Source of the DNA: Cochliopodium minus
Lineage: Eukaryota > Discosea > Himatismenida > Cochliopodiidae
DNA length: 63,713 nt
Reading direction: 5' to 3'
Assembly (NCBI GenBank): GCA_024220525.1
Contig: JAMYWO010000063.1
Coordinates: 113,775-177,487, forward strand
Position numbers and translations under genes: made by a program
Shown: positions 1 to 63,713 of the stretch, in pieces
Layout: every line of letters starts with the position of its first letter
How positions within the stretch are numbered: the stretch's first letter is position 1
The notes under the pieces: generated by a model
Told to the model about the DNA's origin: nothing
What the model saw: only the letters and a program-made list of their open reading frames with translations
Databases searched by the model: none

Positions 1-1162
1 TTCACTTTTTTCAGCGTGATGCTCAAAAACGCATCAAGTGAGAGTGAGGCAGAGACCATCTACTCTTTGTTGAAGGATGGCATCAAGTTCATGCCTGTTG
101 CTTTTCCTACCACTTATCCTATCCTTGTAGATAAATTGGGCAACGTTTTGGATAACGGGCAGAATCAAGAAATCTTTAACAACGTAAATAATTTAATCTA
201 TTTTATATTTATTTTTTGTTGAATAAATTTTAAATTATTTTTTCAAAAATTTTATTCATTTTATTTAATTATTTTATTTACTTTTTTTTTAAAAAAATAT
301 TTTTTTATTTTTTATTTTAATATGAATATATTTTTTTATATTTGTTATGATTTAATTTTTTATTCAATTATTTTTTCAATTTTAAAAATTTCGATTTTAT
401 TCCATCATTTTTTAATTAAATCTTTTTTTATTCAATTAGGTAATTTCGATCATAGACAATATGTTCTCTGCTGTGGTGGAGAAATCCAAGAACGATTCAA
501 AAACAAGTGTATTATTATCGCAGATCGGCTTCAGCGGCATCACCAACCTCCAAATGTTCCCTCAAAACGCCCTCACTCACAACCCTACTCAACCTCTCCC
601 TATCCAAAACCCTCCAACAAAAGTCCCTATGAAACAACAAGTAATTTTTTAAAATATTTTTTATATTTATTTTTATCATTTATTTATTTTTCATTTATTT
701 ATTTATTTTTATCATTTTTTATTTTTTATTTATTATTTTTTATTTTTTTTTTATTTTTGAAATGGATCTTTTTGAATATATTAATCTTTTTTCCTTTCTT
801 TTAAAGATATCTTCTAATAACGTCACTGGTTATGGAAATATACCAATCAAGAACCCTATACCTACTAAAGTATTTTTTTTAGTTTATTTAATTTTATTTA
901 TTTTATTAATTTTTTTTTAATTTTTATTTTTTATATTATTTTTTATTAATCATAGGTTCCTGTCAAAAACCCAATTAAAAATCCACTTCCTAAGAACACC
1001 CAAGTAGGACAAAACATTCCTTCCCTCAACTCTTCCCTTTCCAACAGTGCACCCCTTTATTCAACCAACAACACAACCATTTCCAACAATACCAACAACA
1101 ACTTGCAAGGTGGTGGTGTCATTTCCAGAATTTCAGAGTTAATAAGAAGCTTGCTTAATTAA
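1..1162 (+). CDS. 3' part of an unrecognised gene (N-terminus outside the window)
   Basis: Four exons read in one phase: 15-183, 440-640, 807-869 and 956-1162, ending at TAA 1160-1162. A polypyrimidine tract plus AG at 6-14 looks like an acceptor, so the start lies upstream of the window. The first part is a compact alpha/beta-like stretch (LKDGIKFMPVAFP, YPILVDKLGNVLDNG). The rest is low-complexity and rich in Asn, Pro, Ser and Thr, with PIQNPP and PIKNPIP repeats, and ends in a short amphipathic segment (VISRISELIRSLL). I recognise no family. The C-terminal half is probably disordered. Exon joins are supported by phase continuity and by the sharp change from mixed-composition exons to T-rich introns. 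Confidence 0.6.
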
Positions 1163-1322
1163 TTCTCATCTTTTTGATTTTTTTCTACTCCTTATAAAAC
1201 ATTGTTATAATAAAAAAAAAACATTAAAATATTAAAATATTAATTTGAATTTTTTTTTTATTTTCAAAGAATAAAGTATTTCAAACAAATTTTTTTATAA
1301 CAAAAGTTTTATTGATAACATT

Positions 1323-2106
1323 TTATTTCTTTTTAAAGTTTTGATATAACGACTGGTACATGTAAGATTGAGATAACAATATTTCGATTTCTCTTTCGTC
1401 CCAGTTGTTGGTGGGGATGTTCTGGATGAAAAGCATGATCTGTTGGAAATCTAACTGACGTAGCTGTTCGGACCAATGAACCAAGAAAGCAACACAAACC
1501 TATCCCAATAAAAAATAAATTTAAAAATAAAAAAATAAATTTTATTTTTCATACATATATATGAAAATTGGCGAAACGATCTCCCTCAGACAAGTAGGTG
1601 TCCCACATACGAATGATAAGGTTGATGGGGAGTTCTCTCATCAAGAGACAGTTCATCCAACGGAAAGTGAACTGAATAAACTGTGCATTCTCCTCCTCCA
1701 AGTGCTCATAAAGTGGAAGATCAATTGTTTTAACGAGTTCACTTTAAAATATTAATTTTTATTTTATTAAATTAAATTTGGCTGATATTTTTTAAATAAT
1801 TTTTTTTGATTATTTAAATTAAATTTTTTTTTTTTACCTCATTTTTTGAACCATACGGTGGATTCCAGGCTGTGCTACAGTGTAATTATCTTGTACGTTG
1901 TCCAAAAGTTTTGACAAACACCAAAAAGTATCAGCCTAAGAAAAAATTATTTAAAAAAAATTGGTAAAAATTTAAAAAATAAAATAAAAATAAGATACAG
2001 AAAATAAAATAAAAATAAATAAAAATATGATTGAATTAAAATAATGGATTACCTCAATTTCCATTATTTGACTTTCAGTAAGTTCACCATATTGGCATTC
2101 TTCCCA
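1323..2106 (-). CDS. Second, partial copy of the TBC1D22/Gyp1-like RabGAP (C-terminal exons only)
   Basis: Four exons on the minus strand (2053-2106, 1838-1935, 1555-1741, 1323-1499) match the last four exons of the plus-strand TBC1D22-like gene at 11946-14412. Exon lengths are identical (54, 98, 187, 177 nt), phases are the same, and both copies end in NFKKK-stop. Coding sequence is highly similar with many silent changes; the introns are unrelated. The encoded part is the C-terminal half of the TBC domain, the Rab GTPase-activating fold, without the Arg/Gln-finger exons. Upstream exons are missing because the gene runs into a heptanucleotide tract (2105-2216) and the N at 2217. It may be a diverged paralogue or the other haplotype; the neighbours differ, which favours a paralogue. 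The truncation looks like an assembly artefact, not a pseudogene: no stop or frameshift is seen. Confidence 0.85.
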
Positions 2107-2108
2107 CT

Positions 2109-2216
2109 AAAAAAAAAACAAAAACAATAAAAATAAAATATAAAAAATAAATAAAAAATAAAAAATAAAAAATAAAAAATAAAAAATAAAAAATAAAAAA
2201 TAAAAAATAAAAAATA
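2109..2216. repeat. (AAAAAAT)n heptanucleotide tract ending at a gap
   Basis: Tandem seven-base units of A-rich sequence fill the intron upstream of the TBC copy and run straight into the ambiguous base at 2217. The plus strand is A-rich, so the sense strand of the minus-strand gene is T-rich, as in the other introns here. Confidence 0.8.
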
Positions 2217-2217
2217 N
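2217..2217. other. Single N: probable contig join
   Basis: One ambiguous base separates the intron of the TBC copy from unrelated sequence inside an MTFP1 intron. The genes on both sides lose exons here. The two other N bases in the window behave the same way. Confidence 0.75.
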
Positions 2218-2230
2218 TTATCGTGTTAAA

Positions 2231-2260
2231 AATATGTGTCTGGAGGTCCAGACACATATT
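2231..2260. repeat. Perfect 14-bp palindrome with 2-base loop, member of a dispersed repeat
   Basis: The arms AATATGTGTCTGGA and TCCAGACACATATT are exact reverse complements around GG. The left arm and its upstream flank (TTATCGTGTT) recur at 31365-31400 on the minus strand. The arm alone recurs at about 9344-9357. It lies just inside the join at 2217, in the intron following MTFP1 exon 2. Confidence 0.8.
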
Positions 2261-2369
2261 AAAAAAGAAAAAAAAATTTCCCCTTATGTATAAAAATTGA
2301 TCCAAATTAAATGGCGCATATTGTTTAATTCAAATAAAATTCGATTTGGATTGTGATTTTTTTTTTTAC

Positions 2370-3017
2370 CCTACAACAGTGGGAATGTATTTTCCCCATC
2401 CTGGCAATTTTAATCCTTTGTTTGCTGCAGAATTCATTCCCTTTCCAAGATATTTCACGATGGTATGGATGGTAACTGCAGGGAGGATCATAGATGCAGA
2501 TGAATGCCATACTGCTTGATCGAACACAGTGATGGCGATTCTTTCCTTTTGATTTGGCTTTCCTTCATATTTCTCTTTGATTTCCATAGCTTTAAATCCA
2601 ATATCAATACCAACATAAGCAAAAGATAATGCATACATGGTATTCACAAAATATTTGTTCAATACAGGTCTATATGAGATATAAAATTAAAAATAAATTT
2701 TTTCCCGATAAACAAATATCTGAATAAGATCATTGCAATAAAATTGTAAAAGATGATTTATCTTTATAAAAAAATTATTTTCCTATTTTGATTTATAATA
2801 TTTCTCCTTTTCTATTTGGTTAATTATGAATAGAGATTATCAATTTTTACCTTGTGGATTCTCCCAGCTCCGAAGCATAAGCCATTGGTCTTCCATAAGC
2901 TAAAAATCCTTTTTTAGCTATGATACCGATGTTTCTTAAATAAGCAAAGGTTCTGTTTGTCTTATCCTGTTTTTCTTTTTCTGCTTCATCCAAATTTTTG
3001 ATCTTAATTTTATCCAT
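2370..3017 (-). CDS. MTFP1: MTFP1/MTP18-like mitochondrial fission process protein, 3' end missing
   Basis: Two exons, 2851-3017 (ATG at 3015-3017) and 2370-2669, are joined in phase 2 and give about 155 residues. MTP18 hallmarks are present in order: a leader helix with RNIGIIAKKGFLAYGRPMAYASE, a transmembrane-like stretch (YALSFAYVGIDIGFKA), a loop, and DQAVWHSSASMILPAVTIHTIV followed by WGKYIPTVVG. In animals the family sits in the inner mitochondrial membrane and affects fission. The last exon, which normally carries an IP..IxPID-type segment, is not found before the N at 2217, so the gene is incomplete in this assembly. Several inframe Met codons exist; the most upstream was chosen because the basic leader fits mitochondrial targeting. 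Confidence 0.8.
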
Positions 3018-3172
3018 CTTTTTTTTTATTTTTTATATTGATTAACAAATGATTCACTCAAAATGGAGACATATTCCTTATCATCTTAAGATGAATTTTC
3101 AATTATCATGTTAAATAAATTTTATTTTTTTTTTAATTATTTTTAGCTCAACTAACTCTGGTTTTTCCATTA

Positions 3173-6100
3173 TCAATCTATAGAAAGATAACCTTCACGC
3201 CCTTTTTTGATTCTAGATCTTCTTATTAACAAGATGATAATCACCAACACCAAAATGGCAGCAATACAACAGATCAGAATGAAAATGTAGTGCATTACGT
3301 AACATTTACCTAACATAAAAAATATTTAAAATTCAAATCTGACAAACCAAAATTTACAACTTTGTTAGCGGATATTAAATTTATCACTAACAAAACTATA
3401 TTATATAATATTTTAAAAACATTCTTAAAAAAAATGGGTTAGAAAAAAAAAAACCTGAGACACATATCAAACTGATTGGACATAACTGATCGGTGTTGGA
3501 AAATTGTACAGTCTTGGTGAAATCATAGTGCAACTTTTTGCTGACAAAATACTGGAGCCTGTTGAGCCAGAAGGGAGAGTTGTTGGAGTTTGAAGATAAA
3601 TCGAGAGCAAAGGAAGTGTGGTAGCCACTCCATCTACAAGTGATTCCTGACAAAAATGCTCTGACGAGAGCTTTGGTTCCGTTCTGAATGATTTGAGCGT
3701 CTCCCTCGAAGCAGCAGCATGTTTTTTTGTTGCATTTGCCTCCTATTTTGTAAGTTCCGCTCATTGATCCTTGGTTGATGATATTACCTGCTCGTTAAGA
3801 ATGGGGGAAAAAATAAAATGTTTGTGATAAAAATTAAAAACATTTATTAATAATAATTAAAATAATATTATAAATTTTATTAAAAAAATTTTTTGAATTA
3901 CACTCAGGCACATTGTAGCCTCCTTCGTAACCTAAGAAAGTTGTATCAAAAATAAATATTAAATAGACTTTAATATGGTGTCATTAAAAAAAATACCTGC
4001 ACATTCACTAATGTTGTTTCCTTTATTAAAAATTATTTTGAATAATATTCTTTAAATAATTTAATTAATATTTTTTTTTTTACCAGTGGAGTAAATAGAA
4101 TTGTTGAAGTAAGAGAGATTATTGATTTTTGCAGAACTGGACATATATCCTGTAGAACCACCTTTTTAAAATAAAAATAAAAAATAAAAAAATAAAAAAT
4201 AAAAAAAAATAAAAAAATAAAATAAAAACAAAAATAAAAAAAATAAAAATAAAAATAAAAATAGAAATAAAAAAAAAAATAAAAATAAAAAAAACAAAAA
4301 TAAATATAAAAATAAAAATAAAAATAAAAATAAAAATAAATAAATATAAAAATAAAATAAAAAATAAAAAATAAAATAAAAACAAAAATAAATTATTTCT
4401 GTTGAATATCAACCTGCATATGCTTCATGGGTGTTGTAAGAAAAAACAAGATTATTCTGGGTGTTGCAATTATTGATAACTGAATTTAACTCTTGGAAGC
4501 CAGCTATTCCACCAGAGTAACTACAAAAAAAAAATTTAAAAAAAATTTAAATTAAAAAATAAAAAATTTGAAAAAATAAAAAATTTGAAAAAATTTTTTT
4601 TATTTTCTTTTTATTACCTGGTATTTCCTTTATTTTTAAAAAAATTTAAATTTTTTTTTAATTTTAGTGGAATGGTGGTGATGATTACCAAATGCAAGAA
4701 CACTGTTGTTGTAAGATGAGCTAAATTGGATTACTGTTTGGAGGTTGCTTGCCAAAGAACCGGAATAACCAATTCCTCCTGTTAGAAAAAAATAAAATTG
4801 TTAAAAAATAAATTAAATAAAAAATAAAAAAAATATAATCAAAAAATAAAAATAAAATAAAAATAAAATAAAAATAAAATAAAAATAAAATAAAAATAAC
4901 AAAATGATATAAAAATAAATAATCAAAATAAAAAATAATCAAAAAATGAAAAAATAAAAAATAAAATAATTTTTTTAAATAAAAATATTAATAATTTTTT
5001 AAAAAAAAAATATTAATAATTTTTTAAAAAAAAAATAATATAAAATATTTTTTAACCAAAAGCATAAATGATATTATTGAAGGCATGAGTATTGTACATA
5101 GTGTTTTGGAGTAAACTGGAAACAGCAGAAGAGTAAACCTTCCCGTTGCAAGAAGCGACACCGGTGATTTCGTTGTTGAAGGAGCGGACGTCGGTAATGG
5201 AACCTCTGGTGTTTCCTGACACGCCCGCCGCTAGTGGAGGGTTTGTACAACCAGAGATGTATATGTTGTTGAAAGAAGAGTTACAATTAAATATTGGTCC
5301 TGCTTGAAAGGCTGTTATACCTAATAAAAAAATTTTATCAAAAAAAATTTATTAAAAAAAAACTGTTTGAAACAATAAAATAAAATTTTTGGGATTGATT
5401 TTGGAATTGAATAAAACTTTTGGATAAAAATAAACAATAGACTAAATAATCCTTACCTGAAAAGCAATACCCTTCGCCAGTGAAAGTGTTGGAATGAGAA
5501 ATAGAGTTTTCCTTTTATTAAAAAAAATAAAAAAAATAAAAAATAAAAAATATGAAAATAAAAAAAATAAAATAAAATTATAAAATCTGAAAAATAAATC
5601 ATGAAAAAAAAAAATAAAAAATGAAAAAATAAAAAAATAAATAAAAAATAAAAAAATAAATCATGAAAAAAATAAATCAAAAATAAAAAATTTTAAAATG
5701 AAAAAGTTACCAAGTTTCCCAGTTGTTGAGAAACAATACCAGCAGCTAGACCATTGATTTGGTTGGTATAAAAAGAATTAAAAGAGGAGTTGCAATTTGA
5801 AATCCAGCCTGATGTTTGAAGTGAAACCACCCCTCCTGCCTCTTGGCCGTTAAAGTAAGTACTGTTGAAATTATTGTGAAAAGAATTGCAAAATGTGATA
5901 TTTCCTACAAAAAAAAAGTTTTTAAAAATAAAAAAAAGGATAATTTCAATTAAATAATATTAAAAATATAATTAAACATAATACCAGATGCTTGTTGTGA
6001 AGAAATTCCAGCTAGAGATTCTCCTTGAAACTCGTTTAAATAAGAGCTACAACGATCAATGTTAGCTTCAGATTGGTAACCTTAAAGAAAAAGCAAATTA

Positions 6101-8258
6101 AAGCAAATGAAATATAATAAAAAAAATGTTAAATAATTTTTAAAATAAAATTTTCTGATGTCAACACTTTATAAAAAAAAAAACCTTACCAACAATACCA
6201 CCATTTCCGTAAGAAGAAGAAAAAAAATTGTTAAAAGAATTGCAGTTAATAACTAAGCTCTCTTGTCTCGCTGCGATTCCTCCTGTGAATGCTTGAGAGG
6301 AACCAGTGGAAACTATTTTGTTGTTGAAGGAATTGCAAAAAGAAACATCACCTAAATTTGAAATTAATTTAATTAAATTATAAAATTAAATTGAAAAAAT
6401 TACCGCTCTTCAAAATCCCTAAATCAAAGAAAAAATAATGAATTTAAGTAAAAATAGAAAAAACAAATTAATTGATATTAATTCAAAATAATAAACAATG
6501 ATAAATTGATGTTAATATGAAAAATTTCTCAAATAGAAATATAGTTGGACAATTAATTGAATAAATAAAATTATGTTCATAAATAATCTACCGACAATAC
6601 CACCAGTATAGAACAAACAAGAGAGAGAGTTGTTGAAAGAGTTGGAATTAGAAATTACGTTATCTTCAGATGGAGTGGAAACGCTCTTCTTCAAACCCAC
6701 GATGGCACCACAACCAGCGTTGACGACGGATTGAGAAGAGAGGATCTGATTGAAGGAGGAGGTACAGTTGTTTATTTTTCCTTCTCCTTGCTCTCCTACA
6801 ATCCCTCCTATGTCTGAGATTCCCTCTAAATAATTGTATGAAGACTCACTATTGATGATTTCTCCTGTTTCTTGAAAACCTACCAAACCACCCAAATTAG
6901 ATGCGAATATCTATTTCAAAAAAAAATAAAACAATTAAAACAATAAATTTAAAAAAAAATGTCAAAAACTTTAATTATTTTAAAAATAGAACGAATTTTT
7001 CAAACCACCATTTGTAACAACTCTTATTATACCAACAAAAAATTATTACCAACGAAGTCAATGTGTTATTGATGGAAATTGAGTCTAAAACAAGGTCACT
7101 TGCACCTGATAAACCACCAAGATTGACTGTTACAAATGAAATAAAATTAAATATATTTAAAAGTAAATGATTAATTCTACAAATTTTTAAAGTCTATTTA
7201 CCATTCCCCGCATTCTCACAAGTTATGTTATTGTTTCTGGACTCACAAAATGAAACGTTGGTTTCAGTGGAAACCCCACACAAACCTCCTATATAGTACT
7301 GTGTTCCAAAAGAAGAATCACTTGTGATGGTATTGTCCGAGGAAACAGAGGAGGAGATATTACTTCCTAAACATTTCGTTTAAAATGAAAAAAAAAAAGT
7401 TTTTTATAAAAGTGTATTGATCCAAATTGATATTTATAAAATAAAAAATGATATTTTCTTGGCCAAATTAATTCGTTTGTTATTACCTGATATGTATCCA
7501 AACACTCCTCCACAATAATTTTGTTGAGATGTGTTTGACATACTTGTAGATGTCAAAAAATTGTTCTTAGATGTTGCATATTCGATAGTATTATTGATGT
7601 TCATAGCAGATATTGCTCCTATTGTGGAGGTGGATGGAGATATTGATTGTATATTGGTATTAGACACCGTTATTCTTGATAGATGACTATTCTCGAGATA
7701 GGATACAATTCCTCCTACTGATTCTTTTCCATTCAATACATTACCTTGTTCAATATCAGAATTGATGTCTATATTTGTCAGAGTGCAATCTATGCACTGC
7801 GCAAACAAAATAGCCACATTTGATTGTACAGAATTTATAAACACATTTGTCAATGTAAGATCTTGGATGATTGCACCATTCCCAGATGCAAATAATGCTG
7901 TGGAAATAAAATATTGAATTATTTTATAATTTTGAGAATTGATTGATGGGCATATATTAATGTTTGTAATAAATATTTTTGATTATCTTCCAATTCATTT
8001 ACCATTGTTTTGGTCATTGTTTGAAAAATCGATGTTGGATATCCCAAAATTATTTCCATTGAATGTTCCTTTGAATTCTCCGTTTATTGTATTGAATTGG
8101 ACATCTTTACAATCCAAATTATTAGCCAATCTATAGATGATGGTATTATTATTGGTTTCAATCTCTTGGATCAATCCACAATTATTGATATCAATTATTT
8201 GGGATCTCATTTTAATAAAAGCTATTGTGATTATAAATAGAAATAATATAGACTTCAT
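3173..8258 (-). CDS. Large GLUG-motif type I surface protein, 18 exons
   Basis: Exons: 8003-8258, 7487-7897, 7202-7366, 7050-7126, 6592-6910, 6190-6351, 5985-6080, 5711-5904, 5457-5512, 5057-5320, 4689-4778, 4618-4627, 4414-4520, 4084-4161, 3997-4020, 3902-3931, 3455-3787, 3173-3309. The product is about 935 residues. It starts with a signal peptide (MKSILFLFIITIAFIKMRSQ). Next comes a GLUG/adhesin-type opening (LDCKDVQFNTINGEFKGTF) and many repeats of the type GGIVG...NN..S.NSF.N, as in extracellular beta-helix adhesins. Then follow a Cys-containing domain, one membrane helix (IFILICCIAAILVLVIIIL) and a 16-residue cytosolic tail RRSRIKKGREGYLSID carrying a YxxI sorting motif. N-glycosylation sequons are abundant. 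Most introns are phase 1, so repeat exons are symmetric. The model needs one T removed in a five-T run at 5458-5462; otherwise all phases close. Role in adhesion or recognition is inferred. Confidence 0.8.
4166..4396. repeat. A-rich simple-sequence intron tract
   Basis: Irregular AAAAAT/AAATAA units fill the intron between exons 12 and 13 of the surface-protein gene. Similar tracts occur at 4800-4970 and 5515-5690. All are A-rich on the plus strand because the gene is on the minus strand. Confidence 0.8.
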
Positions 8259-8666
8259 TGGAAGTTAACAATGTAATGAAGAGATTTCCTATTTTTTTTT
8301 TTATGTTATTCAGATTCAAAAAAGAATTAAACATTTTAAATAAAATCTAAATGGTTTTTCTGATTAATCAGAAGTTCATATATGTAATATTTTGAAAAGA
8401 AAAGATATACATAAAAGGGATTTGATCTTACATAAAAGAGTATTTCTTTGGCAAAATGAACTTGATTTGTTCAAAATAATAATTATACTTGAATAAAAAA
8501 ATAAATAAAATAAAAATTGAAAAAAAAAAAATATAAAAGGGTCAGTTAAATAGAAACATCCACATTCCAATTTTCAAAATTCTTTTATCCAATCTAGATC
8601 TATTCGAATAAATTAAAAATTTATTTTTGATCCCCCCTCAATCCAAAAATAAATTATATAATCAGA
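8259..8666. promoter_or_regulatory. 408-bp divergent intergenic region
   Basis: This lies between the start codons of the surface-protein gene (minus) and the unknown basic-protein gene (plus), so it must hold both promoters. I see AT-rich sequence with T-tracts and no identifiable motif or open frame with coding character. Confidence 0.5.
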
Positions 8667-10135
8667 ATGAAAGAACAAAAGAGAAAATGGTTTTTGAAGA
8701 AGGAACAAATGACCACAAAGAATAATAATTCATCTAATGAATCTAATAATATAAACAACATATTGGATAAATTAGAAGAAAGCGAATTACCAAATACAAA
8801 AAATAAACGACCATTGACAGATAGAGTAACTGAAAAAAAATCAAGGCCATCATTATCCTTATATTTCGATATGCCAACCTCTCAATCTGAATCAAATGAC
8901 GGCATATTCAAATCTCCATCTCCGTTATATCCAAAGCCAAATAATGGTAAAAAAATCATCCGAAAATATGAGAAATTATAAATTTACTTCTTCCCCACAA
9001 TAAATATAATATTATTTAAATATATTGGCTTTAAATGATACTATTTGATCTAAATTATGTTCGATTAACTGTCTATCAAAAAAATAAGATTCCAGATTTA
9101 ATTTTTCTTTAAATTATATCAGCTAAAATTAAAATTTGATATCAAAACTATCGTTCATTTATTTATTTATCTTATAAAATGTATGTATTTCACAAAATTT
9201 GTTTCACAAATTTAATTTATTTACATTTTTTTTACTCGAGATAAAAAAAAAAAAACTATATAACATAAATTGCATAATTATGCGAATCACCTTACAATTG
9301 TGAATTAGAAGATATATCTTCAATATAGAGATGTTTGATTTTAAATATGTGTCTGGAGCACATACTCAAAAAGAAAAAAATTTGCCTTCATTGAATAATC
9401 AAAATAATCAAAATAATCAAAATTTTTTTTTTAAAAGTTTCGGACCCTAAAAAAGAATCGTCCTCTCCCTCCCCACACAAAAAACCGTCAGATCACTCAC
9501 TCCTCAGCAGAAGATCGCTTCTTTCACGACTCTCCAAAGACGGAGACGAAGAATTCTCTTCAAAAAGAAGCTGGGTGTTACGTCGGGATGAAATCAATAG
9601 GAGCAAAGTGAGGAAACAAAGCGTCATTTTGCACAAGCGTTTCGAAAAGATTCAGCGCGGAGATTACCTCGATTTTTTTCCTCTCGTTGTACAAAATGTA
9701 AATGGTTACAGCATCACTATCATGATCAAGAAGAGTTTCACCATCAAAAAAATTTGTGAGGAGATAGACAAGATGCATAAGTAATTTTTTTTTGTTAATT
9801 CTTTTTTCAAAAATTCAAACGAGACATTTTTTATTCATCTTATTTTTTTACTTTATTTTTTTGACTCTTATCCATTTTTCAACTCACATTCTTTAATTTT
9901 TTCTAGGAAATATTTTATTCCAGACGGGTTTTGTGTTGATGATGTTTATATTGCAGGTGTAAAATTAAATCCCAATTCCAAGATTAGGCACTTTCCTATT
10001 TTGGAATTTGTGGGTTCAAATAATTCCTTTTTCGAGTGCAGGAAGCTTCTTATCACCACCAAAGTCTCCAAAAACAGTAATTTCAATTTTGATGTCGAGA
10101 TGGCCCATTATTTGAAGCACACCCCTTATGTTTAA
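8667..10135 (+). CDS. Unrecognised basic, partly disordered protein
   Basis: Three exons are proposed: 8667-8946, 9438-9780 and 9907-10135, giving 283 residues with all phases closing. The N-terminal 150 residues are charged and Ser/Asn/Pro-rich (SPSPLYPKP, SSSPSPHKKPSDHS), which argues for disorder. The C-terminal 130 residues look folded: a ubiquitin-like or beta-grasp pattern is possible (VNGYSITIMIKKSFTIKKIC, then DGFCVDDVYIAGVKLNP), but I cannot name it. The first intron is 491 nt, long for this genome, and contains a copy of the dispersed repeat at about 9311-9390. The join of exon 1 to exon 2 is the weakest part; exon 1 alone would read on to a stop at 8979-8981 as a 104-residue protein. 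Confidence 0.55.
9311..9395 (+). repeat. Copy of the dispersed AATATGTGTCTGGA repeat
   Basis: It contains TATCTTCAATATAGAGATG, TTTGATTTTAAATATGTGTCTGGA and then CACATACTCAAAAAG. The block resembles the sequences at 2219-2285 and, on the minus strand, 31365-31430. It sits in the first intron of the unknown gene. Confidence 0.6.
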
Positions 10136-10268
10136 AAAAAAACTTTGATTTTTTTTCCTATCTTTTTTTTTTGAATTTTTGTCCATTAATTATTAATCTC
10201 TTTGTTTTAAATTAAAAAAAAAAAAAAATTAGCTTTATTTATTATATCATTCAAAAACAAATTATTTG

Positions 10269-10892
10269 TCAATTCATGGTTTTTCCACAAGGCAAACATT
10301 TAAATCCTTTTTTGCAGGGATCATCTAATAAATAAAATTAAAATTTTTCTTAAAATCAAAATTTAAAATAAAAAAAAAAATACTGTGAGGAACTCCATAT
10401 AAAAGAATTGCGCAGCAAGCACCACAATTTAGATTCTCTTCTACGTACAATAAAGGCTCCAATCTGTAATGACTGCGAACACCTTCTCTAAGAACGTTTT
10501 CGAGGTATTCCTTTTCTTTCGGATATGGCGGAAATCTGGGTTTGTAGTCGATAAGGTTGTAAGAACTTCCTTTAATATTTCGGCACTTGCAATTGAATGC
10601 TAAGAAAAATATTTTTATTTTGTGTCATAATTTTCTAATTAATCTTATTTTTATATTAATTAATAACAAATTTGATTGGATTTTAATTAATAATATAACC
10701 TTTGAAACAGTAAAAACAAGTGAAAAGCCAGAACAAAATGCGGAAAAACTCTATCAATAAAAAGATTACTGAAAAAAACAAAGCGCATGGGAAGCTGCAC
10801 GAAGAAAAGCAACATACACAACATGTACCAAACTTATCTCGTTTCAAATTGTTTTTGCAAGAGCCATATTTAATGAAGGAATAGTGGTACAT
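10269..10892 (-). CDS. Small Cys-rich membrane protein, unknown function
   Basis: Three exons (10700-10892, 10384-10599, 10269-10324) join in phase 1 each time and give 154 residues. After a basic N-terminus there is a cysteine cluster (CCVCCFSSCSFPC), then one or two membrane segments (ALFFSVIFLLIEFFRILFWLF and TCFYCF). A soluble C-terminal region follows with further Cys (CKCR, NCGACCAILL, CKKGFKCLPCGK). The layout suggests a palmitoylated or metal-binding membrane protein, but it does not match PLAC8 or another family I know. It is preceded by a divergent-free 84-bp gap to the F-box gene on the same strand. Confidence 0.6.
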
Positions 10893-10976
10893 GGACTTTA
10901 TTCAAAAAATTTTGATTAATAAGAAGAATTTCGATATGTTAATAAGAGGATGATAATTGGAATATTCATCCATCGA

Positions 10977-11342
10977 TTATGAAAAAAATAACCCCCAATA
11001 TATATTTTTTTTTTCAATTACACAGCATGAGAATAAATAAACAAGTGATAATTGTGTCAAGCCGCATACTCTTCCATAGCAGCATACCAATGATATTCTG
11101 ATATATGATGATATCAAGGATTTGGCTGTGAATGAATGATCTCTGTAAAAATATTTGCCTTCTTGATATTTCTCGCTCATATCCTTTGAGATCTCAAAGG
11201 ATTTTTTCAATAAAATCGATTTGGGATCTTCTATGTTATTCTTCCACTTTCTGCATACAATTCTTAGTTTGAATCTTTCTTTATCATCCAGATAGGACCA
11301 GATCTCTTCTTTCAGATCTTTGGGTAGTGTATCAAAATCCAT
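10977..11342 (-). CDS. F-box protein
   Basis: This is a single-exon reading frame of 121 residues from ATG 11340-11342. The N-terminus is a classic F-box: FDTLPKDLKEEIWSYLDD followed by KLRIVCRKWKNNI. F-boxes bind Skp1 in SCF ubiquitin ligases. The remaining 80 residues show no substrate-recognition repeats and end in a hydrophobic Cys-containing stretch, so the 3' end may be mis-modelled (an unseen intron) or degenerate. Confidence 0.65.
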   Translation of the reverse strand: MDFDTLPKDLKEEIWSYLDDKERFKLRIVCRKWKNNIEDPKSILLKKSFEISKDMSEKYQEGKYFYRDHSFTAKSLISSYIRISLVCCYGRVCGLTQLSLVYLFSCCVIEKKNIYWGLFFS

Positions 11343-11945
11343 TTTTTTTTTTTCCAAATTGTCTTCAATTGAAAAATTCTTCCTATAATTTTTTGAGAAA
11401 AAAAAAAAGGGCCTGCATTGTACATAAAATCAACAAGAAATGTGGGAAGAAGATAATATCGTAAGAATAATTCAATTTATAACTCATTAAACCAAAGATA
11501 TCTTAATTATCAAAGTACTTTGGCACCCTTTAATCAAAATGATCAAAATACACATAATATACCAAACCAAAAAAATAACAAAATTTCAATAATGTTTAGT
11601 ATAAACATGAGATGTTCTGTATATTAACATACTCAAACATAATAATATGTGCAATACATTAAAGAAATATTCTTTTGAAAAATTTCAAGATTTCACTTGC
11701 TTCCACATTAAAGGTCCTAAATAAAGCAAAATTAAAACAATAATAATCAAAGCAAATATAAAGAAAGATACACGTATCATAATATAAATATATTGAAATA
11801 ATTGAATTTGATGTTATTGATATCTCAAAAAACAATCATATTTAGGCGAATTTAATAAAATATATAAAAAATATAATCAACCCAAAAAAAAAAAAAAAAG
11901 GAAACAACACCCAACAAAAAAGAAACTTCTTTTTCCTTCACCAGC
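11343..11945. promoter_or_regulatory. 603-bp divergent intergenic region
   Basis: Between the F-box gene (minus) and the TBC gene (plus). AT-rich, with no coding-like frame and no RNA gene visible. It must contain both promoters. Confidence 0.5.
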
Positions 11946-14119
11946 ATGTTCTCAAAGCTGTCCCCCTTCAGCCAGTCAACAAGAGAGTTGAAGACACCGC
12001 AAACACCAAGCAACGCTAACAACACAACATCTACAACGATAACAAACACGCCAAACCACAACACATCATTTTGGAAGACTCCTAAGAAAAGTACAGTTCC
12101 AGGGACGATTGTGCAGACCACTTCCAACCGTCCTACTTCTCCAATCAATGTACACGCATCCACAACTCCTTCTCATAACAACAAGAAGAACCTTCACCGC
12201 ATGAAGTCTATGGAGGTATTTTCCACTCTTCGGGATGAGAACTCGGAGAACAACAGTGATGGGAATCATGAGGAGATCATGTAAGAACTTTTTTTTTTAT
12301 TCATTTTTTTTGAAAACGGTTTATATCTTTCAACATTTTTTGTATATTTATTTCAATTTTACGTTTTATTTTATCAAACTTTATTCCATTAAAAAAATTT
12401 TTTTTTTCGATTGATTTTATATTTATCTTAAAAATGCAGATTTAATAACAACAAAAGATTCAGCATTAGCAACTTTGAGCAACCCAAGGTCTCAATCAAC
12501 GTTCTTGACAACGGAACCCAGAAAGACTCAAGAACCATCAAACTAGAAGAGTTTTTGCAAGCTCCCTATATTGAAACAAGTATTATTTTTAATAGATTAT
12601 TAGATTATTTTATTTGGATTTTATTTGTATTTTGTTTAATCTTGACGTTTTCTTTTTTAATTTTTTTTTTTGATTTTTTAGGCAAATTCTCTAAGTTAAC
12701 ATGGAATGGAGTTCCAAGCAAACTGAGGCCAGTCATTTGGAGAATTTTGATTGTATTAAATTTCTTATTATTTCGTTTATTCTGATCTATTTTTATTTTT
12801 AATTTTTTATTATTTAGGGGTACACACCTTCCAATAGAGAAAGAAGAAACACTACACTCGAAATGAAGAGGAAAGAATATGTTGAGTTTTTGCAACAGTA
12901 CTGGTTCATCAAAGATTCTGAACGCTCAGAATACGAAATTTCTTTGTAAAAAATTAATAAATTCTTTTTTTATTTATTATTTTTTGATTTTTTTAATCTA
13001 TTTGATATTCCCTTTTTTTTAACAATTTATTTTTTATTTTTTATTTTTTTATTTTTTAGATACAAGCAAATCAGCATAGATGTTCCTCGTACCAACCCAA
13101 CCATTAAATTATTCCAACAAGATGCAGTACAAGGTTTAAAATTTTTTTTTATTTTTTTTTTATTATCTTTAATTCATTTTCTTATTAGTTTCTCTCAACA
13201 AAATCTTGTACATATGGGCCATAAGACATCCTGCGAGTGGATATGTACAAGGCATCAACGATTTAGCAACTCCCTTTTTCGTTGTTTTTATAACTTCTTA
13301 TTGCGAAAAAGTAATCTTTAAACTTCAAAAATAGTTTAATTATTTCATAAAATACACAAATTTTATAAATTTTTTTATAATAAATTTTATTTATTTAAAT
13401 AATTTTTTTCATTTTATTTTTCATTTTATTTTTCATTTTATTTTATTTTTATTTTTATTTAAATAATTTTTTAATCGAATCAATTTTCTTATAGAAGAAT
13501 TTCTTAAATATAGATTTTATTTTTATTTATAATTCATTTTTCATAGTGGGAAGATTGTAAATTCGAAAGTTTAACTGAAAATCAAATCATGGAAATAGAG
13601 GTACCCTTTTTTTATAAAGTAAAATTTTTTTTTTGAAAAATTTTTTTTTTTATTTAGGCTGACACTTTTTGGTGTTTATCCAAGTTACTGGATAACGTCC
13701 AAGACAATTATACAGTAGCACAGCCTGGAATACATCGTATGGTACAAAAAATGAGGTAAAGTTTTATTTTCAAGAAAATTTTAATTTAAAAAGAAATTTT
13801 TTATTTATTTTTTATTTTTTATTGAATTTTTTAAATTTTTTATTTATTTTTACCTTTTTTAATTCGCACAAAATCTTTTTTTTTCAGTGAACTCGTCAAA
13901 ACGATTGATCTTCCACTTTATGAGCATTTGGAAAAAGAAAACGTGCTCTTCATTCAGTTCACTTTCCGCTGGATGAACTGTTTGTTGATGAGGGAGTTTC
14001 CCTTGCACTTGATTGTGAGAATGTGGGACACTTACCTCTCTGAAAGCGATCGTTTCGCAAACTTTCATATTTATGTAAAAATTAAATTGTTTTTATTTTT
14101 TATTTTTTATTTTTTATTT

Positions 14120-14150
<31 letters not shown>

Positions 14151-14412
14151 ATTTTATTTTTTAATTTTAATTTTTAATTTTTAATTTTAATTCTAATTCA
14201 ACTTTAACATTTACTTTTTACATTTATTTAAATAGGTTTGTGTTGCTTTCTTGGTTCATTGGTCTGAACAGCTACGTCAGTTAGATTTCCAACAGATCAT
14301 GCTTTTCATCCAAAACATCCCCACCAACAACTGGGACGAGAGACAAATGGAGATTTTGTTGTCTCAATCTTACATGTACCAATCTTTGTACCAAAACTTC
14401 AAAAAGAAATAA
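11946..14412 (+). CDS. TBC1D22/Gyp1-family Rab GTPase-activating protein
   Basis: Ten exons: 11946-12280, 12440-12579, 12682-12752, 12818-12945, 13060-13133, 13189-13310, 13548-13601, 13658-13755, 13888-14074, 14236-14412. The product is 461 residues. The first ~110 residues are Ser/Thr/Asn-rich and probably disordered. The TBC domain begins at about residue 165 (KLTWNGVPSKLRPVIWRIL). Both catalytic fingers are visible: the arginine finger in motif ISIDVPR (R235) and the glutamine finger in SGYVQGIND (Q270). The order GYTPSNRERR...YWCLSKLLD-like...RWMNCLLMRE...VRMWDTY matches TBC1D22 and yeast Gyp1, which act on Ypt1/Rab1-type GTPases at the Golgi. A partial inverted copy lies at 1323-2106. 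The match to the subfamily is strong; the Rab target is inferred. Confidence 0.9.
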
Positions 14413-14902
14413 TTTGTTTGGTCTTTCTATTAAATTATTTTTTTCGTATCCTATTCTGGAAATATTCTTTATTTTTAAAAAAAGTTATCATTTCGAAGTT
14501 TCCATTTTAAAGAATGATTTTGATTGATGTTTTTGTTTTTTTCTGAATGGTGTCTAATTATCCAATATTTTTTTTGGGGATTGAATTTGCTTTTCTTTTA
14601 TTTAATTTTGAGTCGTTATTTTTAAAAGGGAGGAAGTTTATTTTGATGTTTTTTTGTTCATTTTATTTTTAGATTGAATTTACCACAAATAAAAATAAAA
14701 ATCACAAATTTATAAATAATTTCACAAAATCATAAGTTTACTACGAACAACTTTTGTTGTTTTGTTGTTTATTCTTGGAAAGTTATTTTTTAGCACTCAA
14801 AAAAATATAAAATTAAAAAAAAAATTTTCAACGAAGAATCGAAAAAAAATAAAAAAAAAAGCAAATAGAAAAAATAAAAAAGAAATAAATCGAAAAATTA
14901 AA
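14413..14902. other. 490-bp intergenic region
   Basis: Between the TBC gene and the PAC2 gene, same strand. T-rich then A-rich sequence. I see no gene or conserved element. Confidence 0.5.
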
Positions 14903-16244
14903 ATGGAAAATAAAGAAGTAATTCTTATGGAAAGACCAATTGTCGAAAATGAATACAAAGTTGGAGATATTGTTGTGAAAGAATTTAATAATTTCCCAAA
15001 AGGTAAAGAATTTCAAAAAAAAAAGAATTCTCCTTTTTAAATTTTCTTAAAAACACCCTTTTTTCTTTATTATTATTATTTCAACTTGAATAGATATCAC
15101 TTCATCTATTGTTGTTCAAAGTTTCCCATCTCATACACTGACTGGAATCTTATGTGGAGGATATTTGATTGATCAATTGAAATTACCTTTAATTGGAGCA
15201 TTCACTTCAAAGAAATTTCCACCAAGATGTGTGATTGAAAATGGTAAAAAGAAAAAAAATTTTAGGACTTATTTTTTTGAATTCAACAATAATAAGCAAA
15301 CCAAAATCAAAATTAATTTTTATTTTTATTGTTTTGTTCAGGACATCCATCTCATCCAATCAGAATCTTCGGGAATGGAAAATTGATAGTGATCACAGGA
15401 GAATTCAAACCAGTGGGAGAAGAATTGACAGCATCTTTGGTTGAAGCAATGATCAGTTTCGGAAAAAGACATCGCGTAAAGGTAAAGAAAACACAAAAAA
15501 AAAATTATATTAAAAAGAAAATTTAAATGAACAATTTAAAAAGAAAAAATAATTCAATATTAAAAAAGAAATTTAAATAACAAAAATAAGAAATAAAAAT
15601 TATAAAAATAAAATAAAGAGTAAAATAAGTTATAAAACAAACATTAAAATTGATAACATAACCAGTAAAACAAATAAATTGAGTTTAATGAAAATATAAA
15701 CAAAAAAAACAGTCAAAATATTAAGAAAGAATTTAAAACAAAAATGATTTAATTTAAATTTAAATAGCTTTTAAAATTTGAAATAAATTTAATAAATTTT
15801 TTCTTTCTTCAGTTGTTATTAGGAATTGAAGGACTTCCAACACAAAGCAAAGAAGAAATAGAGTTTGACAAAGCACCTCTCCAATATGTCGCAGTCTCCA
15901 AATGGTTCCATCAAGAAATGTCAAAAATAGGATCCAAACCAATTACTTCGGGAGTGATTGCAGGTTTAGCAGGGTTGACTTTGGCAGAAGGATCTCTCAC
16001 CAATGGGATTGATTTGGGTCTGATTGTTGCTCCTTCTGATTCTGAGAAAAGATACAAAGATACTTTTTCTGCAATTAATGTTGTTAATGTTCTCAAGAAA
16101 ATGATTCACTTTGATTTGGATACTGATGATTTGATCAACAAGGCAAAGTCTCTGACTTTGAAGACTGACAAGTTGCTTTCTGAAGAGAAGAAACTAAGTG
16201 GAGAAGGTCCTGTTTCTCCTTCTTTGAGCAGAATCTATATTTAA
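14903..16244 (+). CDS. PAC2-family protein (proteasome-assembly-chaperone fold, archaeal-like)
   Basis: Four exons (14903-15002, 15094-15243, 15342-15481, 15813-16244) give 273 residues. The fold signature is clear: GILCGGYLIDQLKLPLIGAF, then FPPRCVIENGHPSHPIRIFG, then LIVITGEFKPVGEELTASLV and a LLLGIEGLP strand. A helical C-terminal third carries GVIAGLAGLTLAEG. This HPIRIYG/EF pattern is the one seen in archaeal PAC2-family proteins and differs from metazoan PSMG2, which is shorter and more diverged. The family is ATP-independent and named after 20S proteasome assembly chaperones; the role of archaeal-type members is not settled. The start was chosen at the ATG giving MENKEVILMERP; a longer in-frame Lys/Asn-rich extension upstream looks non-coding. 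Confidence 0.8.
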
Positions 16245-16395
16245 ATTCCCATTCTTTTTCTCTTTCTCTTATTTTGAAATAACAAACACAATCAAAATTT
16301 TTGTAAATATAAAATTTAAAAAATTAAAAAAATAATTCAAAAAAAAAATGAAAAAATAATTAAAAAATAATTAAAAAAAATTAAAAAAATTAAAT

Positions 16396-19300
16396 TTAAA
16401 TATTTTTTTTTTTATTTTCGTGTTCATGAAGAATCTTATTTAAAGTTCCCCATTCTTTTGATTGAGATAAAATTTCTTGAGGAACAGATTTGAAAAAAGA
16501 GATGACATTCTGAGAATCAATAGGAACTGTTTGCTCAAAATTCAAAGTATGAAGAAAAGTGGTGATGATCTTGGGCAAATTTACAAATTTGTCTCCAAGG
16601 ATCGTCTTGGTATCAACCAAAGAGAGAATCTTAAAAAGATAGTTTATACTGTTGTTGATTTCGTATTGATCATTTTGGATGGGTAAGTTGTCAAAATAAA
16701 TGTTGCAATATTCAAGAAAATTTTGGATTTTTGTTCCGTGAGTAGCAAGAATTCTTCCAAGTGCAACGATTGCATTGTCCACGCAAAGTTCAAAGTCAGG
16801 AACATCTTTTTTATTTTTGATCACTTCATTGAGATACTTGGGAAATTTGAAAACGTAGTCAGGAGGATTTTGATCACCAGAGAAAACAAAGCCTCCAACA
16901 ACACCAAAGCCAAAGACACAACTCTGAGACAAGCCAGGTTCATCACTAAAATAATGTTTGATGCAAAGGTCCGCCAAGAAATTTGCCAAGGAAGTATCTT
17001 TGCAGGTTTCAAGAAGATCATCAAAGGTACAAACGACATTCTTGATGAAAACAGGCACTTCGGTTTCGATGAGTAATTCCATGAGGGGGATGAGGTGTTG
17101 GAAGAGCTCAAAGGTGTAGGTGGGATTCTCCTTGAAGCATGCAGAAAGGAGATCTCCGATCGAGTTGAACACGTCTGAGTCCTTTTTTTGCTCGAGAAGG
17201 TACTTTCCTACCTCTTCTCCCTCTTCGTTCTCCATTTGTTCAACCCTGTTACAGTGTTGAGCTAAGTGAAAAAATTTTTTTGATTATTTAAAAATTAAAT
17301 CATTGAATGTTTCAGTTGAATTTAATTTTTTCAATTTTTATTTTTGATTTTTTCAATTTTTGATTTTGATTAAGTATAAACGAAAATTGTTTTACAATAA
17401 ATTATGTCCAAACAGTTGGCACAATAAGAAAAAATCTGACTAAACTCTGAGTTCTTTGGATTAACGTGAGGGATGAGATCCACCAAAAGATCGAGCTAAT
17501 AAAAAAAAAAATGAAAATAAAAAATAAAAAAAATAATAAATAATAAATAATAAAAATAAAAAAAATAAAAATAAAATAAAAAATTAACCTTCACGTTGAT
17601 ATTTTCCATAACGTCATCTTCGGGTCTACAACCCAAGAAATACTCCAGCAAAAAAGGCCAGTTCTCATTGAGGAAAACCAAATATTTGTCCGAATTGTTT
17701 TTTTTGTCGAATTTGCTTGCGCTTATCAAAAGCGACTTTGCCAAGTTAAATCCTTTCAGTTTTATTTCTTCATCTATGTCGAACACAATCAAATCTTTTT
17801 TTTATTCATTGAAATTTTTAAATTTTATTTATTAAAATTTTTTTAAAAAAAGTTTTTTCAGTTAAAATTAGTATTCATTAATTTTCCTTTTAAAAAATAT
17901 TGCTAATAAAAAAATTTTTAAAATTAAAAAGATTGTGAACCAATAAAATTTAAATGAGATAATTTTTTAAAAAAATCAACAAAATAAAAAAAAAAGAAAA
18001 TAAAAGTTTATGAAAAAAGATAAATTAGAATGAAAGTATAAATATTTTTTTTATAATTCGAAATGAATTTTACCTTTGACAATTACCCAGCAATCAAGAA
18101 TGAAAGGGCTAAAATTCTCGCCCATGAAGTCACTTACAATGACTAACATCTCAGTGGCAATACCCTTACATTCCAACTCTGCAGCTTTTACAGAAAAAAC
18201 TAAAGCAAAAAATATACAAAAAAAATTAAATATTTTAAATAACAACTTTAAAATAAAAATAAAAAAATAATATATAGAGAATAAATTAAAATAATAAAAA
18301 GTCTAAAAAATAAATGATAATTCGAAGTACCTTGGTTTTGTATGATCATGTCGTTTTCTTCACGGTGACCCAAATGTATGGCAGGCAGAGAAGAAGCACA
18401 CTGGATGAAGTAAGGAACGACCTTTTCGATCTGAGAGTTTAACTCGCTGCCCAAAGCCTTGAAGATGCGGGCCCAACTTTGCATGAGACGGTCCATATTA
18501 GGAATAGAAGGAGAAAGCTTGAATTTGATCAATAAAGAGGCCATATCATTGGCGTCTTTGGAAACCTGCTCCTTTTTTTGTTTGGCACAAGCAAGGAAGA
18601 AAATGGTGGCGCATTCGGAGGCACGGGCTTGGAGACCGGAGATCTCCGAAGATTCTTTGATGTTGTCTCTGTCCATCATCTTGAGGATTTGAGGGATGAA
18701 GATGTCGTAGGCGTTGTTGAAATCTTTTCCCATGCAGTGGGCGATGCCGGCCAATGCAGAAAGAGTCTGTAATGTGACGGGCTCGGTATCTCCGATCAAG
18801 ATTTTTTGGATTCTTTCGACGAACCTTGGGGTGAACTCCTCCAATGATTTCGAAGGAACATTTTCGGTGAAATTTATGAGTGCAGAGCTTGCGTGTCTTC
18901 TGATGCATTCGTTTGGATCCTCTAAAAGATCCAATAAGAGCTCGGATATTTGTTTGCAGTACTTTCCACAGAACTTTTCTTTGAAGTCTGTGCAAAACTG
19001 AGCAATGGTGTTCAAAACAACGTATCTCACTTCTAGGTTGGGATCATTTTTGAATCCCAAAATTCTGAGAACCACTTCATCCAAACTTTTGTGCATCACA
19101 TTTGAAAACCCTTCCGAAATGATTCCCATCATGTAAATGGCAATAGCTCTCTTGTTGTTCGACTCGTTTTTGAGATATTTGTCAAACAAAGACAAAGCAA
19201 AGGTGTAGAGAGTTTTCCCAGAAAAGTTGATGCTGATCCTATCGATGAACTCGGAGGCGATGTCCCAAAAAGAATCTTCAGATTCTTTGTTTTCTTCCTT

Positions 19301-20354
19301 GAAAATCATGTCTCTCTTCACATCTCCACTTTCCAAGATACTTTCCATCAGTTGTTCGAACAATTTTGTGTCAATTCCTAATTTTTTGAGAAGTGTTGTG
19401 TATTTCTCACACAATGTGATTAAATAGTCCATGGTGGCAGTTTTGAGTTCTATAGGAACTGTGCGGCTTTTGAACAAACTTGTCGAGATGAAAAACATTT
19501 TTTCAATGTATTTCGTTATCGTTCTCACATCTGAATCTGGCCAATCCCCTAACAGTCTGTACAACACTTCCACTGTTTTGAAATCATTTTTATTTGCACA
19601 TGACAAAACTTCCTATAGTCATGAAAGAATGATTATGTTGGATTAATTAAATTTATAATTTTTGATTTTTTTTTAATTTTCTTACATTGAGCGCCACATT
19701 ATATGCTTCGTGGAATTGTGTCGATATCTGCAAATCCTTGGCATATCCCGTTTCTATACATTCTGTAATCGCCTGTATCGCTATCAATTTCACCTTTAGC
19801 TCATTTTCGCCATGCAACATCGACACCAACATACATCCTAGTTCCTCACTTTCTGTTTGGAAGATGAATTGCCTCTGAAATCTTAATAGATCCATCATCC
19901 ATATCGCTGCCACCACATTATCCTCAATTTTTGGTGATCTAGCCTGCTCATATAAAAATGTCCTGAAATAGTCTCCAGTGGTCAATTCATCATCTATCAT
20001 GATCGAAATTATCTCCTCTATTATTGTCTGCAATTTGCTTTCTTCTTGGAATTTGCTCAACACTTTCTTGCTCAACAGAAATTCTATCTCCATCATCTTT
20101 GATTTTTCTTCATCTGTTATGTTTTCCCAATTTTCATTTATTCTCGATCTTAATCTCATTTGCCATAAAAGGGAAGTCTGAATAATGATTAAAATTTTGA
20201 ATATAAATTATTTCAAGAAAAAATTTATTACATTATAATCTCCCATATCAAAAAATAATAAAGATAAAGATGCCAACAAATCCAAGGTTTTTGTTTGATA
20301 AGCAAGATATTCTTTCTCATTTGCTATTTCATTCAATATTTTGATTGACTGCAT
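16396..20354 (-). CDS. IPO5: Importin-5/Kap121-type karyopherin beta
   Basis: Seven exons: 20232-20354, 19686-20177, 18331-19612, 18074-18184, 17589-17794, 17396-17495, 16396-17261. The 1059 residues are close to human IPO5 (about 1100). The whole protein is HEAT-like helical repeats. Diagnostic stretches include DPNLEVRYVVLNTIAQFCTD, RRHASSALINFTENVPSK and IPQILKMMDRDNI. The C-terminal half carries FELCVDNAIVALGRILATH and NLPKIITTF, as in IPO5. It would carry cargo such as ribosomal proteins into the nucleus and release it on RanGTP binding. The gene is divergent from TMEM97 with only 91 bp between the start codons. Confidence 0.9.
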
Positions 20355-20445
20355 TTCCTTTTTTTTTATTTAAATAAGAAATAATTCATCAATGTATTTT
20401 ATTGGAACAATAAAAAAAATTGAACTCTAGAGTTTTTAATATAAA
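20355..20445. promoter_or_regulatory. 91-bp bidirectional promoter
   Basis: The start codons of importin-5 (minus) and TMEM97 (plus) are 91 bp apart. Both promoters and 5' UTRs must fit here or overlap the coding regions. The sequence is AT-rich with no obvious motif. Confidence 0.5.
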
Positions 20446-21145
20446 ATGCCCAGGTTAACTAAAATACATTATTTCTGCATAATATGGTTATTCGTTGCAT
20501 GTTTCAATGGTATATTCATTGATTCTGAACAAATTTTCATCAAGGACCCTAATAAATACAATCCTGAGGTTGAAATTTGGCCTCCAAAGGTAAAAATTAA
20601 AAATATCTCTTTCTGACCTATATTATTTTTCTCAAACCAAGGCATTTGTTGATGTCACTCATTGGTGGGGTCGCAATTACGATCCATGTCTCATTCTAAG
20701 AGAACAATATTATCAATTTCTTGTATGGATTGATCTTGTATACTACATCCCAATGTACATAATCCTTATTTTTGGAATTATTTTTTCAAGGGGAAAGTGG
20801 GTAAAGAAGAATTCTGAATAATATGAATTTTTCAATTTGCTAAATAATCATTAAAACAAAGGTTCAAACACATTTGATTGCCCAACAAGTTGCATTATTC
20901 ACAGGTACCGCCACAATATTCTTTGATAATTACCACAAATTAACAGCAGGTAAAAATAATATTCATATCTATTATTTGAAATAAAATTAAATTTTAACAA
21001 AGCTGGAAGATATAATGAATTATTGGTGAATTTTTCTGCATATTCTTCCTACTTGTTGGTTCCTATCTTTCTTGTTATTTATTTAACTTTCAATGATTTA
21101 TTCCCCAACCAAGCCACAACCACTGAAAGCAAAAAAAAGAACTAA
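20446..21145 (+). CDS. TMEM97: TMEM97/sigma-2 receptor family (EXPERA domain) ER protein
   Basis: Four exons (20446-20589, 20642-20800, 20862-20949, 21003-21145) give 177 residues, against 176 in human TMEM97. There are four membrane helices: IHYFCIIWLFVACFNGIFI, a second ending GIIFSRGKW, a third around QQVALFTGTATIFF, and YSSYLLVPIFLVIYLTF, the last almost superimposable on the human final helix. The C-terminus ESKKKN has lysines at -3 and -4, a KKXX-type ER retrieval signal. The family binds sterols and influences NPC1 levels in animals. Identification rests on helix order, length and the final helix. Confidence 0.8.
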
Positions 21146-22024
21146 ATAATATCTATATTTCTTCTCTTCTTTCTTAATAAATAAATTCAAAAAAAAAATT
21201 GTTTATAAAGAAATCAGAATCTGGTAAATATCTTTCATCATCAGTGTAATGAAGTGTTATTTGTCATCATATTTTTATAAATTATTACATTATTTGGTTA
21301 TTGTTTATTTAATTGGCTCAATTTTCGATATCTCCATTATAAGTGACTGAAGAAACTCCAATCACGTTATTCTAGAATAACTATGACTATAAATGCTATC
21401 ATTGCCAAATCTTCAAAATTAAAGAAAAGTTTTTTTTTTAATTATAACAAATACATTTTAGATTTAAAAATTGAATAAGGGCACAAAATTTAAAAAATGA
21501 TTTTTCAAAGTTATATGATTTGTAATATTCAATCTATGTAGTTTGCTATTAGGGAAATTGGGAAAATATGTTTGAAATTATTTAAAATTATAATAAAAAT
21601 TCCATAATTCCCAACATGATCACATTTGACTGATATTGATGTGATTAAATTAGGTAAATTTAGGATTTTCTTTCGATGTTGACAACAAATAAGGAGATTT
21701 GCGAAAAAAAAGTTGAAGACAATATCAATCCTAATTTTTGGATTTCTGAATTCAATTGAATTCAAATTCATGATCTTAAAATACGAATGAAATTTTTATT
21801 TTTTAAAGTTAGGCAAAAAAAAAATATTATAATTATTAAATTGCCTCTTTAAATGAATTATAAGATTTGTTCTTATATCCATAATCTGAAAGCTTACAAT
21901 TTGATCTGGATAATGAAGATAAATTTCTCCATTAATTTGATTTTTGTTTTTAATTTTTTTTTTTATAAATATTATAATTTAAAAAAAATCAAATTTAATT
22001 ATTTATCCAAGTAGAAATTTTAAA
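21146..22024. other. 879-bp intergenic region
   Basis: Between TMEM97 and the first neurofibromin copy. AT-rich with scattered mixed-composition stretches (21230-21420, 21700-21780). I find no convincing frame, RNA gene or repeat. Confidence 0.5.
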
Positions 22025-25000
22025 ATGCAGAATGATGAAATTGGTTTGATTAAAAAGCTCATTTTTCGTTGGGGATCATCTGTATGATTTAATAGAAATT
22101 AAAACAAAAAATATTAATTTTCTTTATATAGCTTCCTGCATTCACCAATATAGATAGCAAAAAAGATGTACAAAGCATTAATAAAACAAATAATAGTATA
22201 AGGAATTCATTGTTGCATCTATCTACCACAAAAATAAATGATGTTATATCCTATTTATTTGAATTGCTTGAAGAAGTTCAAAAAGTATTTTTACTATTCA
22301 TCACTATCGACAAATCAAAATCATATCTTTATTATTTTTTCAAAAAAATTAATAGCAAAAATCCAAAGAGAATGATATGCAAACAAGTATAAAGAGTGTA
22401 TTGATAATGATCTCTGATTGTATAAATTCAGCTTGGGATGGAATAAAAGGTGAATATCAAACAATGCAAGTTGATGAACAGGAATTGATTAAAGTAAATA
22501 TAAAAAAAAGCAACAATATACTTTTATATATTGCAATATTCAATAATGCTATTCCTTGTATAACATTATTTATCCTATAATTAGATTTCACAAAAAATCG
22601 AACAATCTTTTCCTCCTTCCCTTGATAACAATACCATCCAAAAATCTTTTCAATTATTGATGCCATTGTTTTTGCAAGGATCATATAAAAAAGAAGCAGG
22701 AAATTGTTTCTATCAATTAAGCGCCAATAGCCACGATTATATCTTCAACGAAATTTTAAAGATATTCAATGGGTTTTTGCAACCTCCCAAAGATAAAAAT
22801 ATCAAACCACCAAGTGAAGAAGATTTTATGAGTGCTTTGGAATTGATTTCATATCTTCACTTGAATGCAGATAGATTGGTTTCATCAATGTCCAAATTAG
22901 AAGCATTATCCAAAAATCTCAAAAAAATAAATCACCAATCTCTCTTTGCTGATATTCTTCGCTCAACCATATGGAATTGGATCAATAAATTCACCATGGA
23001 ATTTCTATCATTAACTCATGAAAAACAAACTACAGATCAAAGACTAAGCAGTAAGAATCTCCGAAAAAATAATCAAATATTCCTTTTTTTCTTAAATTTG
23101 AATAGTTCACATATTTAAATCTATAGATATCCTTGATTTATTCATATTAATTTTCAAATTTACCAATCTTTAATTAGCTGCTTCTGATACTCTATTCGAT
23201 ATAATTGATGGATGGTCAAAGAAATCAAAGAAAGTAAACTTTTTCTGGCCAGTTCAAACTATGTTGTTGGTGCTTTGTCCAAACATTCTTTTGCAGATAT
23301 CAAGCAACCAGACATCACCATCCAAAGAAGCAGAATTGAAAGTCAAGTTTTTGGAGAAGCTAGAGAAATCCCTCAAAAATAACAAACCACCTGATGTTGC
23401 TACTTCTTGTTATGTAGATATATGTATAGCTTCTACATACGCACCTAAATCTGCATTACGTCACATTCTTCCTAAGATTGAGACTGAGCTCCACAACAAA
23501 CTTTTTAACACAAAACTTCCTTTCAAGAATGAAAAAGGTGTGGTTGATGACAAATTGATGACTGACTTGCTAGTCGCTTCTTACAGACTCAACCATCGTA
23601 AAGTTGTCAACTCTCTTTTCAAAGATTGTTTGACGTACTCTGAAGCTGCTCCTGTGTTTAGGCAAGTTGCTGTGAGCTCACTATTGAGAATAGCTAAAGA
23701 AGGAAGAGTATTACCTTGGACTCCATTGATTCATGAGGCATATTCTACTTTGGTACAACCTATCAGAGCTCTTTTTCCTTCAATCCAACAACAATTCGAG
23801 CAATATGATTCCAAAAAAAACCTTACAGATAGAAAGAGCAAGGCTTTTTGTGAAGGGTTTGTCAAAGAAATCGAAATTTTGGAAATTTTGACCGAATTAT
23901 TTCATGCTGATCCTAATTTTCCTCTTTACCCTCTTTACAAAAACCCACAAGATCTCGAAGAAATAAAACAGATTCTCATTGGATTGTGTGCTTGCGTTTG
24001 TAGATTTGATTTGCCACAACTTTCTGAAAATGCAACCAAAGCGCTTTTAGTTTTACACAAACCAGATCACATCAGAATGTGGTCTCCAAATTCTCAAGTT
24101 TCTGGGTTCTGGGATGTCAGCAGTGCCATTGCAAGTAACCTTTCTGATATTCTTATCAACACAAAGAATCTCTCTCTGAAGCAAGTTTCACTTATTATTT
24201 CCACTATTGAGTCTGTTTTAACTTACAGAAATGACTTTTTGGCTAACACACCAAATAACAATCCTCAAACAACCATTATTGATTTGATAACAGCAACAGC
24301 AACAAGACTTGAAATCTCTTTGTTGATTAACTTGGTTAGTATCGATACCGATGTTTGCTCAAGAACTTCTAATTGTCTTCAATTGCTAACATCAGAAGTG
24401 GGAATCATGGGAGATTCAATCAAAACAGGGATTGTCATGAACTACCAAATTTATAAAAAACTCGGAGAAGTAAGCAAAACATCTACAGGTAGAGCGCATC
24501 AACAAAAACTCTTTAGAAACACAATGTCAAGACTTGAAAGAAAGACACAAGGATCTATAAAAGCTTGGGAAATTCTTTATGAACGTTGGCAAGCATACAC
24601 CGTTGCAATTTTACAAATCCAAAAGAAGCAACTTGAAAAGGATACCCTTGAAAATCCTCAACTTGACAAAGAAAAGGTTTTGGCTTATAAAGTTCTTCCT
24701 GTTCCTAAAAATTGGGAGTGGACCTATTTGTTAGAACTTGATGTGAATGATCTTATCCAAGAATGGTCTCACATCACTGGTTTGTTGTGTGCTTCCAGTG
24801 GAGTAGTTTTGGGACAAGAGTCCAGAGTTGAACTAAACTTGATGAAGTTTTCCAAAGAAATTTCTATAAAAACTACTTTGATTGATGCTTTCGTTGTTCA
24901 AATGTTGGATCTTGTTATATCAGATAATGTCAATGTCAGAGAAAATGCAAAACAACTCTTGTCAAACAACTTGGCTCCCAGTGTATTCCCTACTTTCTTC

Positions 25001-25851
25001 AAAATTGTACAAGAACTCATCTCCAATTACTTTGATGACAAGGGAATCACTGTAACGACCCACAATGAAGACACAACTCTTTTTATTGAACAATGTACTG
25101 CAATGTTGAAAGTAATTTTGGATAGACCACTTGAAAGAGATGACTTTACTTTGATCAACAACTTTGAGAGCATCTTGATCTCTATTTCCAACTATATCAC
25201 CCAAATTCTCACCGAAAGAAATAAAGTAGATCTCCAAATTAAAAACAGATTATGTACATTGCTCGATTCTGTTGTGGAGAAGAGAAACTATATTCAGTGC
25301 AGCGTAACTACAAAAGAAGTTCTCATTGAAACTTTGATTGAGTGGACTTCCCAATTCAGAAAAGAAAAGGAAAACTCTGCGGGATCTTGCTACAACATTG
25401 AAGATCAACAAATCAAAAAACTCGTTAAAGATCTCGATACACAAGCACTCCAGTCCATTGCTGCTTTGTTAAGAAATCTCAAACTTGCAGAAGAAGACAA
25501 CGAGAAATTCACAAAATTTTTTTCTTTCTTTACAAAGATTTTGACTACTGCAAAGGAAGACAAAGAAACTCCGAAAAAGGTTCCACAATATACCATAAGA
25601 GCTCTCTCTAACCTTTTGAGTGCGAACACCAATGCTGGTCTTAACTTTTTCGTAACAATGGGTTATAACGATGACATCGGATTGAGAACTTCATTCTTGA
25701 AAGTATTGGGAAACATTTTGAAGCAAGGAACAAAATTGGACTCTCTTTCTGATGATGGTGGAAAGTATGACAAATTGGTTGAACTTTTGGTTGATGATGA
25801 TTTTGATTTCGTTGTATCTCTTTGCGAATCTGTACAAATTACCGAAGCTGA
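22025..25851 (+). CDS. Neurofibromin-like RasGAP, copy A, truncated before the GAP domain
   Basis: Five exons (22025-22081, 22132-22284, 22356-22493, 22585-23050, 23178-25851) match copy B (47145-55116) exon for exon. Lengths are the same except exon 1 (57 against 63 nt), with no indel in the shared 2674 nt of exon 5. It encodes about 1164 residues of N-terminal helical region and stops at the N at 25852. This is just after VVSLCESVQITEA, immediately before the catalytic RasGAP domain in copy B. Identification therefore relies on copy B. Protein differences from B are scattered (for example ICIAST/ICKAST, EILEILTEL/DILVLLTEL); introns are unrelated. The truncation coincides with the N and looks like an assembly break. 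Whether a complete copy exists in the genome cannot be told from here. Confidence 0.85.
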
Positions 25852-25852
25852 N
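25852..25852. other. Single N: probable contig join
   Basis: The base falls inside a codon of neurofibromin copy A (GAAGCTGA-N). Copy B continues GAAGCTGATGAGTTAGC, while here the sequence becomes the 3' part of an unrelated minus-strand gene. Confidence 0.85.
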
Positions 25853-26579
25853 TTGAGTTTTTAGTACTGCTGTAACTTCCTTTGTGTATTAACAAGTAGA
25901 CTGTACCATCACATGAAAAGTTTGGTTTCCTATATAGAGCTATCCCTTTAGCGTTCGTGCACGCGTACGTGTTTTGATTTTCGTTGTAAAAGTAATACCC
26001 GAACCTGTATCTTTAATTATAATGATTAATAGGTTTTCAATTTGAAAAAAAAAAATTATTAACTGGTCACAACCAAAATCTGGAGAAGATCTCGATGTTT
26101 TTTTGAAAGCAACTCCTACCGTTAAATTGTATCTAGACATTTTTTTTTGCTTTATTATTTTGTTAAATTTAAATTTTTTTTTTTTTTTTTATTTACCCAG
26201 GTAATTGTTGAATTTTGAAAGGATATAATACTCCCTCAAGCAGATATGATTTAGTCAAGCAATATTGCCAATTGGCTGTCGGATTTCTTATCAAGATTTT
26301 TTTATCACTCTCATTCAGTCTAAAATTTTCTCCCAAGGTTTTTATATCCCAATCAAAGATGTAGAGAGATAGCATATATGATTTCCAAGATTTATATTCG
26401 TTTGGTAAATTTCTTGCATCAAAATTTCTTCTTACAAATAAGCTCCAAAATACTTCATCTTCTTTCAATAATGCGAATATGCTTTTGCATACTGAAGAAA
26501 TTATGAAGAAATCTTCGAATTCCAAATGAGAAAGAATCAATCTCCATATTTGTTTTTCTTTTGAAGTAAATCCAGACAT
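25853..26579 (-). CDS. F-box protein with unassigned C-terminal beta-rich domain, 3' end lost at the join
   Basis: Exon 1 (26232-26579, ATG 26577-26579) encodes an F-box (IWRLILSHLEFEDFF, IISSVCKSIFALL, DEVFWSLFVRRNF). A GT donor after SYLLEG allows phase-0 joining to 26064-26149 and then, in phase 2, to 25853-26010. That adds RYNLTVGVAFKKTS, FGCDQYRFGYYFYN and CDGTVYLLIHKG. This is a beta-rich domain with some SPRY-like character (GVAF, FGYYF, aromatic spacing), but I do not claim the family. The alternative is that exon 1 reads through to a stop near 26190 and the 26064-26140 ATG starts a separate gene. The C-terminus is missing because the sequence ends at the N. The F-box call is sound; the domain join is moderate. 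Confidence 0.55.
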
Positions 26580-27455
26580 TTCTTTTATTTTTTTTTTTAA
26601 TTCAGATTATATTTTTTTTTTTTTTGAAATTTTGTTATTCTTTTTGATGATTTTACAAAATGTTCTTTCTTTCAATCTCTTGTACTTTGTTTGATTTTCT
26701 TTTGGTTTATATTATTTTTATTTGATGATTTTTCTTTTCTTCTTTATGATTGGTTTCATTAATTCAACACTTTCTTGTAGATAATAAATCATTTGAATAA
26801 ATCAAATGAAATCTTTTTATTAACTTTATCTAGACATATTGTACAAAAACCAAGAATTGAATCATATTCCTCTTTTTTCAAAGTTGATCTTTGTCGTAAT
26901 GAGAATCTTGTAAAAAAAATTTTTTTCAAACTTACAAAGATATTTGCTTTGCGGATATTAAAAAAAATTTCAAATTTAAACAAATAAAAAATATAAATAA
27001 AAAAAATAAAAAAAAAAATCTCTATAAAAATTTTCAGAAGAATTGGATTTGGATAATTCGTTTTAACATCATCTAAATAAGATGGGAGAGAATTTTTATC
27101 ATCATGTATTTTTTTGAGATTTATTTGACTTTTTTTCACAGGAAAAAAAAAAAAAAATGATTTCAAAACAATAAATTTATTTTTTTATGATTTTAAAAAG
27201 GGATAAAAAAAAAGAGTTTTGAACTCAACATAAAATTCTAAGTCAACCATAATAGGAAAGATTTAAAAATTTTTCATTTTAAAAAATAAATCAATATAAA
27301 TAATTTTAAAGATCATGAAATTCATTTATTTATTTAATATTTTTTCATTATCACAACATGAAATAAACAATCAAAGAATTTCTTTGTTTATTTCAATCTT
27401 TTATAAAATTAAAATTAATTGAAAAAAATAAAAAAAAAAATCAAGTTGGCTGAAT
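26580..27455. other. 876-bp intergenic region
   Basis: Between the F-box gene and the aminotransferase. Mostly T-rich then A-rich. A weak minus-strand frame at 26789-27166 contains one CTICLD motif but no complete RING, so I leave it unannotated. Confidence 0.45.
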
Positions 27456-30055
27456 ATGAAGAAAATAAAATTTAACAAAATAAAAAATATTACTAAAATC
27501 AAGTATTATTCCACCTCTACCTTCGATGTTTGATTCTTCAATAGAATTAATTCCTAAAATATTCAATTAATAAATATATTTTTTTTTTGCACTTTATAGA
27601 TAAAGAAATTGAAAATCAAGAAGACAGAGAATCCATTGCCCAAACCAGATGATCCAAAATTACCATTTGGAAAATATCATACAGATCATCTCTTCGAGGC
27701 AGTATGGACAAAGGAAGGAGGATGGGAAGCGCCAATGATAAATCCATATCACAATCTCTCCATGGATCCTAGATCCAGTGTATTCCACTATGGATTGGCC
27801 ATCTTCGAAGGAATGAAGGCATTTTTGGATAAAGAAGGAAAGATGCGCATGTTCAGACCTGAGTTGAACATGAAGAGATTCAACAACAGTGCCATCAGAT
27901 TAAACCTCCCAACCATCGATGAAGATGGTGTCTTGGAAGGAATCAAAACCCAATTGCGCTTGGATAGAAGCTGGATTCCGACTGGATTGGGTAAATAAAA
28001 AATAATGAGAAAAAAATTTGAAATATAATTATTATATGGATCTCAATTTGCAAAAATGACGTCAATTTATTAATATCAACTTAAACCTTAAAATTCCCAT
28101 AAATTGTCTAGTTGATCTCCATTTTCAATATTCTTAATTTGATCGTCAAATCAATTTATAATATTTTCCAAATACTTTTCTCAATTTAATATAATATAAT
28201 TATTAATATTTGGATCATCTAAATTCATATATAAAAAGTCCGAGGAAAAAAAAAAGGTTAAAATTTATTAGCAAAAATGATTAGAGATCATCTAAATTCA
28301 TATATAAAAAGTCCGAGGAAAGAGATCCATACAGACGATTAAAATGATAATTTGGATCATAGATCAATAAAATGGATGTACATTTTATTCTGAATCCAAA
28401 TTGAATGGCTCATAATTAGGATTATTTTTTAAATTAATATTATTTATTTTTTCTGAAATATTTCTTTTAATTTTAACTTTTTATTTTTCAATTAAAGGAA
28501 GATCAATGTATATAAGACCCACAATGATTTCCACCACCGAGTTGATTCACGTGGGGCCTGCTTCTAGATGCCACTTCTTCAACATTCTCTCCCCTAGTGG
28601 TTTGTACTTCGGTGATCCTTTCAGACCAATCAAGCTTTATGCTTGTACTGAATTTGTTAGGTAAATTTTTTTTTTTTTTTTTTACATTTCATTTATTTTA
28701 TTTGTTTGAAAATTCTTTAATTTTATTTTTATTTTTGATTTATTCATTAATTTTCTTATTTTATTTATTTGTAATTAGAGCTTGGCCTGGTGGTACTGGA
28801 GAAGCTAAATGTGGAGGTATTTTTGTTTTATTTTTTAACTTTTTTATTTTATTCTCAATTTATTAATTTTTATGTGATTTAATAAAATTTTATTTCATTT
28901 TGATTTTTGATTTTTATTTTTTTTTAATATTTATTTATTTTATTTTTTGATTTTTTTATTTTTTGTCATGATCATTTTTATTTTTTATTTTTTTATTTTA
29001 ATATTTTTTTAATTTTTTTTTAATATTTTAATTTTTTACAACCTTTTTTTATTTCGACAAAAGGTAACTACGCAGTAGCAATGAAGCCACAAGCAGACGC
29101 AATCAAAAACCACCAATGCGATCAAGTCCTTTGGCTCTTGGGTGACGACCACAAGGTCACCGAGTCTGGTGCCATGAACTTCTTTCTCTTCTGGAAAAAC
29201 GAACAAGGTGAGAAGGAACTCATTACTGCTCCTTTGGACGGAACTATTCTTGAAGTAAAAAATGATTTTTTATTTAAATTATTTATTTTATTTATTGATT
29301 TTTTTATTCATTTTATTTATTTCATTTTATTTCATTTTTTAATTAATAAAATTGTTATTTTTATTTATTTATTTTTTTAAAAAATTTTTTATTCATTCAC
29401 ATTTTTTTTTTAAACTTATTTATTGTTTCTTGGTTTTTATTATTTTTATTTATTTTTTTATGTTACTATGTTTCATTTTTATTTTTTTATTTTTTTAATT
29501 TTAATAAAATTGTTATTTTTTTTCACATTTTTTATATTATCTTAATTTTAAATTTTTTTCAAAAATAGGGTGTCACCAGAGACAGTGTTCTCGAACTTGC
29601 AAGAGGATACGGAGACTTCAAAGTTTCCGAAAGATATTACACCATGGACCAAGTTGCAGAAGCTGCTAAACAAGGAAGAGTCTACGAAGGTTTTGGTGCT
29701 GGTAAAAAAAATAAAATAAAATAAAAAATTATAAAATAAAAAAAAAATACAAAAATAAAATTATAAAAATAAAAAATTATACATTAATTTTTTTATTTTA
29801 AAAAAATAAAAGGAACTGCTGCAACGTATTTTTTTTTTATTTTTTTTTTATTTTTTTTTTTAAAATTTATTTTCTTTTTTGTTATTCCTTCTTAGTATTG
29901 CACCTGTATCTTACATAAAGTACAAGGGAGAAGAACTCAACATTCCCGTGGAGAGTGACGGTTATGGAAAAGTCTCCAAAAGATTGAAAAATGACCTTTT
30001 TGATATTATGTACGGTAGTAAAGAATATAAGAATTGGATCCAAATCGTCAATTAA
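27456..30055 (+). CDS. BCAT2: Mitochondrial branched-chain amino acid aminotransferase
   Basis: Eight exons: 27456-27527, 27600-27990, 28498-28660, 28779-28816, 29064-29254, 29569-29701, 29813-29825, 29896-30055. The product is 386 residues, the usual mitochondrial length. Exon 1 encodes a basic, Ser/Thr-rich leader (MKKIKFNKIKNITKIKYYST) expected of a matrix presequence. Class IV aminotransferase hallmarks follow: SSVFHYGLAIFEGMKAF, IRPTMISTTELIHVGPA, and GGTGEAKCGGNYA with the PLP lysine (K219). TESGAMNFF and GFGAGTAATIAPVS, the phosphate-binding end, come next. It interconverts Leu, Ile and Val with their 2-oxo acids using 2-oxoglutarate/glutamate. Exon 7 is only 13 nt (GTAAT) and is required for phase and for the conserved GTAA motif. 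Confidence 0.93.
28213..28321. repeat. 36-bp direct repeat inside an intron
   Basis: The segment from GATCATCTAAATTC through AAAAAGTCCGAGGAAA occurs at 28213-28248 and again at 28286-28321, separated by 37 bp. It lies in the 507-nt intron 2 of the aminotransferase gene, the longest in that gene, so the intron probably grew by local duplication. Confidence 0.85.
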
Positions 30056-30119
30056 AAAAAAAAATAGAAAATAAATTAATTAAATTAAGGTTTAAAAAAT
30101 ATTTAATGAAATTTTTATA

Positions 30120-31201
30120 TCAGTTTGCATCAGAAACAATTCCCAATTTTTTTTGATATTCTTCCAACTGATTTTGGAAGTTGGGGTTGGGTTTGACAAG
30201 TGGCCTTTTTGACTGGTTTTTTATTTTTTAATTGACGATAAAATTATTTGAATAAAAAAAATATTTCAATTTTACATGCACCATCTTAAAAGCTTGTTCG
30301 AAGGTTATTTTTCTTGAGAACATAATGTATGCTATCTGCAAATATATTAAATGAAAAATATTTTTTATTTTTTATTTTTTATTTTTAAATTGGAAAATCT
30401 ACCAAAATGGAAGCACTTCTGCTCTTTCCCTGAATGCAATTGATCAACAAAGGTTTTTTTTCATCTACACAGTTTTGAATAAACTGGTTACACTCATCAA
30501 AGTATTGTTGAATGTCTTGTTGATCGCTATCTAAGAAAAAAAAAAATAAAAAAATAAAAAATAAAAAAAATAATTGAAAATAAAATGAATAATAAACAAA
30601 TTGAAAAAATGAATAATAAAATTAAAAATTAAAAATAAAATAAAAATAAAAAAATTATTAAATAAAAAAATAAAAAAATAATTAAAATTACCAACAGCGT
30701 TGATGATTTTATAATTGATGAAATTGAAAGAAGGAATGCTGTTAAGTTCGTGGGTGTCCAAAATTCTGAGATTGCAAGTGATTTTTTTGTGCTCCAACAA
30801 ATTTTGGGAGCAGGAAGCCGAAACAGGACCCAAGTAAACATAAGGAATGATTTGGGGTGGGACGTCGTGATATAAACAAATGTTTTGATGGAAACTGATC
30901 GGAACCTTAATAACAATAAAAAATCAAAAATAAAAAAAAAATAAAAAATAAAAAAATAAAAAAAAATTAAAAAAAAATTAAAAAAAAAATCTAAAAATAA
31001 AATAAATAAAAAATAAAAAATACCTCAACCACTTTGTTATATCTCGCTTCAAAAATAGTGAATTTTTTGGAGGAAAGAATTTCAGGAAACACCTTTAAAG
31101 TACATTTTTTATACAGATAAATGAAATTAAATTTTTTTTTTGAATTTTTAAAAAATTGTTCTAACAGTGATTTCATTTTTATCAAGAAAAAAACTGTCCA
31201 T
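30120..31201 (-). CDS. Atypical dual-specificity phosphatase with Asn in place of the signature His
   Basis: Six exons (31166-31201, 31024-31092, 30692-30905, 30403-30530, 30276-30335, 30120-30212) give 199 residues with all phases closing. The DUSP order is clear: IIPYVYLGPVSASCSQNLL, ITCNLRILD, the phosphatase loop INCIQGKSRSAS, IAYIMFSRKITFEQAFKMV and RPLVKPNPNFQNQLEEY. The loop has C138 and R144 of the C-x5-R motif, but the preceding His of HCx5R is Asn (N137). Such a change should raise the pKa of the catalytic Cys; activity may be low or the protein may act as a phospho-binding pseudophosphatase. The start was set at the ATG giving MDSFFLDKNEIT; the frame is open further upstream into repeat sequence. 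Confidence 0.85.
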
Positions 31202-31364
31202 GGAAGTCAAGTTTTCTATGATTTCAACTCTATTCAAAATGAAATCGATTAAAAAAATAATTTCAATAAAAAAATATGGGAAAAAATAAAAACTTTCTTT
31301 CAATTTTTGAAAAAAAAATAATTTAAATATTTGAACATTAAAAAAGTAAGAAAGTTTTTTTTTT

Positions 31365-31430
31365 ATATCCAGGCACATATTTTCAACACGATAATTAAAA
31401 TCCTACATCGATTTAATGGAGATATAACCT
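31365..31430 (-). repeat. Copy of the dispersed AATATGTGTCTGGA repeat
   Basis: Read on the minus strand it gives TATCTCCATTAAATCGATG, ATTTTAATTATCGTGTTG and AAAATATGTGCCTGGA. This matches the block next to the palindrome at 2219-2244 and the block at 9311-9357. It lies about 165 bp upstream of the phosphatase start codon. Confidence 0.7.
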
Positions 31431-31509
31431 CAAATATACAATAGTTATTTTCACTTAGCGTATTTTCGAATCGCATTTAAATGCAAAATATTTTTCGTTA
31501 TGAAAATTC

Positions 31510-31716
31510 CACAGCACCCGAAAAATTCTTAAATTGAGATCAAAACTCATATTTAGATTCTGTATAGGTGATTTTGTATATATGTAAAGGATTTTTTGAT
31601 CCAGAGGCTCATAAGAATTGGATTATTAATATGAATATATAAAGTTATTCTGTATTTTTTTATTTTATAATTTATTATATATATTGACTTCTGCTTAATA
31701 TTTGCCGGGTGCTGTG
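31510..31716. repeat. Inverted repeat CACAGCACCCG / CGGGTGCTGTG
   Basis: Perfect 11-bp arms at 31510-31520 and 31706-31716 are separated by 185 bp. They are conspicuously GC-rich for this genome. They could be the ends of a small mobile-element remnant or a long-range hairpin; no terminal target-site duplication was identified. Confidence 0.6.
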
Positions 31717-32047
31717 CAAATAAATGTGATATTTTTTATAAAAATTGCAAAAATCTTGAATTATTCGAAATTTCTTTGCATCAAATTTTTGAGTTCTGTT
31801 TAAATCAGATCATTTCAAGTATAATGCTTAAAATCATGTTGATTACTGTATAATTGAAATCACTTTATCTTTATAATGCAGTTAAATGATTTTACAAAAT
31901 TTTTAGTGTGGGTACTCATTATGCCCGAGAATAACATATCTTAATTAGAAAGATAAATATTTTATTTTTTGTTTAATTTCGATGCTATTCTTGGTTTTTA
32001 CTGAAAGTTTATAAAAAAAATTTCAAATGATTATTTCAAAATTTTTT

Positions 32048-33090
32048 TTACGGTACTGCGGAGATTTTGTTGTTGGTGAGGCAGATGTATTTGATGTTGA
32101 TCAAAAAGCTGTAAGACACAGGAATGGAGCGGACCAAGTTTTCGTTCAAGTTGAGGGAGATGAGAGAGACAGGCAAGAATTCAGGCAAGATCTCGATCTT
32201 GTTTCTGTTGAAGTTCAAGTGTTGGAGCTTCTCGAGGGTGGAAAGGTCCTTCGGTACTTTTTTGAGGTTGCATTCTTGGAGTTCGAGCTCGATCAAGTTT
32301 TTGAGTTCTAGAATTTGGGCTGGAAAGGTTTTGAAATTGTTTCTTTGGAGTGATAAGTGCTTTTTTTTTTTGAATTAAAAGACAATATTAAAGACAATAT
32401 TAATTCAAATTTTGATTAAAATTTTGGACCAAAAAACGAAAGTTTCTTCAAAAAAATTTGATTTAATATAATATTATTTTTTGAATTAAACTCTAAACGT
32501 CAATCTTATTAATAAACTTTTGAAGAAATTGTGAATTATTTTTGAAATTATCTTATAAAAATATGCAAACAATTGAGATTAAACTTTCATAATAAAATCA
32601 AAGAAATGAAGAAATTGATATTTTTAACCGTCAATAATCTGAAATTTTTGAAGGATTCAGGCAATGTTCTTAGTCCACAATCATTACCTATGATGAAGAA
32701 AATATTTTGATCATTTTAATCATCCTCAAAGCTATTATTTTTCGAAAAAAAAAAGATTTACACATCAAATTGGTCAGATTGACAAAATATTCCTCCGAGG
32801 GAACTTCAAACTCTTTGAATTTGTTTCTTGATAGATTCAAAGTCCTCAAATTAGTTGATATTTCCAATATGGAAGGAGGTAATCTATTAATTTTTTTTAT
32901 AAGATTTTAAATATGCATAGGATTATTGTGATTAATTTTGATATCGGGTTTTGTTGTATCTTTATAAAGTTATAATTTTAATTATATACGCTATCAATTC
33001 CAATTTGGCAAGACTCAATGATTTTTCATTTTTCAGTTTGCATTCTTCAATCTTCTTCTCTGCCTCAGGTGAGATATTCTGATTTCCCAT
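32048..33090 (-). CDS. Leucine-rich repeat protein, LRRC57-like
   Basis: Four exons (32990-33090, 32762-32883, 32629-32687, 32048-32359) give 197 residues. The protein starts MGNQNISPEAEKK; the MGN start suggests N-myristoylation, as in LRRC57. Six to seven LRRs of the plant/SDS22 length follow (NLRTLNLSRNKF, LMCNDCGLRTLPESFKNF, HLSLQRNNFKTFP, LIELELQECNLKKVP, LQHLNFNRNKIEILP, LISLNLNENLVRSIP, IKYICLTNNKISAVP). It ends without a capping domain at a TAA at 32048-32050. It is shorter than LRRC57 (about 239), so a further exon may have been missed. Its start is 47 bp from the start of the next gene on the other strand. Confidence 0.8.
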
Positions 33091-33137
33091 GGAAATTATT
33101 CAAATTTTTTTTTTAATTGGAGATCCTAATTCAAGAG
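33091..33137. promoter_or_regulatory. 47-bp divergent start-to-start spacer
   Basis: Only 47 bp, mostly T-rich, lie between the ATG of the LRR gene (minus) and the proposed ATG of the F-box/JmjC gene (plus). Either the promoters overlap the genes or one start is further inside. Confidence 0.4.
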
Positions 33138-35727
33138 ATGATCGAACAAAAAAAAAAAATGCAGAATAACAACATCATTTATGTTCCTTTCAAATTGGAT
33201 GAAAATAGGCTTGGAAGTTTGGCTAATTTGACCGAATTTACCTTAATCTATATCTTAAAAATGTTGGATGAACATGATCTTCTCACAATGTCAGTGGTAT
33301 GCAAAACACTATATGTATATTGCAATGATGAAGAGATATGGAAGGTAATATTTTCAAAATATAATCAATGAGTCACATTATATTGAAAATATGTTTAAAA
33401 ATGATATAATTAATGCAACTTCAACATACTCCTTCTGATGCTTATTTATTTTTACAGAAAATTTGCCTCAACAAGCATAACAATAATTTTGAATATAAAA
33501 AAGATTGGAAGATCACAACCTTTTTCCAAAACAAAAAGTTAAAAAATGAATTCATCCCAATAAAAGTTCCATGTAAGAAAAAACAAATTTTTAAAAATAC
33601 ATTTATTTTGACTGAAAAGATCATTTGATCATAAAAAAAATATATTTTATTGAATATAACAATATTTTCTCTTATGATAGTTTTCAATTCTCCGAAATAC
33701 ACAAAAAAGTGGTACAGAACGTATTTGGATATAAAGTAACAAGAAATTTAAAATCTTTATTTCACATTTAAAAAAAAAAAAGACATTTCAGGCTGGAGAA
33801 AGACAACATAGGAAGAATTTCGGCCAAAACTACAACATTAGAAGAGTTTATAGAGAAATACGAAAAGACAGGGACCCCAGTGTAATAAAACATTAAAATT
33901 AAGAAAAAATAAAAAACTGTTGAATTAATTAAATTAAATTAAATAAATATCAAAAAAGAAAATGAAATGAAAAAAATTTAAAAAATACTCATAATTTTTT
34001 TTTAAAACTTTAAAAAAAGAATCATAACAAACGGTATGGACGATTGGCCTGCCACGAAAAAATGGCAAAGAGAAGAAATACTCAAAAACTATGGTCGGAG
34101 AGTTTTCAAAACGGACGAGAAAATCGCCAAAAAGAAAAATCTGAGAATGAAACTCTCTGAATACATGAACTACGGCAGTTTGCAAAAGGACGAGGAACCA
34201 ATGTATTTGTTCGACCCTGAGTTCGACACTAGTGCTCCTGAGATGATTTTTGATTATCAAGTGCCTAATTTTTTCAAAGAAGATTTCTTTAATGCTTTGG
34301 GGAGATTCGATCGTCCTTTCTTCAGGTGGTTTGGTAAATTTTTTCATTTTATTTTTTTATTATTTAATAAATTTTTAATTTTTATTTAATAATTTTTGAT
34401 TTTTAAAGAATTTTATTTTATTTTTTGATTTTACAACAATTTTTTATATAAAAAAGTTGTTGGTCCAGCTAGATCAGGGTAAATGAAAACATCATTCAGT
34501 TCAAAAAGAAATTAAATTTTACATTGGCAATACTTTTTTGATAAAAATTTTTTCATTTTGTTAGGAGCTCTTTTCATTTGGGTAATAGAAAATGATTTTT
34601 TTTTTTATTCGTTTTATATTTTAGATCCTTATTTCACTTCGGCTTGGGTATCAACTAATTTTTTTAATTTTTTTTTTCAATTTTTTTTTTCTTATTTTTT
34701 TTTTTTTAATTTTAAATTTTTTTTTTAATTTTTTTTTTAAAATTTTTTTTTTAAAAGAATGCATTGATTAGTGGAGAAAAAAGATGGACTCTCTATCCAA
34801 GGAACACCAACCCCCCAGGAATTTATAACAAGAAGGATTAGTAAAAAAAAAAAATTCCTTTTTTTTTGAATTATATTTACATGAAAATAAAAATTGTATA
34901 TTTGGCATTTGTTTTATCTCCAATATATCGATGTTTGATTTTTTTATTAAGTTAAAATTTTGTGTATCCTGACATATGTTTAATTAAAAATTGTTTCTCG
35001 TTTGTTAATTCAACTTTTTTTTTCATTTAGTCATTCAGAGGAGCCAATCAAATGGTTTGTTGAGGTTTATCCTCATTTAAGACCAGAGAACAAACCTATT
35101 GAATTCATACAGCGAGCAGGTTTTTTTTGAAAAAAAAAAGAAAGAAAAGAAAATTTTTCGATTTATTTTTGACAATTTTATCATTTTTTTTAACAAACTA
35201 GGAGAAATTGTATTCATTCCTTCCATGGTATTTCACCAAGTTCTAAATTTGACAGGTTAGTAAATTATCAATCATTTTTAATACACTTTGATAAATCTTT
35301 ATTAAAATTAATATTAATATTAAGTATTAACAAAATTGATAACATTTTAAATTTGAAACGCATTAAAATGAAATTTTAAATTACTCATCGAAAATTTGAC
35401 TAATAAGTTATTATATTAACAACTTTCTAATATTGTATTTTTTTTTTTGTATCATTGAAAACATAATTTAAAATTGTGGAATATTCTTAATTTTTTTTTT
35501 AAGAGACTATTGCTGTCACTCAAAATTTTTTCAATACTCACAACTTTGAGTTTTGCTGGCCAGACATTTGTAAGGACAAAGACATGGCCCTCAAATTGAT
35601 CGACCTTCACGCTCTCGAAAGACCTGACCTTTTTACCCTCAAAGCTTTGAAACTTGCTGGCAAAGATGAAGACTACCTTGTTGAGCTCCAGCATAAAAAA
35701 CAATTCAAATTTTGCTTGTGCAATTAA
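33138..35727 (+). CDS. F-box/JmjC fusion: JMJD6-type 2-oxoglutarate oxygenase
   Basis: Twelve exons: 33138-33344, 33458-33572, 33681-33735, 33792-33881, 34020-34333, 34457-34478, 34565-34581, 34625-34647, 34758-34840, 35031-35119, 35202-35255, 35504-35727. The product is 430 residues. Residues 20-70 form an F-box (FTLIYILKMLDEHDLL, MSVVCKTLYVYC, EEIWKVIF). The rest follows JMJD6: TTTLEEFIEKYEKTGTPVII, DDWPATKKW, DYQVPNFFKEDFF, RWFVVGPARSGSSFHLDP, SAWNALISGEKRWTLYP, GEIVFIPSMVFHQVLNLT, TIAVTQNFFN. Iron ligands are present: H272 and D274 of HxD, and distal H350. Three consecutive exons are 22, 17 and 23 nt, and the 17-nt exon encodes the HL of HLD. Plant JMJ21-type proteins also join an F-box to this fold. 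Expected activity is lysine or arginine hydroxylation/demethylation; substrate unknown. Confidence 0.88.
34914..34980 (+). repeat. Degenerate copy of the dispersed repeat
   Basis: TATCTCCAATATATCGATG followed by TTTGAT and, further on, TTTTGTGTATCCTGACATATG resembles the copies at 9311 and 31365 in order and spacing. It lies in intron 9 of the F-box/JmjC gene. The match is imperfect. Confidence 0.4.
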
Positions 35728-35950
35728 AACATCAATAAATTATTTTTTTTTTTTTTATTTTTGCATTATTCAATTTTTTTTAAAAAAAAAAATGCAAACG
35801 AATAATCTTTTTTTTTTGTCTCAACAATAAAACTTATATTTGCTGATTTCGAAAACACAAGTCCTAATTCAAATTAAAAATAATTAATAAAATAAAAATA
35901 AAAATCAAAACATTCTTTCTCAAAATAATTCGAATAAACAAAAACTCAAG

Positions 35951-38900
35951 ATGGAAATACCTTGGTTTTACAACAACAAAAACATTACAGAAGAGTTCCC
36001 AAAGCTGATCTCTTCAAAGTTGGAAATTTGTTACCAAAACTTTATGAAGCACAAAAAGTTTGTTACTGTTAGTGTACAGCTCAATCTTAAGCAGTATGAA
36101 GTTAATTTTGAGAAGATGACGTTAATAGAGATCAAGACGAGGATTTCTTACGATGTTAAGCGAGGTGTGAAATGGAGATTTAAGAATCAGAACATGCAGA
36201 AAATGATCAAGAATCTCAAAGATTGTGCATGGTATTATTATGATAAAGAGAAAGATGAATGTGTATCTTTCTCAGAGAAAGCTCAGAAACAAATAGAGGC
36301 GAATTACCTTGAAAATAAAAAAAAAAAATTGAATCTGGAAGATGATCTGATGGTCATCAATTTCTCAAAGTACAAATGCAAGAGATCCAATGATACCTCC
36401 TATAGAATCTTGAGAAATAATAGTGTGCCCTTATGGTGTTATTTGAGGAAGAATAAATGGAGGACCTATACCAACGAGATCTCCATTTTGATCGAGGAGT
36501 CCTTCAATAATAAGAATACCAAGATGGAGATGACCCATAAATATGGATGGAACAAGAAGGAGACCGTCTTAATCTTTGATTTCATCAATTACGTTCAAAT
36601 AAAACCCAACACTAATGAGCCATCCATTCCTATCAAAAGAATCCCCTCAACCACATTCCCAGACAGGCAAATATACAAAAAATTTTCTATATATTCAACA
36701 TATTCAACTATTATTCAATTATAATCAAATGAGCTTATAATCGATTCCAAATCTCATATATTCCCTATCTTATATTTTAGGAATAGAGATATCAAACTGA
36801 ATAACATTGGAGAAGATCAATTGGATGAAATAAAGAGGGATGATAATCGAAAATATCTTGGCAACATTCAAGATATGTTGTATTCACAAAGGTTTAAAAA
36901 ATTTTTTTATATTTTTTATTATTATTAATTCAGTGATATTTAATAAATTTTTTTAAAAATAATTTATTCTTTTTTGATTAAGTACCCAAATTAAAATAAA
37001 TCCATCATTAAACTTTGGAACCTTACATCTTGCAATGAAAAGAATGGATTACGAAACTAAAGACAACCACTTGTTTACAGTGGAGAACATACTCAACCCA
37101 ACGGAATGCAAATACTACACGGACATCACAAACATAAAAGGATATTCTTACCATTCTCAAGCGTTTGAAAAAAAGAAAAGCACTGGAACAGAAACGTAAA
37201 AAAATAAACAATAAACAAATTAAACAAAAATTAACAATAAACAAATTAAACAAAAATAAACAATAAACAATAAAAATGATAAAAATAAAAAATAACAAAA
37301 AAATAATAAAAAATAATAAAATTTTAAAAACAGCAAATAAATAAAAGTTTTTATTTTTAACCTTTTTAAAAATCATTTAATTTATTTTCTTTTTTTTTAG
37401 TATACTGGTTAATGACGAAAAGTTGTCAGAATACATCTGGTTCAAATTACAAAGAGTGTTGAAGACAGAGGAGATTGTGTTTGTGAAACCCCAAGGGTAC
37501 GGCGAGAAACTTTCCTTGAGAGCCTGCAACATCAACAAATGCCTCAAATTTACCAAGTACGCTGCCAAACAGGAAAGGAGTTACCCTATTTTGGATGGTC
37601 CTTTTGACAAACTTGAAGAAAACTATAGTTTGTTTACCATCCTCATTTTTTTGAACGATGATTACGAAGGAGGATCAATAAATTTTAAGAAGCAAGAACA
37701 GTACACTTCTTCAATGAATGATCAAAGTAAAAAAAAAAATAAAAAAAAAAATTTTAAAATAAAAAACAAAAACACAAAAGTTTTTTAAAAACTTTTTTTT
37801 ACGTTTTTTTTTTTTAAAATGATCAGATCATCATGCCAAAATTGCTCCTGCTACTGGAAAAGCCCTAATTTTCCCCCATGGTGTTCCATTTGAACAATCT
37901 GTTGTTACAAATGGAACAAAATATATCTTGAGAACAGAATGTAACACATCTTAATGTTTCTGATGTTTATTAAGAAATTTTTTATAAATTTGCTTATTTT
38001 TCCTTGATTTTTTTAGTTAATTTCAAATTTAAATAATTTCTTTTTTATTATTTTCAATTTTTCTTTTATTCTTTTAAACACTTTTAAAATTTTCTATTTA
38101 AAAAATAGTGATGTACAAGAAAATAGAACTGGTTTCATCTGAAAGAAAAAAAGGGAATGAAGAGGATTTCTCGAAATATCAAAAACCAATCACCCTGTAC
38201 AAAAACTCGATTAACCCAGAAAACAAGAAGATAGACGACACTTATTCGCTTGCTAACATCGTCCACATCAACCATTTAATCGATTGTATCAACAACCAGT
38301 TTTGGGGGATCCCCAAGAATATTTGGATTAAAATAATCATGTATTTACCATGTAATGATATATGTTCCATGTTGAGCGTTTGCAAATATTTCAAGAATGG
38401 TAACTTTTAATATTATTATTTATAAATAAAAAAAAAAAACCATTTATTCATTGTTATTGGAATTTTCTCATCCTCTTTTTTTTTTCTATTATTCCTAATT
38501 TATATTTTTTTTTTCTATTTTTCCCATATTTATGAATAATTATTAACGAGTTAATAAAGTTATCTTTGATTTACAATTTTGTTTATGATTTTGTTTTATC
38601 ATTATTCGTAAAAAAATTTTAATTAGAAATTTTAAATATATTTTTTTTAATTTATATATTTTTTAAATTTTTAAAAAAAATTTTTTTGTTCAAAAAAAAA
38701 AAGTTGGAGAAAATAACATGATTTGGAAAAACCTTCTTTTCAATTCGAGTATCTTCAAGATCTTCAATTTCCCATTCGGAATCAACGCCGACCAACTCCG
38801 CAAGAGTTCTGACGTCGAAAGAAACTGGCTCCAAACCTTCAAATACATCAAGAACCAAGTACAGTCTCCCATTGGCAACATCGTTTCGATCGATCTCGGA

Positions 38901-41663
38901 AGACTGTTCATCAAGTTTGGCAACAAGACGTTTAACAAGTCCACTGACAACATTTGTATTGTTTGTGGGAAATACTCTCACAAGAAATTTCTATTTTTTG
39001 AGCTTGATGGTTTCATTTGTAACGGTTGTTTGGTAAAAATAAATTTGTATTTATTTACAATATTATTTTGTTTTATTTATTATTTATTATTAATTCTTTT
39101 TATTTTTTATTAAATATTTTTTTAAAATTCTTTTATTTTTTAAAGAATAATTCTTTTTATTATTTTTGTTTTTGCTTTTTTTTTATACTTATTATTTTTA
39201 TTATTTTTCTTTGTTTTATTATTTATTTATTATTTATTATTTATTTTTTATTTCAAATTGTTAATTATTTATTATTTTAATTATTTATATTAATTATTCA
39301 TTTTTTATTTTTGTTCATTTTGTATGTTTCATATTTATTGATTTCTTATTTTAATTTATTGTTTTTTTATTTTTTTATTAATATTAAAAGTCATGTTCTG
39401 TGTGCAACGAGAACATCTATGAAAAAGTTTCCTCTATCCACTTCCTTTACGAGGACAACAAATACAAGTTCTTTTGCTTCAATCATGCCAACAGTCTTTT
39501 GCACCATAAGCTCCCCCTTGAGTCAAGACCATTCTACTGGAAAATCTACACAAGAAAAGTAGAAAATATAACTTCTTTTTCCAAAACTTATTTTTATGGT
39601 AGTGTCAACATCTTTCATTTATTTTTTATTATTTTCTAATTTTTTTTTTTAATTCCATTAATTTTATTCATTTTCTTCATTTTCTTTTATTTTCTTTTAA
39701 TTATATCAAATTTTCAATTTATTTTATTTCATTTTAATTTTTATTTCTTTATTTTTTCATTTTTATTTTTATTTTAATAATTTTCATTTTATTTACAATT
39801 TTATTTACAATTTTTTTAATTTTATTAATTTTATTAATTTTATTAATTTTATTAATTTTTTCAATTTTATTTTCATATTTATAAAAAAAGCAAGAGGAGG
39901 AGGGACCAGCTTCAACTACTGTTTCGGATTAGACAAAGTTTTGGATGCGAAATTCGATGACGGATTCCAATATTTCATCCCCATCTCCCCCAACCGAGCC
40001 ATTCAATCTGTTGAATACGTAGGAAGGTTAATCAACGACATCGCCCAAAGGTCCGAAACTATCGTCTTTGTAGAACCTAGAACAGGGTTTTTTGAGAAAT
40101 TTTTGGAAAAAGATATCATGCAGGGTAATTTTTTACAAGAAAAAAAAAAAAAATTATTTATTTATTTTATTTATTTTTTTTAATTATTTTATTTTTATTT
40201 TTTAATTTTTATTTTATTTTTATTTTTATTATTTATTTATTTTTTATTATTTTTTGTTTATTTTTATTTATTTTTATTTTTTATTTTTATATATGAAATA
40301 ATTTTTTAAAAAAATATTTCCATTTTCATTTGATTGGATTTATTATTTATCTATTTTTATTTTTATTTTTTAAAACTAATTTTTTTTGTTTTTATTTTTT
40401 TCAATTTTATTTTTTTTTTTCATTAATGTTATATTTTTTAATAAAAAATTTTCTTATTTTTTTTATTTTTTATTTTTGTTTTTTGACATTTGCACTTAAA
40501 GCAAAAGGAATTTCTTGCTACATCACAGTTCCCCATCCTATTGCAGCACTTTCCAATTATCATACTACACAGGGATTAGTGATAGACATCAACAGCTGCG
40601 CATTAAATGCATGGGCTGTAATCAACGAAAAGAGTAAAAACAAAAATATTCTTTTTGAAATTTTGAATTAATCATCATTAAAATTTTTTTTTTTATTATT
40701 TAATTTTTTTTTTCAATTTTTATTTTTTATTTTTAATTTTTTTTATTTTTTTATTTTTATTTTTTATTTTTTATTTTTTATTTTTTATTTTTTATTTTTT
40801 ATTTTTTATTTTTTATTTTTTATTTTTTATTTTTAAAAAAAAGTTATAGCAGAACTCCCATTCGACATGTACGAACACGGAATAGATTGTCCTCACCAAT
40901 ACAACCAATACCACTGCGCCTCCACCAAGAAAACTTTTTTCGAGCTCGATTCTGAGGTGGTCAAAAACTTCTGGGTTGACATCAAGTCTGTTGTTCACGA
41001 CACTCACCTCCCTTCTTTTTTGGTTGAACGGGTTCTTGATCTCTTGAATTCTTTGAATACTGCTCAGCTCAAGCAGGTTTTGAGTTGTATTGTCGTCACA
41101 GGAAGTATTATTTTTTATTTTAATTAAATTAATAATTTTTAATAAAATAATTTTTAAATTTGGTTTTGTATATTGAAAATTTTTAGCTTAATAATTTAAG
41201 TTTTTTTATTATATTTTATTAATTTTCTTGTTTTATTAATATTATTTTTTCAAAATGTTAATTATTTAAATTTAAAGTTTTTAAAGTTTTTCATTCATTT
41301 TTTTTTCTAAAGGTTTCGTCACAGAGAAACTCTTAGTTTCAATTGAAAAGCTCTTTGAAAAATTTATAGATTCCAAGATCCAATTCAACCTCATCAAAAA
41401 CTTCGACATAGGAGGATCCATCATCAAACACGATCCAGTCTCGTGTCATGTGGTGGGTGCAATATCATGGTACGAAAGAAATATCATTGGTAAAAAAATT
41501 AATTTTTATCATTATTTTCAATTTATTTTAATTTTTATTAATAGAGTGTCGCAGGAACAACAAATATGATGATTTTATCAAAAGGCATAAGTGGTTGTCT
41601 AATTCTTTGAACATACGAAAGAGGGTGGTCCATTCTTTCAAGTCCAATTTCATCTATTACTAA
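35951..41663 (+). CDS. Giant fusion: 3x WWE - P4H-like - F-box - actin-related protein with LIM-like insert
   Basis: Thirteen exons: 35951-36666, 36781-36891, 36983-37195, 37401-37726, 37827-37940, 38109-38399, 38704-39032, 39391-39598, 39891-40124, 40502-40633, 40844-41104, 41313-41489, 41545-41663. Every junction closes in phase, giving 1076 residues. Residues 4-70, 93-155 and 161-230 are WWE domains. About 290-500 is a prolyl-4-hydroxylase-like fold (LFTVENILNPTEC, TILIFLNDDYEGGSINF, ATGKALIFPHG, GTKYILRTELMYKKIE). Its iron histidines are replaced. About 557-602 is an F-box (IPKNIWIKIIMYLP, SMLSVCKYFKN). About 648 onward is an actin-related fold (GNIVSIDLGRLFIKFG, TIVFVEP, GLVIDINS, NFDIGGSIIK, VVGAISWYER). 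It is interrupted at 675-732 by a LIM-like zinc module. Arabidopsis ARP8 is a known F-box/ARP fusion; the WWE and P4H parts are extra. Intron 1 is GC-AG. Function as an SCF scaffold is inferred. Confidence 0.85.
40741..40836. repeat. (ATTTTTT)n heptanucleotide microsatellite
   Basis: About eleven near-perfect seven-base units lie directly before the acceptor of exon 11 of the fusion gene. The same unit occurs at 14091-14150 and, reversed, at 2150-2216. Confidence 0.85.
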
Positions 41664-41827
41664 ACAAACTGCAAATTTTAGATTAAATTGTTGAAAAAGA
41701 AATTAATAAAATTTAGTTTTCTTAAAAATTTTCTTTCCCAAATTATTTTGTGTATAACACTTTAATTTTTTTCGAGTTAAAAAATGAACTTAAATAAATA
41801 AAATATCGAAAAAATTAATTTCCTTTT

Positions 41828-42847
41828 TCATTCAGAGTTGGCGTGATTCATAGCAATGTCAATGCCTTTGTTTAGATACAACTCGAGGGTTTGATCCACC
41901 TTAGGAAATACTCCCTCGATCAACCTTTGCTTCTGTTGGGTAGCTACATCCAGTAAAATAAATAAATCGAAACAAAATTTTAAAATAAATAAAAAAATTA
42001 ATTAAAAAAATTAATAAAAAATAAATAATAAAATATATTTTTTAGATCCAAAAAAAAACTCTTTTACAAAAATTCTTTAATACAAACTCCGCAAGGTTCT
42101 TTTTGTTGGGAGCACCGATGCCAATCCTCAATCTCGAAAAATCGTTGGTTCCCATCTTGGCAATGATGTCTTTGATCCCATTTTGCCCTCCATCACTGCC
42201 AAACTTCTTCAACTTGATGGATCCAAACTCTATGTGGTTGCAATCGTACAGAATCATCATGTTGGTGATGGGAACGTTGAAATGTTTGGAGATTGGTTTG
42301 ACTGCTTCGCCTGAGAGGTTCATGAAGGTTTGTGGCTTGCAGAGGATCACGATGGAGGAGTTGTTGTGTTGGGAGATCGAGATGCCTGAATTGAATTTCG
42401 AAGAGAAGAACCATTTCAATCCCCTCTTTTCTGCAAACTGATCAATACACTAATTAAAAAAATTAATTATTATCATCTGACCTTTTCTTTATATCAATGA
42501 TAATGATATATCTCCATATTATTTTGAACTTTTTATTTTAATATATGATATGATTGATTATTCTATGTTTAATGATAATATTTTCATCATCTTACTTGAA
42601 ATCCAACATTATGTCTTGATTCTTCATATTCCTTTCCAGGATTTCCCAATCCACAAATCAAATAGGTTTTGGTATTCGAAGGGAGAGAATCATTCTTTCC
42701 AAGAAGAATATTTCTCCATTCAGATTTGTTTCTTTTGGAGATGAGAATGATATCATTCTTCCAACATATCTCCTTAATTTGAAATATCTTTTTCATTTCT
42801 TTGCAATTTTTTTTATATTTTTTTTTGTATAATAAAGTGAAAAACAT
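41828..42847 (-). CDS. PTRH1: Peptidyl-tRNA hydrolase (bacterial Pth type)
   Basis: Three exons (42596-42847, 42068-42449, 41828-41943) give 249 residues. The Pth core is intact: [13 protein letters not shown] with Asn69, ESRHNVGFQ with the catalytic His79, [24 protein letters not shown] with the conserved Asp, [14 protein letters not shown] with the conserved Asn, and [16 protein letters not shown]. It releases tRNA from prematurely dropped peptidyl-tRNAs. The 60-residue basic extension before the core ([20 protein letters not shown]) fits mitochondrial import. A second in-frame Met at about residue 18 is a possible alternative start. Confidence 0.92.
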
Positions 42848-42929
42848 GATCGATCATGTTTTTAAAGAAATTAAAATTAATTTTATTATAATAAATTGAA
42901 AGAGAATTGAAAAAGAAAAGCAAAGGAGA

Positions 42930-45900
42930 TTAAAAAGGGGTAGTCTCGTTTTGCATGGCAAGATTGATCTGATCACTGTGAACGACAGCAGATTGGGTGA
43001 ACTGTTTGCCCAAAGGACTGACGTATTGATTCTCGGGCCATTGGATGTTTTTGAGTTGAGAGAGCCAAAAAGGGGAGAGGTCAAACTCAATGTGGAAATG
43101 TTGAGGCTCAGTCTCCTCAACCAAAGGACGAGGAACAAACAAGTTGACGTTATCGATCTTAGGACGATTAAGGATCTGATCAAATTGTTCAAAGATGTCT
43201 TCTCTGCCATCTTTTCCTTCATCACCATCAGACTCGGTGTTTTCTCCTTTGTCACCTTCGATTTGTCTTTTTTCGTTTTCCAATTCTTTTTCGGCTTCCT
43301 CCTCTTTACCTTCTTCTAATTCATCAGCAAACTCATCATACTCGGGTTTAAGGAAGTCTCTTCTTTTGTACTTGGTAGGAACACTCTTGTATCCATGGTG
43401 AATGGTTTCCTTTCTGATCATTTGGACAGAGATGATTCCCTTCTCGAGATTCAAGCAAACGTATCTCTCAGTGTAGACCTTGTCAGAAACGAAAGATTGG
43501 CAATTTAAGCGAATGAAGCCGTCAGGATATTTAGTTTTGTTGTGCCAATCATTTTTACCCTCGACATAATAATCACCCAAATTTTCTCTGGCAACAACCC
43601 ATCTGTGACCAGGAAAACCAGAAGGGATGACGTGAGAAAGATAAAGATTGAGTACTTGAGCCCATTGATCTTTGTAGAAGTGGCGGTTTTTGTTAATGAG
43701 ATAGAGAGCATGTCTAACTGGGAGATTGTTCTCGAGATTAAAGACATTGGTGTTGTTAGATTGGAACTCTTCGACTTCAGGGAGCTCAGTGATCCACTTG
43801 TTGTTCTCGGTCCATACAAATTTGTCGGTCTCTTTGGAGTATTGGACATTTTCAATGTAGGAAGTGAGGGGCTCATAACGGTAAAACAACAAAAAGTTTT
43901 GGACTTGTTGGTAGGAAGTAGCATAGGTGTTCTCGTTTTCTTGGATGCTGATGAGATCAAACAACTCTTCACTGATGTTGCTTTGGTTTTTGATGTTAGA
44001 AGTAGGGAGAATTTTTGATTCGCTCAAAAGAGAAAACAAATCATCGGTGGTGGCTTTAGGATTAGAATCGTAGTCTCTAGAGTTTACATTTAAGAGGTTT
44101 GAATCTACTCCATCAATGAGCTTCTTAGGATGTCTGTTCAAAGGATTTGTGATATCTTGGTAGAACTCGAGGAGCTTCAATGGGTTGCTGTCACATTGAT
44201 CATTTTTCAAAAATTGAAGAGGATTAGGGAGATTCAAAAAGCCGAAATCAACCTTTTCTCTTTGCAATCCTCTGATATTGTTAACCAAGCTTGAATCAAG
44301 AAGGGTTCCCATTTGTTTGGATTTTTGATTGAAGAAATCCAAGAACCAGTCTGAGAAATTAGAAAAGTAGTTGCCAACACGGAACTTACTGGTGAGGTTC
44401 TCTTCAAACTTTGAAAGATTCTTGGACATGCAATAATCATAGAAAGAATCTTCAGCGGAGATTAGATCAGATAATTCGCTCTCAGAAAGATTATCATAAT
44501 GGACGTTGTAAATGATGGATTCTGTATATTTTGCCCATAATCTTTCTCTTTCAGCGGATTTTGCATTCTTGGCATTTTGGATTCCGATGATCTTGTCGAA
44601 AAATGGAGCATTAAATCCTGATTGAGAGAGATAAGACCATCTATCTTCGAATGATCTATGAGAAGAGCTCAAAAGGAAGATGGAGATTTTCTTGATGAGA
44701 TCATTCTTTGCAGAATATTGATTTCTATACTTTTCAGTGATTTGATTGCTGATATCCAAGCATCTTTGATCCAAATCCTTTTCTCTTTGTTCGGAATATT
44801 GTTTTTTGAGAAGGTGGAATGAGTTTTCGGTCCTTCTTGAATATATATCAGTGAGTACTCTTTCATTGAGAGCAGATTCTTGCAAATCTGGCTTTGTGCC
44901 GAATGATTTTTCGAATTGTTGGGATTTTCTTTCCAAGAGATTTTGAGTCTCTTTCAATAATGAATTCAATTTTTCAACCAGATTTTTTTTATCAGATTGT
45001 TGACTAAGTTTTTCGAGATTATGTTGAATGACTTGCTTCTTGGAGTTCAACCATACAATCAATTTGTTCATATTCAATCTTTCTCTTGCAACATATTGTT
45101 GGGTTTTGAGGAAGGAATGCTCTTTATCATTGATGAATCTCAATTTTTGATCTTCAATTTCTCTGACTTGGGACATTTTTGCATAGACAGGATTTTTAAG
45201 ATAGGCATAAGCATTAGGGGTCATCTTCAAGGAATAGGATATTCCCAATGCTTGTTTGAATCCTTCAGTAGAAGATTTAGCAAGATCTCTGCTCTTAACC
45301 AACTTGGAATAGAGATCATTCACTCTGGATTTATCATTATTGGAAAGCATCTCTTTTCCCAACTTGATAGTGCTCTCAATCAAAAGGATAATTCTTTCAT
45401 CATTGAATGATAACAATAATTTCTCAGTGGAGTATTGGTTGGAGCTTTCTCTGAGGATCTCTCTCAATTGTGGCATGATATCGAACAATTCTTCTTGTAT
45501 TTGGACTGCATGCCAACGAGCACTCGTAGCTTGATGCCACCAATAACTATATACATCGATATGTTGCTTCCATTGTTGAAAATTGTTGAATTGATCAGAT
45601 ACCCTGATAGTTTCTGGATCCTCTCTTCCCATTGTGGTCAATGAAGGTTTTTTGGGAGTATTAGAAAAATAAGGAGCATTCCACGAGACGACATCATCTT
45701 TTAATAAGATCTCTGCATCTTCTTTGTTGGATCTTTGTAATTTATCTGTTTTGATATCAGTAAGATCCCATTCATGAAGGCTAGAATTGAAGAATTCTCT
45801 TTCTAATTGTCCTTCCCTATTTCCTTTTGAGTATCTTAATTTTTCTTCTCTCTCTTTCAAGATATCTCTAAATGAATGTCTATTTAATTCTGGATTCAAA

Positions 45901-46331
45901 ATTGATTGATTTTCCATGAACTTATTGTAGAAATCACTTCCCAATTCTGCTCTCAATGAAGAATTATTATTTTTCAAATATCTTTCTTTAGCCTTTGTTT
46001 CCTCTTCATTTCCTTTGAGATCATCAATTACTTCTCCAATAGATTCATAAAAATCAAAATCCTGGAATTGCTCTGCTCCCCTTCTTTGATTTGAATAAAT
46101 ATCCAATCTATCTACTCCCTCATTTTCTGGTATTTGTTCTACTTGACTTTCTGTCTTTTTAACTTCTGCTTTACCTTTGGTGGCTTTAATATTTGTATTT
46201 GCTTTCTCATTTTTTTCCTTTTTATCTTTGGCATAAAATCTCAATTGGGTTTTTGATGATTGAGAGAGGAACAATTTTTTAGTGGGGCATGTATTGAATT
46301 TGTTTGTTCTTATAATTTTTTTCATTTGCAA
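42930..46331 (-). CDS. Large intronless protein with mitochondrial-type N-terminus, unknown function
   Basis: One uninterrupted frame of 1133 residues, the longest exon here after copy B of neurofibromin, and unusual in a locus where neighbours average several introns. The N-terminus is basic and Ser/Thr-rich, with MKKIIRTNKFNTCPTKKLFL and then TQLRFYAKDKKEK, a typical presequence followed by a cleavage-like RFYA. Residues 40-560 are helical, charged and probably coiled coil. Residues 600-1000 contain aromatic-rich segments (YSYWWHQATSARWHAVQ at about 260; NYFSNFSDWFLDFFNQK). A Glu/Lys-rich linker (DELEEGKEEEAEKELENEK) precedes a beta-like C-terminal domain (NLFVPRPLVEETEPQHFHIE). I recognise no family. 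A lineage-specific mitochondrial protein, perhaps of the ribosome or RNA-processing machinery, is a guess. Confidence 0.75.
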   Translation of the reverse strand: MQMKKIIRTNKFNTCPTKKLFLSQSSKTQLRFYAKDKKEKNEKANTNIKATKGKAEVKKTESQVEQIPENEGVDRLDIYSNQRRGAEQFQDFDFYESIGEVIDDLKGNEEETKAKERYLKNNNSSLRAELGSDFYNKFMENQSILNPELNRHSFRDILKEREEKLRYSKGNREGQLEREFFNSSLHEWDLTDIKTDKLQRSNKEDAEILLKDDVVSWNAPYFSNTPKKPSLTTMGREDPETIRVSDQFNNFQQWKQHIDVYSYWWHQATSARWHAVQIQEELFDIMPQLREILRESSNQYSTEKLLLSFNDERIILLIESTIKLGKEMLSNNDKSRVNDLYSKLVKSRDLAKSSTEGFKQALGISYSLKMTPNAYAYLKNPVYAKMSQVREIEDQKLRFINDKEHSFLKTQQYVARERLNMNKLIVWLNSKKQVIQHNLEKLSQQSDKKNLVEKLNSLLKETQNLLERKSQQFEKSFGTKPDLQESALNERVLTDIYSRRTENSFHLLKKQYSEQREKDLDQRCLDISNQITEKYRNQYSAKNDLIKKISIFLLSSSHRSFEDRWSYLSQSGFNAPFFDKIIGIQNAKNAKSAERERLWAKYTESIIYNVHYDNLSESELSDLISAEDSFYDYCMSKNLSKFEENLTSKFRVGNYFSNFSDWFLDFFNQKSKQMGTLLDSSLVNNIRGLQREKVDFGFLNLPNPLQFLKNDQCDSNPLKLLEFYQDITNPLNRHPKKLIDGVDSNLLNVNSRDYDSNPKATTDDLFSLLSESKILPTSNIKNQSNISEELFDLISIQENENTYATSYQQVQNFLLFYRYEPLTSYIENVQYSKETDKFVWTENNKWITELPEVEEFQSNNTNVFNLENNLPVRHALYLINKNRHFYKDQWAQVLNLYLSHVIPSGFPGHRWVVARENLGDYYVEGKNDWHNKTKYPDGFIRLNCQSFVSDKVYTERYVCLNLEKGIISVQMIRKETIHHGYKSVPTKYKRRDFLKPEYDEFADELEEGKEEEAEKELENEKRQIEGDKGENTESDGDEGKDGREDIFEQFDQILNRPKIDNVNLFVPRPLVEETEPQHFHIEFDLSPFWLSQLKNIQWPENQYVSPLGKQFTQSAVVHSDQINLAMQNETTPF

Positions 46332-46503
46332 TTATTATAAAATAAATAAAATAATATATACCACAATTTTTTTTTATTTTATATTAGTGGGATATAGATG
46401 GGTTGATTCATTTCAAAAAGATCAATTTCAAGCCCTTTATTTATCCTCAGATTTTAGATATTTGTCAAAATAAACAGATTGATACAAAAATAAATAAATT
46501 TTA

Positions 46504-46949
46504 TTAATCACTAATGTTTTTCAAAAGATTATTCCCTCTATGATGCAAATTCATGTAATCGTGCCTTGTATGATAAGTATTCCAAGATCTATGAAGATAA
46601 AATATAGGAGAATTTCATTAAAAATTGTCCCTATTCAAAATTTAGAATATTTCTTACGTTTTGAATTTATCTGATTTGATCTTGATTGGAACAAAATTTT
46701 GAGATCTTATGGTTAAAAATGATAATAATATTGCTAATATACATTCTATTGTTGCCACTTTTGGTATATGAAAAGCCTCTTCATTTTTTTTGGCATTTTG
46801 TTTCTCTTTATAAAAAGAAAAAATTGAAAGGAAAAATGTTAAAAATATTGAATTATGAATGAAGATTTTTAACCAGAAATTGTCATATATGTTGCATGAA
46901 CAATTAATATTAAAGAGATCAAAATTATTAAAATTTTTAAACTGGCCAT
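46504..46949 (-). CDS. EMC5: EMC5/MMGT1, ER membrane protein complex subunit 5
   Basis: Three exons (46874-46949, 46658-46805, 46504-46588) give 102 residues, near the usual 105-130. The first helix is SLKILIILISLILIVHATY. A polar loop (EKQNAKKNEEAFHIP) leads into the second helix (ATIECILAILLSFLTIR). The conserved end is HDYMNLHHRGN, matching the family FxxFNHRGR motif. EMC5 is a core membrane subunit of the EMC insertase. The gene is too short and split to show as a long open frame. It diverges from neurofibromin copy B with 195 bp between starts. Confidence 0.82.
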
Positions 46950-47144
46950 ATTTTGATTTTTTTTTTTATAAAATTTTAAAAATTATTTTAAGATTAACCA
47001 ACGAATATTAAACGATCTGCTAAAAATCATTTGGTATACTTGAAAACCTGTAAATTGGAACGATTTCAAAAGAGAATTTTGAAAGTAAAAAATTAAAAAA
47101 TAAAAAATAATATAAAAAAAAAAATCAAATTATATTCAAATTTA
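46950..47144. promoter_or_regulatory. 195-bp divergent intergenic region
   Basis: Between EMC5 (minus) and neurofibromin copy B (plus). It must hold both promoters. No motif recognised. Confidence 0.5.
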
Positions 47145-50100
47145 ATGAATAATTCTGATACTGAATTTGCTTTAATCAAAAAGCTCATTTTTCGTTGGGG
47201 ATCATCTGTATGATTTAGCAGATATTAAAAAAAAAATTTATATTATTTTATTTATAGCTCCCTGCATTAGAGAAGAATGAAGGCAAAAAAGATGTTCAAG
47301 GCTTAAATAAAACAAATAATAGTATAAGGAATTCATTGTTGCATCTATCTACCACAAAAATTAATGAAGTTATATCCTATTTATTTGAATTACTTGAAGA
47401 AGTTCAAAAAGTACAATCAATCCAATTTTAACAAAATCATAATACTCATTAATAATTTTATTTGACAAAAATATTAAATAGCAAAAATCAAAAGATAATG
47501 AAATACAAACAAGTATAAAGAGTGTATTGATAATGATCTCTGATTGTATAAATTCAGCTTGGGATGGAATAAAGAGCGAATATCAAACAATGCAAGTTGA
47601 TGAACAGGAATTAATTAAAGTAAATATAAAGATTTTTAGAAAATTAGGGACAATATTGTATCAACTATTTTATACTGAAAATACATCAAAAATTTATTAT
47701 ACTTTTCATTTATACATCATCTCAATAATATTTATTAATGTTAATCATCTCTTATATCCTATAATTAGATTTCACAAAAAATCGAACAATCTGTTCCCCC
47801 TTCCCTTGATAACAATACCATACAAAAATCCATACAATTATTGCTGCCATTGTTTTTGCAAGGATCATATAAAAAAGAAGCAGGAAATTGTTTCTATCAA
47901 TTAAGCGCCAATAACCACGATCATATCTTCAACGAAATTTTAAAGATATTCAATGGGTTTTTGCAACCTCCCAAAGATAAAAATGCAAAGCCGATAAGCG
48001 AAGAAGATTTCATGAGTGCTTTGGAATTGATTTCATATCTTCACTTGAATGCTGATAAATTAGTCGCATTGATGTCTAAATTGGAGACATTATCCAAAAA
48101 TCTCAAAAAAATAAATCACCAATCTCTCTTTGCTGATATTCTGCGCTCGACCATATGGAATTGGATCAACAAATTCACAATGGAATTTCTATCATTAACT
48201 CATGAAAAACAAACTACAGATCAAAGACTAAGCAGTAAGATCATAAGAAAAAATAAAATATTTCTAAAATAAAATTTGATAATAATCAGATATTTCTATA
48301 TTTTAAATCCCAATTTATTCATAATATTTTCAACATATTTATTAATTTTCAAATTTACGAATCTTTATTAATCAGCTGCTTCTGATACTCTATTCGATAT
48401 AATTGATGGATGGTCAAAGAAATCAAAGAAAGTAAACTTTTTCTGGCCAGTTCAAACTATGTTGTTGGTGCTTTGTCCAAACATTCTTTTGCAGATATCA
48501 AGCAACCAGACATCACCATCCAAAGAAGCAGAATTGAAAGTCAAGTTTTTGGAGAAGCTAGAGAAATCCCTCAAAAATAACAAACCACCTGATGTTGCTA
48601 CTTCTTGTTATGTCGATATATGTAAAGCTTCCACATACGCACCTAAATCTGCATTACGTCACATTCTTCCTAAGATTGAGACTGAGCTCCACAACAAACT
48701 TTTTAATACAAAACTTCCTTTCAAGAACGAAAAAGGGTTAGTGGATGACAAATTGATGACTGACTTGCTCGTCGCTTCTTACAGACTCAACCATCGTAAA
48801 GTTGTCAACTCTCTTTTCAAAGATTGTTTGACGTACTCTGAAGCTGCTCCTGTTTTTAGACAAGTTGCTGTGAGCTCACTATTGAGAATAGCTAAAGAAG
48901 GAAGAGTTTTACCTTGGACTCCATTGATTAATGAAGCATATTCTACTTTAGTGCAACCTATCAGAGCTCTTTTTCCTTCAATCCAACAACAATTCGAGCA
49001 ATATGATTCAAAAAAAAACCTTACAGATAGAAAGAGCAAAACTTTTTGTGAAGGATTTGTCAAAGAAATCGACATCTTGGTTCTCTTGACCGAATTGTTT
49101 CATGCTGATCCAAACTTGCCTCTTTACCCTCTTTACAAAAACCCACAAGATCTCGAAGAAATCAAACAGATTCTCATTGGATTGTGTGCTTGCGTTTGTA
49201 GATTTGATTTGCCACAACTCTCTGAAAATGCAACCAAAGCGCTTTTGGTTTTGCACCAACCAGATCACATCAGAATGTGGTCTCCAAATTCTCAAGTTTC
49301 TGGGTTCTGGGATGTCAGCAGTGCCATTGCAAGTAACCTTTCGGATATCCTTATCAACACAAAGAATCTTACTTTGAAGCAAGTTTCTCAGGTTGTTTCT
49401 ACTATTGAGTCTGTTTTAACTTACAGAAATGACTTTTTGGCTAACACACCAAATAACAATCCCCAAACGACCATTATTGATTTGATAACATCAACAGCAA
49501 CAAGACTTGAAATCTCTTTGTTGATAAACTTGGTTAGTATCGATACCGATGTTTGCTCAAGAACTTCTAATTGTCTTCAATTACTCACTGGGGAAGTAGA
49601 TATCATGGGAGATTTCATAAAGACAGGAATTGTCATGAACTACCAAATTTACAAAAAACTTGGAGAAGTAAGCAAAACATCTACAGGTAGAGCGCATCAA
49701 CAAAAACTCTTTAGAAACACAATGTCAAGACTTGAAAGAAAGACACAAGGATCTTTCAAAGCTTGGGAAATTCTTTATGAACGTTGGCAAGCATACACCA
49801 CTGCAATCTTACTCATCCAAAAGAAGCAACTTGAAAAGGATACCCTTGAAAATCCTCAACTTGACAAAGAAAAGGTTTTGGCTTCTAAAGTTCTCCCTGT
49901 TCCTAAAAATTGGGAGTGGACCTATTTGTTAGAACTTGATGTAAATGATCTTATCCAAGAATGGTCCCACATCACTGGTTTGTTGTGCGCTTCTAGTGGA
50001 GTAGTTTTGGGACAAGAGTCTAGAGTTGAACTTAACTTGATGAAGTTCTCCAAAGAGATGTCTAATAAAACTACTGTAATTGATGCCTTCGTTGTACAAA

Positions 50101-53100
50101 TGTTGGACTTGAGCATCTGTGATAATGTAAATGTCAGAGAAAATGCAAAACAACTCTTGTCAAACAATTTGGCTCCCAGTGTATTCCCTACTTTCTTCAA
50201 AATTGTACAAGAAATCATCTCTGAATACTTTGATGACAAAGGAATCACCGTAACGACCCACAATGAAGACACCACTCTGTTTATTGAACAATGTACTGCT
50301 ATGTTGAAAGTAATTTTGGATAGACCACTTGAAAGAGATGACTTTACTTTGATCAATAACTTTGAGAGCATCTTGATCTCTATTTCCAACTATATCACCC
50401 AAATTCTCACTGAAAGAAACAAAACAGATCTCCAAATTAAAAATAGATTATGTACATTGCTCGATTCTGTTGTGGAGAAGAGAAACTATATTCAGTGCAG
50501 CGGTACTACAAAGGAAATTCTCATTGAAACTTTGATCGAGTGGACTTCCCAATTCAGAAAAGAAAAGGAAAACTCTGCAGGATCTTGCTACAACATTGAA
50601 GACACACAAATCAAAAAACTCGTCAAAGATCTCGATACACAAGCACTCCAGTCGATTGCATCTTTGTTGAGAGGTTTGAAACTTTCGGAAGAAGGCAATG
50701 AGAAATTCACAAAGTTCTTTTCTTTCTTTACAAAGATTTTGACTACCGCAAAGGAAGACAAAGAGACTCCAAGAAATGTCCCCCAACATACCATAAGAGC
50801 ACTTTCTAACCTTTTGAGTGCGAACACCAATGCTGGTCTTAACTTTTTCGTAACAATGGGTTATAATGATGATATTGAATTGAGAACATCATTCTTGAAA
50901 GTATTAGGAAACATTTTGAAGCAAGGAACAAAATTGGACTCTCTTTCTGGTGATGGTGGAAAATATGACAAGTTGGTTGAACTTTTGGTTGATGATGATT
51001 TTGATTTCGTTGTATCTCTTTGCGAATCTGTACAAATTACCGAAGCTGATGAGTTAGCAGAGATTTTGACTCACATCTTCGAAGCTAATGACAAAACATC
51101 TGATTTGATCAAAATCGCTATTGCTGTTGAGATCCAAAAAACAGAAGCTGTAAACACTCTCTTTAGAAGAAATTCGATTGCTACCAAATTGATGACCAAC
51201 TACAGTATGTTGATTGGACACGAATACTTGAAAGAAACTGTGGGGCCTTTGTTAATGCAGATCTTGTCAAAGCCAACTGGGTACGAGTTGGATCCATCCA
51301 AACTTCCTCAAGGACAAGTTATGGAAGAGAATCAAAAAGCTGTTTGGGATCTTTCTTTGAATGTACTTGAAAGGGTCGAACAAACTGTAAATATGTTGCC
51401 TCTTCCTTTCAGAGAGATTTGTGCTTTCATGCAAGAAGCAGTTTCTCAAAAATTCCCTGGACATGCTCACACTGCTATTGGAGGATTTATTTTCTTGAGG
51501 TACATCTGCCCTTCACTTGTTACTCCTGATGGTTATGGATTAGTTCAAAATATGCCTAAAGAACCTAGAAGAGGGTTGGTTCTTGCAGCAAAAACTTTGC
51601 AAAATCTTGCCAACAAACAAAAGTTTACAAAAGAACCTTTCATGGATTGTATGAACGTCTTTGTAGATGAACATTTGGAAAGAATCTCAAAATTATTCGA
51701 TCAATTAGCGATTGTACCAACCAATGCTCCTCCTCATCCTCCTAGTCTTTTCACCGAAGAACAGAAAGAGTTTGATCTTGAAAGATTCCATTGGTACATT
51801 TCCAACAACATCAAGAGAATTTCTCAATCTTTGGGTGTCACCACTGAAAGACAAAAAGTTTTGGAAAGATTAACAATCATCTTGTCTGATATTGGTAATT
51901 ATTAACATTCCTCCTCTATTTATTTGATCTTTTCAATTTTTTTTTTTCAAAAACAGGTCCTGCGCCAGATGAGAATCCTAAAAAGAAAAGAGAAGAAAAC
52001 TTTTCTCTAGCAAAGAGAACTGGTCAAGGAGACGAATTGCAACAATTTATGAATGAATACAGCAAGAGAGATATTTCTGAATTGAAAAAGAAAAAGATCT
52101 TCTACAAAGGAGGAACCTCAAAAGAAGCAGGATCCATCTTCTACTTGATCATGTCTGAGATTAAAAGAGATGCAGACTTTGGACTTTTGACATACTTGGT
52201 ATTGAAAGAGTTGCAACCTTTCTTCAGTGCTGATCAACCATTCTCCTTGATTGTCGATACATCTTTTATGGAAGCAGAAAATCAGCCAGATCAAACTTGG
52301 TCTCAAAAACTTCAGAAGCTCCTTCCTGCTCAGCTCACAGAAAATCTAAAGTTCTTTGTCATTTTGAATCCATCTCGTTTGTTCAAGAAGCTTGTTTCCA
52401 AACGTTGGTTGACAAGATTGATCCCTAAAGGTGCTTCTAAAAAACTCAACATTGAACTAAAACCTGATAAGATTCAAAAATTGTTTGGAATCAACGATTT
52501 GCAACTTCCACCAAAGACCCTTTCACTTTTTAAAATTCAAGCTACATGGAAGGGAGTCGAAAAAATTTCAAGCAACTTTGGAAAACAACAAAAGGAAATC
52601 ACTCTTCAACTTGCAAGTACTACATTTCAGATCATCTATTCTAAAACTGTAAATATTTTGGGACAACAAGCACAGTTCCTTGACATCTTTAACATTTCTG
52701 ATCTTAAAAACTTGACAATGGAAGAAAACGGAGTATTTTCTGTGCGTTTCGCAGATTCATCTGGTGAACAGGTTCTTTCTTTCAGAACCACAAGTGCGGA
52801 ACAAATTGTGAATGCATTGGAATCTGCTAAAACAAGATACAACCTTTCCAAACCACAAGTATCAGTCAGAACATTCAGACCATCAGATGTTCCTGGTACT
52901 TTGTTGAACTTGGCTTTCTTGAACACTGGTTCCTCCAATGCTGAAGCAAGAACAGCGGGATACAACTTGTTGACCGCTATTTGCAGCTACTTCAACTATC
53001 CTATCAGTATTGAATTATTTGAGACTCAAGGATTGTGCGTGCCAAGAGCAAATAACAATTTTGTTGTCAAAACAAGTCAAAAGCTTGCAAAGAGTCTTCC

Positions 53101-55116
53101 TAATCTTACCTTGGAGTTCATTTTGGAGTGTATTCACGGTTTTAAGAAAGCTCCTTTTGAGGGAAAACATTTGTGCCTTTCTTACTTGAAACCTTGGCTT
53201 CCAAACTTGAGAGAATACTTCAAACAAGTCGCAAAGGAAATTCAAGAAGGATCTACTCCTGTCGAAGGATCCAAAACAGAAAAGTTGAACAGTATTTTGT
53301 CTAATTTCATCCAAATCACTTTGACAGAAAAAGAAATCAGACCTGCCATTCTATCAAAAATATGGAAGCCAATCGGAAACTTAGAAGAGTCTTTGGATAT
53401 GGTCATTGAACAATTAACAAATAAATTCCTCAAAGAAGGAGGAATTTCACCAACCACCATCGAGAGAATGGAGCCTCTTTGCGACATTGCAATCACCGTC
53501 GCCATCCCAAGCTCTGTCTTGTTCACCAAAAAGTTGATCGATCTCGTCCTAAAATTGTTGTCTTCCACTTCCAGCAGTCCCGTCGATGATCTCTCTAAAC
53601 ATCCGTTGTGGGGCAACATCAGCGTCATCAGTCGTTTCTTGTTGATGATTTCTTTTGACAACCTCATCCATGTCGAACAATACCTCCCTCAACTCCTCCA
53701 CATCGTCGTCTTGTTGTTCTCCACCGGATCATTCATCGAAAGAGCAACCACCCACAGATTCTTGTTGAACATCATCCACTCCCTCTACTTGCTAAAGGTA
53801 ACCCCTGAAAATCGTCTTCCATCCGTTGCTTTCCATCTCCAAGAACTCACCCAACTCAAGAACCTCGTCAACTTTGGTTTCGGATCCTTCCAAAAATTGA
53901 CCCCTTTCACTACCAACTTGGAAACCGAAGGAAACAAAGACACCATCCCTCCAAAGTTCTTGATCAACAACGTCGAGACTGTTGCCATGACCTTGCGTAA
54001 CATCGTCGAGGCTTTGTCTCCTAACAACAATTTGCTCGGCACCAAGTGGCACCAAGGTTGGTTGGACTTTACCCTCGCTACTGCTTTCACCCCTAATCCT
54101 GCAATGCAACCTCGTGCTTTTGTAACCTTGGGTATCATCGCAAACAGGTAAGATAAATAGAAACATCTTCTTTAATTATTCAAAAAAAAATGTTTATTTC
54201 TTCAATTGTTTTTTTTTAAATATTTTATACAGTTATTTTATTTTTTTCATAATTTTTTTAATTTGTCTTTTCATAATTTTTTTGTTTTTTTTATTTTATT
54301 TTGATTCATTCAAAATTTTTAATTTTTTTTTCTAAATCTCTCAATTTTGAAAATAAAGCTCTGAGATTGCAACAGACGATTTGATTGGAAAACTCTTAGG
54401 ATCCCTCAAAGGCTTCCTTGACGACCCAAAAGTCTCACAAGATCTCTCCGTCTCCATCGTGATCTGTCTCTCCTCGATCTTCGAGTACATCCCTCTCAAG
54501 AGCGTCTACTTCTCCCAAATGTTCTGGTTGGCAATGTCCCTCATCCAAATCAAACAAATCCCTATGTTCTCTGCGGCCATCGCTTTGTTGGAAAATATCT
54601 TGAAGACCGCCGAGAAGCACAACTGCTTCGAGAATGTCAGCATTGAGAGCTACTTCATGAGCTCCAGAAAGGAGAACGCCATCAAGACCGTCTTGGAGCA
54701 GTTGGATGTTGACAGCGCCATTTCCTTCGAGAACAGCTTTTCTTTTGCAGTGACCGCCCACTTGTTGAAAGGTTTTTTTTTATTTTTTTCTTTTTATTTT
54801 ATATTTTTTTCATTTTTATTTTATATTTTTTTCATTTTTATTTTTTAGTTTTTAAATTATTCTTTTTTATTTAAACCTCTACTTTTTATTATTTAATTTT
54901 TTTAATCAAGTTTTATATTTCATTTTTCCTTTACTTTTTTATTTTTACTTTTTAAAATTTTTATTTTATTTTTTTATTTTGATTTTTTTTATTTTTTTAT
55001 TTTTTTATTTTATTTTTTTATTTTGATTTTTTTTTATTTTTTCATTGATTTCTCATTTATTTTTTACTTTTTAAAGGACTCAAACATCCTAAGACGAAGA
55101 GTCAAACTGCAAGAAC
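47145..55116 (+). CDS. NF1: Neurofibromin-like RasGAP, copy B (3' end lost at the join)
   Basis: Eight exons: 47145-47207, 47258-47410, 47482-47619, 47769-48234, 48376-51894, 51957-54147, 54359-54771, 55077-55116. About 2327 residues are present, against roughly 2800 in human NF1. The N-terminal ~1120 residues are helical. The RasGAP domain (~1130-1430) has the arginine-finger motif LFRRNS and the FLRYICPSLVTP signature (FLRxxxPA in others), so it should be active on Ras. A Sec14-like domain follows at ~1485-1650 (KKKIFYKGGTSKEAG, LVLKELQPFF) with the PH-like module to ~1760, the pairing that defines neurofibromin. The C-terminal region is HEAT-like and stops inside exon 8 (HLLKGLKHPKTKSQTART) at the N at 55117. 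Exon 5 (3519 nt) and exon 6 (2191 nt) are exceptionally long for this genome. Confidence 0.92.
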
Positions 55117-55117
55117 A
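55117..55117. other. Single N: probable contig join
   Basis: The base falls in exon 8 of neurofibromin copy B. Coding character stops abruptly on its right side, where AT-rich non-coding sequence begins. Confidence 0.85.
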
Positions 55118-55415
55118 NAATCTCTTGATATACTTTATCAAATTTAATTCCATCATTTTATCTCTTTAATATTTGATCATTTGATCTCAATAATATCCAT
55201 TTGATAAGTAATATACATCCGAAAATAAATATACAGATAATTTGAGATTATTGGCCATTTCCTACATCTCTACTCTTTTTATAATAAAATCTTTAAATTC
55301 TGATAAAAATTTCAAATTTAATCAAAATGGCTTCAATTGAATTCAAGATCCTTTAAATCATAAAAACAAAAAATCATAAAAAAATTTAATATACAACTTA
55401 TCTTTAAAAGTAAAA
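55118..55415. other. 298-bp non-coding stretch after the join
   Basis: AT-rich sequence between the N and the 3' end of the Rho-like gene. Nothing recognisable. Confidence 0.5.
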
Positions 55416-56263
55416 TTAAAAAGAAACACATTTCTTTTTAGTATCTTTCTTTGTTGATTGATAATAATTGTTTTTAAGTAAATAAACAGAGAAACATTCT
55501 TCAAAAACATGACTCACATTCGAAAGTAAAGAACTACATTCGATGTAAGAATGGGCATTAATTTGCTTTGCCATATTACGCCCTTCTTCGAACGTGACAA
55601 ACGTAAGACCCCGCTCAGCCAATTTTTGAATCATTTCTTCATCTGTTCTTAGGTCAATTTTATTTCCGCAAAGCACTATGGGTGTGTTTGGCATGTGGAG
55701 GCGAATTTCTGGACAGTAATAATCTCTAGCGGCCTCAAATGATCTTCTATTTATAACATCAAACATCTTTTTTTTTGACATTATTTAAATAAAAAGAATA
55801 AGAATATTTGAATAAAAGGTTTTGAAGCCAAATATAATATTAACTAAAAGAAAAATGTCAGTTTCAGGGTATGTGAGTGGTCTTATCCTTGTGTAGTCTT
55901 CTCCTCCACCAACTTCCCAGAAACTAATCAACACATCAAATTTATTATTTGACTAAAGTTGAATATTACCTAATTTCAAAGCTTTTTTCTTTTGAATATT
56001 AAAATTTTAAATTTTAATTCAAATTTTTTTATAACGTAAGTAAAAAACTTTTGCCTCTAAATTTTCTTTCCTCTCCAAAATTCTCATGTATTGTTGGAAT
56101 ATATTCATGTGGGAATGAATGCAAAGTTTGTACCATCAATGAACATGTTTTCCCTTTATTTAAATTATTTTTTATATGAGTATATCTGATGAATTTTCAA
56201 GATAGGAATATATTTACCAACATGAAAATCTCCAACTAAAATCATTTTGATTTTCTTTGACAT
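55416..56263 (-). CDS. Rho-family GTPase with altered switch II
   Basis: Four exons (56218-56263, 56036-56153, 55845-55923, 55416-55766) give 197 residues. The P-loop GDFHVGKT (residues 11-18) is intact, as is the switch I threonine in YIPTIHENF. The effector/switch II region reads FWEVGGGEDYTRIRPLTYPETD. This aligns without gaps to the WDTAGQEEYDRLRPLSY of Rho proteins, so Asp57 is Glu58 and the catalytic Gln61 is Gly62. G4 is GNKIDLR and G5 is ECSSLL. The tail KDTKKKCVSF is a polybasic region with a CaaX box ending in Phe, expected to be prenylated. Loss of the Gln predicts slow GTP hydrolysis, as in the Rnd group. Function is inferred to be cytoskeletal signalling. Confidence 0.88.
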
Positions 56264-56389
56264 TTTTTTTATAAATTTTTACCATTCATATTTCTATATA
56301 CTTTCAATATGTTTGATATTCATTGTTAATCAGAGGTTGAATGATCCATCTTTCAAAGTTTCTTTAAATGAAAAATTATCAAAAAAAAA
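56264..56389. promoter_or_regulatory. 126-bp divergent intergenic region
   Basis: Between the start codons of the Rho-like gene (minus) and the secreted hydrolase gene (plus). AT-rich; no motif recognised. Confidence 0.45.
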
Positions 56390-57698
56390 ATGAAAGTCAT
56401 TTTGATTATTGCCCTTCTCATTTTCATCTCGAACCAGATTGAAGTAAAGATAATGAGTTTTAGTAAAAATTTCTTGAAATTTTCTTTTTCCTATGTTACA
56501 TAACGGGATGAATTTTAAAAGATATACAGTAAAAGATTTTTATGGAAATTATAATTTCAATTATATTGATTTTATAAAAGAGTTGGGAAGGATATAAATG
56601 GTATACAAAATCAATTCTGAAATACTTTGATTAATTGAATTTTGCATAGGAAAAAGTGACTTATTACTGCAAGGAGATGTGATAAAATATTCGGATGCTC
56701 AATTGGTGGGATTACAAGAAGTGGATAACAATACAACAAGAGTAAACGAAATAAATCAATATAATTTTGGAAATTTTTTTGTATGAAATTATGACAATGA
56801 TCTGTTAATATCAATGATAAAGATATCTTTGATAGAAAGTGAATTATTATTTGAAATTTCTTTTCTTTTTATATATGATCGAATAAAAAATGTTTATTTC
56901 TTATTTTCAAGAATCCAAACCAAGATCAACCAAAAATTCTTGCGAAACATACAAATATGACAGAATATTATGGAAAGTTCAGAGATTTCCAAGGAGGAGG
57001 ATACGGGGTCTGTCTACTTTCAAAATTCAAAGTTTTGCAAGAAAAAATCTTCTATTTCAATAAACCAGGGAGCAAATCAAAAACACCTCCTTCAGAGTGG
57101 TAAAAAAGTTACAAAAAAAATTTGTTTTTTTTTTCCCTCATTTTTCTTTGTAAAGCTCTGAGCCAAAGTCGGATGATTATTGTCAGGGAGCAGTTGCTAT
57201 TGAGGTTGATGTGGCTGGAAAATCTCTTTTTTTTGTTACAACTCATCTGGGGTTTAAACTTTTTATTTTTTTATTTTTTAGTATATTTTATTTATTATTT
57301 TGAATATTTGATTTAGAATTGGTTTGCAGTACAACGAAACTATTCAGCTCGTCTCTTTTGTAGAATCACTCGGAACTGACAATGTTATAATCACGGGAGA
57401 TTTTAATGTTCAACCTAATGAAGGTATTTCATTTATTTATTATTTTATTTATAACTTTATTAATTTATTTTCAATTATTTTTTGAAAAGATGCTTATAAA
57501 AAAGCCACAGAAACGTGGAATGATGCTTGGGTTCTTTGTGGGAGTGGAAATGGATACACTTTCAACTCTTCGGTCCCAACGAGAAGGATCGACTACTTGT
57601 TCTTCCCCAAATCTTCTTCCATCACTTGTTCTTTCGCAACTGTGATCAACACTGTAACGAGTGATCATAGACCTGTTCTTGTACATTTTGACATTTAA
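56390..57698 (+). CDS. Secreted endonuclease/exonuclease/phosphatase-fold hydrolase
   Basis: Eight exons: 56390-56462, 56522-56528, 56581-56600, 56650-56741, 56912-57099, 57156-57251, 57317-57423, 57490-57698, giving 263 residues. Exon 1 encodes a signal peptide (MKVILIIALLIFISNQIE). The EEP active-site blocks are in order: VKIMSFNIQVGKDINGKSD with the metal-binding Asn, DAQLVGLQEVDNNTTR with the catalytic Glu, GGYGVCLLSKF, FFVTTHLGIGLQYNETIQL, VIITGDFNVQPNE with Asp/Asn, RIDYLFF and TSDHRPVLV with the Asp-His pair. All catalytic residues appear kept. The 7-nt and 20-nt exons are needed to restore MSFNIQVGKDINGK, which fits the family exactly. Possible roles are extracellular nuclease, sphingomyelinase-like or phosphatase; the substrate cannot be read from sequence. 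Confidence 0.87.
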
Positions 57699-57819
57699 AT
57701 TAAAAAATACTTTAAAAGTTTATAATTAATCTCAATTTATTTTTTTTTCCCCAGCAGCAATAGGAAAATAAATTTTTTATAACTTTTTTAACTTCCTCTT
57801 TCAACAAAAAAAAATAAAA

Positions 57820-59079
57820 ATGATAATGGATAGATATTTATTCACAGTGAAGAGATATAGAAAACCAATCTCCATCATTTCCATCCTTTACATTTTGATT
57901 TTATGCCTAGTCATTTTTTTTATCAACTATTCCCAAAAGGAAGAAATTAATATTGAAGAAAAGATGACAAATGATGAGGTATTTTCCCTATTAAATACAT
58001 CAAATTTATGTTTAAAAGTTTCAAAACTATAAAAAAATTTCAATTTATTTTTTCAGAGAAATAATATTTTGTATATAAAGATAATAGTTGTAGGAGCAGC
58101 TCATCCAATAAATTCACAAGTATGTTTGAATCTTGGATTAATGTTGAGGAATGAATACACTGTTTATATTTATACCAAACTTTTCTTTCCAGATAAATAC
58201 GATGAATTAAAGAAAAAGAACATAAAACCTTTGGCGATGGAAAGGTTTTGCACCAATGGAAATCTAAGTGTAACAGAAGAGAAGATTACTTTATTTGTAG
58301 ATTTGTATGATGTAATTTTTTTGCGTGAAAGGTTTGTGAACAAAAAAAAAAGAATTTTGATTATATTTGACTTATTTTTGTATTAGTAAATTTTTAAAAC
58401 CTGTTTTTGAAAAAGTTGTTGGGGCGGACGTAACTAGTAAAAAAGTGATTATAAGCACAGAGAGGGAACCTTGGCCATTCAACTCTGACATCTTTTGGTC
58501 TTGTGAAGAATATCCAAATAAAATGATGCTCGAAAAATACGAAAAGATGCCTTCAGTTCCCATCAAATATTTAAACAGCGGAATATTCTTGGGCGAAAAA
58601 AAAAATTTGTGCAAATTTTCCAGGTTGGTTGATAAAAAACTTAAAACTTTGGGCCCTAAATGCTCAGATGACCAGGGCATCAGTGCTGTTGTTATGTTTG
58701 AAAATAAAGATTGGGTAGAGTTGGATGGATACAACCACATCAGTGCTTCTAGCAACTTGAATAAAATGATAGGTTCAAATCAGATCCAACAAAAAGAGAA
58801 CAAATTTTTTTATTATGATAATATTACCAACACAAGTAATGATTCTGTTTTACATAATTTTTTTTTTAATATTTTTTTTTTGCAGGACCTTTTATTTTGC
58901 ATTTCAATGGTTTGAAGACTGATTATTTCTATTTTTTTAACATGCATCTTTCTTATGGAATGGAGGACGTTTACGAAAAGAACTTTTATTTGGACGAGAA
59001 ACTTGTCAACTTTGGCGAAATCTGCAAAACTTTTCTCAGCAAAAAAATGAGTGTCAAAACGAACCAGTTTGGGAACTAA
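57820..59079 (+). CDS. Type II membrane glycosyltransferase, PLOD/procollagen-galactosyltransferase-like
   Basis: Four exons (57820-57978, 58057-58331, 58387-58835, 58886-59079) give 358 residues. A short basic cytosolic tail precedes one signal anchor (ISIISILYILILCLVIFFI), so the enzyme should face the Golgi or ER lumen. The GT-A core includes LFVDLYDVIFLRE, whose DLYD supplies the DxD-type metal site (FTDSYDV in lysyl hydroxylase). Further matches are IISTEREPWPFNSDIFW, IKYLNSGIFLGE, SDDQGISAVV and RPFILHFNG, in the order seen in the glycosyltransferase domain of PLOD enzymes. It probably transfers glucose or galactose to hydroxylated residues or glycans. There is no attached hydroxylase domain. 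Exon 3 uses an internal GT donor after NITNT that keeps phase with the HFNG exon. Confidence 0.8.
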
Positions 59080-59175
59080 AAGGAATTAATTTTTAAAATT
59101 AAAACACGTGTATAATTAAAATTAAATAAAATAAAAAAAAATTGAAAGGAAGATTAAATCTTGAATCAATTTTGT

Positions 59176-60148
59176 ATGTTAAAGTATGGTAATTTGCAAA
59201 AAACCAAAATCTACAATTCATTCAAATCTTGTAAAATGAGATTCTACTGTACCTATTCTGAACAATTGAATACAATGATGAAATCATGTTGCAAGATATT
59301 TGTATCAAGCGCTCAGAGGGATTATGAAAGGTTTCAACTCAAAAATTAAATTCATTTATAAAAAAATTTTTCATGATTTTAGTCCATGGATAGTGAAATC
59401 ACAAGAAAAATGCTATGGATCAGGATTTGTAAACTTACATCAGATATAATCTGACTGATATTTGTTTTTTTTTTTATCAATTAACATGATAATCATCATT
59501 ATGATTATATTCTTTAGGTTATATCCCTTGAAAAAGATAATCAAAGTAAATTACATATTCTAACCAATGCACATGTTGTAAAAGATAATACATCGTAAAA
59601 AAATTTTTTTTTATTTTAATTATTAAATAAATAAAAATTTGATTGAAGAATCCTTGTGAGAAACTCTTTTTTCTCAAAAAAATTTGAAGCAAAGGTAGAG
59701 TGTTATGGAGCCGAGTGTGATTTGGCACTCCTTTCCATCAACAGCGACTCTTTTTGGAAAGGAATGCAGGCACTTGAGATCTCAGAAAAGCTGCCTTTTC
59801 TTCAATCAAAAGTTGTTGCATATGGATTTCCAAAGGGTGATTTTTTATTTTTTATTTTTTGTTTTTTTATTTTTATTTTTTATTTTTTATTTTTTATTTT
59901 TTATTTTTATTTTTATTTTTATTTTTTATTTTTATTTTTATTTTTTTATTTTATTTTTCTAGTTTATTTTAATATTTTTTTAAAATAGGAGGAGACAATT
60001 TATCGGTCACTACAGGTGTTGTTTCCAGAATAACAACAGACAGCTATGTTGATTTGGTAAATATTTTTTCTTCTTTGGAAGTCTATATCTTTTTAAACTA
60101 AAATAATATTCAGGATACACCCAATCTTCCGATGGTACAAGTTTCTTC
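59176..60148 (+). CDS. Deg/HtrA-type serine protease, catalytic-serine exon missing
   Basis: Six exons (59176-59330, 59383-59428, 59518-59594, 59649-59836, 59989-60056, 60114-60148) read in phase for about 189 residues. The N-terminal 50 residues are basic and Cys/Ser-rich, perhaps an organelle presequence. Two of the triad are present: His86 in HILTNAHVVKDNTS and Asp117 in GAECDLALLSI. The following segments (FWKGMQALEISEKLPFL, VVAYGFPKGGDNLSVTTGVV, SRITTDSYVDL) match plant-type DEG9/DEG2 proteases. After PMVQVSS a proper GT donor opens, but no downstream exon with the NPGNSGGP serine motif or a PDZ domain exists before the next, opposing gene. The gene is cut in the AT tract at 60149-60310, probably by collapse of that tract in assembly. 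Confidence 0.8.
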
Positions 60149-60310
60149 GTAAAAAATTTACCTTTTTAATAAAAATTTTAAAATTTTTTAATTTTTATAA
60201 TTTATTTTATTTTATTATTTTTTATATTATTTTATTTTATTTATTTTATTTTATTTTATTTATTTTATTTATTTTATTTATTTTATTTATTTTATTTATT
60301 TTATTTTTAC
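60149..60310. repeat. TTTTATTTA tract where two converging genes both end prematurely
   Basis: 162 bp of T-rich repeat, with TTTAT units of period 4-5 and 9 at 60205-60305. The Deg gene enters from the left at a splice donor (60149) and the R3H-EEP gene from the right at another donor (60309-60310). Neither finds its next exon. Confidence 0.75.
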
Positions 60311-62241
60311 AATTTGTCACTGGTCCGTCTTTTTTGACCAAGATGTAGAGCTGCTGCATTTGGTTTTCGTCTAACCCTCCTAAGACTTTGTACTTGCTCT
60401 CCAAAAACTTCTCGTTGAAAAGGTTCATCCTTTTGATAGAAGAAGGACCTTAAATAAAAAAAAAAAATAAAAATAAAAAATTTGAAATAAAAAATAAAAA
60501 AAATAAAAATAAAAAATAAAATAAAAAATTTGAAATAAAAAATTTGAAATAAAAATAAAAAATTTGAAATAAAAAAATTAAAATTTTAAATAAAAAATAA
60601 AAAAATAAAAAATAAAAAATAAAAATATAAAAAAATTAAATTAAAAAATAAATAATAAACATAAAAATAAAAAATTAAATAAAAAATTAAATAAAAAATT
60701 AAATAAAAAATAAAAAAATATTATTAAAAAAAAAAATAACAAAAAATTGTAAAGTAATTTTAACCTTCTTGCATTGATAGAACATCAGGATCTATGGAGA
60801 GGATGACAGAAGAAATTTTCTTGCAGAGTTTTAGTACATCTTCGATTTCCTTGTCGGAGGTTTTGAATTCATTGTCGGAGGCGAATAAATGGTCGAACCA
60901 CTCAATGTTCCACTGTAAAAATCTGATCTTGGATTTCTTTTGGACTGTCGGTATAATTGGTGTGATAGGAACTTGCTAACAAAAAGATGAAATAAAAATA
61001 AATGAAATAAATATATTGAATAAAAAAAATAAATGAAAAAAAATAAAAAATTAAATAAAAACAAATAAACTGAAATTTTTCTTTAAAATCTTATTTAAAA
61101 TTAAAAATAGTACAATTTTGGATTCCTCAAGAATTTGCAACTCATATGAGTGAAGAGCTTCACGCATGATACGAGCTTGTTCTCGGCGTTCTTCCAGCTC
61201 TTTAGGGTCCACCTTGGTGACCTCGATGTATCTGCTATCCCTCGAACCCTTTGAGTCATGGTCCAACTCAAACTTTTCTGCGATGTTGTGGACTACTTTT
61301 CTCTGTGATGATGTCATTGTATTTGAAAATGTCAATTTCTTTTAATTAAAAAATGAAATTAGAAATGTTTAATTTTGAAAAAATAATTTTTAAAAAACTC
61401 ACTTTTTCGTTGGATTTGACGAAGTTTTGAATCTGATCAAACAATTCCTTCTCATCTCCCATATCGCTCTTATCAAAAGAAATTTGGGGATTGGAAATGA
61501 GTTCACCCTTGGTGTGGATCTTTTCGATCACAACGAAAGACTCTATAATCTCTCCATTGTTGCTTTCCTTATGTTGAGTGGTGTGTTTGAACCCGTATCT
61601 AGCTGCTAAATTATGTAGATATTTTCTTTCCTCCTCATCCAATTTCTCAAATTTCTATTGAAAAACAAAATGAGTTATTTCTTACATGTCAATTAGAAAA
61701 TGAATTTATATTGTGTTGTTATAAAGATTCACAAGATCCTTTGGCATAAATTCTCCTTTTAAATATTTATTATGTTACCTTTATATCTTGAGTAGATAGT
61801 GCATATTGCTTCAAATTTTCAAATATATTTGCCAATCTAAATATAATAGAATAGAAATTTAAAATTTCTTAGAGAATAAAATTTGGGTGAAATCTGATTA
61901 TTCTTTCATTTAATGAGTATATAAAATATTGGAATTTATGGAAAATTTAGATAATTTTACTTTGGATCATCAGGTGCTGGAGGCCAAACAAAAATCTTTC
62001 TCTTTTGGTTTTCGCTATTTTTGACGACATGGATTGATTTCCTTGGTGAATGTTTGGTATCTATCTTGATATTTTGTTTATTCAACCCAGATAGATCCAA
62101 GGAAGAATTTGATACACTATTATTGTTTATTGATTTCCCACTATTTATTATTTCAAATAATTCTTTCTTTCCATTTTCCACTATTTCTTTCAATTCTTTC
62201 TTTGCTTTCTCTAATTCTGATTTTAATTCTTCATTCTTCAT
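60311..62241 (-). CDS. R3H-domain/EEP-fold protein, C-terminal half missing
   Basis: Six exons (61961-62241, 61779-61836, 61403-61654, 61114-61338, 60765-60975, 60311-60448) give about 388 residues, all in phase. The order is a coiled-coil N-terminus (KNEELKSELEKAKKELKEI), a Ser/Asn linker and a WPPAPDD motif. Two R3H-like domains follow: ERKYLHNLAARYGFKH with FVVIEK, and QRKVVHNIAEKFELDH with RYIEVTK. The first third of an endonuclease/exonuclease/phosphatase domain comes last (KIRFLQWNIEWFDHLF, SIDPDVLSMQEGPSS). R3H domains bind single-stranded nucleic acid, so a nuclease or deadenylase-like role is plausible. The catalytic His/Asp half would lie beyond 60311, but only the AT tract shared with the Deg gene is there. 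Confidence 0.78.
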
Positions 62242-62532
62242 TTTTTTTTTTATTGTGAGAATAAAATGAAAGAAATTTGGGTTTTGATAAAAAGTTTTTA
62301 AGATCTTTTAAACTAATTCTTTCTTTTCTTTCCCATTTGTTCTATAAATATTGTACAGTATATTTTCTAAAAAGTCAAATAAATTGTTTCTCAAAACAAA
62401 AAATTAATTCCGTCATTGACTGAAAGTTAACCAACATCTAATTATTATAAAAAATAATAATGGAACATCTGAAAAAATTTAAAATAAAAAATTAAAAGAT
62501 AAATTTGATTATATATACAAATCAAAGAAAAA
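62242..62532. promoter_or_regulatory. 291-bp divergent intergenic region
   Basis: Between the R3H-EEP gene (minus) and the mucin-like surface protein gene (plus). AT-rich; no motif recognised. Confidence 0.45.
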
Positions 62533-63713
62533 ATGAAAAGAGCAATTTTGGTGTTGATTTGTTTGAGATTATATTTGACTTGCACTTTGAATGTTTTGGT
62601 AATTGCGAGCTCTTCAGGAAGTCAAGAGTGGGATATTGATGTGCAGTCAAAATTAATTTCAACTGGGTTATTTGGAACTGTTGATATTTTTGATGCACTT
62701 TCTGGAACTCCAACAATTTCTCAATTACAATCATATAATACAGTTTTGGTCTTTACTAATAACCAACCCTTAGATCCAACAACATTTGGAAATAATTTGG
62801 CAGAATATATAGATTTAGGAGGTGGAGTTGTTGCTGCCCTTTTTGTAACTGCATCACAATCCAACTTTATTCAAGGTTAAAAAAAAACATTATTTTTTTT
62901 AAAATTGAAAATTTTTTGAATGAAGGAAATTATGCAAATGGAGAAATATATCAAGTAATCATTCCATTGGATCAAAATCAAAGTACTATCTTAACACTGG
63001 GAACAATTTATCAAACACCCATAACAAGTGCATTGATGAATGGAGTAAATTCATTCGATGGAGGATCTTCAAGTTATCATAGCACCTCAACAACCCTCAG
63101 CTCAAAAGGGTTTAGGGTTGCAGATTGGTCCAATGGAATGTTTCTTGTAACGGCAAGTAATTCATCTGGAATGGAGGGAAATAAAAGAAGGGTAGATCTA
63201 GGTTTTTTTCCACCTTCAAGTAGTGCCAGAGATGATTTTTGGGTTCAATCAACAGATGGAGCATTGTTAATGGCAAATTCTCTTATATATGTTGCTGGTT
63301 GTTCAAACTTTACTGACCCTCCTTCTACTAATATACCTTCAACTTTTCCTCCATCAACCGAAATACCTTCTACTAATATTCCCTCTACTCTTATTCCTTC
63401 CACTGAAATACCTTCAACCGAAACTCCCTCTACTTTAATACCTTCAACCGAATTACCTTCTACCAATGTTCCCTCCACACCTATTCCTTCAACTCTAATT
63501 CCCTCAACTGAAAATCCTTCAACCTTTATTCCCTCCACTGTAATACCGTCAACCGAAATACTTTCCACACTTATTCCTTCCACCCTTATTCCCTCGACCC
63601 TTATTCCTTCGACGGAAATTCCTTCAACTACCTTTACTTCTTCAAATGCACCTTCCACTTTAGTTCCCTCAACAACAACAACACCTTGTTTGTATAAAGT
63701 ATTGGATTGTGAA
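62533..63713 (+). CDS. Secreted or surface protein: class I glutamine-amidotransferase-like domain plus mucin-type repeats (3' end outside window)
   Basis: Two exons (62533-62875, and 62926 to the window end) join in phase 1. A signal peptide (MKRAILVLICLRLYLTCTLN) is followed by an alpha/beta domain of about 230 residues. It has LVIASSSGSQEWDIDVQ, LQSYNTVLVFTNNQPLD and YIDLGGGVVAALFVTAS, the D...GGGVV pattern of ThuA/class I glutamine-amidotransferase-like folds common in secreted bacterial proteins. From about residue 255 comes a Ser/Thr/Pro-rich stalk of five-residue units (IPSTE, IPSTL, VPSTP), likely O-glycosylated. A Cys-bearing segment (CLYKVLDCE) begins at the window end. A surface role is inferred from signal plus stalk; the amidotransferase-like call is tentative. 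Confidence 0.7.
63318..63680 (+). repeat. 15-bp coding minisatellite (xPSTx stalk)
   Basis: About 24 imperfect copies of a 15-base unit (consensus ATTCCTTCAACYSAA) encode the xPST repeats of the surface protein. Third-base changes are frequent, so the array is not freshly expanded. Confidence 0.8.

Follow-up and report, generated by a model that had tools for sequence, protein, structure and literature searches.

Proteins that join an F-box to an actin domain have been described as confined to the plant lineage, where Arabidopsis ARP8/SUSA2 (At5g56180) begins with an F-box, continues with an actin domain, by which it is predicted to recognize its targets, and interacts with ASK1 (Skp1) (PMC7562919, in the available text). 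In Dictyostelium, JcdI and JcdH combine an F-box with a JmjC domain (JMJD6-like), bind Skp1 and have been linked to O2 sensing, and their F-box group occurs across protists (available text of PMC9485057). A prolyl hydroxylase is also tied to SCF through Skp1 in the case of the PhyA-type Skp1 prolyl 4-hydroxylase which is described as a separate protein modifying Skp1, whereas the P4H domain studied here is part of a larger protein and lacks the iron-binding His residues. A WWE reader is joined to ubiquitin transfer in RNF146, Deltex, HUWE1 and TRIP12, nonetheless these are RING or HECT ligases and not F-box receptors.

The gene considered here lies in a 63,713-nucleotide stretch of the Cochliopodium minus assembly, which is hereafter called the window. 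It shares the F-box-then-actin order with ARP8/SUSA2, to which it is likened by description and not by sequence, while WWE, oxygenase and zinc modules are not described for the plant protein in the available part of PMC7562919. As in JcdI/JcdH, the F-box protein has its own 2OG-type dioxygenase, but this is of the P4H type rather than JmjC, and neither an actin-like part nor WWE is described for JcdI/JcdH in the available part of PMC9485057. The gene thus joins the plant (PMC7562919) and the protist (PMC9485057) idea, as far as these texts describe them, and adds WWE; no protein with WWE, P4H, F-box and actin together was found among the open-licence papers on the architecture that were covered. 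Pfam gave no JmjC match in the window gene, and its upstream neighbour is a separate F-box/JmjC gene; a genome search for this combination returned six matches, four at the window and two on contig C68, none adjoining other members of the family described below. No tRNA was found within the window, and an 18-base word of 18S rRNA is absent from the assembly.

Exon joins, splice sites and phases reproduced exactly the original prediction of thirteen in-phase exons encoding 1076 residues, and a self test with a spliced aligner returned the same 12 introns (55-377 bp). Acrasis kona, whose introns are given as 9-95 bp (PMC11589745, available text), was set aside as source on this ground. In order, the encoded modules are three WWE, the P4H-like domain, the F-box, the zinc module and the actin-like part (Table 1). 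Elsewhere in the assembly, on four contigs, five genes repeat the module order, which argues for a gene family and not for a misjoined model. Identity of the window copy to these sisters is 35-41%, and Pfam detected WWE, 2OG oxygenase and F-box in all six members, C157 being without two of the WWE repeats. C156b, a near copy of C156a, was excluded from mean identities and included in the invariant-site counts, the pieces on C42 and C78 were excluded from the counts of five sisters, and one short window row of the final family alignment was partly misaligned. The two C78 stretches may come from different copies.

Table 1. Features of the locus, in positions of the window (contig positions in brackets)
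Feature	Position	Strand	Basis
Upstream neighbour, F-box + JmjC, separate gene	33159..35727	+	Pfam; exons read by eye
Whole gene	35951..41663	+	13 exons, 1076 aa; exon joins, splice sites, phases; re-found by spliced alignment
WWE1; Leu58 at adenine-binding Gln place	35963..36163 (C63:149737-149937)	+	Pfam; residue comparison
WWE2	36230..36391 (C63:150004-150165)	+	Pfam
WWE3; Gln kept, without Arg	36431..36640 (C63:150205-150414)	+	Pfam; PDB profile
Intron 1, GC-AG	36667..36780	+	Sister models: none at exactly the same place
P4H-like domain (aa 290-500), split by introns	37023..38128	+	Pfam 2OG-FeII_Oxy_3; PDB profile
I410-L411-D412, HxD iron motif, His lost, Asp kept	37588..37596	+	Alignments; H in 5/5 sisters
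F477 replacing distal iron-binding His	37889..37891	+	Alignments; H in 5/5 sisters
K487, Lys ten residues after F477, kept	37919..37921	+	Invariant in family alignment
Intron 5, within last P4H strand	37941..38108	+	Place and phase common to 6/6 genes
Linker P4H to F-box (aa 501-556)	38129..38296	+	Alignments; helical by look of sequence only
F-box (aa 559-603), split by intron 6	38303..38741	+	Pfam F-box-like; 6/6 members
Hairpin IDLGRLFIKFG, like actin phosphate-1 motif	38886..38927	+	D654, G656, R657, K661 invariant
Zinc module C675 C678 C696 C699 C702 C705 C729 H732, split by intron 7	38955..39486	+	Ligand-type residues invariant in six members
Actin-related part (aa 770-1055)	39891..41597	+	Fold of C156a domain; sister identity

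P4H-type 2OG/Fe(II) oxygenases bind iron through an HxD...H triad. This triad is complete in all five sisters, while the window copy reads I410, D412 and F477 at the same places and has therefore lost both His. All six members match Pfam 2OG-FeII_Oxy_3 at E up to 1 (best member 1.2e-10), the window copy reaching 18.2 bits, below the cut-off of 27, and the family P4H profile matched in the PDB the bacterial P4H 5hv0 (6e-4) and 2jig (5e-3), which we take to be from Chlamydomonas, both chains of about 220 residues without other modules. The predicted 2-oxoglutarate-oxygenase fold was hence confirmed as a homologous domain but, with both Fe-binding His lost, not as a working oxygenase. Over sites invariant in the five sisters, a choice that inherently inflates the change in the left-out gene, the P4H core of the window copy was altered at 47/89 (41/83 without six columns belonging to one deletion) and the actin part at 7/74, with W386 and W415 among the changed core sites besides the six-residue deletion; what these counts establish is the difference from one domain to another. 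Other stretches were altered as well, namely the linkers preceding (12/18) and following (15/23) the P4H domain and the F-box stretch (10/24). For WWE, the two repeats missing from C157 leave just 13 sites to count. The branch computed on linker and F-box was 1.25 for the window copy vs. 0.75 for C114, and this faster change suggests that Skp1 docking by the window copy may be weakened too. The faster change of the P4H part and the loss of both iron-binding His in the window copy are additions of this analysis, and we read this copy as an SCF receptor that is intact but for its oxygenase, which would have turned into a pseudoenzyme.

Tentatively and at slightly less than even confidence, we explain the locus best as a single gene encoding an SCF-type substrate receptor with WWE, P4H-type oxygenase, F-box, zinc and actin-like modules, in which the oxygenase of the window copy is dead. 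The functions proposed for the family derive from its domains only. The F-box would dock on Skp1, the actin-like domain together with the zinc module would hold the substrate, in line with what has been suggested for plant ARP8/SUSA2, and the WWE repeats may in addition bind ADP-ribose or a similar ligand. The oxygenase of the sisters might hydroxylate the held protein or Skp1, so that the ligase would respond to oxygen or 2OG. The window copy, keeping docking and holding and unable to hydroxylate, would be a receptor indifferent to oxygen, or else it would compete with its active sisters. A bolder version, in which SCF receptors with built-in oxygenase and a diversifying actin-like head couple oxygen or 2OG to the destruction of ADP-ribosylated proteins, the dead window copy being an oxygen-blind competitor, appears unlikely on present evidence. 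A live and a dead oxygenase in otherwise alike receptors would allow a direct test of a 2OG oxygenase gating an SCF ligase.

The three WWE domains were recovered by Pfam as three stretches (1.5e-16, over the cut-off), and over WWE3 the family profile matched the WWE of RNF146 (1.3e-5). In WWE domains reading ADP-ribose a conserved Gln contacts the adenine (PMC11269756, available text). WWE1 and WWE3 were compared at this place, the WWE2 piece ending before it: WWE1 has Leu in the window copy vs. Gln in 5/5 sisters, while the Gln is present in WWE3. Ligand residues of the WWE ligases are therefore only partly retained, and ADP-ribose recognition, originally stated without qualification, was not supported in that form.

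The F-box, also part of the original prediction, exceeded the curated Pfam cut-off (F-box-like, 27.5 bits vs. 24.3; 2.8e-6), and Skp1 exons are present in the genome. In the zinc module all eight ligand-type Cys/His are invariant across the six members (8/8). The LIM consensus is C-x2-C-x16-23-H-x2-C-x2-C-x2-C-x16-21-C-x2-C/H/D; here the third ligand place is Cys, and the second loop has 23 residues in the window copy and more in the sisters. Pfam LIM had no match in the six members and the best PDB rows, with E 0.2, belonged to RING and zinc-finger chains. Neither a LIM nor a RING identity was therefore retained, and of the "LIM-like" label a resemblance in ligand spacing stands while LIM itself is unproven. 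The module sits between a hairpin, which resembles the phosphate-1 motif of actin, and the remainder of the actin-like part.

The actin part of the window copy shares 44-47% identity with the four full sisters aligned. An actin fold for it is supported with less certainty, from a low-confidence model of the sister C156a (mean pLDDT 52, intron retained), whose predicted actin-like domain matched actin- and Arp-bearing entries in Foldseek and in VIA, the latter re-aligning hits already found by Foldseek. Among the matches listed, Foldseek gave TMq of 0.17-0.26 and rmsd of 8.6-18 Å, and one of 718 matches had E ≤ 0.001. PF00022 matched none of the six proteins or their loci, PDB profile searches with the family returned no actin, and profile-profile comparison by hhalign with the genome's own actins gave little signal (best P 0.007, with a higher score in 1 of 60 column shuffles). 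The predicted actin-related identity consequently holds at the level of a modelled sister fold and not of a sequence family.

These modules could also form a scaffold outside SCF, in which the F-box would do no more than bind a partner, be it Skp1 or another, while the actin-like part would work in chromatin or cytoskeleton complexes like other Arps. We regard this as improbable, yet somewhat less so than the bolder version above. Some F-box proteins do work outside SCF, and Arp7 of a chromatin complex was the first VIA row; actin and Arps are nevertheless tied among these rows within 1 Z, so that the ranking gives no pointer to chromatin. The O2 effect of overexpressed JcdI in Dictyostelium was independent of its F-box (available text of PMC9485057), whereas the F-box is retained in 6/6 members here.

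Two further alternatives concern the fate of the window copy. Its P4H domain might still work with another ligand set, since H473, a conserved residue four positions ahead of F477, might conceivably substitute as iron ligand and is, like D412 and K487 (presumably the 2OG-binding place), invariant in the six members; the extent of change in the core, reaching W386, W415 and the deletion, leaves this only a slim chance. Slimmer still is that of a decaying pseudogene: decay would fit a copy that has lost both His, the Gln of WWE1 and part of its P4H domain, and whose linkers and F-box change faster, but the frame is open across 1076 codons and 12 introns, whereas simulated neutral change at 5% of sites produced on average 13.7 stops (200 runs; minimum 3 in another 200) and the sisters are only 35-41% identical. 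Moreover, in its actin part, zinc ligands and WWE repeats the window copy resembles the sisters to about the same degree as C114 does.

The predicted splitting of the last P4H strand between exons 5 and 6 proved real, the RTE/LMYKKIE junction being interrupted by an intron found at the same place in all six genes and measuring 60 nt in two sisters; that it cuts a strand of the fold is our assumption from the family motif. C105 and both C156 copies have introns at positions 347, 412, 494, 587 and 770, which places them within the P4H domain, at the end of that domain, in the F-box and in the actin-like part, and in these three sisters a single exon spans WWE1 into P4H. A misjoining by exon chaining of two or more adjacent genes (WWE-P4H and F-box-zinc-actin), for which a conserved in-frame ATG (M495) as possible start of exon 6 and a stop four codons into intron 5 could be invoked, is rejected as very improbable, since the shared place and phase of intron 5 and its 60 nt could scarcely accommodate the end of one transcript plus the promoter and leader of another. 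Shared intron, short introns and five genes of the same order together support the one-gene fusion and module order originally proposed, as judged from genomic sequence.

Viral relatives were also considered: by P4H, the best 80 of 350 encoding stretches had 28-47% identity over the matched piece (top-ranked 33%), which we read as probably general P4H likeness, and for the actin-like part of C105 one stretch matched the pattern and none encoded a relative, with a method that detects close relatives only. Between the otherwise near-identical tandem copies, the actin-like domain and zinc module are the most variable part, and this mosaic pair suggests that variable recognition resides in the zinc/actin segment. 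The splice sites of the window gene are GT-AG in 11 introns and, a feature absent from the original prediction, GC-AG in intron 1.

The multi-module fusion is a family and not a lone oddity. Searching the assembly itself (44.65 Mb, 598 contigs) with the window protein gave 46 exon-level matches, 13 from the window gene and 33 elsewhere, and spliced alignment yielded five more genes, named here by contig: C105, the tandem pair C156a and C156b, C157 and C114. The sister proteins are 961 to 1119 residues long, with 35-41% identity to the window protein and 46-86% among themselves; C157 has one WWE repeat and every other family gene three. Partial relatives (P4H, linker and F-box) occur on contigs C42 and C78, on the latter at the 5' end, where it is partly masked, and an actin-like part with no partner detected lies further along C78 (Table).

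The window copy is one gene, and the predicted thirteen-exon chain held: its 12 introns all close in phase into 1076 residues, with the stop at 41663. Splice sites are GT-AG in 11 introns and GC-AG in intron 1, and G+C is 4-21% in introns vs 31-43% in exons. The original prediction of a single-gene fusion left its doubt at the intron that cuts the last P4H strand (RTELMYKKIE) at residue 494, and here too it was supported, as this intron (phase 1), like that at residue 347 (phase 2), is common to all six genes. Its length is 168 nt in the window copy, 117 in C105, 60 in each of C156a and C156b, 68 in C157 and 155 in C114; M495 and K497, just past it, are invariant in the family alignment. One exon holds the WWE repeats and the P4H start in C105, C156a and C156b, while a single exon spans the F-box end, the hairpin (an actin phosphate-1-like motif) and the entire zinc module in C105 and C156b, C156a being read likewise. 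As for the modules proposed, Pfam recovered the three WWE stretches and the F-box, matched the 2OG oxygenase weakly and named nothing C-terminal of the F-box, where LIM-like and actin-related parts had been placed.

Coordinates of features, and sites invariant in all five sisters that are changed in the window protein
Feature	Location	Sites changed
WWE repeats		1/13
Linker	residues 236-289	12/18
N-terminal P4H part		17/42
P4H core		47/89
Linker	residues 501-556	15/23
F-box stretch		10/24
Residues	613-669	9/20
Zinc module		4/17
Actin-like part		7/74
F-box/JmjC neighbour	window 33159-35727 (+)	
Downstream neighbour	window 42042-42853 (-)	
Lone actin-like part	C78, near 58.7-59.6 kb	
The lone C78 actin-like part, within stretch L033	3745-4606	
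P4H-linker-F-box gene, C42 stretch L053	3723-5441	
WWE pieces and F-box match, C439 stretch L051	4025-4390 + 7590-7661	
Tandem pair, stretch L030	C156:55500-65499	
Actin-family match, opposite strand to C114 gene	C114:84403-84768	

The iron triad H-x-D...H is present in 5/5 full sisters, and the C42 relative and two C78 stretches carry it too; its places in the window copy read I410, D412 and F477; judged by these residues, the oxygenase of the window copy is predicted to be dead. In unrooted trees, where the window branch may therefore include part of the stem, the terminal branch of the window copy was 1.40 for the P4H part (sisters 0 to 0.24), 1.25 for linker plus F-box (0.05 to 0.75) and 0.59 for the actin-like part (C157 0.78, C114 0.77). 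Site counts and branch lengths thus indicate an acceleration covering the P4H part and both linkers, and the F-box less, from which the zinc ligands, the actin-like part and the WWE repeats were spared. That the window copy is a pseudogene is opposed by its open frame, as assessed by simulation of neutral change. In known WWE structures a Gln is described as contacting adenine (PMC11269756), and by alignment this residue is the sole WWE change at sister-invariant sites. An Arg belonging to that ligand site, missing from the window copy in both repeats, is kept in 3/5 sisters in WWE1 and in 0/4 aligned sisters in WWE3.

Within the tandem pair the two proteins show no difference between window positions 76 and 525, hardly any from there to 650, and none once more at 876-1000, but only 106/217 columns are alike over 651-850 (7/28 to 22/35 in 25-position blocks, with a closer block, 22/25, at 726-750); over positions 1-75, with WWE1, 54/84 are alike. 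At the DNA level, identity is 98.7% across 2251 nt on one side and 97.1% across 625 nt on the other, and a single 144-nt piece in between reaches 89.6%. The mosaic may reflect a scaffold that stays constant together with a recognition segment that is exchanged or diversifying. In the stretch read from C156, the copies differ strongly over the zinc module and the first half of the actin-like part.

The role of F-box proteins is to bind Skp1 and to keep hold of a target, and the assembly contains 6 matches to Skp1 exons and 23 to PARP exons. By analogy, the family would merge the plan of plant SUSA2/ARP8 (F-box and actin) with that of Dictyostelium JcdI (F-box and dioxygenase), with WWE repeats added for ADP-ribose or related ligands, and the window copy may dock and hold its target without hydroxylating it. 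In SUSA2/ARP8, the actin domain is predicted to bind the target, and function was retained in three mutant versions, with four actin-domain residues changed altogether (PMC7562919). JcdI is described as carrying a dioxygenase of its own beside the F-box and as taking part in O2 sensing, with no effect reported there from single or double knock-outs (PMC9485057). The family architecture in one protein was not found in print in the open-licence literature, covered mostly at listing level.

Among the related stretches, the 9.9 kb read from C78 has the family actin-like part without a clear F-box, P4H or WWE match. The C42 gene has its iron triad intact; family profiles at E 0.01 found neither WWE nor actin-like parts in this stretch, and one weak zinc-module match lies downstream. 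C439 carries pieces of WWE and, ~3 kb away on the same strand, a match to the F-box profile (9.3e-6). An actin-family match sits just upstream of the C114 family gene, and the actin/Arp set of the assembly is large (83 exon-level matches). In the window, the upstream neighbour is an F-box and JmjC gene, a type described under the names JcdI/JcdH, with 223 bases between its stop and the ATG of the fusion gene; in the own-assembly search its matches beyond the window contig fell on C68 only. The downstream gene looks, by eye from translations, like a peptidyl-tRNA hydrolase.
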